From Clostridiales bacterium (GTDB taxonomy: Bacteria > Bacillota > Clostridia > Lachnospirales > Lachnospiraceae), in contig JAMPHY010000001.1 in the NCBI GenBank assembly GCA_023663185.1, positions 42,590 through 106,589 of the forward strand: 64,000 nt of DNA, given 5' to 3'. Below the pieces are notes generated by a model, which saw nothing but the letters and a program-made list of their open reading frames with translations, was not told the DNA's origin and ran no database searches. Each line of letters opens with the position of its first letter. Position 1 is the first letter of the stretch. Made by a program: the position numbers and the translations under genes. Positions 1 to 64,000 of the stretch are shown piece after piece.

Positions 1-360
1 CTATGCAGTGCTTCCCATCCTTGTTAAGGACTTCTTTATTGTATCAATTCAGCTAATGCCTGTCAATTATTTTACCAAAGTATTGATATTTTTTGTATTG
101 TTTTTCAAATTTTTGCAAGCGTTTTAATCAGCTCTTTTCGCACGATTTATTCTGTGCTATACTTTGTTACAGATTTATCTTGTCTTCACTCCGTCATAAA
201 TTTAACATTTTCAGGAGTTTGTGGACTTTTTGAAGATAAGGTATAACAGTTAATAAATGCTATAAAAAGTGTATTATCAGAATTGGAATTTTTAGATATG
301 CAAAATAGCATAATGAGATAGAAATAAATGAGCGAATTGTAATTGCCGGAGGTAATCGGA
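1..360. other. AT-rich intergenic region at left edge
   Basis: I see no convincing gene in this stretch. Short frames on both strands lack ribosome binding sites and family resemblance. It holds a good minus-strand promoter at 38-66 that fires leftward out of the window, and the ribosome binding site (348-352) of the HIT gene. Confidence 0.5.
38..66 (-). promoter_or_regulatory. Minus-strand promoter reading out of the window
   Basis: On the minus strand there is a perfect TTGACA (61-66), a 17-base spacer and TACAAT (38-43). The transcript would start near position 31 and leave the window. The first bases of its leader contain a small TCCTT/AAGGA hairpin. The gene it serves is not visible. 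Confidence 0.6.
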
Positions 361-771
361 ATGAGTGAATGTGTTTTTTGTGACAAAAACAAGATAAAAA
401 CTGATTTTGTATATGAAGATAATACAGTTATGGCATTTATGGACATGGAGCCAATAAATGAAGGGCATGTATTGTTGGTGCCAAAGGAACATTACCTTGA
501 TGCAGATGAAATACCAGATGAGGTATTTGCGCATTTGATGATAATTTCAAAGAAAATTGTATCAGCTTTAAAGGAAGTTTACAAACCTGATGGATATAGT
601 ATAATGCAAAACGGTGGGGCGTTTAATGATGTAGGTCATTATCATCTGCACATATTTCCCCGATATATAGGGGACGGTTTTGCTTGGACATTTAGTAGTG
701 GGAATAAAGAGTCAAATGCAGAAATTGCGAAAAGAATAAAAGAAAGAATTTGCACAACTTCCGGTTCGTAG
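361..771 (+). CDS. HIT family nucleotide-binding hydrolase
   Basis: The protein has 136 residues and belongs to the histidine triad family, small dimeric enzymes that hydrolyse AMP-linked substrates or dinucleoside polyphosphates. The triad HYHLHIFP is visible near the C-terminus (the H-x-H-x-H pattern), and a CVFC pair near the N-terminus resembles the zinc-binding cysteines found in many bacterial HIT proteins. An in-frame TTG lies at 343, but ATG 361 has GGAGG at 348-352 with 8-base spacing, so I start there. It is followed after 36 bases by a VOC protein in the same direction. The exact substrate cannot be told from sequence. Confidence 0.9.
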   Translation: MSECVFCDKNKIKTDFVYEDNTVMAFMDMEPINEGHVLLVPKEHYLDADEIPDEVFAHLMIISKKIVSALKEVYKPDGYSIMQNGGAFNDVGHYHLHIFPRYIGDGFAWTFSSGNKESNAEIAKRIKERICTTSGS

Positions 772-807
772 AGCTGAAAAATAGGGATTTGGACGGAGGC
801 AGAATGT

Positions 808-1242
808 ATGAGATACGGTTCAGTTTATTTGGTGGTAAAGGATTTTGAAAAGTCAGTTTCTTTTTATGAGAAAATTTTGGATATGAAAGTAAGCGGGACT
901 AATGGAAGCAGATTTGCTATGTTTAATATGCAAGGGCTTAATTTATGCCTGATGAATGGACATTTTGATAGTCAACATAAAAATGAAGTAATTACAAAAG
1001 GCGATTATTTTGAAATTTATGATGATATGGACGCTATTGCAGAAAGCAAAAATGCGAGAAAGGTTTTTATTAATCTTGGAGTAGATGATTTGCGCAACGA
1101 ATATAACAGAATAAAATCTTTGGGGATTGCTGAAAAATTAACGCCCATACGATTTATAGAATATACATCGCCATATTGGTATTTTTCATTTATGGACCCG
1201 GACGGCAACCCGATTGAGATTACGGGCAGCTATATTGAGTAG
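808..1242 (+). CDS. VOC superfamily (glyoxalase/bleomycin-resistance fold) protein
   Basis: The protein has 144 residues with the beta-alpha-beta-beta-beta pattern of the vicinal oxygen chelate fold. The N-terminal VKDFEKSVSFYEKIL and C-terminal FMDPDGNPIEITG stretches are the classic ends of the two half-modules; the last glutamate is the usual metal ligand. Members act as glyoxalases, dioxygenases, fosfomycin or bleomycin resistance proteins, and the specific role is not predictable here. GGAGG at 795-799 supports ATG 808. It sits between the HIT and Nudix genes and may be cotranscribed with them. Confidence 0.85.
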   Translation: MRYGSVYLVVKDFEKSVSFYEKILDMKVSGTNGSRFAMFNMQGLNLCLMNGHFDSQHKNEVITKGDYFEIYDDMDAIAESKNARKVFINLGVDDLRNEYNRIKSLGIAEKLTPIRFIEYTSPYWYFSFMDPDGNPIEITGSYIE

Positions 1243-1313
1243 TTTATGCTGCTTTGAAAATCGGGTTCGTTAGACATGGCTTCATTATTGCTGAAATCAA
1301 GGGAGAATTAACA

Positions 1314-1856
1314 ATGGATAAATGGTTAGAGACAAGGCAGCTACAAGTGCATTTTGTGTCTGCGGCAGGATTAGTATTTAAAGATGATAAAGTTCTGTTA
1401 ATCAGGTCAAAGAAACGCGGCTGGGAAATTCCCGGCGGCGTTGTAGAACAGGGCGAGGCAATATTAGATGGATTGAAACGGGAAATATTTGAAGAAAGCG
1501 GTATAATTGCCAAACCGGAGAAGCTTGTCGGAATTTACCAAAGAACATCAATGAAAGCAGGATATGGGCCTCTTGAAGGAATGATATTGCCCCCGACAGT
1601 TAATTTGACGTTTATTTGTAGATACGAGGGTGGAAAAGAAAGCATTTCAGACGAAAGCATAGAGGTGAATTGGTTTTCATTACAAGAAGCAAAAGAAATG
1701 ATAACAGACGTTTATATAAAAAAAGCGGTTGAAGATATGCTTAAATTTGACGGAAGACAGTGTTTTGGCACATTTAAGCAAAATGACAAGGGGATAATAG
1801 AGTTTACAAGTCATGTCAAATATGGTGATCTTTCTTTTCCTTATGCAAAAGTATGA
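1314..1856 (+). CDS. Nudix hydrolase
   Basis: The protein has 180 residues and a complete Nudix box (G-x5-E-x7-REIFEESGI), which binds the divalent metal and pyrophosphate. The family cleaves nucleoside diphosphate-linked compounds such as oxidised nucleotides, ADP-ribose or nucleotide sugars; the substrate is not assignable. The reading frame extends upstream to 1254, but ATG 1314 has GGGAG at 1301-1305 with 8-base spacing and begins at the fold. The last 41 bases overlap the 3' end of the convergent MATE gene. Confidence 0.9.
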   Translation: MDKWLETRQLQVHFVSAAGLVFKDDKVLLIRSKKRGWEIPGGVVEQGEAILDGLKREIFEESGIIAKPEKLVGIYQRTSMKAGYGPLEGMILPPTVNLTFICRYEGGKESISDESIEVNWFSLQEAKEMITDVYIKKAVEDMLKFDGRQCFGTFKQNDKGIIEFTSHVKYGDLSFPYAKV

Positions 1857-3165
1857 GGAAAAACACGGAACACAAAACAATCTGCACGACCGTGGAAGAT
1901 GGCGTGGCAAGCCCGATACGGAATAAAGTTACATTTGCAGCTTTGCTCATAAAATAAGAAACTGGGATACGGACGCCGAATGCCCCGATAATGCCCTGCA
2001 GCATGACGAAGGTGGTTTTTCCGCATCCGTTAAAATAGCCAATATAACAGAATAGGAAGGATACAATCAGCGTATCGATGGCATAAGCTTTTAGGTAGTC
2101 TGCCGCCGCCAGAATGACGCCTTCTTCTTTAGCAAAGATTCCCGCCAGACTGCTGCCGTGGAAGAACGCCAAATATGCCATGATGATTCCGACTGCCAGA
2201 GAAGCACACATGCCGCAGAGCATGGATTTTCTTGCCCGGCTGTTTTTGCCGGCTCCTACATTATGTGCTACGAAAGCGGAAAGGGATTGGGAAAAAGCAG
2301 ATGGTACCAGCATGATAAAAGCGCATATTTTTTCCGCGACGCCGACGCCCGCAGAGGCGGTGACTCCCAGCGTGTTTACGATGGAGGCGATTGCGAGGAA
2401 GGATATATTCACAAGTCCGTCCTGTAAGGCAACAGGAAGTCCGATTTTCACAATCTTTCCGATAAATGTTTTATGGAAGCATATATTTTTCTTCCCGAAG
2501 GGAAAGGGCAAGCCCTGCCTTCTGACCATTAGGACGCATAAAACTACGCTGAAAGCTTGGGCGAGGACGGTAGCAAGCGCCGCGCCTTCAGCCTTTAGGT
2601 CAAATACGCCCACGAACAGCAGATCACCGGCGATGTTGAAGACGCATGCGGCAGCTACTGTGAGCATGGGAGTTTTAGAATCGCCTAGTCCACGGAAGAT
2701 ACTCCCTAGCACATTATAGGCAACGATGAAGATTGTTCCTGTGGAGCAGATTTTTACATAGCCCATCGTTTTTGAAAAAGCTTCCGCAGGTGCATTCATG
2801 ATGGACGTAAAGGGGCGTGTGATAAGGAGCATGGCGGCTGTAAGCCCGATTGCCAACACAAAAAAGAAACAGATACTGCTTCCAATAATGTCGCCGGCAT
2901 CCTCATCATGTTTTCTGCCAATGGCTTGACCTAAGAGAATAGTGGTTCCCATGGAAAGTCCTACAATAATGGACGTGACCATCTGCATCATCTGGCTTCC
3001 CGTTGCGACTGCGGATACATCTGCCGGTGTACCAAATTGCCCTACTACCAGCAAATCTACCGCTCCGTATAGAGACTGCAGGCACAGCGCCAGAAGAATC
3101 GGAAGCGCAAATTTGATTAGTGGCATTACAATTTTCCCTTCTGTAAATTCATTCAGTTTGTTCAT
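1816..3165 (-). CDS. MATE family multidrug/cation efflux transporter
   Basis: The protein has 449 residues and about twelve hydrophobic segments in two similar halves, as expected of the multi-antimicrobial extrusion family. Family-typical stretches are LYGAVDLLVVGQFGTPADVSAVA near the N-terminus and the repeated VGAG/GCGKT-type turns in the second half. It should export organic cations or drugs using a sodium or proton gradient. I start at ATG 3165, which has GGAGTG upstream on the minus strand, and not at the in-frame ATG 3225, which lies inside a leader hairpin. A strong promoter (3293-3321) and a terminator hairpin (3196-3246) precede it, suggesting attenuation control. Confidence 0.9.
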   Translation of the reverse strand: MNKLNEFTEGKIVMPLIKFALPILLALCLQSLYGAVDLLVVGQFGTPADVSAVATGSQMMQMVTSIIVGLSMGTTILLGQAIGRKHDEDAGDIIGSSICFFFVLAIGLTAAMLLITRPFTSIMNAPAEAFSKTMGYVKICSTGTIFIVAYNVLGSIFRGLGDSKTPMLTVAAACVFNIAGDLLFVGVFDLKAEGAALATVLAQAFSVVLCVLMVRRQGLPFPFGKKNICFHKTFIGKIVKIGLPVALQDGLVNISFLAIASIVNTLGVTASAGVGVAEKICAFIMLVPSAFSQSLSAFVAHNVGAGKNSRARKSMLCGMCASLAVGIIMAYLAFFHGSSLAGIFAKEEGVILAAADYLKAYAIDTLIVSFLFCYIGYFNGCGKTTFVMLQGIIGAFGVRIPVSYFMSKAANVTLFRIGLATPSSTVVQIVLCSVFFLILLHKEKKDHHI

Positions 3166-3195
3166 TTTTATTGACACTCCTTTTATCATAGCTCC

Positions 3196-3246
3196 AAAAA
3201 TAAAAACCGGATAAGTTCCGGACATTTCAGTCCGTGCCTTATCCGG
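3196..3246 (-). terminator. Leader terminator (attenuator) before the MATE gene
   Basis: On the minus strand CCGGATAAG (3238-3246) pairs with CTTATCCGG (3207-3215), an inner CGGAC/GTCCG stem extends it, and an uninterrupted U-rich tract (3196-3206) follows. This is a textbook intrinsic terminator lying between the promoter at 3293-3321 and ATG 3165. Its position implies that transcription into the exporter gene depends on read-through. The sensor is unknown. Confidence 0.75.
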
Positions 3247-3292
3247 CTTCTTATTTCCTTCTGAATAATCCGCCCTCCGAGCAAGTGACTAT

Positions 3293-3321
3293 ATCTTACA
3301 GGAATTTTAAAATGATGTCAA
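3293..3321 (-). promoter_or_regulatory. Promoter of the MATE gene
   Basis: The minus strand carries TTGACA (3316-3321), a 17-base spacer and TAAGAT (3293-3298). The predicted leader of about 120 bases contains the terminator at 3196-3246. Confidence 0.7.
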
Positions 3322-3388
3322 GGGTGATTGATTAAATCCCCAAATATGTTATCATACTATTAGCTGTTCGTAGAAAGGAGCCTTTATT

Positions 3389-3793
3389 ATGAAAAAAAGA
3401 ATATGTATTATTTTGCTGACGTCTATACTGCTAGTGGTCGTTCTTGTAATTGGCTTTAGCGCTTTTTTCGGCAGGAGACCGTACAAGGATTTGAATGCGG
3501 CTCAGATAGCGTCTGTTACGGTTCACTTAATACCACCGAACGAAACCGTACAAATTACGGAAATTGAAGAATTTACAGCTTATCTCAAAGATATAGTCAT
3601 TTATAATAAAGATAATTCTTACACAGATTATAGTGGACAATCTATTATTTTCACATTGACTATGACAGATGGTACACAAACAAATGTCAGGGCATATAAT
3701 CCGTTTTTCGTGATTGACGGCGTTGGTTATAAGACAAAATATGAGCCTTGTGAAGCGCTGAGTAATTACGCGAATAGGCTGCTTGAGCCGTAA
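3389..3793 (+). CDS. Hypothetical membrane-anchored protein
   Basis: The protein has 134 residues. A lysine/arginine-rich start is followed by one strongly hydrophobic segment (about residues 5-27), then a soluble domain rich in beta-strand-like stretches. There is no lipobox cysteine, so the segment is probably a signal anchor or an uncleaved signal peptide and the domain is outside the cell. AAGGAG at 3375-3380 supports ATG 3389. I recognise no catalytic motif; it resembles the small uncharacterised anchored proteins common in Lachnospiraceae. Function unknown. Confidence 0.75.
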   Translation: MKKRICIILLTSILLVVVLVIGFSAFFGRRPYKDLNAAQIASVTVHLIPPNETVQITEIEEFTAYLKDIVIYNKDNSYTDYSGQSIIFTLTMTDGTQTNVRAYNPFFVIDGVGYKTKYEPCEALSNYANRLLEP

Positions 3794-3861
3794 ATAATCA
3801 AATTCTAATTTGTCGTTAATACAATTAACAATGCAATCAAGATTTATAGAGGCACATTATA

Positions 3862-4425
3862 ATGAAAACATTGATATTAAATGGCTCTCCAAGAATAAAT
3901 GGCGATACCGCTAGCCTTATTAAGAAAATTACTGAAAAAATTGCAGGTGAGTATAAAATTGTAGATGCCTATAAGTGCAATATTTCGCCTTGCCTTGATT
4001 GCCGATACTGTTGGAAGAATAAAGGCTGTTCAATAAATGATGAAATGCAGGAGGTATATAAATACATACAGGAATGTGATAATATTTTAATTGCCTCACC
4101 ACTTTATTTTTCGGAGTTGACAGGGAGATTATTAGATGTTGGAAGCAGGCTTCAGACATATTTTTGCGCCAGATTTTTCAGGAAAGAAGAACCGATTATA
4201 AAATCCAAGAAAGGCGCAGTCATATTGGTTGGGGGCGGTGATGGTCATATAGATACAGCTTATGGTACAGCGTGTACGCTTTTACATCATATGAACTGCT
4301 ATAACATTCATGAAGTGGTATATAGCCATAATACCAATGAAAGACCTGCGATTGATGATAGTAATGCGCTTATGGGATTAAATAGCATTATAAATTTTTT
4401 CGCAGATTATAAAAATAAACATTGA
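3862..4425 (+). CDS. NAD(P)H-dependent FMN reductase-like flavoprotein
   Basis: The protein has 187 residues and the flavodoxin-like fold of the iron-sulfur-flavoprotein/NADPH-dependent FMN reductase family. The FMN phosphate loop LNGSPRINGDT sits at residues 5-15. A compact cysteine cluster (CLDCRYCW followed by C five residues later) is the pattern that binds an Fe-S cluster in some members, and ASPLYFSELTG is the usual second flavin contact. It could transfer electrons from NAD(P)H to a quinone, nitro compound or protein partner. It is 15 bases upstream of the GH2 gene and is the first gene of a tight co-directional run ending in mutM. Confidence 0.85.
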   Translation: MKTLILNGSPRINGDTASLIKKITEKIAGEYKIVDAYKCNISPCLDCRYCWKNKGCSINDEMQEVYKYIQECDNILIASPLYFSELTGRLLDVGSRLQTYFCARFFRKEEPIIKSKKGAVILVGGGDGHIDTAYGTACTLLHHMNCYNIHEVVYSHNTNERPAIDDSNALMGLNSIINFFADYKNKH

Positions 4426-4440
4426 AAGGAACATAGAATA

Positions 4441-7400
4441 ATGGTGCAGCGAATAGATTTAAGCGGTGAATGGGAATTTTGCATTGATGTAGAAAAGCAG
4501 GGCGTAGAAGAGAAATTCTTTGAACACGGCTTTAATGACATGATTAAACTGCCTACAACAACGGCGCAGGCGCGCAAAGGCGCGAAAAACAATGAAAAAT
4601 CCGTGATGTACTTAACCGAATACTATCATTTTGAAGGTTATTCATGGTATAGGAAATGTATTGAACTTGATGAGCTTAGTCAAGGGCAAAGGTGCTTCTT
4701 AAGAATGGAGAGGACGAGGATTTCAAGCGTGTGGTTGAATGATGTATTCGTAGGTACGCAGGAAAGCCTGATTTCAGCACATTGGTATGATTTGACGGAC
4801 GCTATTTTGGCGTGCGGGGACAATAATGGACAGGTAGATGTGAAGAACCGTGTCGTAAGTGGGCAGGCAAATACTAAGAATTTCGTCGCAAATGGTCGGA
4901 AAGAAAAGAAGAAATATTATCTCACTGTCATGGTGAGTAATGTAGATTACAAGGCTCCGGGCGGGCATATGACGTCGCCCGATACACAGACTAACTGGAA
5001 CGGCATTCTGGGGGATATATCGTTGTATCTGTATCAGACTGTGCGGATTGCAGACGCGCAGATTTATACAAGCGCCGAGGATAGAAGAATTGATATGAAG
5101 TTAGTTGTATCAAACTTTGGAGATACAGGCGAAGGGGAAATCATAGTTGAGAGTTCTCTTTTGAAAGAAATCCGCAAGGTTGGACTAAAAAAGGGTGAAA
5201 ATGAGATTGCATTGAGTTTTGATATTGCGGCAGAAAAAGAGATTGTTCTCTGGAATGAGTTTACGCCTTCACTTTATCAAGTTAATATTTGTGTAAATGC
5301 AGAGGGGTGTATGCCAAAAATGGCAGTAAATGCAGATGATTGTATGTCAAAAGGAGACGGGAATGCGGCAGAGAGCAGCGACAGTGTTACAGTGACGACA
5401 GGTTTTCGTGACCTTCATACTTCCGAAGACTGCTTTTATTTAAACGAACTGCCGATTTTTCTCAGGGGAAAGCAGGAAGGCTTGGCGTTTCCGATAACAG
5501 GTTATGCGCCAATGGATACAGATGCGTGGAGGCAGCGCTTCAAAATAGCTAAAGACTATGGGCTCAACCATTACAGATTCCATACCTGCTGTCCGCCGGA
5601 AGCCGCTTTTGTAGCGGCAGACGAAATGGGGATTTATCTTGAGCCGGAAATTCACTTCTGGGGAACGATAGCGGAACCGGGCGAGCCGGAATATGATAAA
5701 GCCAGACAGGATTATTTGATTGAAGAAGGTTATAAGATTTTGCAGGAATTTGGAAACCACCCGTCATTTTTGATGTTTTCGCTGGGAAATGAGCTCTGGG
5801 GGAGCGCGAAGGAACTAAGCAGGATTTTGCGGCTTTATAAAGCGGTGGATAAGCGCCATTGGTATACGCAGGGTTCTAATAATTTTCAGTTTACGCCGGT
5901 GATTTTAGAAGAAGATGATTTCTTCTGCGGAGTGCGTTTTTCAAAAGAGCGGCTTTTCAGGGGTTCATATGCTATGTGCGACGCTCCGCAGGGGCATGTG
6001 CAGCTTTTGGAGCCTGAGAATACATATAGTTATGATGAGGTTTTCAACTCTTGTGCAGAAAAACGTCGCAAGAGTGCGAACGCAGTGGGTTTGGCACTGG
6101 ACGACGGCACTGTAGAAATCCAATATCAGACCGGAACAAAAAAGGTGAAAGCCGCGGACACAAATGAGCAGTTGGAAGTACATATTCCGGTAGTGTCCCA
6201 TGAAATCGGGCAGTATGAAACTTATCCGGATTTTCGTGAAATAGAACGCTATACGGGAGTGCTGGGGGCGGAAAACTTTAAAATCTTTAAGAAACGTTTA
6301 GAAGATGCGGGAATGCTCCATAAAGCGCACGATTTCTTCAAATCATCAGGCGCATTGGCGGTGGCGTGTTATAAAAGAGAGTTGGAAACAGCTTTTAGAA
6401 GCAGTAAACTTGCCGGTTTTCAACTTCTGGATTTACAAGACTTTCCCGGACAAGGCACTTCGCTGGTGGGAATTTTAAATGCTTTTATGGAAAGCAAAGG
6501 CTTGATTGAAGCAGGAGAATGGCGGCAGTTCTGCTCAGAGCGCGTTATTATGCTGCAGTTTCCTAGATATGTGTATCAGGCAGGGGAGAATTTTAATTAT
6601 CAGGTTTTATTTTATAACGGAAATCCTAACCCTATTGAGAATGCCAAATTGCAGATAACATTGGAAGAATGCAATGCCAATTCTGATATGAATGCTCAGA
6701 ATAAAGTCGCAAAACAGCTAATTCCTCTTGGGAACTTGACGCAGACACGCCTATCCTGCCTACATGAAGGACAGATATTACTGCCGGATAAAGAAATGAC
6801 TCAAAAAGACAAGACACAAGAATATGGGGCGCAAGAATACAGACCTAAGAAATACAGGATTACCGTGGAAATATGCGATACGCAGATTAGGAACAGTTAT
6901 GAGATTTATGTTTATCCTGATATTCAGAGGCGCGCATCGGATAAAGTTGTGGTTACGAACGATAGGGCGGAAATGCTCATTAATCTGAAACAGGGTAAAA
7001 AAGTCCTTTATCTTGGCGGCAGACTGCATGATGATTATAGCATGGAAGGAACTTACTGTGCTAATTTTTGGAATTATCCCATGTTTGCGTCAATCTCTGA
7101 GAATATGGGGAAGGAAAAACCGATTGGAACTATGGGACTTTGCATAGAAAGCACGCACCCGGCGTTTGATTTATTCCCGACAGAAAGCTATACGACGCCA
7201 CAGTGGTGGAAGATAGTTACAGGGACGAGGCTGGCGCTTTTGGATAATACGGAAGTCGAACCTATAGTGTGGACGATTGATAATTTTGACAGAAATCATA
7301 AAATCGGCTTAATTTATGAGGCAAAGGTGGGCGATGGCTCTTTGCTGGTATGTCAGAAGGATTTGTTATGCGCTGTATCGCCGGAAGAGAACTGGTTGTA

Positions 7401-7497
7401 CGAGAGCCTTCTTTCCTACGCGGAATCAGAGCGTTTTGCGCCTGAAAAGACGCTGACGGAAGAGCAGCTTAATAGGTTGTATGAGGTGGAAAAATGA
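4441..7497 (+). CDS. Glycoside hydrolase family 2 enzyme (beta-galactosidase/glucuronidase type)
   Basis: The protein has 1018 residues. A jelly-roll sugar-binding domain (about 1-200) is followed by an immunoglobulin-like domain, a TIM barrel (about 330-640) and C-terminal beta domains. The acid/base glutamate is E451 in LGNELWG and the likely nucleophile is E588 in SHEIGQ; both are intact, so the enzyme should be active. There is no signal peptide, so it should act on imported oligosaccharides. The sugar specificity (galactoside, glucuronide or a pectic side chain) cannot be decided. Two linkers contain short in-frame tandem duplications (5293-5358 and 6814-6858). Its stop overlaps the next start by ATGA. 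Confidence 0.88.
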   Translation: MVQRIDLSGEWEFCIDVEKQGVEEKFFEHGFNDMIKLPTTTAQARKGAKNNEKSVMYLTEYYHFEGYSWYRKCIELDELSQGQRCFLRMERTRISSVWLNDVFVGTQESLISAHWYDLTDAILACGDNNGQVDVKNRVVSGQANTKNFVANGRKEKKKYYLTVMVSNVDYKAPGGHMTSPDTQTNWNGILGDISLYLYQTVRIADAQIYTSAEDRRIDMKLVVSNFGDTGEGEIIVESSLLKEIRKVGLKKGENEIALSFDIAAEKEIVLWNEFTPSLYQVNICVNAEGCMPKMAVNADDCMSKGDGNAAESSDSVTVTTGFRDLHTSEDCFYLNELPIFLRGKQEGLAFPITGYAPMDTDAWRQRFKIAKDYGLNHYRFHTCCPPEAAFVAADEMGIYLEPEIHFWGTIAEPGEPEYDKARQDYLIEEGYKILQEFGNHPSFLMFSLGNELWGSAKELSRILRLYKAVDKRHWYTQGSNNFQFTPVILEEDDFFCGVRFSKERLFRGSYAMCDAPQGHVQLLEPENTYSYDEVFNSCAEKRRKSANAVGLALDDGTVEIQYQTGTKKVKAADTNEQLEVHIPVVSHEIGQYETYPDFREIERYTGVLGAENFKIFKKRLEDAGMLHKAHDFFKSSGALAVACYKRELETAFRSSKLAGFQLLDLQDFPGQGTSLVGILNAFMESKGLIEAGEWRQFCSERVIMLQFPRYVYQAGENFNYQVLFYNGNPNPIENAKLQITLEECNANSDMNAQNKVAKQLIPLGNLTQTRLSCLHEGQILLPDKEMTQKDKTQEYGAQEYRPKKYRITVEICDTQIRNSYEIYVYPDIQRRASDKVVVTNDRAEMLINLKQGKKVLYLGGRLHDDYSMEGTYCANFWNYPMFASISENMGKEKPIGTMGLCIESTHPAFDLFPTESYTTPQWWKIVTGTRLALLDNTEVEPIVWTIDNFDRNHKIGLIYEAKVGDGSLLVCQKDLLCAVSPEENWLYESLLSYAESERFAPEKTLTEEQLNRLYEVEK
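5293..5358 (+). repeat. 33-base in-frame tandem duplication inside the GH2 gene
   Basis: Two diverged copies (5293-5325 and 5326-5358) encode an 11-residue unit of the form VNA(E/D)xCMxK. It lies in the linker between the Ig-like domain and the barrel, where extra length is tolerated. Confidence 0.75.
6814..6858 (+). repeat. 15-base tandem repeat inside the GH2 gene
   Basis: Three units of five codons encode TQEYG, AQEYR and PKKYR in a C-terminal linker of the glycosidase. The period keeps the frame. Confidence 0.6.
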
Positions 7498-8441
7498 TTA
7501 TAAATACCGGCGCGCGTACAGATACCGTCCAATATTATACAGAATGGCTTTTAAACCGCTTTGCAGAAGGCTATGCGTTGTCACGCAATCCTTTATTTCC
7601 TGATAAGGTGACACGTTATGAACTGACGCCGGACACGGTAGACGGCGTTGTATTCTGCTCAAAGAATTATAAACCTATACTTCCTCGGTTGAATGAAATT
7701 ACCGAGCGTTTTAATACATATTTTCACTACACGATTACCGCCTACGGCAAAGACATTGAACCGGGCGTTCCCAGCATAGAAGAAAGCATTGAAACCTTAA
7801 AAGAGCTGTCTTCTCTTACAGGCAGACAGCGCGTGTCATGGAGATATGATCCTGTATTGCTGACAAAAGAATATACTATAGAGCGGCATTTAGAGACTTT
7901 TGAGCGAATGGCAAAGGAGCTTGTACCCTATATCGACCGCTGCATTTTCAGCTTTGTGGAAATGTATAAAAAGCTGGAAACCAATATGCCGGAGCTCATC
8001 GTGCTGTCTGGACAGGATATGGATACGTTGGCAAAAGGTCTGGGCGCTATTGCGGCAAAATACGGCATTCATATACAGACTTGCGGAACAAACGGCGATT
8101 TTACCCGCTATGGAATACATTCTTCCGGCTGTATGACGCTTGATATTCTGGGAAAAGCCAACGGCGTCGTATTTAAGGACTTAAAACATAAAGGCACAAG
8201 GCAGGGCTGTCATTGTGTAGAAAGCCGTGACATAGGGGCTTACGATACCTGTATGAACGGCTGTAAATACTGCTATGCCAATAAAAACCCGCAGAAAGCT
8301 TTTGAAAATTACAAGTACCATGACAAAAATTCCCCCTTGCTGCTTGGCGCGGTGCAGGAAACCGATACCATCATACAAGGGGCGCAGAAAAGTTTTCTTA
8401 GGAAGAAACAGGAGTATGTTCAAGAAACGCTTAAGTTTTAG
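7494..8441 (+). CDS. DUF1848 family protein with C-terminal cysteine cluster
   Basis: The protein has 315 residues and matches the DUF1848 family by its start (NTGARTDTVQYY), its middle (SWRYDPVLL) and its cysteine-rich end. The last 80 residues contain CHC, then CMNGCKYCYAN, an arrangement that very probably holds an Fe-S cluster. The family's reaction is unknown. The start overlaps the GH2 stop (ATGA, 7494-7497), and the SPL-like radical SAM gene begins 14 bases after its end, followed by mutM. That context points to nucleic-acid repair or modification more than to sugar metabolism. Confidence 0.85.
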   Translation: MIINTGARTDTVQYYTEWLLNRFAEGYALSRNPLFPDKVTRYELTPDTVDGVVFCSKNYKPILPRLNEITERFNTYFHYTITAYGKDIEPGVPSIEESIETLKELSSLTGRQRVSWRYDPVLLTKEYTIERHLETFERMAKELVPYIDRCIFSFVEMYKKLETNMPELIVLSGQDMDTLAKGLGAIAAKYGIHIQTCGTNGDFTRYGIHSSGCMTLDILGKANGVVFKDLKHKGTRQGCHCVESRDIGAYDTCMNGCKYCYANKNPQKAFENYKYHDKNSPLLLGAVQETDTIIQGAQKSFLRKKQEYVQETLKF

Positions 8442-8455
8442 GAGGACTGAGAGTG

Positions 8456-9340
8456 ATGAGTGTACCTATTATTCAGGAAACAGAAGTAAAAAGCGTCATA
8501 ACGAAGTCAAATCTTCCTGTCTGCGAATACTCCGTCAACACATATGTAGGCTGTCCACACGCCTGTAAATACTGCTATGCGTCATTTATGAAAAGATTTA
8601 CAGGACATACGGAGAAATGGGGGACTTTCTTAGATATAAAGTATTGGCAGGAAATCAGGAAACCGGAAAAATATAAGAATAAGGAACTGTTTATAGGCTC
8701 TGTTACAGACCCTTATAACCCGCTGGAAGAAAAGTACGGACGTACGCGGGCTTTGCTTGAGCAGTTAAAAGGCAGCGGCGCAATCCTAAGCATTGCGACA
8801 AAATCAGATTTGATTCTGCGGGACTTGGATTTAATAAAGACTTTTCCTAATGCGCGGGTTTCATGGTCCATCAACACGTTGGACGAAGATTTCCGCAAAG
8901 ATATGGATAACGCGGTTTCCATAGAGCGCAGGCTTGCCGCAATGGAGGCGTTTCATAAGGCGGGTGTGCGGACTACATGCTTTATCTCCCCGATATTTCC
9001 GGAGATTACGGATATAAAAGCGATTATTCATAAGGCAGAGCGGCATTGCAATTTAATCTGGCTTGAAAATCTTAATCTGCGGGGCGATTATAAAGCGGTA
9101 ATCATGGATTATATAAAGGAAAAATATCCCTCGCTTTATCCATTGTACCATGAAATATATGACTGCAAAGACAAAAGCTATTGGATATCGCTTGATAAGG
9201 ACCTGGAAACTTTTGCCGCCCAAAACGGACTTGATTATGTGACAAATGACGACAGTATGGCAAGGGACTTTAACGCCCCGCCTGTAATAGTCAACTATTT
9301 TTATCATGAGCAAATTAAAAAATCTGCACGAAAGAGGTGA
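8456..9340 (+). CDS. SPL-like radical SAM protein (rSAM mobile-pair protein B type)
   Basis: The protein has about 294 residues. CPHACKYCYASF near residue 35 is the Cx3CxxC motif that binds the [4Fe-4S] cluster and S-adenosylmethionine. The following GSVTDPYNPLEEKYGRTRALLE and STKSDLILRDLDL-type stretches are typical of the spore photoproduct lyase-like group. The whole sequence strongly resembles the protein called radical SAM mobile pair protein B in Firmicutes. It is predicted to do radical chemistry, perhaps on DNA, but the substrate is unknown. GGAGG at 8441-8445 serves either GTG 8453 or ATG 8456. It ends 5 bases before mutM. Confidence 0.85.
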   Translation: MSVPIIQETEVKSVITKSNLPVCEYSVNTYVGCPHACKYCYASFMKRFTGHTEKWGTFLDIKYWQEIRKPEKYKNKELFIGSVTDPYNPLEEKYGRTRALLEQLKGSGAILSIATKSDLILRDLDLIKTFPNARVSWSINTLDEDFRKDMDNAVSIERRLAAMEAFHKAGVRTTCFISPIFPEITDIKAIIHKAERHCNLIWLENLNLRGDYKAVIMDYIKEKYPSLYPLYHEIYDCKDKSYWISLDKDLETFAAQNGLDYVTNDDSMARDFNAPPVIVNYFYHEQIKKSARKR

Positions 9341-9345
9341 AAATC

Positions 9346-10173
9346 ATGCCGGAACTTCCGGAAGTCGAAACAGTAAAAAATGTAATTGAACCGCAGATAC
9401 GCGGACGTATCATTGAAAAAGCAGAAGTGAGGCGCAAGGAAGTCGTAGCCTATCCTGATGCAGATACATTCTGCCGCCGTCTCGAAGGACAGACTATTTC
9501 CCATATGACGCGCAGGGGAAAGTTTTTGACAATATGGTTAAACAGCAGCGACCGCATTATCCTGCACCTTAGAATGACAGGATGCCTGCTGCTTACCCCG
9601 CCGGATTATCCGGAAGAAAAGCATACGCATATCGTTTTGCGACTTAATTCTGATATGGAATTACGCTTCTTTGACACACGCCGTTTCGGACGCTTCTGGT
9701 TTATTGAAAGCGGCGGAACAGATACATACAGTGGAGTAGAAAAGCTGGGGCTAGAGCCGTTTGATGAAAAGCTTACCCCCGAATATTTGCTGGCTGGCTG
9801 CGGGAAGAGCAGGAGAGCTATAAAAGAATGCCTGTTAGACCAGAATATCGTCGCAGGAATAGGCAACATCTATTCTGATGAAATTTTATTTACCGCGGGG
9901 ATTTATCCGGCGCGTCCGGCAAATAGCTTGAAAAATGCAGAGTGGGAACGGCTTGCCTCCATTATTCCCCAAAGCCTCGCTTATTTTATCGAGAAAAATC
10001 AAATAGCTCCGGAAGAGTATTTACAAACTAAAGGACAGGACTATCGCAACACTCCGTTTCTACAGGTTTACGGACGCAGCGGCAAGCCCTGTCTTAAATG
10101 TGGCGAAACGCTTTGCCATACCGTAGTGGGCGGCAGAGGAAGCGTCTATTGCCCGAAATGCCAGAAGGAATAA
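9346..10173 (+). CDS. mutM: Formamidopyrimidine-DNA glycosylase
   Basis: The protein has 275 residues and removes oxidised purines such as 8-oxoguanine and formamidopyrimidines, then nicks the abasic strand by beta/delta elimination. The N-terminus MPELPEVE supplies the catalytic proline-2 and glutamate-3, which fixes the start at ATG 9346 and rules out the in-frame upstream ATG at 9337. The DNA-contact lysine lies in the middle, and the C-terminal zinc finger (CLKC...CPKC) is complete. It is the last gene of the run beginning at 3862, and a hairpin terminator overlaps its stop. Confidence 0.96.
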   Translation: MPELPEVETVKNVIEPQIRGRIIEKAEVRRKEVVAYPDADTFCRRLEGQTISHMTRRGKFLTIWLNSSDRIILHLRMTGCLLLTPPDYPEEKHTHIVLRLNSDMELRFFDTRRFGRFWFIESGGTDTYSGVEKLGLEPFDEKLTPEYLLAGCGKSRRAIKECLLDQNIVAGIGNIYSDEILFTAGIYPARPANSLKNAEWERLASIIPQSLAYFIEKNQIAPEEYLQTKGQDYRNTPFLQVYGRSGKPCLKCGETLCHTVVGGRGSVYCPKCQKE

Positions 10174-10200
10174 CGGCTGCCACGCGTTATTCCCTTTTAT
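10167..10200 (+). terminator. Terminator after mutM
   Basis: GGAATAACG (10167-10175) pairs with CGTTATTCC (10185-10193) and is followed by a short T-rich run. It overlaps the mutM stop and separates it from the convergent KDG kinase gene. Confidence 0.6.
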
Positions 10201-10208
10201 CCATATAG

Positions 10209-11297
10209 CTATCTTTTAATATCATAATTCATATTCATAAGGTTGCGGATGCTCTCTGCATCATCGGTTATGTTGGCGTCGCCGCGGATTGTATGTTTGA
10301 TTGCGCTGCTTGCCACCGCAAAATTAGCGATATCCATCGGCTTATAATTGTGCATGATTGCGTAGATGAGCCCGCTTGCAAAAGCGTCTCCGCCGCCTAC
10401 ACGGTCTAATATGTTGAAGGTGAACAGCTTGCTTTCAAATGTATGATTTTCATACCATAGAAAAGCCTTGAGGCTGTTTTCGCTGCCGCTGTGTGCATAA
10501 CGTACATGGCGGGCGATACATTTAATGTTGGGATACCTTGCTATAAATGCCTGAAAAACCTCGTCCTCCTGCTCATAACTTGGCTGCAGCGGAATACCGT
10601 CTTTAACATCGCCTTTGCTGTGGTCGTTTTCGTCCTTCCACAGATGGTACGGTTCTATTCCCAATAAAACATCGACATACGGCAGACATTCCGTACAGAA
10701 ATCCCTTGCCTCTTCCCATGTCCAGAGCTTGCTTCTGAAATTACCGTCGAAGCTTACCGTAATGCCTTTTTCCTTAGCAACTTTAAGACAGTCAAGTATC
10801 AACTTGCGGCAGTTTGGAGAAAGCGCCGGAGTAATGCCGCTTAAATGGAGCCATGTAAAGCCGTCTAAGAGTTCGTTCAAATCCACTGCGCTAAAATCAA
10901 ATTCCGTGATAGCGCTGTTTTTTCTGTCATAAATGACTTTACTTGCCCGGATTCCGTATCCGGTTTCCAGATAATAGCTTCCCAGACGGTGAGTGGGCGT
11001 CTGTTCGGGAGTACTTAAGATAACAGGGGTACAGTGTACGTCGTTGCTGCGCAGCATACGCACCGCGCTTTTTCCCAGACTGTTGTTTGGTACGACGCTG
11101 AAAAATGTACTATCAACGCCTAAGTTAGCCAATGCTAACGCTATGTTTGCCTCGCTGCCGCCGTAACTGGCTTCAAAACTCGACGCCATACGGATTTTTT
11201 CATAATTAGGGGGCGTTAAGCGAAGCATGATTTCACCTATGGTTATGAATTTATGAGTGCTGTCGCCGCCTGTTAATAATGGATTTGAATGCTGCAT
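10209..11297 (-). CDS. kdgK: 2-dehydro-3-deoxygluconokinase (PfkB family), copy 1
   Basis: The protein has 362 residues and phosphorylates KDG to KDPG using ATP. The PfkB signatures are present: YGGSEANIALALANLG near the N-terminus (substrate lid and GG motif) and DRVGGGDAFASG near the C-terminus (the Asp catalytic base and anion hole). GEIMLRLTPP at the start is characteristic of the KDG kinase branch. It stands alone on the minus strand with its own promoter (11365-11393), far from the second copy at 23129, which is coupled to the aldolase. A related ketose or ribose kinase activity cannot be excluded. Confidence 0.87.
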   Translation of the reverse strand: MQHSNPLLTGGDSTHKFITIGEIMLRLTPPNYEKIRMASSFEASYGGSEANIALALANLGVDSTFFSVVPNNSLGKSAVRMLRSNDVHCTPVILSTPEQTPTHRLGSYYLETGYGIRASKVIYDRKNSAITEFDFSAVDLNELLDGFTWLHLSGITPALSPNCRKLILDCLKVAKEKGITVSFDGNFRSKLWTWEEARDFCTECLPYVDVLLGIEPYHLWKDENDHSKGDVKDGIPLQPSYEQEDEVFQAFIARYPNIKCIARHVRYAHSGSENSLKAFLWYENHTFESKLFTFNILDRVGGGDAFASGLIYAIMHNYKPMDIANFAVASSAIKHTIRGDANITDDAESIRNLMNMNYDIKR

Positions 11298-11364
11298 ATG
11301 GTTTCTCCTTTCATGTGTGAGTCTATAATAGATAATCTGCTTGAAGCAAACTTTCTTAATTATA

Positions 11365-11393
11365 ATTTTATGCTACTTGGGAGAATATTTCAA
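11365..11393 (-). promoter_or_regulatory. Promoter of KDG kinase copy 1
   Basis: The minus strand has TTGAAA (11388-11393), a 17-base spacer and TAAAAT (11365-11370), placing transcription start about 60 bases before the gene. Confidence 0.55.
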
Positions 11394-11433
11394 TATAGTT
11401 TTGACTTATGGATAAAATTTCGTTAAAAAACAG

Positions 11434-11462
11434 TTGACAAACGATATTGAACTATTTAAAAT
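11434..11462 (+). promoter_or_regulatory. Promoter upstream of the Rpn-family gene
   Basis: TTGACA (11434-11439), a 17-base spacer and TAAAAT (11457-11462) lie on the plus strand. Confidence 0.6.
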
Positions 11463-11640
11463 ATAATTATCAGGAAAATTCTAATAAATGTGCGTTTGGT
11501 ACATTCTGACAGTTTCTGTCATATTTTCCGGAACAACCAATTAAATATGGCGGGAGCTGAGAATTGGCATAAAGGCGATATATGCGATTGCTACATGGCG
11601 CTACATTTCTTTGACTCCTGCCGGATAGGGAGGATTATAT

Positions 11641-12582
11641 ATGTTAAAGAAAAAAGCAGCCAAAAAATATGCAAATAAGGACGAGCGTCTTTTTACCAGT
11701 CCTGAGAAGTTTGTAAAGAGAGGATTAGGTTTTATAAGGCGTAGAAAAGTGCAGCGGACCATAAAGGACAGACTTTTCAGATTTTTGTTTGAAAAAGACA
11801 GAGAGGCGTTGCTCCAACTATATAATGCGCTTAATGGAACTGATTATCGAGATGCTTCCAGCCTTCAGGTTATGACCATAGAAAATGCGGTCTATGTATC
11901 CATGAAAAATGATATCGCATTTGTGATAGCGGGAACATTGAATATGTATGAACACCAAAGTACGTACAATCCCAATATGCCTGTGCGCATGTTGATATAT
12001 CTTGCTGTGGAGTATGAGAAACTCATAGAGCAGACGGAAGTAAGTTTATACGGGGCGAAGAAGCTTATGCTGCCAACGCCGCAGTGCGTAGTATTTTATA
12101 ATGGTGAGAAAGAAATACCTGAAGAACAAGTAATGTTTTTATCGGATCTATATGAAAATAAGGAAAGAAAAGCGGATTTGGAGCTCAGGGTAAGGCTTCT
12201 TAATATAAATCACGGTCATAACACGGAACTAATGAATAAGTGCCGCGTTCTTGATGAATATGCGAAGTTTGTGGATATAGCAAGGGCGTACATAGCAGAA
12301 GGAAGCGAGCGCAATGAAGCATTAAGCATGGCAATAGATTATTGTATAGACCATAATATTTTATCTGAATTTCTTAGAAAATATCGGGCGGAGGTTTTAG
12401 GCATGCTGTTGGAAGAGTTTGATGTAAAAAAATATGAGAAATCCTTAAAGGAAGAGGGCAGGGAAGAAATAAGCAGGCTGACAATATTTCTATTAGAACA
12501 AAATAGGATTGACGATTTGAGGCGTGCAGCCGTGGATAGAGATTACCGGAACGAATTGCTTAAAGAATTGGGTGATTATTAA
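11641..12582 (+). CDS. Rpn family recombination-promoting nuclease/putative transposase
   Basis: The protein has 313 residues. The segment from about residue 35 (TIKDRLFRFLFEKDREALL) to MYEHQSTYNPNMPVR matches the PD-(D/E)XK nuclease domain of the Rpn/YhgA group, with the D of NDIAFVI and the E of YEHQ as expected metal ligands. The C-terminal part is helical and charged, as in Lachnospiraceae relatives. Rpn proteins are DNA endonucleases that promote RecA-independent recombination and have been linked to phage defence; they are numerous and fast-evolving in this family. GGGAGG at 11627-11632 supports ATG 11641. A broken relative is at 21723-22300. Confidence 0.8.
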   Translation: MLKKKAAKKYANKDERLFTSPEKFVKRGLGFIRRRKVQRTIKDRLFRFLFEKDREALLQLYNALNGTDYRDASSLQVMTIENAVYVSMKNDIAFVIAGTLNMYEHQSTYNPNMPVRMLIYLAVEYEKLIEQTEVSLYGAKKLMLPTPQCVVFYNGEKEIPEEQVMFLSDLYENKERKADLELRVRLLNINHGHNTELMNKCRVLDEYAKFVDIARAYIAEGSERNEALSMAIDYCIDHNILSEFLRKYRAEVLGMLLEEFDVKKYEKSLKEEGREEISRLTIFLLEQNRIDDLRRAAVDRDYRNELLKELGDY

Positions 12583-12604
12583 AGCTTATACCTATGAGGT
12601 CAAA

Positions 12605-13288
12605 ATGATAAAAGCCATATATTTTGATTTGTTTTTTACCTTAATTATTCCTGAATACGATAAAGGATATAGTGAATTTGATATATTGAATTTATCCCTG
12701 CAAGAGTGGGAGAAATATGCAGAAGACGCCGACCTGTATCGTGAAAGGGCTTTAGGCTTAGTTAAGTCCGAAAGGGAAATTATTGAGAAGATTGCAGCGA
12801 AAATGCCATTTGATATAAATGATATTCAAAAAGAAAAAGTCATAATTGCCCGCGAAAAGCGAATGGAGACAGCGTTACAAAATGTTTCGGAAAATATAAC
12901 GGATATACTTAAAATATTAAAATCAAAAGGGCTTAAGCTTGGCTTAATAAGCAATGCGGACATTATTGATTGTAAGTATTGGGAAAAATCCGGTCTTGAC
13001 GCTTTTTTTGATAATGCGGTATTTTCATGTAATGTGGGACTTTTAAAACCGGATAAACGTATTTATGAACTTGCAATGCACAACTTAAATGTTTTACCGT
13101 CTGAGTGTTTATTTGTAGGCGATGGCGGTTCTAATGAGTTATACGGGGCAAAATCGGTCGGTATGAAAACGGTATTTACGGAAGCGCTTGAAATTAAAAG
13201 CGGTGAAAAAAGAAGCAGCATAATGGAGAATGCCGATTATTATATTAGGGATTTTGGTGAATTATTGTATTTGGAGGGCTTGACATGA
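12605..13288 (+). CDS. HAD superfamily hydrolase (haloacid dehalogenase-like)
   Basis: The protein has 227 residues. Motif I is FDLFFTL: the nucleophile Asp is present, but the usual second Asp of DxDxT is Phe, a pattern seen in dehalogenase-like members. Motif II (LISNAD), the lysine (KPDKRIY) and motif IV (FVGDGGSNE) are present, so it should still form an aspartyl intermediate. It is probably a small-molecule phosphatase or dehalogenase. I start at ATG 12605 because residues upstream of it are shared with the end of the Rpn gene and precede the fold. A degraded small frame overlaps its stop. Confidence 0.8.
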   Translation: MIKAIYFDLFFTLIIPEYDKGYSEFDILNLSLQEWEKYAEDADLYRERALGLVKSEREIIEKIAAKMPFDINDIQKEKVIIAREKRMETALQNVSENITDILKILKSKGLKLGLISNADIIDCKYWEKSGLDAFFDNAVFSCNVGLLKPDKRIYELAMHNLNVLPSECLFVGDGGSNELYGAKSVGMKTVFTEALEIKSGEKRSSIMENADYYIRDFGELLYLEGLT

Positions 13289-13442
13289 TAAAGATAAGCT
13301 AAAAAAAGTTTTTAGTGAATGGATTGATAATGGGCATAATAACTTTGATGATAAAAACACAATTATTTTATGTATTCAATTAACAAATGGTACTCTTTTC
13401 TCGCATGGAACCAGATATGACATAGATTTTACTGCCGATTGA
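13284..13442 (+). pseudogene. Open frame of about 51 codons lacking a start, probable frameshifted small gene
   Basis: Directly after the HAD gene an open frame reads KLKKVFSEWIDNG...ILCIQLTNGTLFSHG and ends at 13442. It has no start codon. An ATG at 13285, overlapping the HAD stop by ATGA in the usual operon manner, is in another frame and stops after five codons. Adjusting one base in the A-rich run would restore a normal small gene. I therefore read it as a frameshifted gene or a sequencing slip. I do not recognise the family. Confidence 0.4.
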
Positions 13443-13525
13443 TTTTAGCAGCGCCTAATTTATGCGAGGGATTAAAGAGGATAAAACAGACTTATATATA
13501 ATATACACAGATAGGAGATATGATT

Positions 13526-14242
13526 ATGGCAGATATCGAAAATGAATTAGTTGAGAACACACAAGTAGAAAACATTCAAGAGAACGATGAACAAACAGAG
13601 ACCATTCAGGAAGAAAATGTGCAGGAAACTGTTCAGGCAGAGAGTGTTCGAGAAACTGCAGTTCCAGCAGTAACCACGCAGACTGATAATACTCCAAAAG
13701 AAAAATTACATAATGAGGAAAATCCTAAAGAAAAGAAATCAAAGGAAAAAGAGCATAAAATCAAAATATGCAAAGAGATGGAGAGATATGGATATCTTTG
13801 TGACAAAATAGAGAATAAGGATTTTCGGCGCAGGATAAAATACAGTTTTGAGTATTATGTAAAGTGTGCAAATTTTTATAAATATATGGGAATGACGTTG
13901 TCAATTCTGGGGATAGTGCTGCCGGCTATTGCCACATTTTTGACGGTGTGCGGGGCATGGCCGCCGCTGATTGCTGCATTTACGACATTATCAACCATTG
14001 CATCAGGATTGTTTGCTTACCTTAAATGCACGGATAAGCAGGAAACCTATCGGACGGCGGTAGAAAATATGAAGGCGGAATTGATTGCATACATAACCAG
14101 ACAGGGAGACTATAAAGAAGGCAATATGACAGAAGGTTCAGATAAGGACACGTTGCTGTTTGTACGGCTGGAAAGTATTATTCAAAAGGGTTATGATAAA
14201 ATTACGGCATTGGAGAGAAGAAACGAGGGTACAGAAGAGTGA
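13526..14242 (+). CDS. SLATT/DUF4231-type two-transmembrane protein
   Basis: The protein has 238 residues. Residues 1-75 are a hydrophilic tail rich in Glu, Gln, Asn, Thr and Val, then Lys. The rest is a DUF4231/SLATT-like unit: a charged helix (MERYGYLCDKIENKDFRRRIKY), two transmembrane helices (near GMTLSILGIVLPAIATFL and AAFTTLSTIASGLFAYL) and a C-terminal helical segment with the KQETYRTAVENMKAEL stretch. SLATT proteins are predicted pore-forming effectors tied to nucleotide-signalling conflict systems, but here no cyclase or SLOG sensor is adjacent. ATG 13526 is preferred over ATG 13520 because AGGAG (13513-13517) is 8 bases away. Confidence 0.72.
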   Translation: MADIENELVENTQVENIQENDEQTETIQEENVQETVQAESVRETAVPAVTTQTDNTPKEKLHNEENPKEKKSKEKEHKIKICKEMERYGYLCDKIENKDFRRRIKYSFEYYVKCANFYKYMGMTLSILGIVLPAIATFLTVCGAWPPLIAAFTTLSTIASGLFAYLKCTDKQETYRTAVENMKAELIAYITRQGDYKEGNMTEGSDKDTLLFVRLESIIQKGYDKITALERRNEGTEE

Positions 14243-14255
14243 AAGCGCGCCGCTC

Positions 14256-15005
14256 TTATTCTTTAGCCTTTTCTTCAACATAGACCTTGTGGGCGTAGAC
14301 CAGCATGATTGCCGAAGCGGTAAGCAGATAGGCAAGCATCAGAAATACCGTAATAGTTGAATCAGTAAAAAGCGCCGTAATAATTGTCAGTACTCCGACC
14401 GTCATCAAGGCAATGGCTCCGAAACGGTTGCTTTTTCTCCATGTGGCGTCGTTATACATGCTCCATGAAACTCTGAATCCCACAAGGCTGTTTAGCTTTG
14501 CCTTAGGCATAAAGTTACCGAGAACAATAAACAATATGCCCGACAGAATGCAGGAGATGGCGCCTATATCCACGGCGGAATGGGAGGCGTTGGTTTTGGT
14601 TTCAATATAAGCGCCGTAAAGAATAAAGCACTGCATGACTCCGAACATAACCGCCATTGAAATTGCGACTATTTTCAGCAGTACGGCATTCGACTCTGCT
14701 TCGGCGCGTTCTTTATCAATCTCGGTTTTACGCGCTTTTTTCTCAAAATACAGAACCAACATATGCCAGAACAGAGTGAAAATAAGTATCAGAGCCGGAA
14801 AAATCAGGTTCTCATATTTTGAACCCCATCTGTCGATTTTCCCCGACATATCATAGTGCATGGGGACGGAGTCCGGCATATTCCTTAATATCAGCATAGT
14901 AATAATAAGCGGAATTATTGATATTATCCACATTGCTTTTTTAAGTTTCATATTTTTTTCCATGTTCACATTTTTTTCAGGTTTCATATCTTTCCCCAAT
15001 TTCAT
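14256..15005 (-). CDS. SdpI family integral membrane protein (DUF1648 plus SdpI domains)
   Basis: The protein has 249 residues and about six transmembrane helices. The N-terminal part (MPDSVPMHYDMSGKIDRWGS) is the DUF1648 signature and the second part (FMPKAKLNSLVGFRVSWSM) is the SdpI signature. In Bacillus subtilis, SdpI gives immunity to the SdpC toxin and sequesters the repressor SdpR at the membrane. The gene overlaps the upstream ArsR-type regulator by ATGA (15002-15005), the same arrangement as sdpRI. No sdpABC toxin genes are in the window, so this may be orphan immunity or an envelope-stress module. Confidence 0.87.
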   Translation of the reverse strand: MKLGKDMKPEKNVNMEKNMKLKKAMWIISIIPLIITMLILRNMPDSVPMHYDMSGKIDRWGSKYENLIFPALILIFTLFWHMLVLYFEKKARKTEIDKERAEAESNAVLLKIVAISMAVMFGVMQCFILYGAYIETKTNASHSAVDIGAISCILSGILFIVLGNFMPKAKLNSLVGFRVSWSMYNDATWRKSNRFGAIALMTVGVLTIITALFTDSTITVFLMLAYLLTASAIMLVYAHKVYVEEKAKE

Positions 15006-15316
15006 ATTTTTCCGGTTTCATACCTTTCTTCTGGCGCATGCTGCTTACTGCCCGCTGTTTTGCCAAACTGCTCAACCCATAAAATCAACTCGTCAAACAC
15101 TGTGGTATTGATTTCATAATAGATAAAATTCCCGCTTTTATATTCCATTATAAGATTTGCGCCTTTTAACAGCTTAAGATGGTAAGACAACGCCGCAGGA
15201 GTAACGCCTAACTTCTGCGAAATCTCTCCGGCGTTTAGCCTGCCGTCTCTTAGCATTACGAGAATATCTCGTCTTTGTTTGTCTGATAATACTTTAAAAA
15301 TATTAGTTTCGCTCAT
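15002..15316 (-). CDS. ArsR/SdpR family transcriptional repressor
   Basis: The protein has 104 residues and a winged helix: the LSDKQRRDILVMLRDG helix, then GEISQKLGVTPAALSYHLKLLKGANLI as the recognition helix and wing. It lacks the metal-binding cysteines of metal-sensing ArsR members, as SdpR does. I start at ATG 15316, where the fold begins, not at 15382. It is translationally coupled to the SdpI-like gene. Two near-identical palindromes flank its promoter (15391-15413 and 15458-15480) and are likely its own operators, giving autorepression relieved by the membrane partner. Confidence 0.85.
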   Translation of the reverse strand: MSETNIFKVLSDKQRRDILVMLRDGRLNAGEISQKLGVTPAALSYHLKLLKGANLIMEYKSGNFIYYEINTTVFDELILWVEQFGKTAGSKQHAPEERYETGKI

Positions 15317-15390
15317 TTTTCCACATTTTAATACGTCTGTTGTTCCCCGTATATAAGGGGTATAATAAAGAACTGTTGTCATTTTGTAAC

Positions 15391-15413
15391 TATTTAAAAA
15401 TAATTTTAAATAG
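15391..15413. promoter_or_regulatory. Operator-like palindrome 1 of the sdpRI-like pair
   Basis: The site is a 23-base near-palindrome built from ATTTAAAA and TTTTAAAT. It is almost identical to the second copy 67 bases away and lies just downstream of the transcription start. Confidence 0.6.
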
Positions 15414-15424
15414 AATATAATTTG

Positions 15425-15453
15425 ATTATAGGCAAAGAAATTGAAATTGTCAA
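15425..15453 (-). promoter_or_regulatory. Consensus promoter of the sdpRI-like pair
   Basis: The minus strand has perfect TTGACA (15448-15453), a 17-base spacer and perfect TATAAT (15425-15430). It is bracketed by the two palindromes, so a repressor bound at both could block polymerase. Confidence 0.8.
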
Positions 15454-15457
15454 TAGG

Positions 15458-15480
15458 TATTTAAAAATATTTTTAAATAG
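15458..15480. promoter_or_regulatory. Operator-like palindrome 2 of the sdpRI-like pair
   Basis: This second copy of the 23-base palindrome sits just upstream of the -35 box and differs from the first at one central position. Confidence 0.6.
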
Positions 15481-15485
15481 ATGTG

Positions 15486-16019
15486 CTAGTTCAGCAATTC
15501 ATTCACCTTTTTATTAAGCGCCGCCATAATCTCAATAACTTCGTTATCTCCGAACTGCCTGCATTTCTCAAACGCATAAAAACCGCCATAGATACTATAA
15601 GTAAGTGTGACATTGGCGATAACATTTTCTTTATACTCAGGGCGTATTTTAAATATGATTTCTTTCAGACTTTGTTCAATTCGGTATAACAATTGACTTG
15701 ACCTGCTTCCAGAGAAAAGCGTCTGAATCAGGCTTTCCTGCGAGATATAAGCATAAAATAATTCCCTGTTAAATTCTTCGGGCTTTGTAAAAATATCTTC
15801 GGGACGTTCCAGATTTGCAACAATTTCACTTGCAACCTTACTTTCCAAATATTCCGATAAATCATAAATATCAGAATAATGTGAGTAAAAAGTAGATTTG
15901 TTTATCATAGCTTTTTCGCACAATTCTTTAATGGTGATTTTTTCTATTTCTTTTTTGGCGCGTAGACTTAAAAATGCGTTAATAATGCTGTTTTGGGTTT
16001 TAATAATTCGCATATCCAT
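15486..16019 (-). CDS. TetR/AcrR family transcriptional regulator
   Basis: The protein has 177 residues. The N-terminal helix-turn-helix reads ITIKELCEKAMINKSTFYSHYSD, the standard TetR DNA-binding pattern with the StFY turn. The C-terminal ligand domain (about residues 70-177) has no recognisable signature. ATG 16019 gives the usual short lead-in; ATG 16031 is too close to its AAGGA. It is divergent from the branching enzyme gene, with a shared 205-base control region, so glgB may be a target. Confidence 0.85.
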   Translation of the reverse strand: MDMRIIKTQNSIINAFLSLRAKKEIEKITIKELCEKAMINKSTFYSHYSDIYDLSEYLESKVASEIVANLERPEDIFTKPEEFNRELFYAYISQESLIQTLFSGSRSSQLLYRIEQSLKEIIFKIRPEYKENVIANVTLTYSIYGGFYAFEKCRQFGDNEVIEIMAALNKKVNELLN

Positions 16020-16224
16020 CTTTATGAGCATGTCCTTTCAGTTTATAAATTTTCAGATAATTGCGAAACTCTGTTTCCATAATCACCTATATGAATTTTC
16101 CCGACAATCTCTCTCAAAAGTTGTTTATCCTACCCTGTCATATCATTGTCGGTGTGTTTCTAGCTTTTTATCAATTATAATCAAAAAAACAACTGGTGTC
16201 TATTATTTTGATAGGAGAAAAGAT

Positions 16225-18081
16225 ATGGATAGTGTGAAAAATGAATTTAAAATGGATTTTTACGGATTTTATACAGGGCAGGAGTTTCATGCCTATGAAT
16301 ACTTAGGGGCGCATATTACGGACGATGGCGTAGTATTCCGCACCTTTGCGCCGAATGCAGACAAAATATCCGTAATCGGTGAATTTAACAACTGGCGAGA
16401 AACCCCGATGGTGAAAGTATATGACGGTAATTTTTGGGAATGTCATATAGAAAATGCAAGGCAAGGAATGAAATACAAGTACCGTATTTATGATAAAACG
16501 GGTAGATATATTGACCATTGCGATCCATATGCTTTTTACTCAGAGTTACGACCGCAGACAGCGTCAATTATCTGGCAGCTTGCGGGTGCGGGCGACATCG
16601 CCTTGAAAAATAACGGCGGTATCGCCTTGAAAGATGACGGCGCTAAAATACAGACAGATGCCGTTAATCTTGATAACTTGCCTTTAAATATCTATGAAAT
16701 CCATGCAGGCTCATGGAAAAAGCCTGATAATGATAAAGACAGTTGGTACACTTACAGGGAATTAGCCAATCTGCTTATTCCATATCTGCTTGAGAACGGA
16801 TATAATTATCTGGAAATTATGCCGTTAAACGAATATCCGTGCGACGAGTCGTGGGGGTATCAGGCGACCGGATTTTTCAGCCCCACTTCCCGCTATGGCA
16901 CGCCGGACGATTTGAAATACTTTATTGATAAATGCCATGCGGAAAATACCGGCGTGCTTTTAGATTTTGTTCCGGTTCATTTTGCACTTAATGATTATGC
17001 CCTGCTTAAGTATGACGGCACATCGCTTTTTGAATATCCGCATAATGATGTGGGTATTAACGAGTGGGGAAGCTGTAATTTTATGCACTCAAGGGGAGAA
17101 GTGCGCAGTTTTCTGCAATCTTCCGCATGTTACTGGCTGAAAGAATTTCATTTTGACGGACTAAGGGTGGACGCGGTCAGCAATTTGATTTACTGGCAGG
17201 GAAATTCTGAACGCGGAGAGAATAAGCAGGCTGTCCAATTTATACAGAACATGAATAAAGGCTTAAAAGAACTGTTTCCTTCGGCACTGTTGATTGCGGA
17301 AGACAGTTCCACTTATAAGGGCGTAACCGATACGGTTGAAAATGGCGGTCTGGGGTTTGACTATAAGTGGGATTTGGGCTGGATGAATGACACTCTAAGA
17401 TTCCTGCAGTCTGCGCCCGATACCCGTAAAATGCACTACCACAAGCTGACATTCTCCATGCACTATTTTTATAATGAAAAATTTCTTCTGCCCTTATCAC
17501 ATGATGAAGTAGTACATGGAAAAGCGACGATTGTTAATAAAATGAACAGTGTTGACTATGAAGATAAGTTTGCGCAGGCGCGCGCCCTTTATATGTATAT
17601 GTACGCCCACCCTGGAAAGAAACTTAATTTTATGGGAAATGAAATCGCATATATGAGGGAATGGGACGAGAAAAGGCAGCAGGATTGGGATTTGCTAAAG
17701 TTTCCTGCGCATGACGCTTTTCACCATTTTATGATGGATTTGAATGATATTTATTTGAAAAATCCTGCGCTATATGAAAACGATTACGACCGTAAGGGCT
17801 TTGAGTGGGTGGATTGCAATAATGAAAAGCTTGTGGTTTATTCCTTTTTGCGTAAATCGAGAGAGCAGAAAATACTCGCTATATTCAATTTTTCTGATAA
17901 AGATATTGCAAATTATGAAATAAAAATACCTGCCGCCCATAAAGCTGTGTTAATCTTAAATAGCGGCTGGGAATGCTATGGTGGGACAATTCCGAAAAAA
18001 GATACAGCTATAACAATCAGACATACGGTTATGAGAATAAATGTAAAGCGGTTTTCGGCGGTGTTTTTTGAGATTACATAA
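16225..18081 (+). CDS. glgB: 1,4-alpha-glucan branching enzyme
   Basis: The protein has 618 residues. An N-terminal CBM48 domain (FRTFAPNADKISVIGEFNNW) is followed by the GH13 barrel. The nucleophile D316 (GLRVDAVSN), acid/base E359 (LLIAEDSS) and third acidic residue D427 (LSHDEVVHGK) are all present. It cuts alpha-1,4 glucan and rejoins it as alpha-1,6 branches. The reading frame runs upstream to 15898, but AGGAG and ATG 16225 mark the start. No glgA, glgC or glgP is nearby, so it is a solitary copy. A 24-base tandem duplication (16597-16644) lengthens the loop after CBM48. Confidence 0.94.
   Translation: MDSVKNEFKMDFYGFYTGQEFHAYEYLGAHITDDGVVFRTFAPNADKISVIGEFNNWRETPMVKVYDGNFWECHIENARQGMKYKYRIYDKTGRYIDHCDPYAFYSELRPQTASIIWQLAGAGDIALKNNGGIALKDDGAKIQTDAVNLDNLPLNIYEIHAGSWKKPDNDKDSWYTYRELANLLIPYLLENGYNYLEIMPLNEYPCDESWGYQATGFFSPTSRYGTPDDLKYFIDKCHAENTGVLLDFVPVHFALNDYALLKYDGTSLFEYPHNDVGINEWGSCNFMHSRGEVRSFLQSSACYWLKEFHFDGLRVDAVSNLIYWQGNSERGENKQAVQFIQNMNKGLKELFPSALLIAEDSSTYKGVTDTVENGGLGFDYKWDLGWMNDTLRFLQSAPDTRKMHYHKLTFSMHYFYNEKFLLPLSHDEVVHGKATIVNKMNSVDYEDKFAQARALYMYMYAHPGKKLNFMGNEIAYMREWDEKRQQDWDLLKFPAHDAFHHFMMDLNDIYLKNPALYENDYDRKGFEWVDCNNEKLVVYSFLRKSREQKILAIFNFSDKDIANYEIKIPAAHKAVLILNSGWECYGGTIPKKDTAITIRHTVMRINVKRFSAVFFEIT
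16597..16644 (+). repeat. 24-base in-frame tandem duplication inside glgB
   Basis: Copies at 16597-16620 and 16621-16644 differ at a few positions and encode IALKNNGG and IALKDDGA. They lie in the linker between the CBM48 domain and the barrel. Confidence 0.8.
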
Positions 18082-18200
18082 TGAGTAGGCAGTTTGCGGA
18101 GCAGGCGATAAAGCGCTGAAAGAGCAAAATTGCAGTTTGTGAGTTTAGATGATATAATGACCACAGCCAAGACAGGCTGAGAAAGGGCATTAATACAGCG

Positions 18201-18716
18201 ATGAAACTAAAATTAGTCAGACCGACAGCGGAACTAAAGGAAAAAGCGATAGCTTTTAAGCAGGAATTTTTTGATAATGGTGAAATGATAATCAATGGCA
18301 GCGAGTTGCTTGATAAAACCGATAACTATGACGAATGGCTAAAGGCTGTAACTGCCAATACCAGAATTGAAACCGTAAATCCTGACTGGGTTGTGACGGA
18401 TACATTTTTCGCCATAGATGAAGATGATAAAATTATAGGAATTATTGATTTAAGGCATACGCTCAATGATTTTTTGAAAAATCTGGGTAATTGTGGTTAC
18501 AGCGTCCGCCCATCAGAAAGAAGGAAAGGCTATGCGACCGAAATGCTGCGGCAGATAATAAAAGTGGCAATTAATTCCGGCATGAGCGAACTGCATTTGT
18601 CTGTCGAAAGGGACAACGAGCCGTCTGTAAAGACAATAAAATATAACGGCGGCGTTTATGAACGGAGTTTTGAATTTGAAGGCGAAGCTGCGGATATATA
18701 CAAGATTGTTTTGTGA
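18201..18716 (+). CDS. GNAT family N-acetyltransferase
   Basis: The protein has 171 residues. The acetyl-CoA loop is GYSVRPSERRKGYATEML, matching the R/Q-x-x-G-x-A pattern of GNAT motif A, and the C-terminal YERSFEFEGEAADIYKI stretch is typical of the group that contains the predicted acetyltransferase YhbS/RimJ-like enzymes. The acceptor is unknown. It follows glgB in the same direction after about 120 bases, without clear coupling. Confidence 0.87.
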   Translation: MKLKLVRPTAELKEKAIAFKQEFFDNGEMIINGSELLDKTDNYDEWLKAVTANTRIETVNPDWVVTDTFFAIDEDDKIIGIIDLRHTLNDFLKNLGNCGYSVRPSERRKGYATEMLRQIIKVAINSGMSELHLSVERDNEPSVKTIKYNGGVYERSFEFEGEAADIYKIVL

Positions 18717-18744
18717 GTTGCTTTTGTAGGCTCGCTTTTTAGAA

Positions 18745-18773
18745 TTGTGTACTTGTTAAAAGTAAGCTATAAT
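18745..18773 (+). promoter_or_regulatory. Promoter of the WYL regulator gene
   Basis: TTGTGT (18745-18750), a 17-base spacer and TATAAT (18768-18773) lie 31 bases before ATG 18805. Confidence 0.6.
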
Positions 18774-18804
18774 TGTATTTACAAATCGGTAGGAGATATT
18801 TTAG

Positions 18805-19725
18805 ATGAAAATAGACAGAATATTGGAAATTATCGTTTATTTAGTCAACCATGATAATGTTCCAGCCAGTTATTTAGCAGAGCGTTTTCATGTATCTGTC
18901 AGAACAATACAGAGGGATATGGTCAGCATATCTTCAATCGGTATACCTGTTTATGCAGAAGGGGGAAAATACGGGGGATACTCTATTTTACCAACTTATA
19001 AAATAAAAAACAGTAATATTAAAGACGATGAACAGCAGATGATAATAAAAGCGCTCGAAAGTCTGGCAACGTCCTATACGAGTGATACTTTAAGAGCATT
19101 GATTGAAAAATACAATGCCATTATAGAAAAAGAGGGCGGACAAAAGGTATTTTGGGATTTTGGCGTAACAAAGGAAAATAATTATGTACAAAACATGAAT
19201 CATTTGTTAGAGCAGGCTATTGCAGAAAGAAAACACATCACATTTCATTATCGGAATGCAAGTGGGAAAGAATCAAAGCAATATATAGAACCATTGGCAA
19301 TACATTATAAATGGTATGCGTGGTATCTGTTTGCCTATTCTCCTGAAAAGAAGCAATACCGGACATTTAAGGTTGCCCGAATGCAGAATTTATATATAAA
19401 CGATACACGCTCTGTTATCGAGCATGGAGACATTGAAAAACTTATGAAAGCTTCCGAACAGGAATATTATCAGACATGTATTCACATTGAAGTACAGTTT
19501 GACAATGAGAATACAAACTTAATGTCAGAATATTTTCCTGATTGTCCGGTTGAAAGACTGACAGAAACAGTGAGCCGGATTTTTATTGACGTTCCGGCAA
19601 AAGAGCGATTATGGAAAGCATTATTACTTAGCTTTGGAGATAAAGTAAAAATAATAGAACCTGAGGAGTATAAAAAAGAATTGATTGAAACGGCAAAAAA
19701 TTTTCTGTCTAATTACGACATATAG
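18805..19725 (+). CDS. HTH and WYL domain transcriptional regulator (YafY/DeoR-like)
   Basis: The protein has 306 residues. An N-terminal winged helix (VPASYLAERFHVSVRTIQRDM) is followed by a linker and a WYL domain (IEPLAIHYKWYAWYLFAY), then the C-terminal extension domain. WYL domains are thought to bind small ligands or nucleic acid and control DNA-damage, defence or metabolic genes. It is followed by a DinB-like gene, a pairing often seen in Firmicutes, with an inverted repeat between them (19735-19766) that may be its operator. Confidence 0.88.
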   Translation: MKIDRILEIIVYLVNHDNVPASYLAERFHVSVRTIQRDMVSISSIGIPVYAEGGKYGGYSILPTYKIKNSNIKDDEQQMIIKALESLATSYTSDTLRALIEKYNAIIEKEGGQKVFWDFGVTKENNYVQNMNHLLEQAIAERKHITFHYRNASGKESKQYIEPLAIHYKWYAWYLFAYSPEKKQYRTFKVARMQNLYINDTRSVIEHGDIEKLMKASEQEYYQTCIHIEVQFDNENTNLMSEYFPDCPVERLTETVSRIFIDVPAKERLWKALLLSFGDKVKIIEPEEYKKELIETAKNFLSNYDI

Positions 19726-19734
19726 TTGTCGCAG

Positions 19735-19766
19735 GTATCCTGTATTATGTAATAAAATACAGATAC
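19735..19766. promoter_or_regulatory. Inverted repeat between the WYL and DinB-like genes
   Basis: GTATCCTGTAT (19735-19745) is mirrored by ATACAGATAC (19757-19766) with one unpaired base. It lacks a T-tract, so an operator for the neighbouring regulator is more likely than a terminator. Confidence 0.45.
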
Positions 19767-19785
19767 AAGAAAGGAATTATGTTTT

Positions 19786-20499
19786 ATGAAAAAAGAAGAA
19801 TTATTTGCTGGGATCAGAGAAAAGTATGTTGAATTAAAAGAGGCTTTAAAAGGAACGGACATTGAAAAAATAAGAAATTTGACATTGGAAGTTCATGCTC
19901 TGGTACACCCCGCGGAAATATCCGGAAGAGCGGAAAAGACAGTTGCGGATTATGTTCTGGAGTATATGTTGTCGGGAAATCAGAATGTTATTGTGCCCAG
20001 AGAAAATCATGATACGGACTTGCATTACGCAGGAACGAAAAGAGTTCCTATGTGCTGGCAGTTTTGGCATACATACCGCATCGAAGATATTGTAAGCAAT
20101 ATCATAATGGTAAATCAAAATCAGATTTTTAATGCCAACTGGCAGAAAAAAATCGGCGCTTCAATTACGGACACTGGAAATGCTCTGGAATTTGATGAAG
20201 CAGTCGCGTTTGGAAAAGGGATAGATGTCCTTGCGCTTCGTGATTATATGATTACAGTAGGAAAAAATACACGCAGCATATTAGAAAGTTTAACATTGGA
20301 GCAAATACAGTCTATGGTGCCGGAAGAATGGGTAATGAGAGTATTAGAAGAGGGAGGAGTGACTACAGATTTCCGCTCTGTGTGGCTGTTGGTATTTTGG
20401 GGGAGATTGACAAGGGGCGGCATGATTTTAACTCCTATGACAAATCATCATATGATGCATTTACCTCCCTGCTTGAATAATTTGCCGATTTTGGACTAA
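19786..20499 (+). CDS. DinB superfamily-like protein
   Basis: The protein has 237 residues. FWHTYRIEDIVSNIIM and the C-terminal LTPMTNHHMMHLP resemble the DinB four-helix fold, whose three histidines bind a metal; here H-T-Y-R-I-E-D and H-H-M-M-H are candidate ligands. DinB proteins are thiol transferases or nucleases of mostly unknown substrate, not DNA polymerases. It sits 60 bases behind a WYL regulator that probably controls it. AAAGGAA precedes ATG 19786. Confidence 0.7.
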   Translation: MKKEELFAGIREKYVELKEALKGTDIEKIRNLTLEVHALVHPAEISGRAEKTVADYVLEYMLSGNQNVIVPRENHDTDLHYAGTKRVPMCWQFWHTYRIEDIVSNIIMVNQNQIFNANWQKKIGASITDTGNALEFDEAVAFGKGIDVLALRDYMITVGKNTRSILESLTLEQIQSMVPEEWVMRVLEEGGVTTDFRSVWLLVFWGRLTRGGMILTPMTNHHMMHLPPCLNNLPILD

Positions 20500-20568
20500 G
20501 CTGCGCAGTATGTACGGAAAAAGAATATCGTTGTAAGGGAATAGCAAACCATAACGGAGGTGTAGAAA

Positions 20569-21108
20569 ATGCAATATGCAGTAGAACTGTATTTTGATAA
20601 TGAAACAGAAAATAAACTTTTTGAATTGGCAGAAAAGGTTGCCGCTGAAAAAATCAGCACTAAGTTTTTAGAGTGGAAGACAAGACCGCATCTTACATTA
20701 GCGTGTTTTAATGATATTGATAATGATGAATGTATAGAGAAAATAAGAGAATTTGCCAAAAATCATAAGGCTATGCCGGCATACATAGGTTCGATAGGAA
20801 TGTTTAACGATAGCAAAACTATTTTCGTATCACCCATAATGACTAGCGGCATGTACCAATTTCAACGGGAACTGCATGAAACATTAAATTGTTTTGATAC
20901 AAAAGGCTGGGAATGGTATTGTCCGGACAGGTGGGTGCCGCATTGTACTATTGCGCTAACCGGTGAAGATAAAGACGATGCTTTTTTTAAAGCAAGTGAT
21001 TTGCTGCTTCACGAATTTAGAAAAATGAGCGGTAAATTTGTATCAATAGGATTGGTAAAAGTTACGTTTCCGGTTGAGGAAATATTTACGATAGACTTAG
21101 AAGTTTAA
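20569..21108 (+). CDS. 2'-5' RNA ligase/2H phosphoesterase superfamily protein
   Basis: The protein has 179 residues and two H-x-T motifs, RPHLTLA and VPHCTIAL, separated by about 90 residues, which together form the 2H phosphoesterase active site. Family members hydrolyse or ligate 2',5' or cyclic phosphodiester bonds in RNA or nucleotides. The in vivo substrate is unknown. GGAGGTG supports ATG 20569. The next GNAT gene starts 18 bases after its stop, so the two are probably cotranscribed. Confidence 0.87.
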   Translation: MQYAVELYFDNETENKLFELAEKVAAEKISTKFLEWKTRPHLTLACFNDIDNDECIEKIREFAKNHKAMPAYIGSIGMFNDSKTIFVSPIMTSGMYQFQRELHETLNCFDTKGWEWYCPDRWVPHCTIALTGEDKDDAFFKASDLLLHEFRKMSGKFVSIGLVKVTFPVEEIFTIDLEV

Positions 21109-21126
21109 CATTTGCGGAGATATCAT

Positions 21127-21564
21127 ATGGTTAGAGAAATTTATAAAAACGAATTAAATGAATTATTGCAATTATATTTGTATTTACATGAAAAGTCTAT
21201 TCCGGAAATGACAGAGCATTTAAGAAAGACTTGGAATACTATTATTCAAGATGAAAATCATCATATTATCGTCAATATTATTGATGGTAAAATTGTTTCT
21301 TCCTGCGTATGCGTGATTATTCCGAACTTAACAAGAAATGTCAGACCATATGCATTTATTGAAAATGTTGTTACGCATGAAAAATATCGTGGAAATGGCT
21401 ATGCAACGGAATGTCTTAATTATGCTAAAGGAATAGCACAAGGCGCAAATTGTTATAAAATGATGCTGCTTACTGGTTCAAGGGAAGAAAAGACGCTTGA
21501 ATTTTATAGTCATGCAGGATATAACAGTACGGATAAAACAGCATTTATACAATGGCTTGAATAG
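21127..21564 (+). CDS. GNAT family N-acetyltransferase
   Basis: The protein has 145 residues. The acetyl-CoA site is VVTHEKYRGNGYATECL, and LLTGSREEKTLEFYSHAGYN completes the family pattern. The acceptor is unknown. ATG 21127 with GGAGA 7 bases upstream is preferred to an in-frame TTG at 21112. A terminator overlaps its stop. Confidence 0.88.
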   Translation: MVREIYKNELNELLQLYLYLHEKSIPEMTEHLRKTWNTIIQDENHHIIVNIIDGKIVSSCVCVIIPNLTRNVRPYAFIENVVTHEKYRGNGYATECLNYAKGIAQGANCYKMMLLTGSREEKTLEFYSHAGYNSTDKTAFIQWLE

Positions 21565-21590
21565 AATTGCTTTACAATTCTATATTTTTT
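21562..21590 (+). terminator. Terminator after the GNAT gene
   Basis: TAGAATTG (21562-21569) pairs with CAATTCTA (21575-21582), followed by TATTTTTT. The stem starts at the stop codon. Confidence 0.75.
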
Positions 21591-21592
21591 GC

Positions 21593-21622
21593 TTGACAAA
21601 ATTCCAACAACTAGGTTATGAT
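21593..21622 (+). promoter_or_regulatory. Promoter of the broken Rpn-family gene
   Basis: TTGACA (21593-21598) and TATGAT (21617-21622) are 18 bases apart and lie about 100 bases before the remnant gene, so the pseudogene may still be transcribed. Confidence 0.5.
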
Positions 21623-21722
21623 TAACTAAACATATCTGGGAGTCTTAAATTCTGGAAAATCTTTTTTCACATCATAGAATCTGAATCCCTTATATGATTA
21701 ATAAAATAAGGGAGGACGACTG

Positions 21723-22300
21723 ATGGGAAGAAAAGACGATTATCAGTTTGATTATCTGGACGACAATACAAGGTTTGCAGACCAGATAAACGGAGCATTA
21801 TTCAAGGGAAAACAAGTTGTAAAACCAGAAGAGCTGGAGCCGGAGGACTTACAGATTGTAAGCACAGGAAATATTGACGGCGGTACAGGGCAGGAAGGAA
21901 AAAGTAGTAATCGAAAAGACAGGAAGCAGAGAGAAAGAAGCAGTCAGGTATTCAAAGGACAAAGAGAGGCTTAAGAAAAGTTATGGAAGAGAACAAAGAA
22001 GCATACAGTAATATAGACAGTGAAACAAAGGATATGCTTGAAGTTGTGGCGAATATAAGGATACCTGAAAAATTTAAGACCGAAGAAAATGGAGAGGAGA
22101 GATACAATATGTGTAAAGCGTTTGAGGATATGAGACTTGAAGGATATGAAGAGGGGATAATAGCTGGCATAGAAAAATTTATAAAGGGAGCCAGAATGCT
22201 TGGTGCTTCTAAAATGGCGGCATGTGAGCAGCTTATTCAGCAGTATGCCTTGAAAGAAAATGAAGCCAACGAAAAAATAGAGCTATATTGGGTGGATTAA
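21723..22300 (+). pseudogene. Remnant of an Rpn-family nuclease gene (both ends kept, core lost)
   Basis: The first frame (21723-21974, 83 codons) begins MGRKDDYQFDYLDDNTRFAD and continues GALFKGKQVVKPEEL, the usual start of Lachnospiraceae Rpn-type nucleases. It then shifts into a basic stretch and stops. The second frame (21983-22300) reads like the family's C-terminus (ERYNMCKAFEDMRLEGYEEG) but has no good ribosome binding site. Between them KVVIEKT, the beginning of the nuclease core, is readable in another frame; the catalytic D...ExQ region is absent. A deletion plus frameshift best explains this. The promoter and start site are intact. Confidence 0.7.
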
Positions 22301-22393
22301 CGTCTTATATCTTGCCATAATCCCCAACTAAACGATACGTCGATTGAAAAAAGCAGCGATAAGATGTATGTTAGTGATAAGGGGGTGAAGCGA

Positions 22394-22987
22394 ATGGACG
22401 CAAAAATATTCGGTGCATTTATAGCTGAATGCCGTAAAGAAAAAAATATGACGCAGGCAGATTTGGCGGCAAAATTGAATGTCACCGATAAGGCTGTCAG
22501 CCGTTGGGAAAGAGGAGTCGGGTTTCCTGATATTAACACAATTGAGGAATTGGCTTTAGCTTTAGAAATAAGTATTCTTGAGCTTATGAAATCTGAACGG
22601 ATTGCAGCAAATGAAGTAACAAAAGAAGAAGCCGCAGATATCTTTACTGATACTCTAAATACTGTAAAGCAGCAGCGTAAGCGAGAGCGCAAAAATGCAC
22701 TTTTTATTTTAGGAATTGCGGCAACAATTATAATTTTTGTTTTATTTCTTGATAACATACAATGGCAAATAGATACTCTTATTTTTGCATGTGTCGGCGT
22801 CGTTTTCCCTTTGCTTTGCATATTCGGTTTCGTTGCACTATTGGCTAATGCAATATGGCGAAAAGTAACGGGTAAGCCTTGCGGTCAAACTTTTACAATA
22901 GCATTGGCTTTATTGCTGATACTCATTATTATTATAGGATTTTTTTTCATGGCTGGAGCTTTGGGGATAGGTCCTGTTCCAAATTAA
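22394..22987 (+). CDS. XRE family regulator with C-terminal transmembrane region
   Basis: The protein has 197 residues. The N-terminal helix-turn-helix is RKEKNMTQADLAAKLNVTDKAVSRWERG, the Cro/C1 type common in Firmicutes. Residues from about 95 on contain three or four hydrophobic helices, so it is membrane-bound and might sense envelope state. ATG 22394 follows GGGGGTG; a frame upstream to 22364 adds residues without a binding site. A possible TTGAAA-17-TATGTT promoter is at 22344-22372. Targets are unknown; the downstream KDG operon has its own promoter. Confidence 0.85.
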   Translation: MDAKIFGAFIAECRKEKNMTQADLAAKLNVTDKAVSRWERGVGFPDINTIEELALALEISILELMKSERIAANEVTKEEAADIFTDTLNTVKQQRKRERKNALFILGIAATIIIFVLFLDNIQWQIDTLIFACVGVVFPLLCIFGFVALLANAIWRKVTGKPCGQTFTIALALLLILIIIIGFFFMAGALGIGPVPN

Positions 22988-23010
22988 AAGCAATAATTAT
23001 AAAAAAAAGA

Positions 23011-23039
23011 TTGAGAATATTGCCCGCGCAAATTATAAT
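23011..23039 (+). promoter_or_regulatory. Promoter of the kdgK-kdgA operon
   Basis: TTGAGA (23011-23016), a 17-base spacer and TATAAT (23034-23039) precede the operon. The small inverted repeat TTGACT/AGTCAA (about 23067-23083) lies in its leader and could be an operator. Confidence 0.6.
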
Positions 23040-23128
23040 AAGTATATAGGCAAATGCTATAAAAGATTGACTGTATAAGTCAATGGTAATGGGATGGCAG
23101 AAAATATAAAACAGGAGGGAGTTATCTT

Positions 23129-24226
23129 ATGAATTTGAATTTGAAACCGAAAAGCGAATGTAAATTTGATGCGGTATCTTTGGGCGAGGTTATGCTCAGA
23201 CTGGATCCGGGCGAGGGAAGAATCCGCACCGCACGTTCCTTCAGAGCGTGGGAAGGCGGCGGAGAGTACAACGTAATCCGTGGACTAAAGAAATGCTTTA
23301 AATTGGACACAGCGGTAATTACGGCATTTGCAGATAATGAAGTAGGTATGCTGATGGAGGATTTCATCAATCAGGGCGGAGTTGACACTTCCTTGATTAA
23401 GTGGATGAAAACAGACGGTATCGGACGTGTGTGCCGTAATGGTTTGAACTTTACGGAGCGAGGATTCGGCATTCGCGGTGCGGTAGGCTGCTCTGACCGT
23501 GCGAATACAGCGATTTCCAAAGCGACGCCGGAAGATTTTGATTTTGATTACATATTCGGCGAGCTGGGAGCGCGCTGGCTGCATACGGGCGGAATTTATG
23601 CGGCTTTATCCGAGCAGTCCTGCGAGACTGTTCTTGCAGCAATTAAGACGGCGAAGAAATACGGCACAATCGTATCTTACGATTTGAATTACCGTCCTTC
23701 CATGTGGAGTGCGATAGGCGGACAGGAAAAAGCACAGGAAGTCAATAAAGAGATTGCTAAATATGTAGATGTTATGATTGGCAATGAAGAAGATTTTACG
23801 GCGTGTCTCGGCTTTGAAATCGAAGGAAATGACGAAAATCTCAAGACTCTGAATCTTGATGGATACAAGAAGATGATTAATGAAGCGGCTAAAACCTATC
23901 CTAATTTCAAGGCGGTTGCTACTACGCTTCGTCAGGTAAAGACAGCGACAGTGAACGACTGGAGCGCAATCTGCTGGGCGGACGGAGAGATTTATAAGGC
24001 AAAAGATTACAATGGTCTGGAAATCATGGACCGCGTCGGCGGCGGAGATTCATTTGCATCGGGACTGATTTATGGGCTGATGACTACGGAAGACGCTGAA
24101 CTGGCAGTAAACTACGGAGCAGCGCACGGCGCGCTTGCAATGACGACGCCCGGCGATACGACTATGGCAAGCAAAAAAGAAGTGGAAGCTATCATGGGCG
24201 GCGCAGGCGCGAGAGTACAGAGATAA
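23129..24226 (+). CDS. kdgK: 2-dehydro-3-deoxygluconokinase (PfkB family), copy 2
   Basis: The protein has 365 residues. GEVMLRLDPGEGRIRTARSF and EGGGEYNVIRGLKKCF form the N-terminal lid and substrate region, and DRVGGGDSFASGLIYG carries the catalytic Asp and anion hole. It makes KDPG from KDG. It is followed 44 bases later by the KDPG aldolase gene in the same operon, which fixes its role in uronate catabolism. It is clearly diverged from copy 1 at 10209-11297. Confidence 0.93.
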   Translation: MNLNLKPKSECKFDAVSLGEVMLRLDPGEGRIRTARSFRAWEGGGEYNVIRGLKKCFKLDTAVITAFADNEVGMLMEDFINQGGVDTSLIKWMKTDGIGRVCRNGLNFTERGFGIRGAVGCSDRANTAISKATPEDFDFDYIFGELGARWLHTGGIYAALSEQSCETVLAAIKTAKKYGTIVSYDLNYRPSMWSAIGGQEKAQEVNKEIAKYVDVMIGNEEDFTACLGFEIEGNDENLKTLNLDGYKKMINEAAKTYPNFKAVATTLRQVKTATVNDWSAICWADGEIYKAKDYNGLEIMDRVGGGDSFASGLIYGLMTTEDAELAVNYGAAHGALAMTTPGDTTMASKKEVEAIMGGAGARVQR

Positions 24227-24270
24227 TAACTATTAATTTTATAAATATTGGAAGGGAGCATGGTATAAAA

Positions 24271-24900
24271 ATGAGTAATGTAACAGAAAGCATGAAAAAT
24301 TCAATTATCGTTCCGGTTGTGGTTATTGAGGACGCTAAAGACGCAGTTCCTACAGCAAAAGCGCTTTTAGCGGGCGGAATAAACGTAATGGAGATTACGC
24401 TGCGTACCGCAGCGGCGCTTGAGAGTATCCGTAAGGTTGCGGCAGAGTGTCCCGACATGGTAGTGGGAGTCGGCACGGTTCTTAATCTTGAGCAGGCTAA
24501 GCAGGCTGTAGAAGCAGGGGCAAAATTCATCGTAGCTCCGGGATTTGACGAAGAAACTGTAAAATGGTGTGTTTCGCAGGATATCAGCGTGACGCCGGGC
24601 TGCGTTACCCCGACAGAAATCATGGCGGCGCGTAAGTTAGGATTAAGAGTGGTTAAATTCTTCCCTGCCAATATATACGGCGGTTTGAAGGCAATCACCA
24701 ATCTTGCGGCTCCGTTTACGGATATGCAGTTCATACCTACAGGCGGGGTTAATACTGAAAACATAGCAGAATTTGTTGCAAATCCGGCAATTTTTGCAGT
24801 CGGCGGAAGCTGGGTATGCAAGAAAGCCGATATCTCAGCCGGAAACTTCGACAAGATTACAGAGCTTTGCAAAGAAGCGCGTAAGCAGGCAGGCGCATAA
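24271..24900 (+). CDS. kdgA: KDPG/KHG aldolase
   Basis: The protein has 209 residues and is a class I aldolase that splits 2-keto-3-deoxy-6-phosphogluconate into pyruvate and glyceraldehyde-3-phosphate. NVMEITLRT supplies the acid/base Glu, VGVGTVLN and the following segment the phosphate and pyruvate contacts, and VVKFFPANIYGG the Schiff-base lysine. PTGGVN near the C-terminus is the phosphate-binding loop. It shares an operon with kdgK copy 2. Family members often also act on 4-hydroxy-2-oxoglutarate. Confidence 0.95.
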   Translation: MSNVTESMKNSIIVPVVVIEDAKDAVPTAKALLAGGINVMEITLRTAAALESIRKVAAECPDMVVGVGTVLNLEQAKQAVEAGAKFIVAPGFDEETVKWCVSQDISVTPGCVTPTEIMAARKLGLRVVKFFPANIYGGLKAITNLAAPFTDMQFIPTGGVNTENIAEFVANPAIFAVGGSWVCKKADISAGNFDKITELCKEARKQAGA

Positions 24901-24953
24901 AACCAAGATAAGCTATATTAACAAAGATAGACCAGTGCTATTCACAGCGTTGG

Positions 24954-24989
24954 AGACATGGACTCATGGAAACATATGAGTCCATGTCT
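24954..24989. terminator. Bidirectional-type terminator hairpin between convergent operons
   Basis: A perfect 14-base-pair stem (24954-24967 with 24976-24989) and an 8-base loop lie between kdgA and the 3' end of the minus-strand uronate operon. T-tracts are weak on both sides. Confidence 0.6.
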
Positions 24990-25003
24990 TATATCCAATA
25001 CCC

Positions 25004-25642
25004 TTATTCTAATACCTTCTTCACCGCCGCCGCAATAGCCTCATCTTTGCAGTTCGCGAAGAAATATTCAGCGAAATGTTCGCCGCTCAAAGCGCCTTTA
25101 ACCAGTTCCCTATCCAGATTTTCAAGAATAGAAACCATATCGTTATGCGTTACCTTCTTTACCTCGTCCAGAATCTTCTTATTCCTTTGCTCAGGAACGA
25201 CTCTTTCCTTAGGATATCCGCCGCCGCCCGGCGTGCAGAATAATTTTTCAAAGATATAAGTAAGGTTGAGTTCGCCGCCCCAGCCAAAATTTTCAGCAAA
25301 AGGAAGGGCGATACAGTTTCCGTCGTTTACCTGTGAGAACAGATATGCGTCTAACGGTGACTCGATATGTCCGCACAATACCTGCGGAAATGAATTACAT
25401 GCAAGCATAGCGCCTTCACCTGTTCCACAGCCCGTAATAACGAAATCCGCAGCTTTGGAATTTAATAAAACAGCGGCAAGAATACCGTTCTGCACATAAG
25501 TAAGCTGATGCTCGTCCTCGGCGGTATACATGCCGTAATTGAACACTTCATGTCCCATCGGCTCTACTACCGATTTTAATGTACTGCAGATAAGCTCATT
25601 TTTTGCCGCCTGACTGTTTTCATTTATTAATGCAATTTTCAT
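25004..25642 (-). CDS. RpiB/LacA/LacB family sugar isomerase, DhuI-like
   Basis: The protein has 212 residues. It belongs to the ribose-5-phosphate isomerase B/galactose-6-phosphate isomerase superfamily, with the active-site stretch TGCGTGEGAMLACNSFP. Its start (KIALINENSQAAKN), QLTYVQNG and the end (GGGGYPKERVVPEQRN, THND) closely recall streptococcal DhuI, which isomerises 4-deoxy-5-keto-uronate in place of KduI. That assignment is from memory of the family and is an inference. It is the last gene of the uxaC-kduI run, 52 bases after kduI. ATG 25642 is chosen over a long upstream frame. Confidence 0.82.
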   Translation of the reverse strand: MKIALINENSQAAKNELICSTLKSVVEPMGHEVFNYGMYTAEDEHQLTYVQNGILAAVLLNSKAADFVITGCGTGEGAMLACNSFPQVLCGHIESPLDAYLFSQVNDGNCIALPFAENFGWGGELNLTYIFEKLFCTPGGGGYPKERVVPEQRNKKILDEVKKVTHNDMVSILENLDRELVKGALSGEHFAEYFFANCKDEAIAAAVKKVLE

Positions 25643-25694
25643 GATAACATCATTCCTTTCTAAACCTTTATTTTCTAGCAATAATATACTTTGC

Positions 25695-26555
25695 TTACAA
25701 TAAATCCTGCATAGCGCAGTCGTCCATATCGTCAAAGTCCTGATTTTCTCCTACCATACCCCAGATAAAAGTGTATGCCTGCGTGCCGCAGCCTGAGTGA
25801 ATCGACCAGCTTGGAGATATGACAGCCTGCTCGTTTCTCATAATTATATGGCGGGTTTCTTTTGGCTCGCCCATGTAGTGCATAACAAGCGCGTCTTCCG
25901 GCATATCGAAATACAGATATACTTCCATTCGTCTGTCATGCGTATGACAAGGCATAGTATTCCATACGCTGCCCGGCTCTAACTTAGTCATGCCCATTTC
26001 CAACTGACAGCTTTCTACCTGACCGGGTAAAATATATTTGCAGATGGTTCTGTGGTTTGCCGACTCTAAAGAGCCTAATTCCACCTTATTACTGTCTTTT
26101 ACGATTACAACGCCCTCAGCCGGCTCGCCTTCTGGTTTAATCAGAACGGTAGGACAGGTTCTGTGCGCCGGCGCGCTGTTTAAATAGAATTTTGCCGGAG
26201 CAGCAGGATTTACGCTCTCAAATACGATTTCCTTAGAGCCCATTCCGATGTACATGCCTTCTTTATGACCTACTTCGTATACTTTGCCGTCAATGGTGAT
26301 TTTGCCGGCTTCACCGATGTTGATAACTCCCAGCTCGCGTCTTTCACAAAAATATTGTGCACGCAGCTCGTCACCTGCCGTAAGCTGCAAAGGCTTTACC
26401 GGAACGGCGGAACCCGTGATAATACGGTCGATATGGCTGTATACCAGCTTGATTTCGTCCTTTTTAAATAAATCGTCAATTAAAAATTCTTCTCTTAAAC
26501 GCTCCGTAGTGTAATATTTGACATCTTTAGGAGATGCCGCTGTCCTTAATTCCAT
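25695..26555 (-). CDS. kduI: 5-dehydro-4-deoxy-D-glucuronate isomerase
   Basis: The protein has 286 residues, close to the usual 278. It converts 4-deoxy-5-keto-uronate, the product of unsaturated galacturonide cleavage, to 2,5-diketo-3-deoxygluconate. The cupin metal site is visible in MPCHTHDRRMEVYLYF and in WSIHSGCGT. It lies 23 bases after uxaC and before the DhuI-like isomerase on the minus strand. Two enzymes for the same step may thus be encoded side by side. Confidence 0.95.
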   Translation of the reverse strand: MELRTAASPKDVKYYTTERLREEFLIDDLFKKDEIKLVYSHIDRIITGSAVPVKPLQLTAGDELRAQYFCERRELGVINIGEAGKITIDGKVYEVGHKEGMYIGMGSKEIVFESVNPAAPAKFYLNSAPAHRTCPTVLIKPEGEPAEGVVIVKDSNKVELGSLESANHRTICKYILPGQVESCQLEMGMTKLEPGSVWNTMPCHTHDRRMEVYLYFDMPEDALVMHYMGEPKETRHIIMRNEQAVISPSWSIHSGCGTQAYTFIWGMVGENQDFDDMDDCAMQDLL

Positions 26556-26578
26556 CTCATTTCCTTCCTTTCTAAATT

Positions 26579-27997
26579 TTATTTCTGAGTATCCAACTTA
26601 AACCCAAAATACTTAACCGCGTTATTATAGCATATTCCTTTAACAATTTCCTCAAGTGTCTCGTAATCGTCGGGATATTCGCCGTTTTCTACCCATGTAC
26701 CGAGCAGATTGCAGAGAATCCTGCGGAAATAATCATGTCTCGTATAGGAAAGGAAGCTTCTTGAATCGGTAAGCATTCCTACGAAACCAGACAGATTGCC
26801 GAGGTTTGCAAGGGAAATCATCTGGTCCTGCATACCTGTCTTATGGTCGTTGAACCACCACGCTGAACCCTGTTGGATTTTGGCAACTGCCGTAGAGTCT
26901 TGGAAGCAGCCTAAAATCGTGCCGATTGCCTGATTGTCATTAGGATTCAAACTATATATGATGGTCTTAGGAAGTTCGTCCGTCTTAATCAGTGCGTTCA
27001 GATAATCCGCCATCTCGGAAGACGGAGCATAATTATTGATACAGTCATAGCCTGTATCGGGACCAAGTTCATTGAAACGGAGCGTATTATTGTCACGCTT
27101 GCAGCCGTAGTGAAGCTGCATTACCCAGCCGCGCTTGGAATATTCCCTGCCGACAAAGAGCATGAAAGCTGTCTTAAACTTAAGTTCTTCCGCACGGTCC
27201 ACATCTTTTCCGGAAAGGCGTTTTGCAAAGATAGCTTCTATTTCTTCTACGGAAGCCGGCGCATACATTACATATTCAAGCGCATGGTCGGAAACGCAGC
27301 AGCCCATAGAAGCAAAGAAGTCCATGCGGACCGATAAAGCCTTGCACATATCGGCAAAAGTATTTATTTTAACTCCCGATACCTCCGTCAGTTTGTCAAT
27401 ATATTCCTTATATGTCGGTTTCTCGATATTCATCGCCTTGTCGGGACGCCATGCAGGAAGCACCTGAACGTCGAAAGAGTCATCTTCTGCGATTTTCTTA
27501 TGCCATTCCAGAGAATCTACCGGGTCGTCAGTGGTGCAGATTAAGGTGACATTGGACTGTTTAATGATGTTGCGCACCGACATTGAAGGTTCGGCAAGCT
27601 TTTTATTACAGATATCCCAGACTTCTTCAGCAGTATTTTTGTTCAATACGCCGTGATAGCCGAAATATTTCTGCAATTCCAGATGTGACCAGTGGAAAAG
27701 CGGGTTGCCGATAGCTTTGCCCAGACATTCAGCCCATTTTAAGAACTTTTCCTTATCAGAAGAGCCGCCGGTTATGTAGTATTCATCGACTCCGCAGGAG
27801 CGCATAAAACGCCACTTATAATGGTCGCCGCCTAACCATACGCGAGTGATGTTTTCAAATTGACGGTCTTCGTAGATTTCCTGCGGATTGATGTGACAGT
27901 GGTAGTCTAAAATCGGGGTATCCGCCGCATAATCGAAGTAAAGCTTCGCCGCCGTGTCGTTAGAGAGTAAAAAGTTTTTGTCCATGAATTTTTTCAT
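26579..27997 (-). CDS. uxaC: Glucuronate/galacturonate isomerase
   Basis: The protein has 472 residues, full length for the amidohydrolase-related uronate isomerase family. It converts D-galacturonate to tagaturonate and glucuronate to fructuronate. DYHCHINPQEI near the N-terminus contains the family's HxH, and LTDSRSFLSYTRHDYFRRI near the C-terminus is a strong family signature. GAGGG and ATG 27997 mark the start; an upstream frame to 28054 lacks a site. It is the first gene of the minus-strand run and divergent from uxaB. Confidence 0.95.
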   Translation of the reverse strand: MKKFMDKNFLLSNDTAAKLYFDYAADTPILDYHCHINPQEIYEDRQFENITRVWLGGDHYKWRFMRSCGVDEYYITGGSSDKEKFLKWAECLGKAIGNPLFHWSHLELQKYFGYHGVLNKNTAEEVWDICNKKLAEPSMSVRNIIKQSNVTLICTTDDPVDSLEWHKKIAEDDSFDVQVLPAWRPDKAMNIEKPTYKEYIDKLTEVSGVKINTFADMCKALSVRMDFFASMGCCVSDHALEYVMYAPASVEEIEAIFAKRLSGKDVDRAEELKFKTAFMLFVGREYSKRGWVMQLHYGCKRDNNTLRFNELGPDTGYDCINNYAPSSEMADYLNALIKTDELPKTIIYSLNPNDNQAIGTILGCFQDSTAVAKIQQGSAWWFNDHKTGMQDQMISLANLGNLSGFVGMLTDSRSFLSYTRHDYFRRILCNLLGTWVENGEYPDDYETLEEIVKGICYNNAVKYFGFKLDTQK

Positions 27998-28045
27998 TTT
28001 GTTCCCTCTTTTCTTTAAAAAATACTTAAAAAAACACCTAATAAC

Positions 28046-28074
28046 ATGATACAATATGAAGATAAATAAAGCAA
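28046..28074 (-). promoter_or_regulatory. Promoter of the uxaC-kduI operon
   Basis: The minus strand has TTGCTT (28069-28074), a 17-base spacer and TATCAT (28046-28051). Confidence 0.5.
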
Positions 28075-28080
28075 CAGAAA

Positions 28081-28119
28081 AACTTCGGTAAAACTTCTAA
28101 ATTCAGCCTTGACGAAGTT
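28081..28119. promoter_or_regulatory. Inverted repeat in the uxaC/uxaB divergent region
   Basis: AACTTCG (28081-28087) is mirrored by CGAAGTT (28113-28119), with another AACTTC at 28092-28097. It lies between the divergent promoters, next to a plus-strand TTGACG (28109-28114), and may bind the uronate-pathway regulator. No regulator gene is adjacent. Confidence 0.4.
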
Positions 28120-28214
28120 GTATATTATGTGTAAAAATATTAAGTGAAATATTGTAATTATGAAAAAAATGCACAAAAGATTTGGGGGAAAATTAAGGAA
28201 GGAGATTTTGCAGC

Positions 28215-29678
28215 ATGGAACTTTTAAGCAAAAAGAAAACAGGGAAGGTGGAAAGACCGGTAAAGGTCTTACAGTTTGGCGAAGGGAACTTCTTGCGTGC
28301 GTTTGTCGATTATATGATTGATATCGCAAATGAAAGCGGCGAATTTAACGGGGACATAGTTTTAGTTAAGCCGATTGAATTTGGCAATTTGAAGCTTTTT
28401 CATGAGCAGGAATGTCAGTATACGGTACAGCTTCGCGGTATAGCGGACGGTGAAGCCAAGAAGATTAACAGAATCATCACGAGCGTAACTGACGCGGTGG
28501 ACGCTTACGAGGAATATGAGAAGTATGCAGGATATGCGAAGCTTGATTCGCTGCGCTTCATAGTATCCAATACAACAGAGGCGGGCATTGTTTACGACGA
28601 TACGGATAAGCTTGAGCTTAATCCGCCAAAGACATATCCCGGCAAGCTGACGAAGTTTTTATATGAAAGATATACGCATTTTAACGGAGCGCAGGATAAA
28701 GGTCTGGTAATGCTCCCGGTAGAGCTGATTGATGATAACGGTATACACCTTAAAGAATGCGTGCTTAAATTGGCAAAACTTTGGAATCTCGAAGACGGAT
28801 TTACAAACTGGCTGAATGATGCCTGCGTATTCACTTCTACGCTGGTTGACAGAATCGTTACGGGATATCCGAGAGATGAAGCAGAAGAACTCTGTAAAGA
28901 ATTTGGTTATCAAGACAATCTGATTGTAACGGGCGAGCCGTTTGCCCTCTGGGTAATTGAGAGCGCTAAGGATATAAGCGATGAACTGCCGCTGGCGAAG
29001 GTAGGACTTCCGGTTATCTTTACGGATAACCAGAAGCCATATAAGCAGAGAAAAGTGCGTATCTTAAACGGCGCGCATACTTCCTTCGTACTTGCTTCTT
29101 ATCTGTGCGGAAATGATATTGTATTAGAGTCCATGAATGACGAGCTTATCTTGAAATTTATTAAGGCGACTATTTTTGACGAGGTTATCCCGACTCTGAC
29201 GCTGCCTAAGCAGGAGTTGGAAGATTTTGCGGAAGCTGTGCTTACAAGATTCAACAATCCGTATGTAAAACATGCGCATTTGTCGATTTCGCTTAACTCC
29301 GTTTCTAAGTGGAGAGCAAGATGTATGCCAAGCTTCTTAGAATACATTGATAAAAAAGGCAGCCTTCCTAAGCACCTGACCTTCTCGCTTGCTGCATTGA
29401 TGGCGTTCTATACCGGAACCGAGATAAGAGATAAGGCTTTAATCGGACACCGCGACGGGCAGGAGTATAACATAATGGACGATGCTGCGGTACTGGAATT
29501 TTTCGCAGCTAACAGCAGCAAGGAGCCTGCGCAGTATGCACATGCGGTACTTAGCAATACGGATTTCTGGGGACAGGATTTAAGCGCTCTTTCAGGAGTG
29601 GAAGAGGCGATTACATCTTATCTGACAGATATTCGTGCCGTTGGAATGCGTAAGACGATGGAGAAAATCTTTGGATAG
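28215..29678 (+). CDS. uxaB: Tagaturonate reductase (altronate oxidoreductase)
   Basis: The protein has 487 residues. It belongs to the long-chain mannitol dehydrogenase family and reduces tagaturonate to altronate with NADH. KVLQFGEGNFLRAFVDYM is the nucleotide-binding start and KVRILNGAHTSFV carries the family's catalytic lysine region. GGAGA supports ATG 28215. It is the first gene of the plus-strand run with uxaA and a KDG-type dehydrogenase. Confidence 0.95.
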   Translation: MELLSKKKTGKVERPVKVLQFGEGNFLRAFVDYMIDIANESGEFNGDIVLVKPIEFGNLKLFHEQECQYTVQLRGIADGEAKKINRIITSVTDAVDAYEEYEKYAGYAKLDSLRFIVSNTTEAGIVYDDTDKLELNPPKTYPGKLTKFLYERYTHFNGAQDKGLVMLPVELIDDNGIHLKECVLKLAKLWNLEDGFTNWLNDACVFTSTLVDRIVTGYPRDEAEELCKEFGYQDNLIVTGEPFALWVIESAKDISDELPLAKVGLPVIFTDNQKPYKQRKVRILNGAHTSFVLASYLCGNDIVLESMNDELILKFIKATIFDEVIPTLTLPKQELEDFAEAVLTRFNNPYVKHAHLSISLNSVSKWRARCMPSFLEYIDKKGSLPKHLTFSLAALMAFYTGTEIRDKALIGHRDGQEYNIMDDAAVLEFFAANSSKEPAQYAHAVLSNTDFWGQDLSALSGVEEAITSYLTDIRAVGMRKTMEKIFG

Positions 29679-29766
29679 CGTTAATCTTTGAGCAGTATAA
29701 ATCTTCGGACAGTATATAAGCCTGATGCAACTCAAGGCAGGCGGAAAGGAAGCATATATATCAAGC

Positions 29767-31248
29767 ATGAAGGATTATATTAAGATTCATGAGAGCGACA
29801 ATGTAGTTGTTGCAATTAAGGAAATAAGTGCGGGAGAGACCGTAAACGCTGGAAATCTTCAAGTGACTGCGAAAGAAACGATTCCTGCAGGGCATAAGAT
29901 GGCGCTTTGCGACATAGCTGAGGGTGAGGAAGTTATTAAGTACGGTTTCCGTATCGGAAATGCAAAAGAAAACATTGAAGCTGGAGCGTGGATACATACG
30001 CATAATATCAAGACGGCGCTCGGAGATTTGCTGGAATATAATTACGAGCCGGTGGAAATCAAAGAGAATGTTTCAGAAGACGCAGAGTTCATGGGATTTG
30101 TAAGACCGGACGGACAGGTTGGAGTACGTAATGAGATATGGGTTATTCCGACTGTAGGCTGCGTAAATAATATTGCGACGGCGCTTGCTAAGGCTGCATG
30201 CAGCCGCATAAAAGGAAGCGTTGATGAGGTAATTGCTTTTCCACACCCATACGGCTGTTCTCAGATGGGCGACGACCAAGAGCATACCAGAACAATTCTT
30301 GCGGATTTGATAAAACACCCGAATGCAGGCGGCGTGCTGGTATTGGGCTTAGGCTGTGAAAACAGTAATATCGATGTGCTTAAGTCGTATATAGGCGAGG
30401 TAGACGGGGACAGGGTTAAGTTTTTAGTGTGTCAGGAAACGGAAGACGAGATGGAGACGGGCGCGAAGCTTTTAGACGAGCTGATTGATTATGCGGCGTC
30501 GTTTGAGAGGGAGCCGGTCAGCGCATCTAAGCTTATTGTGGGAATGAAATGCGGCGGCAGCGACGGATTTTCCGGTATCACCGCTAATCCCTTAGTTGGA
30601 AGATTTTCTGACCTGCTCATAAGTAAAGGCGGAACTACGATTTTGACAGAGGTGCCGGAAATGTTCGGTGCGGAGACTTTGCTGATGAACCGTTGTGAAA
30701 ATAAGGAATTGTTTGACGAGACGGTGAAGCTGATTAATGACTTTAAGCAGTATTTTAAGAGCAATAATCAGACGATATATGAGAACCCTTCGCCGGGCAA
30801 TAAGAAGGGCGGCATATCGACGCTGGAGGATAAATCCTTAGGCTGCACGCAGAAGTCCGGCAGCGCGCCGGTAAAGGGTGTACTGGCGTATGGACAAAGA
30901 GTGGAGACGGCAGGACTTAATCTGCTTAGCGCGCCGGGCAACGATTTGGTGGCGTCTACGGCGTTAGCGGCAAGCGGGGCGCATATCGTACTTTTTACTA
31001 CGGGACGCGGAACGCCGTTTGCTTCACCGGTGCCGACAGTCAAGATTTCCAGTAACAGCGCCTTAGCGGGTAAAAAGAAGAACTGGATTGACTTTAACGC
31101 GGGCGTTCTGGTAGAGGATAAGGATATTGACGAAACGGCAAAGGAACTGTTTGACTATGTAATCGATGTGGCGTCAGGTAAAAAGGTATGTAGCGAAGAA
31201 GCAGGATTTCACGATATGGCTATTTTCAAACAAGGCGTTACATTGTAA
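29767..31248 (+). CDS. uxaA: Altronate dehydratase
   Basis: The protein has 493 residues and dehydrates altronate to KDG. The N-terminal SAF-like domain (about residues 1-90) is followed by the large catalytic domain, with PHPYGCSQMGDD and the GLGCENSN stretch that hold conserved cysteines and metal ligands. The C-terminus (EEAGFHDMAIFKQGVTL) is intact. A frame opens at ATG 29725, but the family normally begins with KDYIKIHESDN, so I prefer 29767; neither start has ideal spacing from AAAGGA at 29746-29750. Confidence 0.94.
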   Translation: MKDYIKIHESDNVVVAIKEISAGETVNAGNLQVTAKETIPAGHKMALCDIAEGEEVIKYGFRIGNAKENIEAGAWIHTHNIKTALGDLLEYNYEPVEIKENVSEDAEFMGFVRPDGQVGVRNEIWVIPTVGCVNNIATALAKAACSRIKGSVDEVIAFPHPYGCSQMGDDQEHTRTILADLIKHPNAGGVLVLGLGCENSNIDVLKSYIGEVDGDRVKFLVCQETEDEMETGAKLLDELIDYAASFEREPVSASKLIVGMKCGGSDGFSGITANPLVGRFSDLLISKGGTTILTEVPEMFGAETLLMNRCENKELFDETVKLINDFKQYFKSNNQTIYENPSPGNKKGGISTLEDKSLGCTQKSGSAPVKGVLAYGQRVETAGLNLLSAPGNDLVASTALAASGAHIVLFTTGRGTPFASPVPTVKISSNSALAGKKKNWIDFNAGVLVEDKDIDETAKELFDYVIDVASGKKVCSEEAGFHDMAIFKQGVTL

Positions 31249-31329
31249 AACATAATTTGACAGGTTAAGTAAGAATAATGAATTACTATGTTAATGAATC
31301 AATAATTTTAATATAAGGAGGACAAGGAA

Positions 31330-32139
31330 ATGGCAATTTTGAACAAATTTTCATTGGAAGGCAAGGTAGCTCTTATAACAGGAGCGTCCTACGGAATCGG
31401 ATTTGCAATCGCAACCGCATATGCGGAGGCAGGCGCAACCATCGTTTTCAATGACATTAAGCAGGAGCTTGTAGATAAGGGCTTAGCTGCTTATGAAGAG
31501 AAAGGCATTAAGGCTCACGGCTATGTATGCGACGTAACTAATGAGGAGCAGGTAAACGAGCTGGTAGCAAAGGTAGAGAAGGAAGTCGGAGTTATTGATA
31601 TTCTCGTAAACAATGCCGGAATCATTAAACGTATCCCTATGTGCGATATGACGGCTGAGCAGTTCAGACAGGTTATCGACGTAGATTTGAACGCACCTTT
31701 CATCGTATCTAAAGCGGTTATTCCTTCCATGATTAAGAAAGGACACGGCAAGATTATAAACATCTGCTCAATGATGAGTGAGCTCGGACGTGAGACCGTA
31801 TCCGCATATGCGGCTGCAAAGGGCGGTTTAAAGATGCTCACAAGAAATATTGCTTCTGAATATGGTGAGTTTAACATTCAGTGTAACGGCATTGGCCCCG
31901 GTTACATAGCAACGCCTCAGACGGCTCCGCTGCGCGAGGTTCAGCCGGACGGTTCAAAGCACCCGTTCGACCAGTTTATCATCGCTAAGACTCCGGCGGC
32001 AAGATGGGGAGATACCTCAGACCTTCAGGGACCTGCAGTATTCCTTGCATCTGATGCGTCAGATTTTGTCAACGGTCATGTTCTCTATGTAGACGGCGGT
32101 ATCCTTGCTTATATCGGAAAACAGCCTCAGGGTGAATAA
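31330..32139 (+). CDS. SDR family dehydrogenase, KduD/DhuD-like (often named gluconate 5-dehydrogenase)
   Basis: The protein has 269 residues. TGASYGIGFAIA is the NAD(P)-binding loop, NNAG follows, and S...YAAAKGG supplies the catalytic Ser-Tyr-Lys set. In this context the likely reaction is reduction of 2,5-diketo-3-deoxygluconate (3-deoxy-glycero-hexulosonate) to KDG, the step after KduI or DhuI. It resembles streptococcal DhuD more than E. coli KduD, as far as I can judge from memory. AAGGAGG supports ATG 31330. A strong terminator follows. Confidence 0.88.
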   Translation: MAILNKFSLEGKVALITGASYGIGFAIATAYAEAGATIVFNDIKQELVDKGLAAYEEKGIKAHGYVCDVTNEEQVNELVAKVEKEVGVIDILVNNAGIIKRIPMCDMTAEQFRQVIDVDLNAPFIVSKAVIPSMIKKGHGKIINICSMMSELGRETVSAYAAAKGGLKMLTRNIASEYGEFNIQCNGIGPGYIATPQTAPLREVQPDGSKHPFDQFIIAKTPAARWGDTSDLQGPAVFLASDASDFVNGHVLYVDGGILAYIGKQPQGE

Positions 32140-32173
32140 GTCTAAAGATTATATAAGATTATTAAGATTTAGG

Positions 32174-32205
32174 GGTGGCAGCATAATGTTGGCTGCCACC
32201 TTTTT
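32174..32205 (+). terminator. Terminator after the uxaB-uxaA-SDR run
   Basis: GGTGGCAGC (32174-32182) pairs with GCTGCCACC (32192-32200), followed by TTTTT. It separates this run from the GH28 gene. Confidence 0.9.
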
Positions 32206-32239
32206 AAAAAAGCAAATCAGTATAGGAGGAGTATAGCGG

Positions 32240-33799
32240 GTGGATATTCGACTGATTATGAAGACGGCGCGCAGCGTGTCGTTAGAATTGAAAGATGGGG
32301 GAATTTATGAGACTGTAGAAACCTATCGGTTATTTGTTAATAATATGGAATATAAATTGACTAATACAGTCATTACAAGTATATATGATTTGAAACCGAA
32401 TACTGAGTATTTGGTAGAAGCAAAAAATAAAAATGATGAGACCGTCGGGAGTATTACTTTTAGAACCGATAAAGAATTTGTGACGATAAATGTAAGGGAG
32501 CTGGGCGCAGCAGGAGACGGAGTATCGGACGATACCAGCTTTATACAGGCTGCGATTATGGCGTGTCCTGAGAAAAGCCGCGTGCTTATTCCTAAAGGAA
32601 AGTATAAGATTACCAGTATTTTTCTTAAAAGCGGCATCAATTTGGAAATTGCAAAGGACGCAGAGTTGTTGGCGCAGACTGACAGAAACCGTTTTGTGAA
32701 GTTTCCGGGTATGATTGAAAGCTATGACGAGCAGGACGAATATAATCTCGGAACATGGGAAGGCAATCCGCTGCCGATGTTTGCGGGAATTATTACGGGA
32801 ATCGGAGTATCCGACGTAAAATTGTACGGTGAGGGGACTGTGAACGGTTGTGCCAGCCACGATAATTGGTGGCATAATGAGAAAGTTATGGTAGGCGCTT
32901 TCAGACCGAGAATGCTGTTTTTGAACCATTGCGAGCGGATACAGGTGCAGGGACTGACATTCTGCAATAGTCCCGCGTGGGTTATACACCCGTATTTTAG
33001 TAATGAACTTATATTCAGTAACCTCAATATACAGAATCCGCAGAAGTCGCCTAATACCGACGGCTTAGATCCGGAATCCTGTAAAAATGTGGAAATTCTG
33101 GGCGTGCATTTTTCACTGGGGGACGACTGCATAGCGGTTAAATCAGGCAAGGTGTATATGGGTAAAAAATATAAAACTCCTTCAGAGAATATCCATGTGT
33201 ACCAGTGCCTGATGGAGAACGGGCATGGCGCAGTTACTGTCGGCAGCGAGATTGGTGCGGGCGTGCGAAATATGACTGTGGAGAATTGCCGATTTTCACG
33301 TACTGACCGCGGACTTAGGATTAAGACCAGAAGGGGACGCGGTAAAGATTCTATTTTAGACGAAATCGTTTTTAAAAATATCGAGATGGACAATGTTATG
33401 ACTCCGTTTACCGCCAACGCCTTCTATTTCTGCGATCCTGACGGCAGAACCGAGTATGTGCAGTCCAGGGAAACATATCCGATAGATGATAATACGCCGG
33501 AAATGAGGCATTTTCTCTTTGAAAATATCCATGCAGCCAACTGTCATGTGGCGGCGGCGTTTTTTGAAGGGTTGCCGGAGCAAAAGATTGAGAAGCTTGA
33601 AATGCGTAACTGCTTCATTTCTTTTGCTAAAGAAACTAAAACCGACGTGCCGATTATGTCATTCGGAGTGGACGCATGTTCCAAAAAGGGAATCCATGCA
33701 ACTAATGTGAAGCTTTTGGTTTTAGATAATGTAGAGATAGAAGGCAATACGGGAGAAGCTCTTGAATTACAGGGCGTGGACGAAGTATTAAAAAGCTGA
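32240..33799 (+). CDS. Glycoside hydrolase family 28 polygalacturonase (probably exo-acting, cytoplasmic)
   Basis: The protein has 519 residues. A short N-terminal fibronectin-like domain (about 1-80) precedes the pectinase beta-helix. All GH28 motifs are present: D274 in NTDG, D295/D296 in GDDC, H329 in GHG, and RIKT. There is no signal peptide, so it should remove galacturonate from imported oligogalacturonides. The start is GTG 32240, with GGAGGAG 8 bases upstream. The next genes follow within 50 bases and form an operon with the isomerase and GH105. Confidence 0.93.
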   Translation: MDIRLIMKTARSVSLELKDGGIYETVETYRLFVNNMEYKLTNTVITSIYDLKPNTEYLVEAKNKNDETVGSITFRTDKEFVTINVRELGAAGDGVSDDTSFIQAAIMACPEKSRVLIPKGKYKITSIFLKSGINLEIAKDAELLAQTDRNRFVKFPGMIESYDEQDEYNLGTWEGNPLPMFAGIITGIGVSDVKLYGEGTVNGCASHDNWWHNEKVMVGAFRPRMLFLNHCERIQVQGLTFCNSPAWVIHPYFSNELIFSNLNIQNPQKSPNTDGLDPESCKNVEILGVHFSLGDDCIAVKSGKVYMGKKYKTPSENIHVYQCLMENGHGAVTVGSEIGAGVRNMTVENCRFSRTDRGLRIKTRRGRGKDSILDEIVFKNIEMDNVMTPFTANAFYFCDPDGRTEYVQSRETYPIDDNTPEMRHFLFENIHAANCHVAAAFFEGLPEQKIEKLEMRNCFISFAKETKTDVPIMSFGVDACSKKGIHATNVKLLVLDNVEIEGNTGEALELQGVDEVLKS

Positions 33800-33821
33800 T
33801 ATATGGAAAGGAGTGCTAATA

Positions 33822-34658
33822 ATGCAGTTAGGGATACGGTTGCACGATATTAAAAAGGCTCCGCTAGAGGAGAGGCTTAAAATCGCCAATGAGCAGGGAT
33901 TTAAGTGCGGTCATCTGGCGCTGTCCAAAGTTATTTCGGAATATTCGACGGCTGACTCTGCGCTGACGCCGGGTTTTGCATGTTATCTAAAAAGGATATT
34001 TGCCGAGTCGCAGCTTGATATTGCTGTGCTTGGCTGTTATTTGAATCTGGCAAATCCTAATGAAGAAAGCCTGAAAAAGATACAAGGACGCTATATGGCG
34101 CATATACGGTTCGCTTCACTTCTAGGCGCAGGCGTAGTGGGGACTGAGACCGGAGCGGTCAATGAAGAGTATAAGTACGAAGAGCGCAACCATTCTGACG
34201 AGGCTTTGCAGATTTTTATTAAAAATTTAAGACCGGTAGTGGAATGTGCCGAAAAGATGGGAGTTATTTTTGCAATCGAGCCGGTATATAAACATATTGT
34301 ATGCAATCCTAAGCGAGCAAGACAGGTGTTAGACGAGATAGCCTCTCCTAACCTTCAGATTATTTTCGATCCGGTCAATCTGCTGGATATCAGTAATTAT
34401 CAGGATAGAGGACAGATTATCCATGAGGCGATTGACCTTTTAGGTCAGGATATTGCGATGGTTCATATCAAGGATTTCAGGATTGAAGACGGCAAGATGG
34501 TTTCCGTGGCAGCAGGCACAGGCGAGATGGACTATGGTGAGATTATCCGCTTTATTAAGGCGCAGAAACCGTATATACATGTGACGCTTGAGAATACCGT
34601 TCCGGATAATGCGGTTGAGGCGAGGAAGTATATTCAGGGGTTGTGGGATAACGTATAG
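33822..34658 (+). CDS. Sugar phosphate isomerase/epimerase (AP endonuclease 2-like TIM barrel)
   Basis: The protein has 278 residues. GVIFAIEPVYKHIV, IIFDPVNLLDI and MVHIKDFRI supply the Glu, Asp, His and Asp ligands typical of xylose isomerase-like TIM barrels. These enzymes isomerise or epimerise free sugars or sugar phosphates. Between GH28 and GH105 it may handle a pectin-derived sugar, but the substrate is unknown. AAGGAG (33807-33812) selects ATG 33822 over an upstream GTG. Confidence 0.85.
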   Translation: MQLGIRLHDIKKAPLEERLKIANEQGFKCGHLALSKVISEYSTADSALTPGFACYLKRIFAESQLDIAVLGCYLNLANPNEESLKKIQGRYMAHIRFASLLGAGVVGTETGAVNEEYKYEERNHSDEALQIFIKNLRPVVECAEKMGVIFAIEPVYKHIVCNPKRARQVLDEIASPNLQIIFDPVNLLDISNYQDRGQIIHEAIDLLGQDIAMVHIKDFRIEDGKMVSVAAGTGEMDYGEIIRFIKAQKPYIHVTLENTVPDNAVEARKYIQGLWDNV

Positions 34659-34704
34659 GTATTTGTGGAACAAAGTTATAAAATTGAAAGGACAGGATAG
34701 CAGT

Positions 34705-35829
34705 ATGGATAGGATTGAGAAGTACATCGAAGAACTAATGGAAAAAAGTACGCCGGACAGACCGATTTGGAATATTGAGAAGATTCTTCAGGGGAAGAAG
34801 TCTACATGGAATTACATAGACGGCTGCATGATTAAGGCGATTTTAGAGATGTATGCCATTACGGGCGATGAGAAATATTTTAAGTTCGCTGATGATTTTA
34901 TAGATCATAAGGTGTATGAGGACGGAACGATTGACGGATACGACGTTAATGAACTCAATATTGATAATGTAAATGCAGGCAAGACGCTTTTTGAATTATA
35001 TGACCTGACAAAGAAAGAGAAATACCGCAAGGCGATTGACTTAATCTATAGCCAGATTGAGCAGATGCCACGCACTAAAGAGGGAAATTTCTGGCATAAG
35101 AATATATATCCTAATCAGGTATGGCTTGACGGTCTGTATATGTGCCAGCCGTTTTATATGGAATACGAGACGCGCTTCAATAATAAGAAAAATTACGCCG
35201 ATATCTTCAACCAGTTTGAGCAGGTGGTAAATAATATGCGCGATCCTAAGACCGGCTTGTATTATCACGCCTATGATTCATCAAGAGAGATGTTCTGGTG
35301 CGATAAGGTGACGGGACTTAGCCAGAACTTCTGGCTGCGTGCGCTTGGCTGGTATTCAATGGCGCTATTAGATACGCTGGATAAGGCTGACGCTTCATAC
35401 GGCGCTCCCTATGAAAATATGAAGAGAGTATTTGTAGAGCTGATGGACGCAATGCTGCGTTATCAGGATAAGAGCGGTATGTGGTATCAAGTGGTAAACG
35501 TAGGCGGCATGGAGAAAAATTATCTGGAAACAAGCGGAAGCTCGATTATGGCATATGCGTTGTTAAAAGGAGTACGTCTGGGATTCCTGCCTGAGAATTA
35601 CCGCGACTATGGCAAGAAGGCTTTTGAAGGAATCTGTGACAAATACTTGTCCACGGACGAGGACGGAAGTCTGCATCTGGACGGAATATGTCTGGTTGCC
35701 GGTCTTGGCGGTAAGGGTATGCGCTCCGGAACCTTTGACTACTATATGTCGGAGCCGGTAGTAAAAGACGACGCTAAAGGCGTCGGACCATTTTTGCTGG
35801 CGTATACCGAGATGTTGAGATTGAAGTGA
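34705..35829 (+). CDS. Glycoside hydrolase family 105 unsaturated rhamnogalacturonyl/galacturonyl hydrolase
   Basis: The protein has 374 residues and an (alpha/alpha)6 barrel like YteR. The catalytic Asp is D142 in VWLDGLYM, at the position of D143 in YteR, and FWLRALGWY and YLETSGSSIMAYAL are family hallmarks. It hydrates and removes the terminal unsaturated uronate left by pectate or rhamnogalacturonan lyases and feeds KduI. It lacks a signal peptide. The in-frame extension upstream to 34588 overlaps the previous gene and is rejected. Confidence 0.92.
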   Translation: MDRIEKYIEELMEKSTPDRPIWNIEKILQGKKSTWNYIDGCMIKAILEMYAITGDEKYFKFADDFIDHKVYEDGTIDGYDVNELNIDNVNAGKTLFELYDLTKKEKYRKAIDLIYSQIEQMPRTKEGNFWHKNIYPNQVWLDGLYMCQPFYMEYETRFNNKKNYADIFNQFEQVVNNMRDPKTGLYYHAYDSSREMFWCDKVTGLSQNFWLRALGWYSMALLDTLDKADASYGAPYENMKRVFVELMDAMLRYQDKSGMWYQVVNVGGMEKNYLETSGSSIMAYALLKGVRLGFLPENYRDYGKKAFEGICDKYLSTDEDGSLHLDGICLVAGLGGKGMRSGTFDYYMSEPVVKDDAKGVGPFLLAYTEMLRLK

Positions 35830-35898
35830 TATATTAAGCGATACTATTTATGAATATATTAAAATACAGAATACTATATGCCATATCCGCATATATGC

Positions 35899-35927
35899 TT
35901 GATTGTTTTTACTTTTTCTAGTAGAAT
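35899..35927 (+). promoter_or_regulatory. Promoter of the three-gene AT-rich cassette
   Basis: TTGATT (35899-35904), a 17-base spacer and TAGAAT (35922-35927) lie 35 bases before ATG 35962. An imperfect palindrome TATATGC/GCATATA (35875-35895) sits just upstream. Confidence 0.5.
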
Positions 35928-35961
35928 AGCAAATAGTTTTGGTATAAGGAGGACTGAAGAA

Positions 35962-36153
35962 ATGTCTATAAAGAAAACAAGGCATTCTACTGTAGTACAC
36001 AGAGAAGTTACCATAGAGAAAATTGAAGATATTCTCCGAAATCAAGAAAATATAATTACAACAAATGACCGTTCAAGTGAGGACGATGCTTTTGAGATTG
36101 CTTTGCAAGGTTCTAAAGCATATTTAGAGGCACAGGGTTATTTAGAAGCTTAG
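35962..36153 (+). CDS. Small hypothetical protein, first gene of an AT-rich cassette
   Basis: The protein has 63 residues, with a basic start (MSIKKTRHSTVVHREV) and an acidic, helix-prone remainder. It has no membrane segment. AAGGAGG (35946-35952) with 9-base spacing makes it a confident gene. Its stop overlaps the binding site of the next gene, so the two are probably made together. The size and pairing suggest an antitoxin or a small DNA-binding partner, but I recognise no family. Confidence 0.65.
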   Translation: MSIKKTRHSTVVHREVTIEKIEDILRNQENIITTNDRSSEDDAFEIALQGSKAYLEAQGYLEA

Positions 36154-36165
36154 GAGGACTAAAAG

Positions 36166-36681
36166 TTGTTACCAGATGTGATTTCAGAGAAAGACTTTAG
36201 GTATAAGACACTATCTGCAAAGAAGATAAAGAAATCTTATAGTTATTTTAAACAATTGTTAGATGATTTTTCTATGACAATAGAATCGGGAGAAATTGAA
36301 ATAAACTTACCGATAGTATGTCGGATATTTGTACGGGTTGATCAACGAAAAGATTATTATATGTATTATCATTCAACGGATAAGAAAATTATGAAGATGT
36401 CACATGAAAAAGAATTAGCCCTTTGGGCATATTGGGTATGTAAATATAAACCTATAAATTTTGTTAATAGTTTGGATGATGAACATTTTTTTAATAGTCA
36501 TGGATGTACAGTGAGTGATGCATTTGCTTCATATATCATTATTTCAGCAGTATGTGCAAAGAATAAGAAAAAAGCAAAGTATTTTTCAGAACGTGTTGTA
36601 AAAGACCTTTATTATGATTTGGCAAATAGAGATTTTAGCAAGGAAGCGATAATTTCAAAAATTGTGGATTTAATAGGTTAG
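36166..36681 (+). CDS. Hypothetical protein, second gene of the cassette
   Basis: The protein has 171 residues and starts at TTG 36166 behind a perfect AGGAGG (36152-36157). It is soluble, lysine-rich and mostly helical, with the stretch KELALWAYWVCKYKPINFVNSLDDEHFFNSHGC-like in the middle holding two cysteines and aromatic residues. I recognise no family. The gene is AT-rich with many A/T-ending codons, unlike the pectin genes before it, which suggests acquisition. The next gene begins 11 bases after its stop. Confidence 0.65.
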   Translation: MLPDVISEKDFRYKTLSAKKIKKSYSYFKQLLDDFSMTIESGEIEINLPIVCRIFVRVDQRKDYYMYYHSTDKKIMKMSHEKELALWAYWVCKYKPINFVNSLDDEHFFNSHGCTVSDAFASYIIISAVCAKNKKKAKYFSERVVKDLYYDLANRDFSKEAIISKIVDLIG

Positions 36682-36692
36682 GAGCGATATGT

Positions 36693-36992
36693 TTGTCTAT
36701 GATAAAGGACTTTCTGGAATTTTTTTATAATAATCATCAGATTATGTGGGATAATATTGTTGTTTTTATTATATGGGGATTATTATGTTCAGGAGTTACT
36801 GGCGCTATAACATCTGTACATAATACAAGGCTCAGAAGGACAAACGATGTTTTGAAAGATGAACTTGCAGCATTGAAAGAGAAATATTCTCAATTAGATG
36901 AGAACGAAAGATTGCTGATGGGGCTGGAAAATTCTTTGCAGCCATCAGCAAAAGCTGTAAGTAAAAGATTTCAACACAAAAGAAAAAAATAA
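36693..36992 (+). CDS. Small membrane protein with coiled coil, third gene of the cassette
   Basis: The protein has 99 residues. One transmembrane helix (about residues 17-40, IMWDNIVVFIIWGLLCSGVT) is followed by a coiled-coil-like segment (RRTNDVLKDELAALKEKYSQL) and a basic tail (KRFQHKRKK). GGAG (36681-36684) fits TTG 36693 with 8-base spacing; ATG 36699 is an alternative. It could anchor or organise its two soluble partners at the membrane. Family unknown. Confidence 0.6.
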   Translation: MSMIKDFLEFFYNNHQIMWDNIVVFIIWGLLCSGVTGAITSVHNTRLRRTNDVLKDELAALKEKYSQLDENERLLMGLENSLQPSAKAVSKRFQHKRKK

Positions 36993-37062
36993 GTAAAAGT
37001 AAAATTTACATAAAAAGGTAGAACACAAAAATCTATCTAAATGTCCAAATGAAAATTTATAT

Positions 37063-37091
37063 TTGACTGGATAAACAAAATAAGATATAAT
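37063..37091 (+). promoter_or_regulatory. Promoter of the peptide-ABC transporter unit
   Basis: TTGACT (37063-37068), a 17-base spacer and a perfect TATAAT (37086-37091) would start transcription near 37098, about 28 bases before the peptide gene. Confidence 0.75.
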
Positions 37092-37125
37092 TCATTTGAC
37101 TAAATGATGGAAGGAGCGATGTACT

Positions 37126-37191
37126 ATGAGAAAAATTAATATTATAGTAACTAAACATGGCTCCCAGCATAAAGTCAACTCTAGTTATTGA
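37126..37191 (+). CDS. Candidate 21-residue peptide gene ahead of ABC exporters
   Basis: This short gene encodes a basic, hydrophobic start (MRKINIIVTK) and a polar end (HKVNSSY). AAGGAG (37110-37115) lies 10 bases before the ATG, and a strong promoter lies directly upstream. It is the only well-initiated frame in the 412 bases before the first ABC transporter, with a terminator hairpin between them. It could be the precursor of an exported or modified peptide, a signalling peptide, or a leader peptide that controls the terminator. It lacks cysteines and a GG leader, so it is not a classical lanthipeptide or C39-type substrate. Confidence 0.5.
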   Translation: MRKINIIVTKHGSQHKVNSSY

Positions 37192-37354
37192 TACTTATTA
37201 TTACTACATTTTATTGCAATGTATGAAGTTGAGATGTCTATATATAAACAACCATTATTCTTTCTTAGCTGAAACATACGCTTTTTTCATATGGTGATAA
37301 TTAAGTTCGTAAACTATAGATTAGTTTTCAGAGTAGATAAAAAAATCCTTTTAG

Positions 37355-37384
37355 CTTGGGAGTCACATATCCCAAGTATTTTTA
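37355..37384 (+). terminator. Leader terminator between the peptide gene and the ABC transporter
   Basis: CTTGGGA (37355-37361) pairs with TCCCAAG (37370-37376), followed by TATTTTTAT. It lies just before the AAGGAG of the first ABC gene, so part of the transcripts should stop here, giving more peptide message than exporter message. Confidence 0.65.
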
Positions 37385-37404
37385 TGCCCAAAAAGGAGAT
37401 TTTT

Positions 37405-39132
37405 ATGAAAGAAAACTTAAAATTTATTTGGCTATATGCCAGGAATTACAAAATCAGATTGTCTGTAATGCTTTTTAGTATCCTATTAACATCTATATCC
37501 GGAGCGCTTTTCCCTTTCTTCCTTGGAAAAATGATTAATAGTCTATTATATGGAAGGGATTATGTTCTCTTTTTTCGCAACTTCTGTTTGTATGGCGCAT
37601 TCTTCTTGGTGCAACAATTAATGCGTTTTATCAATACAAGACAGTATGCTGTTCTTGAAACCACTCTTCTTTTTGATATACGAAGAGATACTTTAAAAAA
37701 CATATTTTCAAAATCAGCAGGTTATTTATCCCAGATGGACAGAGGTGACACAATATCGAGAATAGAAAAGGACGTTCATCAAATACTCGACTATATTTAT
37801 TTCAACCTTTTTTATTCTATTTCGGATATTTTTGAATTTGCTTCACAGATAGTTTTGATTCTGCGGATAAGTTGGAAACTATTAATTCTTACCATTATTT
37901 GTATGCCGATATCTTTCCTTCTTCCAAGATTCTGTTCAGGAATATTAAAAAGATATTATCAGAAGCAATCAGAAATAGATGGAAAATTAACAGGTTGGTT
38001 TTTTGATATTATTAACAGTTTGGTTGATATCCGTTTACTTTCCGGAGAACAAAAGGTAAACTTCGATTATCTTAAACAGAAAGAAAACTACATAAGTATC
38101 CGAAAATCTACAACAAGGATTGAAACGTTTACGCAGATTGGAATAGAAGGAACAGCAGTTATATTGAAAATTCTTTTATACAGCGTTTCAGCGTTTCTGG
38201 TTATACGAAAAGAAATGTTAATAGGAAACTTTATCTCGGTAATAGAATATTTTAACTCTTCACTTACTATTTTTAATGAAATAGCTAACCGGACAAATCC
38301 AATTACAGAAAACATGGTTGCGATAGACCGTGTCCGAAATATTATATCCTTACCGCAGGACGTTTTTGTCCCTGAAATATTTGCCTCTGCCGCAAGCGAC
38401 ATACGTTTTGAAAATGTAAATTTCAGATACAAGAAGGAAGGACCTCAAATTCTTAATAACTTATCTTTTTATATAAACCCCGGAGAACATGTGGTATTTG
38501 CGGGGGAAAGTGGATGTGGAAAAACGACGATAACCCGTCTGATGATGAATTTTTATAGCCATGATAACGGAAATATCTATATTGGAAATATGGATATGAA
38601 ACAAAATAAAAATGTGAATTTGTCATCAAAAATAGGTGTGGTTTTCCAAACAACAGCCATTTTTGAGGGAAGTATCAGATACAATTTGATATTCTCTGAT
38701 AATATGGAACGTGATAACGAAATCTGGCTTGTACTGGAAAGAGTCGGATTGTCTGAGTATATTAATTCACTTACCAGTGGATTGTCTACTGAATTATCCG
38801 GACTGAATACCCATCTGTCAGGCGGGCAGATACAAAGGATTGGCATTTCCAGGACACTGTTGAAAAATACAGACATTATTATTTTTGATGAACCGACATC
38901 GGCTTTTGACTGGAAAAGCGAACAGGTTTTTCTTGAAATGTGTCAGGCATTTTATCGTCAAAAAACAATAATTATGATTTCACACAGGGTAGAGACGCTA
39001 AAAGCGGCAGACAGGGTTTATTTTATTAAAAATGGAAAAATTGAAGCAGTTGGCAAACATGAAGAATTACTTGCTAAAAACAGTGATTATGTGAAATATC
39101 TTAATAAAGGAGAGCTGGCAAATGAAAAATAG
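37405..39132 (+). CDS. ABC half-transporter 1 (permease plus ATPase)
   Basis: The protein has 575 residues. About six transmembrane helices (residues 1-310) precede a nucleotide-binding domain with Walker A GESGCGKTT, Q-loop VVFQT, signature LSGGQIQRIG, Walker B IIIFDEPTS and H-loop ISHR, all intact. It is an exporter-type fold. No C39 peptidase domain is present, so it would not trim a GG leader. I start at ATG 37405 (AAGGAG 37393-37398); the frame back to 37291 runs through the leader terminator. It overlaps transporter 2 by 11 bases, so they likely form a heterodimer. Confidence 0.9.
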   Translation: MKENLKFIWLYARNYKIRLSVMLFSILLTSISGALFPFFLGKMINSLLYGRDYVLFFRNFCLYGAFFLVQQLMRFINTRQYAVLETTLLFDIRRDTLKNIFSKSAGYLSQMDRGDTISRIEKDVHQILDYIYFNLFYSISDIFEFASQIVLILRISWKLLILTIICMPISFLLPRFCSGILKRYYQKQSEIDGKLTGWFFDIINSLVDIRLLSGEQKVNFDYLKQKENYISIRKSTTRIETFTQIGIEGTAVILKILLYSVSAFLVIRKEMLIGNFISVIEYFNSSLTIFNEIANRTNPITENMVAIDRVRNIISLPQDVFVPEIFASAASDIRFENVNFRYKKEGPQILNNLSFYINPGEHVVFAGESGCGKTTITRLMMNFYSHDNGNIYIGNMDMKQNKNVNLSSKIGVVFQTTAIFEGSIRYNLIFSDNMERDNEIWLVLERVGLSEYINSLTSGLSTELSGLNTHLSGGQIQRIGISRTLLKNTDIIIFDEPTSAFDWKSEQVFLEMCQAFYRQKTIIMISHRVETLKAADRVYFIKNGKIEAVGKHEELLAKNSDYVKYLNKGELANEK

Positions 39133-40825
39133 AATGTCTTATTTTATGCAGTTTTCACCATATATGGCACAGAGAAAAACAGATTTGTATATTTGGGCGC
39201 TTTTTGAGTTATTTATAAAAATATTAATTCTGGCAAACCCATTTATTTATATACAGTTAATAGATAAAATTATGGTTGAGAATCAATTATACTTTTTAAA
39301 ATATGTTATTGCATCAATTCTTATTGTTTATTTTTTGTCTGGCATAGCCAAAATAGTATCATGGAAATTCCATAGTCGGTTTTTCCTGAACTTTGAGAAA
39401 AACCTTCAGAATGCGCTGCTTAATAAATATTTGGATATGCCAATTGGGAAAATTTTGAGAAGTGATTTAGGAAATCTGAAAAAAACTATTACCGAAGATG
39501 CCGCAACTGTTTTAGTATTGGTAGAAAAGAATATTTTCCGTTATATATTATCGATAATTACTATCTTTTCATTATCCATACTGTTATTTGTGATGTCTCC
39601 GGTACTTGCAATTATAGCTTACATGTTCATTCCGCTCTCTTTTTGGGTAACTAAAAAAATAGGGAGAAAAGCGGAACAATTAACGAAAGATATAAGAAAT
39701 ACACAAGGGGAATATGAGAAATTGCTATATAACATATTAGGAAATTGGGAATCTATAAAATATAACCATCTTTTTTCTACAATCATAGGCAAAGTGGAGA
39801 TATATTGGCAGAAATTATCCGTAAAAATCCTTAAAAAGCAGACGGTCTCTTTTGCAAATAGAGCTTTTATATCCTTTAAGGATTATATTGTACTTGAAAT
39901 GGGACTCTATTTCATAGGCGGGATATTGGTTTTTAGCGATAAACTTACAATTGTTTCTCTGATTGCATTTATGGGATATTTGTCGGTATTTTTAAAAAGT
40001 GTAACTGAAATTTCAGACAATATATTTGAATATCATCAAAACCTTCCACAAATACAAAATGTTGCCCAGACAATAAATATTGATATTCCTCAGCATAAAA
40101 TATTACAGTCATTTTCATCAGTCAAATTGCAAAATGTTTCAGTCTCATTTGAGGAGTCTCATATAGATGCTTTAAAAAATATAAATCTGACCATAAATAA
40201 AGGGGAACATATTGTTATTGCTGGTCATAACGGCTCCGGAAAAACTACTTTACTCAGAGCAGTTATGGGGATACAGCCTGTCCAAAATGGGAATATTCTG
40301 CTTAATGATATACCCATAAGGGAAATAGATGAAAAAAGCATATATAAAAAAATAAGATATCTTCCACAGACTCCACATTTTATTAATGGGACGATAAAAG
40401 ACAATCTATCAATCAGCAACCCTGAAATGAGTGAAGACAGAATGGTTGAAGCCTGCGAGAAAGTAAATTTACTAAGCTTCGTACAAAATTTGCCGCAAAA
40501 ATTTGATACTGAAATCCATGATAGCGGGGTTAGGCTCTCTGGAGGTCAGAAGCAGAGGCTTGCCATTGCACGATTAATACTAGCAGCTCCAGATGTTTTA
40601 GTCCTTGATGAAATAACGGCATCAATGGATGAAGAGAACAGTCAGATGATACAAAACATAATTCAAAATGAATTTAGTGAGAAAACAGTAATTGCCATTT
40701 CACATAAGTGGAGCGAGATAAAAACATTTCCGCGCATTATTATAGTTAATTCAGGAAAAATAGTAGTGGATACATCTTCTAACAAACTTGATGAGGCAGA
40801 GTTCTTTCGTCTGTTTGAACAGTAA
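39122..40825 (+). CDS. ABC half-transporter 2 (permease plus ATPase)
   Basis: The protein has 567 residues, with an N-terminal six-helix membrane domain and a C-terminal ATPase: Walker A GHNGSGKTT, Q-loop YLPQT, signature LSGGQKQRLA, Walker B VLVLDEITAS and H-loop ISHKW. Both ATP-site halves keep the catalytic Glu. It is translationally coupled to half-transporter 1 and very likely pairs with it. The substrate could be the peptide encoded at 37126-37191. The A/T-rich codon use matches transporter 1 and the small genes before it. Confidence 0.9.
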   Translation: MKNRMSYFMQFSPYMAQRKTDLYIWALFELFIKILILANPFIYIQLIDKIMVENQLYFLKYVIASILIVYFLSGIAKIVSWKFHSRFFLNFEKNLQNALLNKYLDMPIGKILRSDLGNLKKTITEDAATVLVLVEKNIFRYILSIITIFSLSILLFVMSPVLAIIAYMFIPLSFWVTKKIGRKAEQLTKDIRNTQGEYEKLLYNILGNWESIKYNHLFSTIIGKVEIYWQKLSVKILKKQTVSFANRAFISFKDYIVLEMGLYFIGGILVFSDKLTIVSLIAFMGYLSVFLKSVTEISDNIFEYHQNLPQIQNVAQTINIDIPQHKILQSFSSVKLQNVSVSFEESHIDALKNINLTINKGEHIVIAGHNGSGKTTLLRAVMGIQPVQNGNILLNDIPIREIDEKSIYKKIRYLPQTPHFINGTIKDNLSISNPEMSEDRMVEACEKVNLLSFVQNLPQKFDTEIHDSGVRLSGGQKQRLAIARLILAAPDVLVLDEITASMDEENSQMIQNIIQNEFSEKTVIAISHKWSEIKTFPRIIIVNSGKIVVDTSSNKLDEAEFFRLFEQ

Positions 40826-40845
40826 TTAGTTTTTATATTTAATTA

Positions 40846-40875
40846 TGAAACCTTTCCCCACATCATTACCCTATA
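40846..40875 (+). promoter_or_regulatory. Possible ECF-type promoter upstream of the sigma factor gene
   Basis: TGAAACC (40846-40852) matches the -35 box of several Bacillus ECF sigma factors, and CCTATA about 18 bases downstream could serve as -10. This would allow autoregulation. The assignment is tentative. Confidence 0.35.
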
Positions 40876-40930
40876 TAAGTGAAGGGGTAAAATCTCTGTT
40901 CCGGAACATAGTTACCTTGGAGGAAATGCA

Positions 40931-41452
40931 ATGAAACAGGAAGAACTGGAAGTCTATATTGATACATACGGCAAAGATTTATATTCTTTTTGCTGCTGTG
41001 TGGCGAATGACCGTCAGAAAGCCGAGGATTTGTATCAGGACACATTTTTGAAAATGTATGAAGCAATGGAAAAAATCACCATCATAACTAATCCTAAAAG
41101 CTTTTTAATGGGAGTGGCGCTAAATCTTTATCGGAACTATAAAAGAAAGACATCGATAAGGCAGAGGATTTTGGGGAATAGAGTGCAGGTCGATGAAAAT
41201 TCCGCAGATATTCCTTCAAAAGAAAAAGCACTCGATGAGGTGATGATTTCTAAGGAAGAGTGTGAGGCTGTGAGAAGGGCTGTAAATAAGCTTCCGGATA
41301 AGTATAGGATTCCGGTTATCTTATTTTATATGGAAGAACTTTCACAGGCGGATATTGCGGCGATGATGCAGATTTCTGAAAGTGCGGTAAAAACAAGGAT
41401 ACACAGGGCAAAGAAAATATTGAGGGAAAAATTGGAGGGTTATTATGAATAA
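40931..41452 (+). CDS. ECF-type RNA polymerase sigma-70 family factor
   Basis: The protein has 173 residues. Region 2 is visible as KAEDLYQDTFLKMYEAM and region 4 as LPDKYRIPVILFYMEELSQADIAAMMQISESAVKTRIHRAKKIL, with the usual short linker and no region 1 or 3. It should direct polymerase to stress-response promoters. GGAGG precedes ATG 40931. It overlaps the next gene by 8 bases; that gene encodes a membrane-anchored DUF4179-like protein, the usual anti-sigma partner. Confidence 0.93.
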   Translation: MKQEELEVYIDTYGKDLYSFCCCVANDRQKAEDLYQDTFLKMYEAMEKITIITNPKSFLMGVALNLYRNYKRKTSIRQRILGNRVQVDENSADIPSKEKALDEVMISKEECEAVRRAVNKLPDKYRIPVILFYMEELSQADIAAMMQISESAVKTRIHRAKKILREKLEGYYE

Positions 41453-42647
41453 AGATATGGATAAGCTGCTTAAAGCTGCTTTAACTCCGATAGAGCTGCC
41501 GAATGCAGAATTAAATGAATTAAACGACCGGGTTCTTCTAAGATTAAAGGAGAGAGATGATATGAAAAACGAACAGAGACGTTACAAGGGAAGAATTGGC
41601 GCAGCGGCAGCAATAGTAATGGGCGTTTTATTAGTATGCTCAGGCACGGCATTTGCCATATATAAGTATTTAAGCCCTGCGGAAGTGGCAAAGGAGGCAA
41701 GCAACGATGCGCTGCAAAAGGCGTTTTTAAGCGAAGACGCGATACTGGTGAATGAAACAATAGAAAGCGGCGGATACAAAATCACTCTTTTAGGAAGCGT
41801 AACAGGCAAAGATATAAATGAATTTATCTCTGATGGAGTGCCAAAGAATGACAGAATATATACGGTAGTGGCAATAGAACGCACTGACGGCACTCCCATG
41901 CCTGATACTTCTTCCGACGACTATGGAAAAGAAGCTTTTTATGTATCGCATTATATTCATGGGCTGAATCCCGCAAGATACAGTTTAATGAGTATGGGGG
42001 GCGGATATACGACGCTTGTCAGGGACGGAATCATGTATCGGATTTTGGATATGGACAATATCGAGATGTTTGCGGATAGAGGCATCTATGTGGGGGTAAG
42101 TTCCGGAACCTTTTATGATGCGGCGGCGTATACATATGATGAAAATACCGGAGAAATGAGCCGTAACGGTGATTATGATGGCGTAAACGCCCTATTTGAA
42201 CTGCCTGTTGATAAAAGTAAGGCAGATCCGGCAGCGGCGGAAGCCTATCTGAAAGAGTTTGAGATGTCTATGAATGCACCATCTAAGCCTTATGAAAAGA
42301 ACGCGGTTGACCTCGGCGTAGATGAGTTTATGGAAAAGCTGACGCCTGAGAATATTGATGAATATGCGGTGCCTATTGAAGCGACCAGACAGATATGCCG
42401 GCTTGATGAACAAAAGAATATCAGCTATTCATATGATTTAGGCGATAGTACATGCGCAGGAATTACGTCGTTTGATAAATTGTTTCCGGACGGTAAGCCC
42501 GGAATGAGCAGCATATTCAACTACGATTATTCTGAGTCGGGGCTGGCGGATTTATACATAGATGTATTTATCCTTAATGAAGACGGTACGGTTACATATG
42601 TGGTATATCAGCCAAAGGAGTTGGAGTCAGAATTAAGGCCGGAGTGA
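41445..42647 (+). CDS. Membrane-anchored DUF4179-like anti-sigma factor
   Basis: The protein has 400 residues. A cytoplasmic N-terminus (1-50) is followed by one transmembrane helix (about 51-72, GRIGAAAAIVMGVLLVCSG) and a large extracellular domain. This matches the DUF4179 proteins that sit behind ECF sigma factors. It should hold the sigma factor inactive until an envelope signal is received. The short ELPNAELNELNDRVLLRLKE stretch is the likely sigma-binding helix. The signal is unknown. Confidence 0.83.
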   Translation: MNKDMDKLLKAALTPIELPNAELNELNDRVLLRLKERDDMKNEQRRYKGRIGAAAAIVMGVLLVCSGTAFAIYKYLSPAEVAKEASNDALQKAFLSEDAILVNETIESGGYKITLLGSVTGKDINEFISDGVPKNDRIYTVVAIERTDGTPMPDTSSDDYGKEAFYVSHYIHGLNPARYSLMSMGGGYTTLVRDGIMYRILDMDNIEMFADRGIYVGVSSGTFYDAAAYTYDENTGEMSRNGDYDGVNALFELPVDKSKADPAAAEAYLKEFEMSMNAPSKPYEKNAVDLGVDEFMEKLTPENIDEYAVPIEATRQICRLDEQKNISYSYDLGDSTCAGITSFDKLFPDGKPGMSSIFNYDYSESGLADLYIDVFILNEDGTVTYVVYQPKELESELRPE

Positions 42648-42702
42648 TATTTGACTGAAGCAGTATTTTTAAAGTGGTATTTGCAGAATAAGTTTATTAA
42701 AC

Positions 42703-42730
42703 AAGGGGCTGTCGTGTAGGCAAGCCCCTT
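42703..42730 (+). terminator. Terminator after the sigma/anti-sigma operon
   Basis: AAGGGGCT (42703-42710) pairs with AGCCCCTT (42723-42730), followed by a moderately T-rich stretch. Confidence 0.7.
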
Positions 42731-42863
42731 TGATTGCTTTACATTTACTTTTACTTTTTTGTCGCAGGGAAATGTTTTATTTTAAATAGAATTTCACTTT
42801 ACTAATAATATTATGCTATTAATGGGTGATTCGGGTAGGGGTAAAAATCGATATGTTAAAGGG

Positions 42864-43229
42864 TTATATAAAATATGTCATAACAATGAAACTTGAAATC
42901 AAGGCAATTGCTACATTTATAATAAGTAAATCTTTATTTTTACCTATGCCGCCGAGCTTATAAATAAAATGCTGTATAATTACAATCACAATATAAAAAA
43001 TAATCCTTTCTATTCCCCAAAGAAATGAACTTGCAGTAAGATGTTCATTTTCAAGTATTACTAACACTGAAAATATTGAAAAAGGAACAATTGCATATAA
43101 TATATAGACAATATAAAAAAATATTTGCTTCTTAGTATTTGCTTCCCGTAGACTATATACCATAAACACAGAAATAAGGCTATATGCCATTGGTCTATAC
43201 ACATCACTATATAGTATTGATTTAATCAT
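42864..43229 (-). CDS. Hypothetical small integral membrane protein
   Basis: The protein has 121 residues and about four hydrophobic helices covering nearly its entire length. AAAGGA lies about 10 bases before ATG 43229. I recognise no family. It lies alone between two terminators of nearly the same sequence in opposite orientation (42703-42730 and 43273-43296). The gene is more AT-rich than its neighbours. Confidence 0.6.
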   Translation of the reverse strand: MIKSILYSDVYRPMAYSLISVFMVYSLREANTKKQIFFYIVYILYAIVPFSIFSVLVILENEHLTASSFLWGIERIIFYIVIVIIQHFIYKLGGIGKNKDLLIINVAIALISSFIVMTYFI

Positions 43230-43272
43230 ATTCTCATTATCCTTTTAAGTATTAGGGCTTTAATCATGAATA

Positions 43273-43296
43273 AGGGGCTGCACAATGACAGCCCCT
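43273..43296 (-). terminator. Terminator after the c-di-GMP gene
   Basis: AGGGGCTG pairs with CAGCCCCT (43273-43280 with 43289-43296). On the minus strand it follows the GGDEF/EAL gene. Its core matches the terminator at 42703-42730. Confidence 0.7.
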
Positions 43297-43320
43297 ATCA
43301 GCTTTAAATAGTTATATCCT

Positions 43321-46239
43321 TCAAATAGTTATACCCTTCTCCAGCATTTCTTCAAATACTTCCTCCGGCACCGGCTTAGAGTAGCGATATCCTTGCGCCA
43401 CATAAGCGCCAATCTCCATCATAAGCTCCGTATCGTTCTCCGTCTCTACGCCCTCGCAGACAACCTGTGCATTGAGGTCCTTTGCAAGATTGACGATGTT
43501 CCGCATAATCTGCACCTGTCTTGTACGGTTTTCATTGTTGAGAAGGAAAGAACGGTCCAGCTTGATAACGGACGCCGGTATCTGTTCAAATACTCCCAGT
43601 GAAGAATATCCTGAGCCAAAGTCGTCTATGGAGAGATGTATGCCGTTTTCCCGTAAAATCTCCACCGTCTCCTTGACCTTCTGCTGCTGCACGTCCTCCA
43701 CTACAAGCGTTTCCGTAATTTCCACTTCGATTAATTCTTTCGGAATTTGATACTTGTCAATAATGGATATAAATCTCTGCGGGAAACCGTCTTCTGTAAA
43801 GTGCATTCGCGAGAAATTACAGGACACTGGTACGACATTTTGCCCCTTATCAATTCGCCGCCGCATCATTTTACATACGCTTTCCATTACAAAGAAGTCC
43901 ACTTCTTTAATTCTGCCGGTCTGCTCATAATAAGGAACAAAGAACCATGGTGTGCGGATTGCTCCGTCCGCCGTCGGATCCTTGAAACGAACCAACGCCT
44001 CTGCTCCCACGATTTTTTTATTGCGGATATCCACTTTTGCCTGATAATAAGCGACAAAATCTTTGTTGATATCTACGGACTCCAAAAGCTTCTCCCGCTC
44101 ATGCGTCTCTCGCAGCTGCGCACGCAGCTTGTCGTCATAAATCTGTACCGCATTGTCATAGCTGCTTTTTAAAGAATCTACAAGCTGGATACTCTCGGAC
44201 AAGGCGCGCTGTAAATTATCGTCTCCATTTTCCAGACAGCCAACGCCGATGGCAAGCGACATATGGGTATCCATTTTCTCATAAATGCGTGTAGAAATTT
44301 TGTCTGCAATATCAGTCAGACGTTCACGCAGCGCATCTATCGTTTCATATTTTATAAAAAGTACAAAATGGCTTCCGTAACTCCTTGCGTAAAGCTCCTT
44401 TTGGTCGTTCACTTCCTCAGAGAGCGTCTCGATAACCAGTTCCAGTATATGCTGTCCCGCATTCCAGCCGTACAGCGTGTTGTAGCTTTTAAACTGCCCG
44501 ATATCAGTGTAGGCGATAGCGTAATTGCTGCTTTTATCAAGCGCCAGCCTTTTTTCAGCACGGTATCGTAAATAATTCAGATTCCAGATATTAAATTCGG
44601 TGTCCTTATACATCAGCTTTTGAACCCGTATACTGTTCCGTAACAAGTAAAACAGAATCAGGATAACCGCCGCAGCAGCGACCGTTAAAATCAGAATAAT
44701 TGGAATGCTGTGGTCGCTGATGAAGTTCGCCATGCTCATCTTGGAATAAAAATTGTCCTGCAGCATATAGTCATTGACCATTTTATCGCTGACTTCAATC
44801 AACTCCTTGTTCAAAATGCCAAGAAGCTGCGAATCCTCGTCGTCACGCACGAGCATATGGATACTGTGGACGTCGCTCAATACACTGTGAATTTCCATCT
44901 GGTTAAACCGAAGTTGTGAACCGAGCAGGTATTCCGCCAGATATCCGTCGCATATAGCGGCGTCCGTCTTGCCGTCCTTCACCGCATTCAAGGTATCAAG
45001 CGGCGTGGAACAGGGCAGAAGCGTTGTATTTTCATCAATAAAGTTCTGTACGAGCGTCCCGGAGAGATTGCTTTCCTCTACCGCCAGCGTATTTATAGAA
45101 TCTGACTTACCATTTCGCAGCATAATAATGACCTGCGGAACATTGGCGTATATTTTGGTGGCGGCAAGTTCTTCAGACTGTGTCTGCTGCGATGTTTCCC
45201 CACAGTAGCTTAAGATATCAATCTCACCGTTTTTCAAGGCGCCTTTCGCCTCGTCCATGCTTTCCAGCTTCACATAGTTGAAGCTTATGCCGGTGCTCAC
45301 AGACACTTCCTCCAGCACTTGTCTGGAAAGGCCTGAGTAGCCGTTGTCATTTTCATAAGAGAATGGATAGTAGTCGTCCAGATATCCAACCGTCAATGTC
45401 CCGTTTTCAGCAATATACTGCTTCTCTTTGCTGGTCAGCAGAATTTTCTGGTCAAGTCTGTTGTCATAATATTTCACCATCAGCTCATTTTCAAGCCCCG
45501 GTCGATTCATCTTCAAATCAGCGATTCCCTGATTGAGTTCCCTCATCAAGTCGTTGTTGCCTTTATAGGTTATGTAATAAAAAGGCATAGGCGCAAACCT
45601 GCCGATAACCCGCTGTCCTTCCCGTACTTCTGTCAGGGAATGTACAAGCGCGTCAATCTCTCCCGCATCAAGTGCGTCATGCAGAGCCGCCGTATTTTCA
45701 TATTCCCGCACATTCAGATTGAAAATGTTATGACTTGCCATATATTCATAAAACTCGTCTTTCCGTATATAGCTGCTCACAATGCCAAAGTTAGCGCCGT
45801 GAATAGCGCTAAAGTCCTCATAGGCAAATTCGCTGTCGCCGTTTACCGCAATGACGCCAAAGGTATAGCCGCTCGCCAAATCTGCATACTGGTATAGCTT
45901 TGCACGCTCTGCAGAATACTGCGCGGAACCCACTAGGTCAATCTGTTTATCAGCCAGCATGTTAAGCGCCTCGTCCCAGCTTTCACAATCCACATACTCA
46001 ATGTTCCAATTGACATAGTCGTTCAGCGCTTCTAAGTATTCCACGTCCATACCCGCGCGGCTGCCGTCCGATTTGGTCTCATTATATCCCCCCATAGGGA
46101 AAAAGCCAATCCGGACAGTGCGTTTTTCCGCTCCATGTACTGTTTCGACAGCTCCTATGGACATAAGAAACGCCGCCACGAGCATAAGCGCAAGTAATCT
46201 GACCGTCATGACGGTCGAGTTTTTTTGAATTTTCTTCAT
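43321..46239 (-). CDS. Membrane c-di-GMP phosphodiesterase with two solute-binding sensor domains and degenerate GGDEF
   Basis: The protein has 972 residues. A signal peptide (about 1-36) is followed by two periplasmic-binding-protein type 3 domains (about 40-260 and 275-500), one transmembrane helix (about 513-535), a GGDEF-like domain and a C-terminal EAL domain. The GGDEF signature is replaced by SYGSHF near residue 620, so synthesis is unlikely. The EAL domain keeps E747 (GAEALVRF), the N of CNFSRMHF, EITET and DDFGSGYSSL, so c-di-GMP hydrolysis is likely. It should tune motility or adhesion to an extracellular amino acid-like ligand. Confidence 0.93.
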   Translation of the reverse strand: MKKIQKNSTVMTVRLLALMLVAAFLMSIGAVETVHGAEKRTVRIGFFPMGGYNETKSDGSRAGMDVEYLEALNDYVNWNIEYVDCESWDEALNMLADKQIDLVGSAQYSAERAKLYQYADLASGYTFGVIAVNGDSEFAYEDFSAIHGANFGIVSSYIRKDEFYEYMASHNIFNLNVREYENTAALHDALDAGEIDALVHSLTEVREGQRVIGRFAPMPFYYITYKGNNDLMRELNQGIADLKMNRPGLENELMVKYYDNRLDQKILLTSKEKQYIAENGTLTVGYLDDYYPFSYENDNGYSGLSRQVLEEVSVSTGISFNYVKLESMDEAKGALKNGEIDILSYCGETSQQTQSEELAATKIYANVPQVIIMLRNGKSDSINTLAVEESNLSGTLVQNFIDENTTLLPCSTPLDTLNAVKDGKTDAAICDGYLAEYLLGSQLRFNQMEIHSVLSDVHSIHMLVRDDEDSQLLGILNKELIEVSDKMVNDYMLQDNFYSKMSMANFISDHSIPIILILTVAAAAVILILFYLLRNSIRVQKLMYKDTEFNIWNLNYLRYRAEKRLALDKSSNYAIAYTDIGQFKSYNTLYGWNAGQHILELVIETLSEEVNDQKELYARSYGSHFVLFIKYETIDALRERLTDIADKISTRIYEKMDTHMSLAIGVGCLENGDDNLQRALSESIQLVDSLKSSYDNAVQIYDDKLRAQLRETHEREKLLESVDINKDFVAYYQAKVDIRNKKIVGAEALVRFKDPTADGAIRTPWFFVPYYEQTGRIKEVDFFVMESVCKMMRRRIDKGQNVVPVSCNFSRMHFTEDGFPQRFISIIDKYQIPKELIEVEITETLVVEDVQQQKVKETVEILRENGIHLSIDDFGSGYSSLGVFEQIPASVIKLDRSFLLNNENRTRQVQIMRNIVNLAKDLNAQVVCEGVETENDTELMMEIGAYVAQGYRYSKPVPEEVFEEMLEKGITI

Positions 46240-46254
46240 ATTTTACCTTGTCCT

Positions 46255-47451
46255 TTATTTTACCAACGCATAAGTTTCCCTTGCAATCGCAAGCTCCTCA
46301 TTGGTCGGAATCACAAGTACCTTAGTGGTTGATTCAGGGGTGGTGATTATTAAATCTTCACCGCGCTTTGCATTCTGCGCCTTGTCTAAAGTAATGCCTA
46401 GATATCCGAGGCGGCTGCATACCATGTCTCTGACAAAAGGACTGTTCTCACCGAGTCCGGCAGTAAAGCATATTGCGTCCACGCCGTTCATTGCGGCTGC
46501 ATAAGCGCCGATATATTTGGTTACGCGGTAAGCAAATGTCTCTATGGTACGGATTCCCGCGTCGTCTCCGTTTTCATAAGCAGCCTGTAAGTCTCTGAAA
46601 TCGGAAGAAAGGTTGCTCGATAAACCAAGAACGCCTGATTTTTTATTCAAAATAGTCATAACCTCGTCAATGGATTTGCCTTCCTTATGAGCAATAAACT
46701 CCATAATGGCGGGATCTATATCGCCGGAGCGTGTTCCCATGATTAAGCCCTCTAACGGAGTCAGTCCCATAGACGTATCGATACATTTTCCGTTCTTTAC
46801 AGCCGAAACGCTGGCGCCGTTGCCAAGATGACATACAATCAGCTTAAGGTCTTCATATTTTTGACCTAATACTTCCGCCGCTTTCTTCGATACATAAGAG
46901 TGGCTGGTTCCGTGGAAACCGTATCTTCTTATTTTATATTTCTCGTAGTACTCATAAGGAATACCGTACAGATAAGCCTCTTTAGGCATGGTCTGATGGA
47001 ACGCCGTATCAAAAACGCCGACCATCGGGGTGCCGGGCATTAATTCCTGACATGCGGCGATACCGATTAAATTGGCGGGGTTATGTAATGGCGCAAGTTC
47101 GTTGCAATCGGTAATTGCCTTAATAACTTCGTCGGTAATCACCGTAGAAGATGCGAATTTCTCGCCACCGTGGACTATACGGTGTCCTACTGCTCCTATT
47201 TCAGATAAATCCTTTACCACGCCGTTTTCCTTATCGCTTAATGCATTAAGAACAAGCTTTATCGCCTGTGTATGATCCTCCATAGGAGTTACGGTGGTAA
47301 TTTTGTCTTTTCCTGTAGGCTGGTATACGAGCTGGCTTCCTTCGATACCAATACGCTCGCACAAGCCTTTTGCAATTAATTCCTCCGTTACTGCGTCAAT
47401 TAACTGAAATTTTAAAGAAGAACTGCCGCAGTTAATAACTAAAATATTCAT
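46255..47451 (-). CDS. ackA: Acetate kinase
   Basis: The protein has 398 residues and makes ATP and acetate from acetyl phosphate. VINCGSSSLKFQL at the N-terminus, YGFHGTSH, HLGNGASV and GLTPLEGL are the ASKHA-fold signatures. GGAGGCAG precedes the ATG. It lies 18 bases after pta on the minus strand, giving the standard pta-ackA acetate fermentation operon, and its own stop is followed directly by the c-di-GMP gene start. Confidence 0.98.
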   Translation of the reverse strand: MNILVINCGSSSLKFQLIDAVTEELIAKGLCERIGIEGSQLVYQPTGKDKITTVTPMEDHTQAIKLVLNALSDKENGVVKDLSEIGAVGHRIVHGGEKFASSTVITDEVIKAITDCNELAPLHNPANLIGIAACQELMPGTPMVGVFDTAFHQTMPKEAYLYGIPYEYYEKYKIRRYGFHGTSHSYVSKKAAEVLGQKYEDLKLIVCHLGNGASVSAVKNGKCIDTSMGLTPLEGLIMGTRSGDIDPAIMEFIAHKEGKSIDEVMTILNKKSGVLGLSSNLSSDFRDLQAAYENGDDAGIRTIETFAYRVTKYIGAYAAAMNGVDAICFTAGLGENSPFVRDMVCSRLGYLGITLDKAQNAKRGEDLIITTPESTTKVLVIPTNEELAIARETYALVK

Positions 47452-47469
47452 AACATCTGCCTCCTGAAC

Positions 47470-48471
47470 TTAAGATAATTGTGCCTGTACCGCTGTCAAT
47501 GCTACAACGCCTACGATATCCTCCCATGAACAGCCGCGTGATAAATCGTTGACCGGTTTAGCGATACCTTGAAGCATAGGACCATAAGCTTCCGCTTTGG
47601 CAAGTCTTTGCACTAATTTATATCCGATATTACCGCAGTCTAAGTTCGGGAAAATCAATATGTTTGCTTTGCCGGCAACTTCGCTGCCCGGTGATTTCGT
47701 TTTGGCAACATGCGGAACTAAAGCTGCGTCTGCCTGTAATTCTCCATCGAGGCATAAGTGCGGATACAACTCATGTGCGATTCTGGTAGCCTCCGTCACT
47801 TTATCAACGAGCGCATGTTTGGCGCTGCCTTTGGTAGAATGGGACAGCATTGCGATAATCGGTTTAGCTCCTACAAGGCTCTTGAAGCTTTTAGCGGAAG
47901 AGTCTGCGATAGCGGCAAGTTCTTCTGCTGTAGGGTCCTGATTTAAGCCGCAGTCGGCAAAAAGGAAGGTGCCGCCTTCGCCAAATTCACAGTCCGGCAC
48001 GTCCATAATAAAGAAACCGGATACTAACTTAACGCCGGGAGCAGTTTTAAGAATTTGCAGCGCCGGACGTAAAGTGTCTGCGGTTGCGTGGTTTGCTCCC
48101 GCTACCATTCCGTCTGCGTCGTTAGCTTTTACCATCATGACTCCGAAGGTCAGGTAGTCCTTTAAAAGAGTCTCTCTTGCCAGTTCAGGCGTCATGCCCT
48201 TATTTTTCCTTGTTTCATACAAAAGATTTACATACTCGTCCAGCTTTTCGGTTTTCTCAGGGTCTACGACTTGAACGCCGTCCAGCTCTACTTCCAGCCA
48301 TGTCGCGCCGTCCATAATCTTTTCTTCATTGCCAATCATAATAATATTGGCGATTTTTTCCTGAATAATGTGAGCGGCGGCGATTAACGTCCTCTTATCA
48401 GTACTTTCCGGTAATACAATTGTCTTTTTGTCACTTCTTGCTTTTTCCTTCATTAAGTCAATATATGACAT
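47470..48471 (-). CDS. pta: Phosphate acetyltransferase
   Basis: The protein has 333 residues, the short form without an N-terminal regulatory domain. It converts acetyl-CoA and phosphate to acetyl phosphate. IVLPESTDKRTLIAA, VAGANHATADTLRPALQ and GKANILIFPNLDCGNIGYKL are family signatures. AAGGAGA selects ATG 48471 over an upstream in-frame ATG at 48552. Together with ackA it makes acetate from the pyruvate supplied by uronate breakdown. Confidence 0.97.
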   Translation of the reverse strand: MSYIDLMKEKARSDKKTIVLPESTDKRTLIAAAHIIQEKIANIIMIGNEEKIMDGATWLEVELDGVQVVDPEKTEKLDEYVNLLYETRKNKGMTPELARETLLKDYLTFGVMMVKANDADGMVAGANHATADTLRPALQILKTAPGVKLVSGFFIMDVPDCEFGEGGTFLFADCGLNQDPTAEELAAIADSSAKSFKSLVGAKPIIAMLSHSTKGSAKHALVDKVTEATRIAHELYPHLCLDGELQADAALVPHVAKTKSPGSEVAGKANILIFPNLDCGNIGYKLVQRLAKAEAYGPMLQGIAKPVNDLSRGCSWEDIVGVVALTAVQAQLS

Positions 48472-48668
48472 ATCCAGTTCTCCTTTCGCATTTAATATAA
48501 TATATATAAAATTATACAAAAATAAAGATTTATATACAAGTTTATTTTGCAATATGACGATAAAAAATTTGAAATAGGGAATTTATAAATAAGGGTAGTG
48601 GTTTTTTCATTAATAATTTGTTATAATAGGAAAAAATAATGCAGTAAAAAGAATTGGAGGGACAAAAT

Positions 48669-49457
48669 ATGGGTGTATACGCAATTTCCGGCGCTTCCAG
48701 CGGGATAGGCGCCAAAGCAAAAGAAATCCTGTTACAACGCGGACACGAAGTAATCAATATCGACTTGAAAGATGGAGATATTTGTGTCAATCTTGCAACT
48801 GAAGAAGGCAGGCAGAAAGCAGTAGACGAGCTGCATAGAATGTGTCCTGATGGACTTGACGGTATTATATGTAATGCCGGAGTATCGGGCGCGTCGCGCA
48901 ATCTTCAATTAATTATATCGCTGAATTATTTCGGTACGATAGCTCTTGCAAAGGGTGCATTCGACCTTTTGGAGAAAAAGCACGGAAGCTGTGTGGTAAC
49001 GGCGTCCAACACGATTTCTCAGGGGGCGGGGCGCATGGATATAGCGGACTTGCTTAATAATATCGGTGATGAGGCAAGGGTGCTTCATCTGGTGTCTCAG
49101 ATGGATTCAACTAACCTTTCAGTAGGAAACAGCATGTATGTTTCTACTAAATACGCTCTCTCAAGATGGGTAAGGCGCGTGTCTTCTTCATGGGCGGCAA
49201 GAGGCGTGCGTATCAATGCTATCGCGCCCGGCAACGTACAGACGGCAATGACGGCGGGCATGGATACTTCGGCCAAAATGGCGCTTAACGCGCTTCCGAT
49301 TCCTACCAAATACGGACAGGAATGCCTGATGGAGCCGGAAGAAATCGCAGAAGTTATGGTATTTTTGGTATCCGATGCTGCAAGGGGCGTAAACGGCAAT
49401 GTAATGTTTGTTGACGGTGGCACGGACGCTTTACTTAATTCAGAAAAAGTATATTAG
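48669..49457 (+). CDS. Short-chain dehydrogenase/reductase, 3-alpha-hydroxysteroid dehydrogenase-like
   Basis: The protein has 262 residues. [11 protein letters not shown] is the nucleotide loop, NAGVSG follows, and [11 protein letters not shown] supplies the catalytic Tyr and Lys. The spacing, with an insertion of about 30 residues before the Tyr, and the start [12 protein letters not shown] recall bacterial 3-alpha-hydroxysteroid dehydrogenases. That is a family resemblance, not proof. GGAGGG selects ATG 48669. An NTF2-like gene follows 15 bases later. Confidence 0.85.
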
Positions 49458-49472
49458 GAAAGGAGCATGGAA

Positions 49473-49805
49473 ATGAAACCTATTGAAAAATATGTAGAAG
49501 TTATGCAGAATAAAGACTATGCCGGACTTGCCGATATTTTTACAAAAGACGGTATTCTGTGCGATTACTGTACCAATTCCTCGGCGCAGAAAGAATATCA
49601 TATATATGGAAGGGAAGCTATAAATATGTTCTTTAGGAACAAATTCGGTTTCCGCCAGTACTCTATAGCGGAGGCGGAAGTGGTAAACGATACGCAGGCT
49701 GAATTTGTGGCTAATTTCGGCGGATATAATATTATGGCTATCGCTACGGTTCGTGAAGTGAGTGAAGACGGATTGATTTGCAACCTTACCGTAAGACCTA
49801 AATAA
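49473..49805 (+). CDS. NTF2/SnoaL-like small protein
   Basis: The protein has 110 residues with the helix-helix-curved-sheet pattern of the nuclear transport factor 2 superfamily (KYVEVMQNKDYAGLADIFTKDG at the start). Such proteins act as ketosteroid isomerases, dehydratases, polyketide cyclases or binding proteins. AGGAG 7 bases upstream selects ATG 49473 over ATG 49467. Its tight link to the SDR suggests that the two act on the same small molecule. Confidence 0.75.
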   Translation: MKPIEKYVEVMQNKDYAGLADIFTKDGILCDYCTNSSAQKEYHIYGREAINMFFRNKFGFRQYSIAEAEVVNDTQAEFVANFGGYNIMAIATVREVSEDGLICNLTVRPK

Positions 49806-49874
49806 TAGACGGTATATTCCATACATATTTGCACATACTACTCCTAAAATCAGCATAAAAAGGAGAGTGTGCAG

Positions 49875-50888
49875 ATGTTAGGAAAACAAAGCGTTCAGTT
49901 TGATAATCAGGTTTATATTATAAGCAGCGGTTCTATTGTCGGCAGTAAAGAAGGACAGGGACCTATGGGGAAACTGTTTGATAAAGTCGGGTGGGACGAT
50001 ATGTTCGGCGCGAGTACATGGGAAGAAGCTGAGAGCAGCTTACAGCGGGAAGCGTTGCAGATTATGCTGGACAAGGCGTGTTTAAAAAAAGAAGATATTC
50101 AACTTATTTTTGCTGGCGATTTACTTGGACAGTCAATCGCCAGTAGTTTTGGCATGGCGTCTTTTAACACGCCCCATGTCGGCATGTATGGCGCGTGTTC
50201 TACCTGCGGTCTTACGATAGCTATCGGCTCTCTTGCAGTTGCCGGTGGCTTCGTGGAGAAGGCGGCGTGCGTTACGTCAAGCCATTTTGCCAGTGCAGAG
50301 AAAGAGTTCCGTTATCCGCTTGGTTACGGAAATCAAAGACCGCTTTCGGCAAGTTGGACGGTAACGGGCAGCGCGGCTTTTCTGCTTTCGCATGGAGCTA
50401 AGGAGAAGGCGCGGGCGAAAGTAGCGGGCGCGACTTTTGGCAGAATTATGGATTACGGCATTAAAGATTCAATGAATATGGGAGCATGTATGGCTCCGGC
50501 GGCTGCCGATACTATAAAAAGAAATCTGCAGGATTTTGGCAGGACGCCGGCTGATTATGATAAGATTATTACCGGAGATTTAGGCTCGGTTGGGCAGAAA
50601 TTGTTATTTGAGCTGCTTGAAGCTGAAGGAATAGATATCTGCAAGCAGCATATGGACTGCGGTATCGAAATATTTGACAGTGAAAAACAGAATACTAACG
50701 CGGGAGGTTCGGGCTGTGGCTGCGCCGCCGTCACCTTATCAGCGTATATTTTAAAGAAAATAGAAGAAGGCACATGGAAAAGAGTGCTTTTTGCGCCTAC
50801 GGGCGCTTTGCTTAGTAAAACAAGTTTTAATGAAGGACAGACTATTCCGGGTATCGCGCATGGAGTGATATTGGAAGGAGTGAATTGA
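49875..50888 (+). CDS. spoVAD: Stage V sporulation protein AD
   Basis: The protein has 337 residues, the usual length. It has the thiolase-like fold of SpoVAD, with GPMGKLFDKV, GACSTCGLTIAIGSL and the C-terminal GGSGCGCAAVTL region. SpoVAD binds dipicolinic acid and helps move it into the forespore and out during germination. AGGAG selects ATG 49875. Normally spoVAC and spoVAE flank it; here an NTF2-like gene precedes and a histidine kinase gene follows 1 base after its stop. Confidence 0.93.
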   Translation: MLGKQSVQFDNQVYIISSGSIVGSKEGQGPMGKLFDKVGWDDMFGASTWEEAESSLQREALQIMLDKACLKKEDIQLIFAGDLLGQSIASSFGMASFNTPHVGMYGACSTCGLTIAIGSLAVAGGFVEKAACVTSSHFASAEKEFRYPLGYGNQRPLSASWTVTGSAAFLLSHGAKEKARAKVAGATFGRIMDYGIKDSMNMGACMAPAAADTIKRNLQDFGRTPADYDKIITGDLGSVGQKLLFELLEAEGIDICKQHMDCGIEIFDSEKQNTNAGGSGCGCAAVTLSAYILKKIEEGTWKRVLFAPTGALLSKTSFNEGQTIPGIAHGVILEGVN

Positions 50889-50889
50889 A

Positions 50890-53862
50890 ATGGATAAAAA
50901 AAGACTGACATTTAGAAAAATATGGCTTAATACGATTATTGTAGCGGTTTTTGTGTGCGTGGTTATAGGCTGCATGATTATTCTGCGCAGTATTTTGTGG
51001 GAGAATACTAACGAGATGGGCTTGTCGCTTGTAAAAAATTATTCAGCCGCAGAAGAGCAGAGCATTCATACCTGTGAGGCAGTCATAAATATCTGCGCCA
51101 ATTATATTGCAAAGGGTGAGAAAGCGGGGATTTCGGAGACGGATATGCAGGAAGGTCTCTACCCTTTTATCGAAGGGCTGAAAAGCTTATACGGCGAGGA
51201 ATATATTCAGATATACGGTAGAGCGTTTGGCGGAGAGAAAATGATTTCAAACAATCCGGCAATCGAAAGCCTGACGGATACAGGATATGACATTACAGCG
51301 ACGGATTGGTATCAGGGCGCTAAGGCGGCAAACGGAGAGATTTATATATCTCCTGTCTATATAGATGCGGTAACAGGGGTTCCGGTAGTTACTATGTGTA
51401 AGATGGTGCCGGAGACAGGCAGTTTTTTTGCCATTGACATAAAGAATACTTATTTTGAAATAAATGACATAGATATGAGCCTGCCGGAAAAAGCTACCTA
51501 CTGTCTGATAGACCAGACTGGTCAACTGCTTTATTATATGCCAAAAGACGACTATGAGCGGGAAGAGTTTCAGCAATTAGTGGACAGCTATAGGGACAAC
51601 GCCGACTGCAATATGTCAAACCATGTCTCAGAAAATGTTAAAGCTTCCGATGGAATTGTGCGCAATGTATATTTTCACCATATTGACAATGGCTGGACGG
51701 GGATACTAACTATACCGAGAGATGAGATTTTATCAGGTTACGCTAAATTTCAGAGTATTAGCCTTATAACTATTATTATCGGCATTATCCTGATTATTTT
51801 TCAAAGCATCCGTGAGTACAGGAGCGGGCAGCAGGAAAAAATATATGTTATGTATCAGAAAGCCATGAACAGCACCCTGCACGCATACCGCGCAATTTAT
51901 TATGTTGATGCTAAAAAAGGATATCTTGACACGGTTTATCCACTGGGGGCGGACGGTAAACCCAGACATTGCCCCTATGAAGAAGAAAGGAGAGACCGTT
52001 TCAAATATGGAGTTATAGCGGAAGAGCATGCTGAACAGATGAATGATTTTTTGGATTTAGACAATATCAAAAGACAGCTTGCTAAAAAGGACTACATAGA
52101 ACTCCAGTTTAAGCGTAGAAACTTCGACGTCAATAAGCGGGTAAATATAGGGGAAGAATTTGAATGGTGTTCTGTTGCCGTTACCATTGCAGAGCGCAAA
52201 AACGGGGAAGTACTGGCGTTCAGCATGGCGATTCGTAATATCAATGACGTAATGCGCAGGGAAGAAAAGCAGAACGAAGCGCTTGCGCTTGCCACAGCGC
52301 GCGCAGAGGCGGCGAGCCGCGCCAAAAGCGATTTCCTTTCCAGAATGAGCCACGATATCCGCACGCCTATGAACGCTATTTTAGGAATGACGTCCATTGC
52401 GGCAATGCACATTGATGAAAAGAGTCGTGTTATGGACGCGCTTGATAAGATTAATATTTCAGGCAAGCATTTGTTAAGGCTGATTAACGAAGTGTTGGAT
52501 ATGAGCAGGATTGAAAGCGGCAGAGTCAGTCTGACAGAGGAATGCTTCAAGCTGTCCGATACCGTTGACAGCATTCTGACGGTATTCCATTCGCAGATAG
52601 AGGCAAAAGGCTTGAAGCTGAACGCCGGTATTGCAGAGCTGGAGCATGAAAATGTTATCGGAGACGAGCAGCATTTACAGCAGATTTTTATGAATATTAT
52701 GGGGAATGCCGTTAAGTTTACGCCGGAGGGCGGCAGTATCAATATACATATCGCTGAGAAGCAATCCAATATTCCGGGCAGCGGCTGTTATGAATTTATC
52801 TTTGAAGATACCGGAATCGGTATGGAGCAAGAGTATATAAAGACGATATTTGAGCCGTTTTCACGTGCGGCGAACTCAACCGGCAATAAGATAGAAGGAA
52901 CAGGTTTGGGAATGACTATAGCGGTCAATATCGCGCGTATGATGGACGGCGATATTCAGGTGGAAAGCACGCTGGGTAAGGGCTCTAAGTTTACGGTCAC
53001 GGTGCATTTGAAGCTTGATAATGTCGTGCAGGAAGATTTGTCCGAGCTTACTTCGCTGCCGATATTGGTGGTAGACGATGAGGAGGACGCCTGCGAAAGC
53101 GCCTGCGAGATTTTGCGAAGCATAGGCATGAAGGCGGAATATGTGCTTGACGGAGACAGGGCGGTAAGTCGACTGGTAGAGTCAAACGAAGCTGGAACGG
53201 ACTTTTCGGTAATACTCCTTGACTGGAAGATGCCGGATAAAGACGGATTGGCGACGACTAAGGAGATTCGTAATGCTGTAGGTGATGATATTCCTATTGT
53301 TATACTCTCGTCTTACGACTGGGCAGATATAGAGAGCGAAGCGGTAGAGGCGGGGGCTAATGCTTTTATCAGCAAACCGATGTTTAAATCCAGATTGATT
53401 CGCGTTTTGCGCACTGTGTTAGGGCATGGTGTGGAAGAAGAGAGGACCGATGAGCTTGAAAACTTCAAGCAGCAGGATTTCACAGGTAAAAAGGTGCTGT
53501 TAGTGGAAGATAACGAAATTAATATCGAGGTGGCGCAAGAGATTCTTAGCATCGTAGGAATACAGGTGGAAACAGCGCTTAACGGAAAACTGGCAGTTGA
53601 GCGTATGCAGGAAACAGAGCCCGGATATTATGATTTGATTTTTATGGATATACAGATGCCGGTTATGAACGGATACGAGTCGGCTAAAGCAATTCGCGCA
53701 TTGGGAAGGGAAGATTTAAAGAATATTCCCATTGTGGCGATGACGGCGGACGCCTTTTCCGATGATATCAGAAAGTCGAAGGAAGCCGGTATGAACGACC
53801 ATATTTCAAAGCCGATAGATATTGAGAAATTGAAAGAAATGCTGGAGAAATGGATAGTATAG
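50890..53862 (+). CDS. Hybrid sensor histidine kinase with Cache-type sensor and two receiver domains
   Basis: The protein has 990 residues. Two transmembrane helices (about 12-35 and 280-300) bracket an extracellular Cache-like domain. A PAS-like region follows, then HisKA with H488 (MSHDIRTPMNAI), the ATPase domain (NAVKFTPEGG, DTGIGM, GTGLGM) and two receivers with D778 (LLDWKMP) and D920 (FMDIQMP). No HPt domain is present, so output needs another partner. It is transcribed directly behind spoVAD, with AAGGAG inside the spoVAD end. This placement hints at a sporulation or germination signal. Confidence 0.93.
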   Translation: MDKKRLTFRKIWLNTIIVAVFVCVVIGCMIILRSILWENTNEMGLSLVKNYSAAEEQSIHTCEAVINICANYIAKGEKAGISETDMQEGLYPFIEGLKSLYGEEYIQIYGRAFGGEKMISNNPAIESLTDTGYDITATDWYQGAKAANGEIYISPVYIDAVTGVPVVTMCKMVPETGSFFAIDIKNTYFEINDIDMSLPEKATYCLIDQTGQLLYYMPKDDYEREEFQQLVDSYRDNADCNMSNHVSENVKASDGIVRNVYFHHIDNGWTGILTIPRDEILSGYAKFQSISLITIIIGIILIIFQSIREYRSGQQEKIYVMYQKAMNSTLHAYRAIYYVDAKKGYLDTVYPLGADGKPRHCPYEEERRDRFKYGVIAEEHAEQMNDFLDLDNIKRQLAKKDYIELQFKRRNFDVNKRVNIGEEFEWCSVAVTIAERKNGEVLAFSMAIRNINDVMRREEKQNEALALATARAEAASRAKSDFLSRMSHDIRTPMNAILGMTSIAAMHIDEKSRVMDALDKINISGKHLLRLINEVLDMSRIESGRVSLTEECFKLSDTVDSILTVFHSQIEAKGLKLNAGIAELEHENVIGDEQHLQQIFMNIMGNAVKFTPEGGSINIHIAEKQSNIPGSGCYEFIFEDTGIGMEQEYIKTIFEPFSRAANSTGNKIEGTGLGMTIAVNIARMMDGDIQVESTLGKGSKFTVTVHLKLDNVVQEDLSELTSLPILVVDDEEDACESACEILRSIGMKAEYVLDGDRAVSRLVESNEAGTDFSVILLDWKMPDKDGLATTKEIRNAVGDDIPIVILSSYDWADIESEAVEAGANAFISKPMFKSRLIRVLRTVLGHGVEEERTDELENFKQQDFTGKKVLLVEDNEINIEVAQEILSIVGIQVETALNGKLAVERMQETEPGYYDLIFMDIQMPVMNGYESAKAIRALGREDLKNIPIVAMTADAFSDDIRKSKEAGMNDHISKPIDIEKLKEMLEKWIV

Positions 53863-53871
53863 GGAGTAGGT

Positions 53872-55137
53872 ATGGAGAGAGCAATATTGGTGGGAGTAAA
53901 CTTAAATGACGGCGAGGACTATAAGCTCTCTTTGGAAGAACTTGAAGCGCTTGCTAAGGCATGCGATATGGAAGTGGTGGGAACTGTGGAGCAAAATATT
54001 CCGGAGGTTCATAAGGCGTTCTATATCGGTACGGGCAAGGTTGACGAGGTAAGGGCGGAAGCCGAAGAAAAGAACGCCGACATAGTTATATTTGATAATT
54101 CGCTCTCACCTATTCAGCTTCGCAACCTTCAAGACAGAATCGGTAAGCCTATTTTAGACAGAAGTACGCTGATTTTAGATATTTTTGCCAGACGCGCTAA
54201 GTCAAGAGAAGCCAAGCTGCAGGTTGAAGTGGCGAGATTACAATACATGCTTCCGCGGCTGGTAGGATTGCATGCCGCGCTTAGCAGACAGGGCGGAGGC
54301 AGCGGGACTTTAAGTAATAAAGGTGCTGGCGAGACGAAACTGGAACTTGACAGACGTGTGCTGGAACGCCGCTTGACAGAGTACCGTAGGGAATTAAAAG
54401 AGGTTGGGGAACAGCGCAAAACGCAGCGTAAGCAGCGCGCAGGTTCGGGAATGCCGCGCGTAGCGCTGATAGGTTATACGAATGCGGGTAAGTCCACCCT
54501 GCTAAACGCCATGTTGGAGGCTTATGGAACAGACGAAGCAGGCGTGGAAGAAAAGAAAGTAATGGAAAAAGACATGCTTTTTGCCACGCTTGATACGACG
54601 GTGCGCAGAATAGAGCCGGAAAACCACCACGCATTTCTTTTATCGGATACGGTAGGCTTTATCAATAAGTTGCCTCACCACCTCGTCGATGCGTTCCGTT
54701 CGACATTGGAGGAAGCGAAAGAAGCGGATATTCTGTTACAGGTTATAGATTACAGCGATATTCATTATAGGGAGCATATCGCCGTGACTGAGCGTACTTT
54801 GAAGGAGCTTGGCGCAGAGAAGATTCCCGTTATTTATGTTTATAATAAGGCGGACAAGGTATCCGAAGGCAGACTGCCGATAGTAAAGCAGGACAGTATC
54901 TATATGTCTGCAAAAGCGCAAATCGGGCTTGAAGAACTGATTACTTTGATTGAGGAAAAGCTTGCGGGCGGCTATAGGGAGTGCACAATGCTTATTCCCT
55001 ATACGGACGGAAGGGCGGTATCCTATCTGAACGAAAACGCTGTAATCTATGAAACACAGTACCTTGCCGAAGGCATACAGATGAAGCTGAACTGTAAAAA
55101 GGCAGATTGCAGTTATTATGGGAAGTATCTGGTATAG
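53872..55137 (+). CDS. hflX: GTPase HflX
   Basis: The protein has 421 residues. An N-terminal HflX domain (about 1-180, with the GSGTLSNKGAGETKLELDRR glycine-rich segment) is followed by a GTPase domain with G1 GYTNAGKST, G3 DTVGF and G4 NKAD. HflX splits stalled or stressed 70S ribosomes. GGGAG precedes ATG 53872, 9 bases after the kinase stop. It sits between the two separated spoVA genes. Confidence 0.96.
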   Translation: MERAILVGVNLNDGEDYKLSLEELEALAKACDMEVVGTVEQNIPEVHKAFYIGTGKVDEVRAEAEEKNADIVIFDNSLSPIQLRNLQDRIGKPILDRSTLILDIFARRAKSREAKLQVEVARLQYMLPRLVGLHAALSRQGGGSGTLSNKGAGETKLELDRRVLERRLTEYRRELKEVGEQRKTQRKQRAGSGMPRVALIGYTNAGKSTLLNAMLEAYGTDEAGVEEKKVMEKDMLFATLDTTVRRIEPENHHAFLLSDTVGFINKLPHHLVDAFRSTLEEAKEADILLQVIDYSDIHYREHIAVTERTLKELGAEKIPVIYVYNKADKVSEGRLPIVKQDSIYMSAKAQIGLEELITLIEEKLAGGYRECTMLIPYTDGRAVSYLNENAVIYETQYLAEGIQMKLNCKKADCSYYGKYLV

Positions 55138-55196
55138 GGGGAAGTGTATGGTGTGAAAATAGATTTGCAGGTTGAGAAAGGAGTATGGTTATAAAG

Positions 55197-55424
55197 ATGC
55201 GCGAAATGGAATTTAAGATGGAGCGTCCCGGTCTGCTTAAAAAGGGCGACCATATTACTGTGACCGAGGGGGTGCTCCCCAGCAACTATTATTATACGAT
55301 AGATCCTTCGCTTGCCATGTCGGGCAATATCCCGCTTAATGAGAGAATGCTTGAGCGGGAGGGTGAGGTTTTGGATATCATTGAGAACGACAGGGGTTTT
55401 TATGTAAAGGCGGTATTTAATTAA
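55197..55424 (+). CDS. Small conserved hypothetical protein
   Basis: The protein has 75 residues from ATG 55197; ATG 55185 and 55206 are possible alternatives, and AAGGAG (55178-55183) does not decide between them. It is soluble with alternating charged and hydrophobic residues (GDHITVTEGVLPSNYYYTI). I recognise no domain. It lies between hflX and the RidA gene in the same direction and is likely cotranscribed. Confidence 0.6.
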   Translation: MREMEFKMERPGLLKKGDHITVTEGVLPSNYYYTIDPSLAMSGNIPLNERMLEREGEVLDIIENDRGFYVKAVFN

Positions 55425-55447
55425 GATAAAAGAAAGGTGGAATTATT

Positions 55448-55825
55448 ATGTTAAAAAAAGTAGCGACAGACAAGGCGCCGGCGGCTATCGGACCATATTC
55501 ACAAGGAATTATTGTAGATAAAATGCTTTTTGCCTCAGGTCAGATTCCGATTGAGCCGTCAACGGGCGAGATAACAGGCAGTGATATCACGGAGCAGGCA
55601 AAACAGGTGATGAAGAATGTCGGTGAAATCCTGAAAGAAGCGGGAACAACTTATGAAAATGTAGTGAAAACGACCTGTTTCTTGGCGGAAATGGCGGATT
55701 TTGCAGCATTTAACGCAGTCTATGAGCAATATTTTACGCAGAAACCGGCAAGAAGCTGCGTGGCAGTAAAACAGCTTCCTAAAGATGTGCTGTGTGAAGT
55801 CGAGGTTATTGCGTATCTTGGATAA
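55448..55825 (+). CDS. RidA family reactive intermediate deaminase
   Basis: The protein has 125 residues. [22 protein letters not shown] is the classical RidA/YjgF start, and the C-terminal [21 protein letters not shown] carries the arginine and glutamate that bind enamine/imine intermediates. It hydrolyses 2-aminoacrylate-type compounds released by PLP enzymes. AAAGGTGG precedes ATG 55448. Confidence 0.93.
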
Positions 55826-55905
55826 TTTTAGGCAAACACTTAAAGCAAATGTATAATTTCGCTGATAATACGCACAATAAAAATAAAAACAGCGAGGTTA
55901 TACAG

Positions 55906-56262
55906 ATGGATTATGTAAATGCTTTTTGGGTAGGCGGATTGATTTGCGCGCTGGCGCAGATTCTTTTGGAAAAGACAAAAATGATGCCGGGACGTATTAT
56001 GGTGCTGCTCGTATGCTTAGGCGCATTTATAAGCGTATTCGGCTGGTATGAGCCTTTTATGGATTATGCCGGAGCGGGTGCGGGAGTGCCGCTTTTGGGA
56101 TACGGTAATATACTGATGAAGGGCGTAAAAGAGGCGGTTGATAAAGACGGCTTTATTGGTTTGTTTAAAGGCGGCTTCACAAACGGAGCGGTAGGCTGCA
56201 GCGCGGCGCTTGTATTCGGTTATCTGGCAAGCCTTATTTTCAGACCTAAGATGAAAAGCTGA
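55906..56262 (+). CDS. spoVAE: Stage V sporulation protein AE
   Basis: The protein has 118 residues, close to the usual 116. It has three hydrophobic helices and family stretches AFWVGGLICALAQILL, MMPGRIMV and GAGVPLLGYGN. With SpoVAC and SpoVAD it forms the dipicolinic acid channel complex of the forespore inner membrane. GAGG selects ATG 55906. It lies about 5 kb downstream of spoVAD, a displaced position. Confidence 0.93.
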   Translation: MDYVNAFWVGGLICALAQILLEKTKMMPGRIMVLLVCLGAFISVFGWYEPFMDYAGAGAGVPLLGYGNILMKGVKEAVDKDGFIGLFKGGFTNGAVGCSAALVFGYLASLIFRPKMKS

Positions 56263-56285
56263 AAGAGCGATATCTTTCAGCTTTT
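56254..56285 (+). terminator. Terminator after spoVAE
   Basis: A 13-base-pair stem (56254-56266 with 56273-56285) whose right arm ends in TTTT overlaps the spoVAE stop codon and precedes the pectinesterase ribosome binding site. Confidence 0.65.
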
Positions 56286-56303
56286 GAAAGGAGCATTGAC
56301 TAT

Positions 56304-57404
56304 ATGGAGGATAAAAAAATATTTGTAGCCCGTTTCGCGAAAATTCCGAATTGCTATCCGAGTATTACGGAGGCGCTTAACAGTATTCCAGAGGACAACA
56401 ATGAACCGGTGACAATTTGCATTGCGCCGGGAACTTATCGTGAAAAAATAACAATCAATAAACCGTTCGTCACTTTAAAGGGCGTGGGAAAAAGTAATGA
56501 AGATACAGTGATTACATATAGCGATTATGCGAATAAAGATATGGACGATGGCATGAAGATGGGCACATTCCGCTCTTATTCCGTATTTATTGACGCTCAT
56601 GATGTGACGTTTCAAAATCTTACCATCGAGAACGCTTCAGGAGACTCCGTCACACACGGTCAGGCGCTTGCTCTGTATGCGGACGGCGACAGGATTATTG
56701 TAGACTCATGCAGGCTTATCGGTCATCAGGATACGCTTTTTACCGGACCGCTTCCGCCTAAAGAGGTACAGAAAAACGGCTTCATCGGACCGAAGCAGTA
56801 TGCGCCGCGCATTAATGGCAGGCATTATTATAAAAATTGTTATATCTGCGGAGATGTGGATTTTATTTTCGGAAGTGCGACTGCATATTTTGAAAGCTGT
56901 ACGATTGAATCGTTGAAGCGTTTTGATGATGAAGCAGAGCAAAATGGTGAAGATGTGTCCAAGAAAGTTGAAACGGAAACTAAAATCCAGGGATATGTGA
57001 CCGCAGCGTCCACGCCGGAAGGACAGGAATACGGCTATGTGTTTTCCAAGTGTGATATTATCTCGAAGGATTGCAAAGAGAACACGGTCTATTTGGGAAG
57101 ACCGTGGAGAGAGTATGCTAAGACCGTATTTATGGACTGCTCTTTTGGCAAGCATATCCGTCCGGAATTGTTTCATGACTGGAATAAAGAAAACGCAAGA
57201 AAAACTGTGTTTTATGCGGTCTACAACTGTATGTATGAGGTAGAAGGCGAGTCTGCGATAGCGGTTGACTCTTCACTTATGAGCGATGAGTCAGTTCTGT
57301 TTCCATGTAAGGCGGACTTTGTGCAGGAGCTTAATAAAGAGCAGACCGCCGCTTTCACTAAGGAGCGCGTACTCTGTGGTGAAGACGGCTGGCTGCCCGA
57401 TTAA
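56304..57404 (+). CDS. Pectin methylesterase (CE8 family), cytoplasmic
   Basis: The protein has 366 residues and removes methyl groups from pectin or oligogalacturonides, releasing methanol. The catalytic D143 (GHQDTLF), nucleophile D186 (GDVDFIFG) and the R/W of GRPWREY are present. There is no signal peptide, so it should act on imported methylated oligomers before GH28 can cut them. AAAGGAG precedes ATG 56304. It converges on the serine hydrolase gene with a single base between the two stops. Confidence 0.93.
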   Translation: MEDKKIFVARFAKIPNCYPSITEALNSIPEDNNEPVTICIAPGTYREKITINKPFVTLKGVGKSNEDTVITYSDYANKDMDDGMKMGTFRSYSVFIDAHDVTFQNLTIENASGDSVTHGQALALYADGDRIIVDSCRLIGHQDTLFTGPLPPKEVQKNGFIGPKQYAPRINGRHYYKNCYICGDVDFIFGSATAYFESCTIESLKRFDDEAEQNGEDVSKKVETETKIQGYVTAASTPEGQEYGYVFSKCDIISKDCKENTVYLGRPWREYAKTVFMDCSFGKHIRPELFHDWNKENARKTVFYAVYNCMYEVEGESAIAVDSSLMSDESVLFPCKADFVQELNKEQTAAFTKERVLCGEDGWLPD

Positions 57405-57405
57405 T

Positions 57406-58989
57406 TTATACAGCTACGCAGTATAGATGTCCATTAAATTCATTAAAGAGCGTTTCTTCCTTCTTGCGCATAAACACCGTCAGGTCCTTATCGCCAAAGG
57501 ATAGCTGAAAATGGACGCTGCCTACATATGAGTCTATAATGTGCGCCATAATATAAAGTGTGCCGTCGCTAAGCCATGCGCCGCTGGCGGCGTAATTCTG
57601 GTTATATATAGGAAAAGAACCTGTTTGCATGCAGCCAATGCCGAAGTTAAGCGAATATTTCTCATGGTTGTAAACAAAGGATAATGTTCCCGTAGTCTTT
57701 TCTTTTGTATTTGTAACTGTCGTTGAATTTGTATTTTTTGATAGTTTTTCTGCTGTCTTTGCAACTGTTTTTTCTGACGTATCAAAACTAACGGTAAAAC
57801 TTTCAAAGCCGGAGTCCGCTGTCTGTACGGTGAAAGTCTTGCCGTTTATTTTTTTGACTGTTTCGGTCTGTGCAGAGAACTGCTTAGAAGTCGTCATATC
57901 GTCCTTCGTGGAGACTTGCTTGGAAGTCGTCGTATCAGTTTGTATTGAAACTTTAAGCGGTTCTATTTGCAACGTCGCAGCCTTCTGCTTAAGTAGCTGT
58001 GTGCTTTCTGAATCAGGGATTAAGGGTTCATCTGTCAAATAGGGCAGAATTTCTTCATATAATGCGTCATAAATCTGCTGGTTGCCGCCGCTAATGCCTT
58101 GCGTGTCCGCTGTCGTGACACAAATAATATCATAATCGGGCAGAAATATTATAAGCTGACCGCCCATGCCATAGCAGGTATATCCGTTGTGCTCACCGCG
58201 CCAGAACTGCATTCCATACCCCTGTGCTTCGCTGGGAAGAGGGGCGGTTACGCATGTCTCGCTTAGAGAGGATACCGCCATGTCGATATATTCAGGAGAT
58301 ATAAGCTGCTTTCCCTCAACCAATCCCCTGTGCTCAATGAAATAGCCGAACTTTAATAAATCCATAGGCAGCGCTACCAGACCGGAGCCGCCGATAGACA
58401 CGCCGAACGGGTCTTTGAGCATATAGGATTCCCTAGAAAATCCCAGACAGTCAAGCTTTTCTTTAATATAATCCAGCATAACCATACCGGTCAATTTCTC
58501 TGTCAAGGCACAGAGAGTATGGGCGGCAGAAGTGTCATAATGGAAAATCCTTCCGGGCGGGAGTGTGGGCGGAGTGGTGAAAAAGCTTTCTACCCAGTCA
58601 GATTTCATGTTAATCTTATATGTAGTCGAAGCATGGCAGGAGCGCATCATCAGCATGTCTTTAATCGTCATGGAAGAAATCCAAGAATGGACTTTTGGCG
58701 GAAGCTTTTCGGGAAAATAGCTGACAATAGTGTCATCTAAAGAAATCCTTCCTTCATCGGCAAGCAGACCGATAGCTATGGACGTAAGGCTTTTGCTGAT
58801 GGAAAACATGCGGTGAAGGGTGTCGGCTGTGTATGGGGCGTAGTATCCTTCAAAGACAAGCTTGTCATGCCGCATTAGAAGCAGACTGTGCATGACAATC
58901 TTCCGCTGACTCAATCGGTCTATAACATTAGCAATACATTTAGCGGGGATACCGGTTTCTTCCGGCGAGGCTTTTTCAAATTTAAGCAT
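57406..58989 (-). CDS. Beta-lactamase/transpeptidase-like serine hydrolase
   Basis: The protein has 527 residues. The catalytic S-x-x-K is SISK near residue 67 and YDTSAAHTL supplies the Y-x-S motif; the third motif near MGGQ is less clear. The N-terminal catalytic domain (about 1-330) is followed by a Ser/Thr/Lys-rich linker with a 12-residue tandem duplication, then a C-terminal beta domain. There is no signal peptide, so it acts in the cytoplasm, possibly as an esterase. It is 1 base from the convergent pectinesterase gene, so a role in removing pectin acyl groups is possible but unproven. Confidence 0.85.
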   Translation of the reverse strand: MLKFEKASPEETGIPAKCIANVIDRLSQRKIVMHSLLLMRHDKLVFEGYYAPYTADTLHRMFSISKSLTSIAIGLLADEGRISLDDTIVSYFPEKLPPKVHSWISSMTIKDMLMMRSCHASTTYKINMKSDWVESFFTTPPTLPPGRIFHYDTSAAHTLCALTEKLTGMVMLDYIKEKLDCLGFSRESYMLKDPFGVSIGGSGLVALPMDLLKFGYFIEHRGLVEGKQLISPEYIDMAVSSLSETCVTAPLPSEAQGYGMQFWRGEHNGYTCYGMGGQLIIFLPDYDIICVTTADTQGISGGNQQIYDALYEEILPYLTDEPLIPDSESTQLLKQKAATLQIEPLKVSIQTDTTTSKQVSTKDDMTTSKQFSAQTETVKKINGKTFTVQTADSGFESFTVSFDTSEKTVAKTAEKLSKNTNSTTVTNTKEKTTGTLSFVYNHEKYSLNFGIGCMQTGSFPIYNQNYAASGAWLSDGTLYIMAHIIDSYVGSVHFQLSFGDKDLTVFMRKKEETLFNEFNGHLYCVAV

Positions 58990-59141
58990 ATGGGTATAAT
59001 TCCTTTCTTACTATATTTATATTAGTTAGATAATTGCGCAACTCGTCGTTTTTGCAATCGGACATGCACTTAGGCTGTTTTGCAATTACCTATCCATAAT
59101 TTTACCACAAAAGAATTATTAAGTAAAAAAGAACAAATATA

Positions 59142-59170
59142 TTTCAAAATAATAAAAACTATTGTATAAT
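59142..59170 (+). promoter_or_regulatory. Promoter of the chemoreceptor gene
   Basis: TTTCAA (59142-59147), a 17-base spacer and a perfect TATAAT (59165-59170) lie 35 bases before ATG 59206. Confidence 0.5.
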
Positions 59171-59205
59171 ATATATAAATACGCAAGAATGGGAGATGAA
59201 TAGGA

Positions 59206-61386
59206 ATGAAGAAACTTAACATTAAACAGAAAGAGCCAAAAGAAAAGCTGAAAAAATCGGAAAAAGTTGAAAAAGCTGAAAAGGTCAAAAAAACTGAAAA
59301 AGTTGAAAAATTAGGAAAGACTGAAAAACTGAAGAAATCTTCTGGCTTTATGCTGTTGGGAATCCGAAATAAAATTGTCATATGTTTTCTTGTTCCTATT
59401 ATTTTTATGGTAATAGTAGGCGTCTCGGCATATAGAAAAGCAGAAGAGGGTTTGAGCGAGAAATTTCAGGAATCTACGCTGCAGACCATTGAGATGACAA
59501 AAGAAAATCTGGAACTTGCCTGTTCTTTTATTAAGGCGGAGGGATTAAAATACGCCTTCGATGCAGACGTCACTAAATACCTGCTGGGTATGTCGAGCGA
59601 CTCTCCCGTTGAACAAAGCGAACGTATCAAAGCTATTGAAACAAACATGACGTCATCGCGGTCCGCTGTCTCTTTCATTGGAAATGTTCATATTATTCCA
59701 CGTTCAGGCACCAATATCTTAACAACGAGCGGAAAAAGCAATGTAGATGGCATTTTAGATCAGCATAGGGAGTCGGTTGCAGTCGGCAAAGGCGTTGAAG
59801 CATGGATTGACCGTCACCCGCTTATTGACGAAGCTATTAGTAAGAACGAGAATGAATACATATTTGCATATGAAATTCTGACACAAAACAAAGCGGGCTG
59901 TATTGTCGTTGATATTGATAAATCCGCGGTCGCCGACTTGTTAAAAGGGCTTGATTTAGGACAGGGAAGCATTATCGGCTTTGTGACGGAAAATGGCAGG
60001 GAGATTGTAATAGAACAGCTTGAAGAAGGGGAAGAGAGCATATTAGCAGAGGGTGAAAACGTATTTTGGGGGCAGGATTTCTTTGGCGCTATCAATGAGG
60101 AAAATATGTCCGGTTCTACACAGATTGATTTTCATGGTACGGAATATCTGTTCCTTTTTGCCAGAAGCGAAGATGTGGAAGATATTACCGTGTGTGCGCT
60201 TGTGCCGATGAGCGTTGTGACAAGTCAGGCACAGGAGATTAAATCGCTGACGGTGGTGCTTGTCATATTGGCGTGTATTATAGCAATGGTAATAGGCGTT
60301 TTCGTGGTAGCAGGTATTCAGGGGAATATGAGGAGTATCTCTAAGAAATTTGGCGAGGTGGCAAAAGGTGATTTGACTGTTACGGTACAGGCAAAAGGAC
60401 GAGACGAGTTTAGAGGACTTGCTGCTTCGGCAACCGACATGATTACCAATACGAAAAAGCTTGTCAATAAAGTAAATAATGCAACAAATGAGCTGGAAAA
60501 ATCGGCTGTGAGCGTGGAGGAGGTTTCTGCTACTATTAATGAATGTTCTCAAGATATTACGCAGGTAATCGACGAGATTCATGACGGCGCCGCCAGACAG
60601 TCGGAAAACGCAGCGGATTGCGTAGAGAGGACGGATATTTTATCCAATGAGATAAAGGAAGTAGGCAAGGTAGTAGAAAAAGTAGAAGTTCTTGTAGATG
60701 AAAATGAAAATATGATTAATCGCGGTATGGAAATCATTAAGATTTTGGGTGAACGCGCGCAGAAGACAACGGATATGACGTCCGAGGTCGGCAGCAGCAT
60801 TGAGTCGCTTAAGAAAGAATATGAAATCATTAATTCTTTTGTAGAAACGATTACATCTATTTCCGAGCAGACGAACCTATTATCGCTGAACGCTTCTATT
60901 GAAGCCGCAAGAGCGGGTGAAGCAGGAAGAGGATTTTCGGTTGTAGCGGAGGAAATTCGTAAGCTTGCAGACGATTCGGCAGCGGCAGCAGGGGAAATCC
61001 AGAATAACGTAACGCAGATTATGTCGCAGACGGAGAGTAGTGTAAAGAACGCTTCTTTGGCTAAAGAGATGGTTGCCTTGCAGGGAGAATCGGTGGAGCA
61101 GGTTATTAAGGTGTTTGGAGACATGCGTGTACAGATGAGCGCACTTGCCGACGGGCTTAAGGAAATCGTTGCCAGCATTGGAAAGGCGGACGCCGAGCGC
61201 GGCAACACCGTACAGGGCGTACAGAATATTTCAAATATTATAGAAGAAACAGCTAACAGTGCGGAGAAAGTTAAGAATATTGCCGACAGACTGCTAGAGC
61301 ATGTGGAGAATTTGAACAAGACAGCAGACTTGCTTGGTGAAAATATGCAGGGGTTAAAGTCTGAAATCTCGGTATTTAAGATTTAA
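59206..61386 (+). CDS. Methyl-accepting chemotaxis protein with lysine-rich N-terminal tail
   Basis: The protein has 726 residues. An unusual cytoplasmic tail (1-50) of repeated xEKxEK units comes first, then a transmembrane helix (about 56-76), an extracellular Cache-like domain, a second helix (about 347-370), HAMP and a long signalling coiled coil with the hairpin [20 protein letters not shown] near residue 566. It should steer swimming in response to a ligand bound outside. It sits next to the pectin esterase and a sugar importer, so the ligand may be plant-derived, but this is inference. Confidence 0.94.
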
Positions 61387-61468
61387 AAAAGCAGGAACGC
61401 TTCAATAAAGTAATGTTTTAAAAATCTATGCTTAGGGTGGCTGTAAGTGGTTGAAATCAAAAATATCC

Positions 61469-61497
61469 TTGACAGAATCACCCTATAGGGATATCAT
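61469..61497 (+). promoter_or_regulatory. Promoter of the sugar ABC importer with palindrome in the spacer
   Basis: TTGACA (61469-61474), a 17-base spacer and TATCAT (61492-61497) lie upstream. The spacer contains the perfect palindrome CCCTATAGGG (61481-61490), inside a wider ATATCC/GGATAT repeat (61463-61494). This is a likely operator. A further hairpin (61504-61527) lies in the leader. Confidence 0.65.
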
Positions 61498-61563
61498 AGA
61501 TAATGAGATGGTAGTAATTACATCTCAAAAATACTATATACTATATTATATAAGGAGGTTTTT

Positions 61564-63228
61564 ATGAAAAAGAAAATTATTTCTTTACTCATGGTTGCTG
61601 TTATGACTGCTTCCTTAGTTGGATGCGGTAATAGTGGAACTGATAATTCAAGTTCAAGTTCTAATGATAATACAGCAACTACAGACAACACGGGGGGGGC
61701 GTCTACCGATAATTCAGGCACAACAAGCACTGATACAGGTAGCGCAGACTCTGGCACAGATGCTTCATCTGATGGCATCGAGAAACCGGACGAGATTACT
61801 ATTCTGGTTGACGGTACTGTATTTACACAGGAAAACGCTCGTGATCAGTTCATGGCTAAACTGGAAGAGTTGACAGGCGTTAAGATTAATGTTATCCAGC
61901 CTGACCATGACGCATACTATGATAACGTAGGACAGATCGTAGCAAGCGGTGACTGGCCGGACGTTATGATTCTTTCCAGCACATATTATTCAGGATATGC
62001 TGCAGAAGGCGTACTCTGGGATATGACAGACGCATGGGAGAATTCCGAACTGAAGAAGAGACAGGAAGCATTTAACGGCGCAGGCGTTGTTGAAGGTGTT
62101 AAGATTGACGGACATCTTTATGGTATGCCGGCAGCTCGTGGTAACGGTTGTGTTACTTATGTAAAGAAGAGATGGATGGACAACTGCGGTATCACAAGCG
62201 CTCCTACAAACTGGGAAGAGTACAAAGCAATGCTTGACGCATTCATGACAGGCGATCCTGACGGCGACGGCGTAGACGGCAATACATACGCAGCAGTAGC
62301 TTCAGCAGGTTTCGTTGGTGGAGAAGCTCCGTATATCAACTATCTGCCTGAAATTTATCAGGACGCTTATCCGAGCTTCTACAAAGATGCAAACGGCACA
62401 TGGGTAGACGGATTTACAGAGGATTCTATGAAAGAAGCTATGGGAAGACTCGCTGAGGTTGTAGCTTCAGGCGCTCTTGATAAGGCTTCTCTTGACCAGG
62501 GTACCGGTGATGCTCGTAACAAATTCTATAGTGATGACTTTGGCGTATTCACATACTGGGCTGGAACATGGGCAACTAACTTAAAGACCAACCTTGAGAA
62601 CAATGGTCTTGACGGTGAACTGGTTCCGTTAGTACCTATTGCAGAAGTAGGCGCTTACCTTGACCGTATTCCTCCGGTATGGTGTATTACATCTACATGT
62701 GAGAATCCTGAAGGCGTATTCAAATACTTCATCGAGACAATGCAGGACGGCGGAGATGTACAGTTCCTTTGGACATATGGTGTAGAAGATGTTCACTGGT
62801 CAACAAAGGCTGAGACATTATATGCAGGTCAGACCAACGATGATGGAAAATCTCTTGAGAAAGTATATGCAGAAGGCGAATTCCACGGACTTGATAACCT
62901 TGAGAATCCCGGAACACAGTATACAAAAGCTCATATCGACCCGGCTCTTGCACTGGTTGATTTAGCAGGCGATCCTGCAAAAGAGAGTAGAGCAGAAGAG
63001 AATACAGCATCTGCAACATTGTTTGCACAGAATTCTGTAACGGCTGTTCTGGTTCCGACTACTGATGCAATGACACAGTACAACGGTGACTTGACAACAT
63101 TAAAGAATCAGTTAATCGCACAGGTTGCATTAGGCGAAATGACAATTGACGACGCATATGCGAAGTTTGAAGCTGACGGCGGAGCAGAGTGGTCTAAGAT
63201 GATTGTTGATTCTTTGAACGCACAGTAA
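61564..63228 (+). CDS. Extracellular solute-binding lipoprotein of a carbohydrate ABC importer
   Basis: The protein has 554 residues. A lipoprotein signal ends in LVGC (C21 becomes the lipidated N-terminus), followed by a Ser/Thr/Asp/Gly-rich linker (about 22-70) and a large type 1 family solute-binding fold. A strong AAGGAGG precedes the ATG. It is of the size seen in LplA-type oligosaccharide binders that pair with LplB/LplC permeases. Given the surrounding pectin enzymes, an oligogalacturonide or similar ligand is plausible but not shown. A large hairpin separates it from the permease gene. Confidence 0.92.
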   Translation: MKKKIISLLMVAVMTASLVGCGNSGTDNSSSSSNDNTATTDNTGGASTDNSGTTSTDTGSADSGTDASSDGIEKPDEITILVDGTVFTQENARDQFMAKLEELTGVKINVIQPDHDAYYDNVGQIVASGDWPDVMILSSTYYSGYAAEGVLWDMTDAWENSELKKRQEAFNGAGVVEGVKIDGHLYGMPAARGNGCVTYVKKRWMDNCGITSAPTNWEEYKAMLDAFMTGDPDGDGVDGNTYAAVASAGFVGGEAPYINYLPEIYQDAYPSFYKDANGTWVDGFTEDSMKEAMGRLAEVVASGALDKASLDQGTGDARNKFYSDDFGVFTYWAGTWATNLKTNLENNGLDGELVPLVPIAEVGAYLDRIPPVWCITSTCENPEGVFKYFIETMQDGGDVQFLWTYGVEDVHWSTKAETLYAGQTNDDGKSLEKVYAEGEFHGLDNLENPGTQYTKAHIDPALALVDLAGDPAKESRAEENTASATLFAQNSVTAVLVPTTDAMTQYNGDLTTLKNQLIAQVALGEMTIDDAYAKFEADGGAEWSKMIVDSLNAQ

Positions 63229-63280
63229 TTGAATTAAGAGGTATTTTTCCTTAAAATAATTTAGGGATTCCTTAAAAAGA

Positions 63281-63332
63281 GAATTATGTGGAGTTATGGC
63301 AGCGTTAGCTTAGCTGTAGCTTCACATAATTC
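63281..63332 (+). promoter_or_regulatory. Intercistronic stem-loop between solute-binding protein and permease
   Basis: GAATTATGTG (63281-63290) pairs with CACATAATTC (63323-63332), with an inner CAGC/GCTG stem, and no T-tract follows. It is likely an mRNA stabiliser or partial terminator that lets the binding protein be made in excess. Confidence 0.6.
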
Positions 63333-63380
63333 ATAATTAAGGATAATGGGGTAAATAGTTTAGGAAAAGGAAGAATGTAT

Positions 63381-64000
63381 ATGGCGAAAAAAAATAATCA
63401 AACTAAACCACCTAAAACGGGTGGAACCAGTAAATCGCTGGGGACTCGTATCTATAAATACAGAGGATTCTATTTGATGTTTCTTCCTGTATTAGTTTTT
63501 GCACTTATTTTCTTTTATTTGCCAATGTTTGGCATAAGATTTGCTTTTACTAATTATAACGGAATCAAAGAACCGACGTTTGTTGCTTTTGATAATTTCA
63601 AGAGAATGTTCAGCATGCCGGGTTTTTGGTCAGCATTTAGAAATACTTTGGAAATCAGCGTAATTAAACTTATACTAACTACTTTGGTTGCAGTTGTTGT
63701 TTCCTTGTTCTTGAATGAAATTGTTAATATTCATTTTAAGAAGGTAGTACAGACGATTATTTATCTTCCGCACTTTTTGTCTTGGGTTGTTACGGCTTCT
63801 TTATTTTCACTGATTTTAGCGCCCAGCAACTATGGTTTGGTCAATACGTTCCTTGTAAAAATTGGCGCAATTGATGCAAACGGTATGATTTACTTTTTGG
63901 GAAGTCCTAAATGGTGGAGAGGCGCTTATTATCTCATAAATCTCTGGAAAGAGACCGGTTGGCAGACCGTTATCTTTATGGCGACTTTAGCAGGCATGAA
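63381..64000 (+). CDS. Carbohydrate ABC transporter permease, LplB-like (3' end cut by window)
   Basis: The first 206 codons are present. A polar basic start (MAKKNNQTKPPK) is followed by a transmembrane helix (GFYLMFLPVLVFALIFFYLP) and then MFGIRFAFTNYNG and YLPHFLSWVVTASL, typical of LplB-type oligosaccharide permeases. The frame is open to the end of the window, so the gene is truncated by the window and not broken. AAGGA (63367-63371) selects ATG 63381 over ATG 63375. It should form the channel with a second permease beyond the window. Confidence 0.88.
   Translation, partial: MAKKNNQTKPPKTGGTSKSLGTRIYKYRGFYLMFLPVLVFALIFFYLPMFGIRFAFTNYNGIKEPTFVAFDNFKRMFSMPGFWSAFRNTLEISVIKLILTTLVAVVVSLFLNEIVNIHFKKVVQTIIYLPHFLSWVVTASLFSLILAPSNYGLVNTFLVKIGAIDANGMIYFLGSPKWWRGAYYLINLWKETGWQTVIFMATLAGM

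What the first reader, a model, noticed from the sequence alone, without database searches (positions are those of the whole stretch)
37063..40825. Own-promoter 21-residue peptide gene followed by an attenuator and a pair of ABC exporters
A perfect TATAAT promoter, a well-spaced AAGGAG, a 21-codon gene (37126-37191), an intrinsic terminator (37355-37384) and two overlapping intact ABC half-transporters lie in that order. This is the architecture of a secreted or signalling peptide with partial read-through into its exporter. The peptide has no Cys, no GG leader and no C39 protease domain in the transporter, so it fits none of the common bacteriocin classes I know. It could instead be a regulatory leader peptide for the exporter.
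Basis: partly seen in the sequence, partly recalled or inferred. Interest (0 to 1): 0.75.

Follow-up and report, generated by a model that had tools for sequence, protein, structure and literature searches.

The report
Ribosome-sensing switch on mobile exporter cassette
A 21-codon reading frame, a transcription terminator and two exporter-type genes form one compact cassette that has likely passed between different Lachnospiraceae bacteria, and the tiny frame is predicted to act as a ribosome-sensing switch for the exporters rather than as a signal peptide they carry out of the cell.

Summary
The anatomy described is real: promoter, well-spaced Shine-Dalgarno, 21-codon frame, intrinsic terminator and two overlapping ABC half-exporters without a C39 domain. 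The same unit (window ~37053-40827, ~91.6% DNA identity) occurs in two other Lachnospiraceae genomes between unrelated flanks; a third carries leader and first exporter up to its contig end. Acetate kinase of those hosts is only 63-77% identical, and a same-genus genome lacks the unit at the same place. It is most simply a horizontally moving cassette with its own leader. The frame is kept in 4 of 4 leaders, but its 8 variable codons all change the residue, so residue-level conservation is not seen. Codons 12-14 can pair either with the frame's own Shine-Dalgarno region or with the 5' arm of the terminator. In folding models a ribosome on the start codon moves them to the terminator in 4 of 4. 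That is the wiring of a ribosome-mediated attenuator (bmrB-bmrCD, rli80-hflXr, mef(E)L-mef/mel). It is a new member of a known kind, predicted only: with the complete terminator present the terminator still wins at equilibrium, and translation, inducer and substrate are untested.

The parts
37063..37091 (+). sigma-70 type promoter, TTGACT - 17 - TATAAT
   Evidence: 11 of 12 consensus bases; TATAAT in 4 of 4 and TTGACT/TTGACC in 4 of 4 leaders
37111..37129 (+). segment A: Shine-Dalgarno AAGGAG and start region of the leader frame, predicted to pair with codons 6-8 and 10-14
   Evidence: sequence; first 94 nt z -3.74, -2.90, -4.05, -3.46 in the four leaders
37126..37191 (+). 21-codon leader frame MRKINIIVTKHGSQHKVNSSY
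   Evidence: start, stop and frame kept in 4 of 4; 8 variable codons, all nonsynonymous
37159..37168 (+). segment B GGCUCCCAGC (codons 12-14 and the first base of codon 15), pairs with A or, alternatively, with C
   Evidence: best duplex partner of the terminator 5' arm in the whole upstream leader in 4 of 4
37192..37286 (+). fast-evolving spacer
   Evidence: 11-19 differences per pair over 92-94 aligned bases plus gaps
37346..37352 (+). anti-Shine-Dalgarno UCCUUUU, predicted to pair with the ABC1 ribosome site
37354..37363 (+). segment C: 5' arm of the intrinsic terminator, GCUUGGGAGU
   Evidence: pairing with B predicted when a ribosome covers the start codon
37370..37384 (+). segment D: 3' arm of the terminator and U-rich tail
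   Evidence: stem kept in 4 of 4
37393..37398 (+). Shine-Dalgarno AAGGAG of ABC1, 6 bases before its ATG
37405..39132 (+). ABC1, ABC half-exporter (membrane domain plus ATPase), no C39 domain
   Evidence: PF00664 and PF00005; relatives 89-91% identical in three loci
39122..40825 (+). ABC2, ABC half-exporter overlapping ABC1 by 11 bases
   Evidence: PF00664 and PF00005; full-length in L011 and L012
37053..40827 (+). whole cassette: promoter to ABC2 stop
   Evidence: blastn match limits against L011 and L012, 91.6% and 91.7% over 3.78 kb, no other match between those loci and the 18 kb of window compared; absent at the same place in G1224

Best explanation
The 21-codon frame is likely the leader frame of a ribosome-mediated transcription attenuator that would control an apparently horizontally moving pair of ABC exporters. 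Transcription would start at the cassette's own promoter. With no ribosome on the leader, the frame's Shine-Dalgarno and start region (A) pairs with later codons including 12-14 (B), so the terminator (C:D) forms and transcription would stop before ABC1 (predicted). If a ribosome is held on the start codon, A is covered and B is free, so B would pair with the terminator's 5' arm (C) before the 3' arm (D) is made. The polymerase would then read into the exporters. The same pairing cannot nest with the helix that hides the ABC1 ribosome site, so it may also expose that site. A ribosome that runs on into the frame covers B and restores termination. The signal would therefore be translation held up at the start of the leader, for instance by a ribosome-targeting inhibitor, and the response would be export. 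Shown: anatomy, conservation, cassette boundaries, pairing potential. Inferred: horizontal movement. Predicted: folding states, switching. Untested: translation, inducer, substrate.
For: Promoter, frame and terminator accompany ABC1 in 4 of 4 loci. 37098-37125, codons 10-22 and 37354-37404 change slowly, the spacer fast. The first 94 nt fold better than shuffles in 4 of 4. B is the best partner of C in the whole upstream leader in 4 of 4; only 4, 14, 7 and 10 of 1000 shuffles of the first 94 nt, and 3, 27, 14 and 31 of 1000 shuffles of the whole upstream leader, do as well (window, L011, L012, L013). Before D is made, P(B:C) is 0.02 or less without a ribosome and 0.99-1.00 with one on codon 1 in 4 of 4, and 0.00 at codons 8-22 in 4 of 4. 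With B:C forced, pairing between UCCUUUU and the ABC1 Shine-Dalgarno falls from 0.64-0.83 to 0.00 in 4 of 4. The layout, a short frame in the anti-anti-terminator region, matches the passages read for rli80-hflXr and resembles bmrB-bmrCD and mef(E)L.
Against: With D present, the terminator wins at equilibrium for every ribosome position modelled: P 0.69 at codon 1 and 1.00 elsewhere in the window leader, 1.00 throughout in the other three. At codon 1 it is favoured by 0.5, 5.6, 4.8 and 4.4 kcal/mol, so the switch needs B:C to hold kinetically. The effective ribosome positions are few and not shared: codon 2 gives 0.98, 0.95, 0.90 and 0.02, codon 3 gives 0.98, 0.13, 0.03 and 0.01, codon 7 gives 0.52, 0.37, 0.46 and 0.01. 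Without a ribosome the arm C still pairs partly with the first 94 nt (0.39, 0.37 and 0.23 in the three leaders tested), though hardly with B. Codons 1-9 are not slow (2-7 of 27 per pair). The block with the terminator is weakly structured in two leaders (z -1.64, -3.63, -1.64, -4.79). No covariation in the leader: one of 93 predicted pairs has changes on both sides, and it lies upstream of the assumed start of transcription. The four leaders are close relatives, so 4 of 4 is not four independent tests. No arrest motif that I know was recognised (by eye). No Rfam family.
Confidence: 0.6

Rival explanations
1. RNA-only leader: the conserved hairpin is a protein- or ligand-sensing regulator in front of an attenuator, and the 21-codon frame is incidental or barely translated because its ribosome site is buried.
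For: Variable positions of the first 94 nt fall mainly in unpaired bases (8, 10, 10 and 11 of 12, hypergeometric p 0.12, 0.017, 0.017 and 0.004, by each leader's own fold); but sliding the window structure by one or two bases does as well (9 of 12), so this is weak. No sign of residue-level conservation. Strong hairpin over the start site.
Against: Shine-Dalgarno, spacing, start, stop and an open frame are kept in 4 of 4 without indels, while the spacer has indels. The A/B/C wiring makes direct sense with a ribosome on A.
Confidence: 0.18
2. Secreted or signalling peptide: the frame encodes a short peptide that the ABC pair exports, with partial read-through setting the ratio; the variable N-terminal half would be trimmed and the KHxSxHKVNSxY half would be the product.
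For: The last 12 residues are the most alike (3 of 12 positions vary, against 5 of the first 9); the nonsynonymous-only pattern could also be diversifying selection; the distant ABC relatives found include a pair inside a biosynthesis-like cluster (L033).
Against: No double-glycine and, by eye, no Sec-type leader; no C39 domain; no maturation gene in the cassette; much of the conserved half pairs with A and C, so RNA constraint can explain it; zero synonymous changes also in that half.
Confidence: 0.12
3. Constitutive exporter pair with a chance leader frame: the terminator only lowers expression, nothing is switched.
For: Promoter- and terminator-like counts are at chance level; equilibrium folding keeps the terminator for all ribosome positions.
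Against: Leader elements kept in 4 of 4, and a low rate in 37098-37125, codons 10-22 and 37354-37404 compared with 4-fold sites of ABC1 (14-26%).
Confidence: 0.1

Closest known systems
bmrB-bmrCD of Bacillus subtilis (PMC4191407; abstract, one section and passages read)
   Same: [quoted passage not shown] ribosome as sensor.
   Different: There the frame is 53 codons and contains the terminator; here it is 21 codons and the terminator stem begins 162 bases after the stop. BmrCD has Asp500 at its degenerate ATP site (passages of PMC10632425), while both subunits here have Glu. Induction was shown there, not here.
mef(E)L - mef(E)/mel attenuator on mobile elements (PMC4335068; abstract and one section read)
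   Same: Short leader frame in a leader of ~300 bases, long-range anti-attenuator pairing to the terminator region (174 bases apart there, 185 here), leader conserved with a mobile efflux operon.
   Different: Leader peptide MTASMRLR; efflux by mef/mel(msr(D)), not an ABC exporter pair; the first distal repeat lies after the frame, here it lies inside the frame.
rli80-hflXr of Listeria monocytogenes (PMC6310831; passages read)
   Same: [quoted passage not shown] a start-codon change blocked induction there.
   Different: Controls a ribosome-splitting factor homologue; 14-codon frame with the RLR motif, absent here.
patAB attenuator of Streptococcus pneumoniae (PMC4319486; abstract read)
   Same: Intrinsic terminator upstream of a two-gene ABC exporter limits its expression.
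   Different: No leader frame mentioned in the abstract.

Membership tests
ribosome-mediated transcription attenuator | short frame with ribosome site upstream of an intrinsic terminator and of the controlled gene | tested here: met
   kept in 4 of 4
ribosome-mediated transcription attenuator | anti-terminator pairing that excludes the terminator | tested here: met
   B:C is the best partner of the terminator arm in 4 of 4, 3-31 of 1000 shuffles as good; pairing potential only
ribosome-mediated transcription attenuator | ribosome position decides between the two folds | tested here: inconclusive
   yes before D is made; no at equilibrium with D present
ribosome-mediated transcription attenuator | translation of the frame is needed and ribosome inhibitors induce read-through | not testable with these tools
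   needs reporter or RNA-seq data
BmrCD-type heterodimeric multidrug exporter | two ABCB-type half-transporters encoded together | tested here: met
BmrCD-type heterodimeric multidrug exporter | one degenerate ATP site (catalytic Glu replaced in one subunit) | tested here: not met
   Walker B reads FDEP in ABC1 and LDEI in ABC2, both with LSGGQ (read by eye from the translations); feature as stated in PMC10632425 (passages)
double-glycine peptide exporter (C39/PCAT) | N-terminal C39 peptidase domain and double-glycine substrate | tested here: not met
   no C39 model matched; no GG in any of the four peptides
known Rfam RNA family | match at the curated score | tested here: not met
   none in the window; best weak match STnc220, E 0.37, 21 bits against a cut-off of 60

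The most novel reading that the evidence does not exclude
A mobile exporter cassette that senses ribosomes held at initiation: only a ribosome parked at the very start of the leader frame frees codons 12-14, which both defuses the terminator and opens the exporter's ribosome site, so one pairing switches transcription and translation together.
Probability: 0.2. Interest if true: 0.7.

Novelty: new member of a known kind. Interest (0 to 1): 0.42.

Why it matters
Leader-controlled efflux that moves between genomes is known to me mainly from drug-resistance elements such as mef/mel (PMC4335068). Here a rare, compact unit of the same design is predicted in Lachnospiraceae (1 of 77 genomes of the window's genus), with an exporter pair of unknown substrate. 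If the switch works, its inducer would point at the kind of compound the exporters handle, which sequence alone cannot give.

Tried and rejected
More leaders were sought and not found. Family 1 of 299, order 1 of 392 (query P0010), class 2 of 391 (own genome and one distant ABC protein), genus 1 of 77; the close hit is each time the window's own genome, and these samples overlap. Relatives of the three host genomes: 1 of 145, 2 of 194 and 2 of 117, that is the hosts themselves and two distant ABC genes. Plasmids: no match at E 1e-60. Phage records: 27 matches, all below 60% identity, 26-29% in the 8 rows shown. Viral contigs: none.

The distant ABC relatives L033, L034 and L061 were read upstream by eye. 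I saw no comparable leader, but did not search them with an RNA model.

An ABC1 start at 37291 (613 codons) was rejected: the other three leaders lack that ATG and have one base fewer in the A run, which shifts the frame. A second spacer frame, 37219-37272, is shifted by an extra base in L012 and stops early in L013. Simple equilibrium competition as the switch was tested and failed. Insertion ends: among the 15 direct families and the 25 of 27 inverted pairs listed, none marks both ends of the cassette. PADLOC matches of both exporters have their best stretch in the ATPase half. Solved-structure search gives generic ABCB- and ABCC-type exporters and the like; BmrCD is not among the 60 rows shown for either protein, of 562 and 580. 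Paper searches that combined ABC transporter, Lachnospiraceae, Clostridium, leader or attenuation terms showed no paper on this cassette in the rows listed (20 of 67, 12 of 34, 12 of 65 and 3 of 3; titles and abstract starts seen).

The structure prediction tools were not used.
Full report
Observation. Searches confirm every element at the given coordinates. Counts of promoter-like and terminator-like sites in the region are at the level of shuffled sequence (28 against 24.6; 2 against 1.9), so the consensus matches alone prove nothing. Both ABC proteins carry PF00664 and PF00005 and no peptidase domain. NCBIfam gives 186 and 191 families; the 25 rows shown for each are all well under their curated cut-offs, so no substrate can be named.

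The unit recurs and probably moves. The next best match of ABC1 in its own genome is 24% identical (170 bits against 1265 for itself). A scan of genome contigs gave 34 candidate stretches, of which 3 encode relatives: L011, L012 and L013, 91, 90 and 89% identical over residues 1-575, all Lachnospiraceae MAGs. Compared with an 18-kb piece of the window, DNA similarity in L011 and L012 is limited to 37053-40827 (91.6% and 91.7% over 3.78 kb); L013 matches the leader and ABC1 up to the end of its contig, so ABC2 is seen whole in 3 of 4. Between L011 and L012 the match runs about 30 bases further at the 3' end, and between L012 and L013 some tens of bases further at the 5' end. Neighbouring genes differ, with one exception: L012 and L013 share a related gene on the 5' side, in opposite orientations, with a 116-base DNA match at 85%. 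Acetate kinase, encoded 5 kb from the cassette in the window, is 64% (host of L011), 77% (L012) and 63% (L013) identical, well below the cassette, so horizontal transfer is the natural inference; it rests on this one reference gene and the changed flanks. In G1224, a genome of the same genus with 99% identical acetate kinase, the sequence up to 36999 (95%) and from 40832 (90%) is present with 98 bases between: the cassette is absent there, by insertion here or loss there. In the genus 1 of 77 genomes has it.

The leader. In four leaders the frame keeps start, stop, Shine-Dalgarno and length. Eleven of 66 columns vary; 8 codons vary, every one changes the residue, none is synonymous only. For the window-L013 pair, 7 changed codons are all nonsynonymous, against 97 synonymous and 63 nonsynonymous in ABC1; at the ABC1 proportion this has a chance of about 0.0015 (my arithmetic). 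So the frame is not conserved as ABC1 is; either the residues do not matter or they diversify. Differences per pair: 37098-37125 0-1 of 28, codons 1-9 2-7 of 27, codons 10-22 0-3 of 39, spacer 37192-37286 11-19 of 92-94 with gaps, 37287-37353 2-9 of 66, 37354-37404 2-4 of 51, promoter 37063-37097 4-7 of 35, while ABC1 4-fold sites differ at 14-26%. The first 94 nt fold with z -3.74, -2.90, -4.05 and -3.46; the 3' block from 37287 with -1.64, -3.63, -1.64 and -4.79. Variable positions lie mostly in unpaired bases, but sliding the structure by one or two bases does as well, so I give this little weight. Covariation is absent in the transcribed part.

Wiring. Codons 12-14 with the next base read GGCUCCCAGC (GGCUCCCGGC in L011, where A-U becomes G-U; UGCUCCCAGC in L013). 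This segment pairs with GGAGC of the frame's own Shine-Dalgarno (A:B) and, better than any other part of the upstream leader, with the terminator's 5' arm GCUUGGGAG (B:C) in 4 of 4; shuffled first 94 nt reach that energy in 4, 14, 7 and 10 of 1000 and shuffled whole leaders in 3, 27, 14 and 31 of 1000. An earlier test on three of the four leaders (L011 left out) found pairing of the arm to the first 94 nt at 0.9 or more, with the start site masked, in 13, 6 and 12 of 300 shuffles; the rise on masking was matched by 5, 7 and 1 of 300. In transcripts cut before the 3' arm, P(B:C) is 0.017, 0.000, 0.000 and 0.000 without a ribosome, 1.00, 1.00, 0.99 and 0.99 with one on codon 1, then uneven up to codon 7, and 0.00 for codons 8-22 in all. 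With the full terminator the hairpin wins at equilibrium, by 0.5, 5.6, 4.8 and 4.4 kcal/mol at codon 1. The model therefore depends on the order of transcription, as in other attenuators (general knowledge). B:C cannot nest with the helix between UCCUUUU and the ABC1 Shine-Dalgarno; with a ribosome on codon 1 and B:C forced, pairing of that site falls from 0.73-1.00 to 0.38-0.42 in 4 of 4. A real RNA could form a pseudoknot, which this program does not model. The start of transcription at 37098 is assumed from the -10 box.

Comparison. The layout matches ribosome-mediated attenuators: bmrB-bmrCD (abstract, one section and passages), mef(E)L on mobile elements (abstract and one section), and rli80-hflXr, where a short frame lies in the region of the anti-anti-terminator (passages). 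It differs in the narrow range of effective ribosome positions and in lacking the RLR motif. The exporters are not BmrCD-like at the ATP sites: both Walker B motifs keep the glutamate (read), while heterodimers of that type are described with one replaced (passages of PMC10632425).

Verdict. The secreted-peptide reading is not supported; the leader reading is, at the level of prediction. The system is a new member of a known kind on a little-known, probably moving exporter cassette.

Noticed in passing
window 37119-37139: An ATG seven bases before the leader start opens a 6-codon frame (MYYEKN) in another frame; it ends after 6 codons in L011 and L012 too, but runs 17 codons in L013 (read by eye). 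Its Shine-Dalgarno spacing is short.
   Followed up: partly
L013 about 5764-5811: A GC-rich insertion of 48 alignment columns sits in the leader spacer of L013 only.
   Followed up: no
L058 about 3380-3400 (G1224 empty site): The empty site carries a hairpin ACCACCGGCTAAGTCGGTGGT that recalls ends of IS200/IS605-type elements (recalled, not searched), so the place may be a landing site for several elements.
   Followed up: no
window 35878-36992: Three small genes upstream of the cassette have no Pfam, NCBIfam or PADLOC match at E 0.001; the DNA is also present at 95% identity beside the empty site in G1224.
   Followed up: partly
L012 3151-4548 and L013 3744-5117: Both loci carry a related gene (both proteins share NIEWKESWRDEYLKWICGFANAQGGKIYIG near the N terminus) on the 5' side of the cassette in opposite orientations; it may be chance or a shared hitch-hiker.
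   Followed up: no
L011 4297-5528 and 9470-11064: The cassette in L011 lies between transposase-like frames and two genes that look like an AbiE-type pair (names recalled from the translations, not searched).
   Followed up: no
L033 555-11939: A distant ABC pair sits in a cluster with ligase-like, carrier-protein-like and radical-SAM-like genes (read from translations), which looks like a natural-product or peptide pathway.
   Followed up: no
window 40931-42647: An ECF-type sigma factor gene and a gene with no Pfam or NCBIfam match follow the cassette; they belong to the host site, their DNA being present in G1224 as well.
   Followed up: partly
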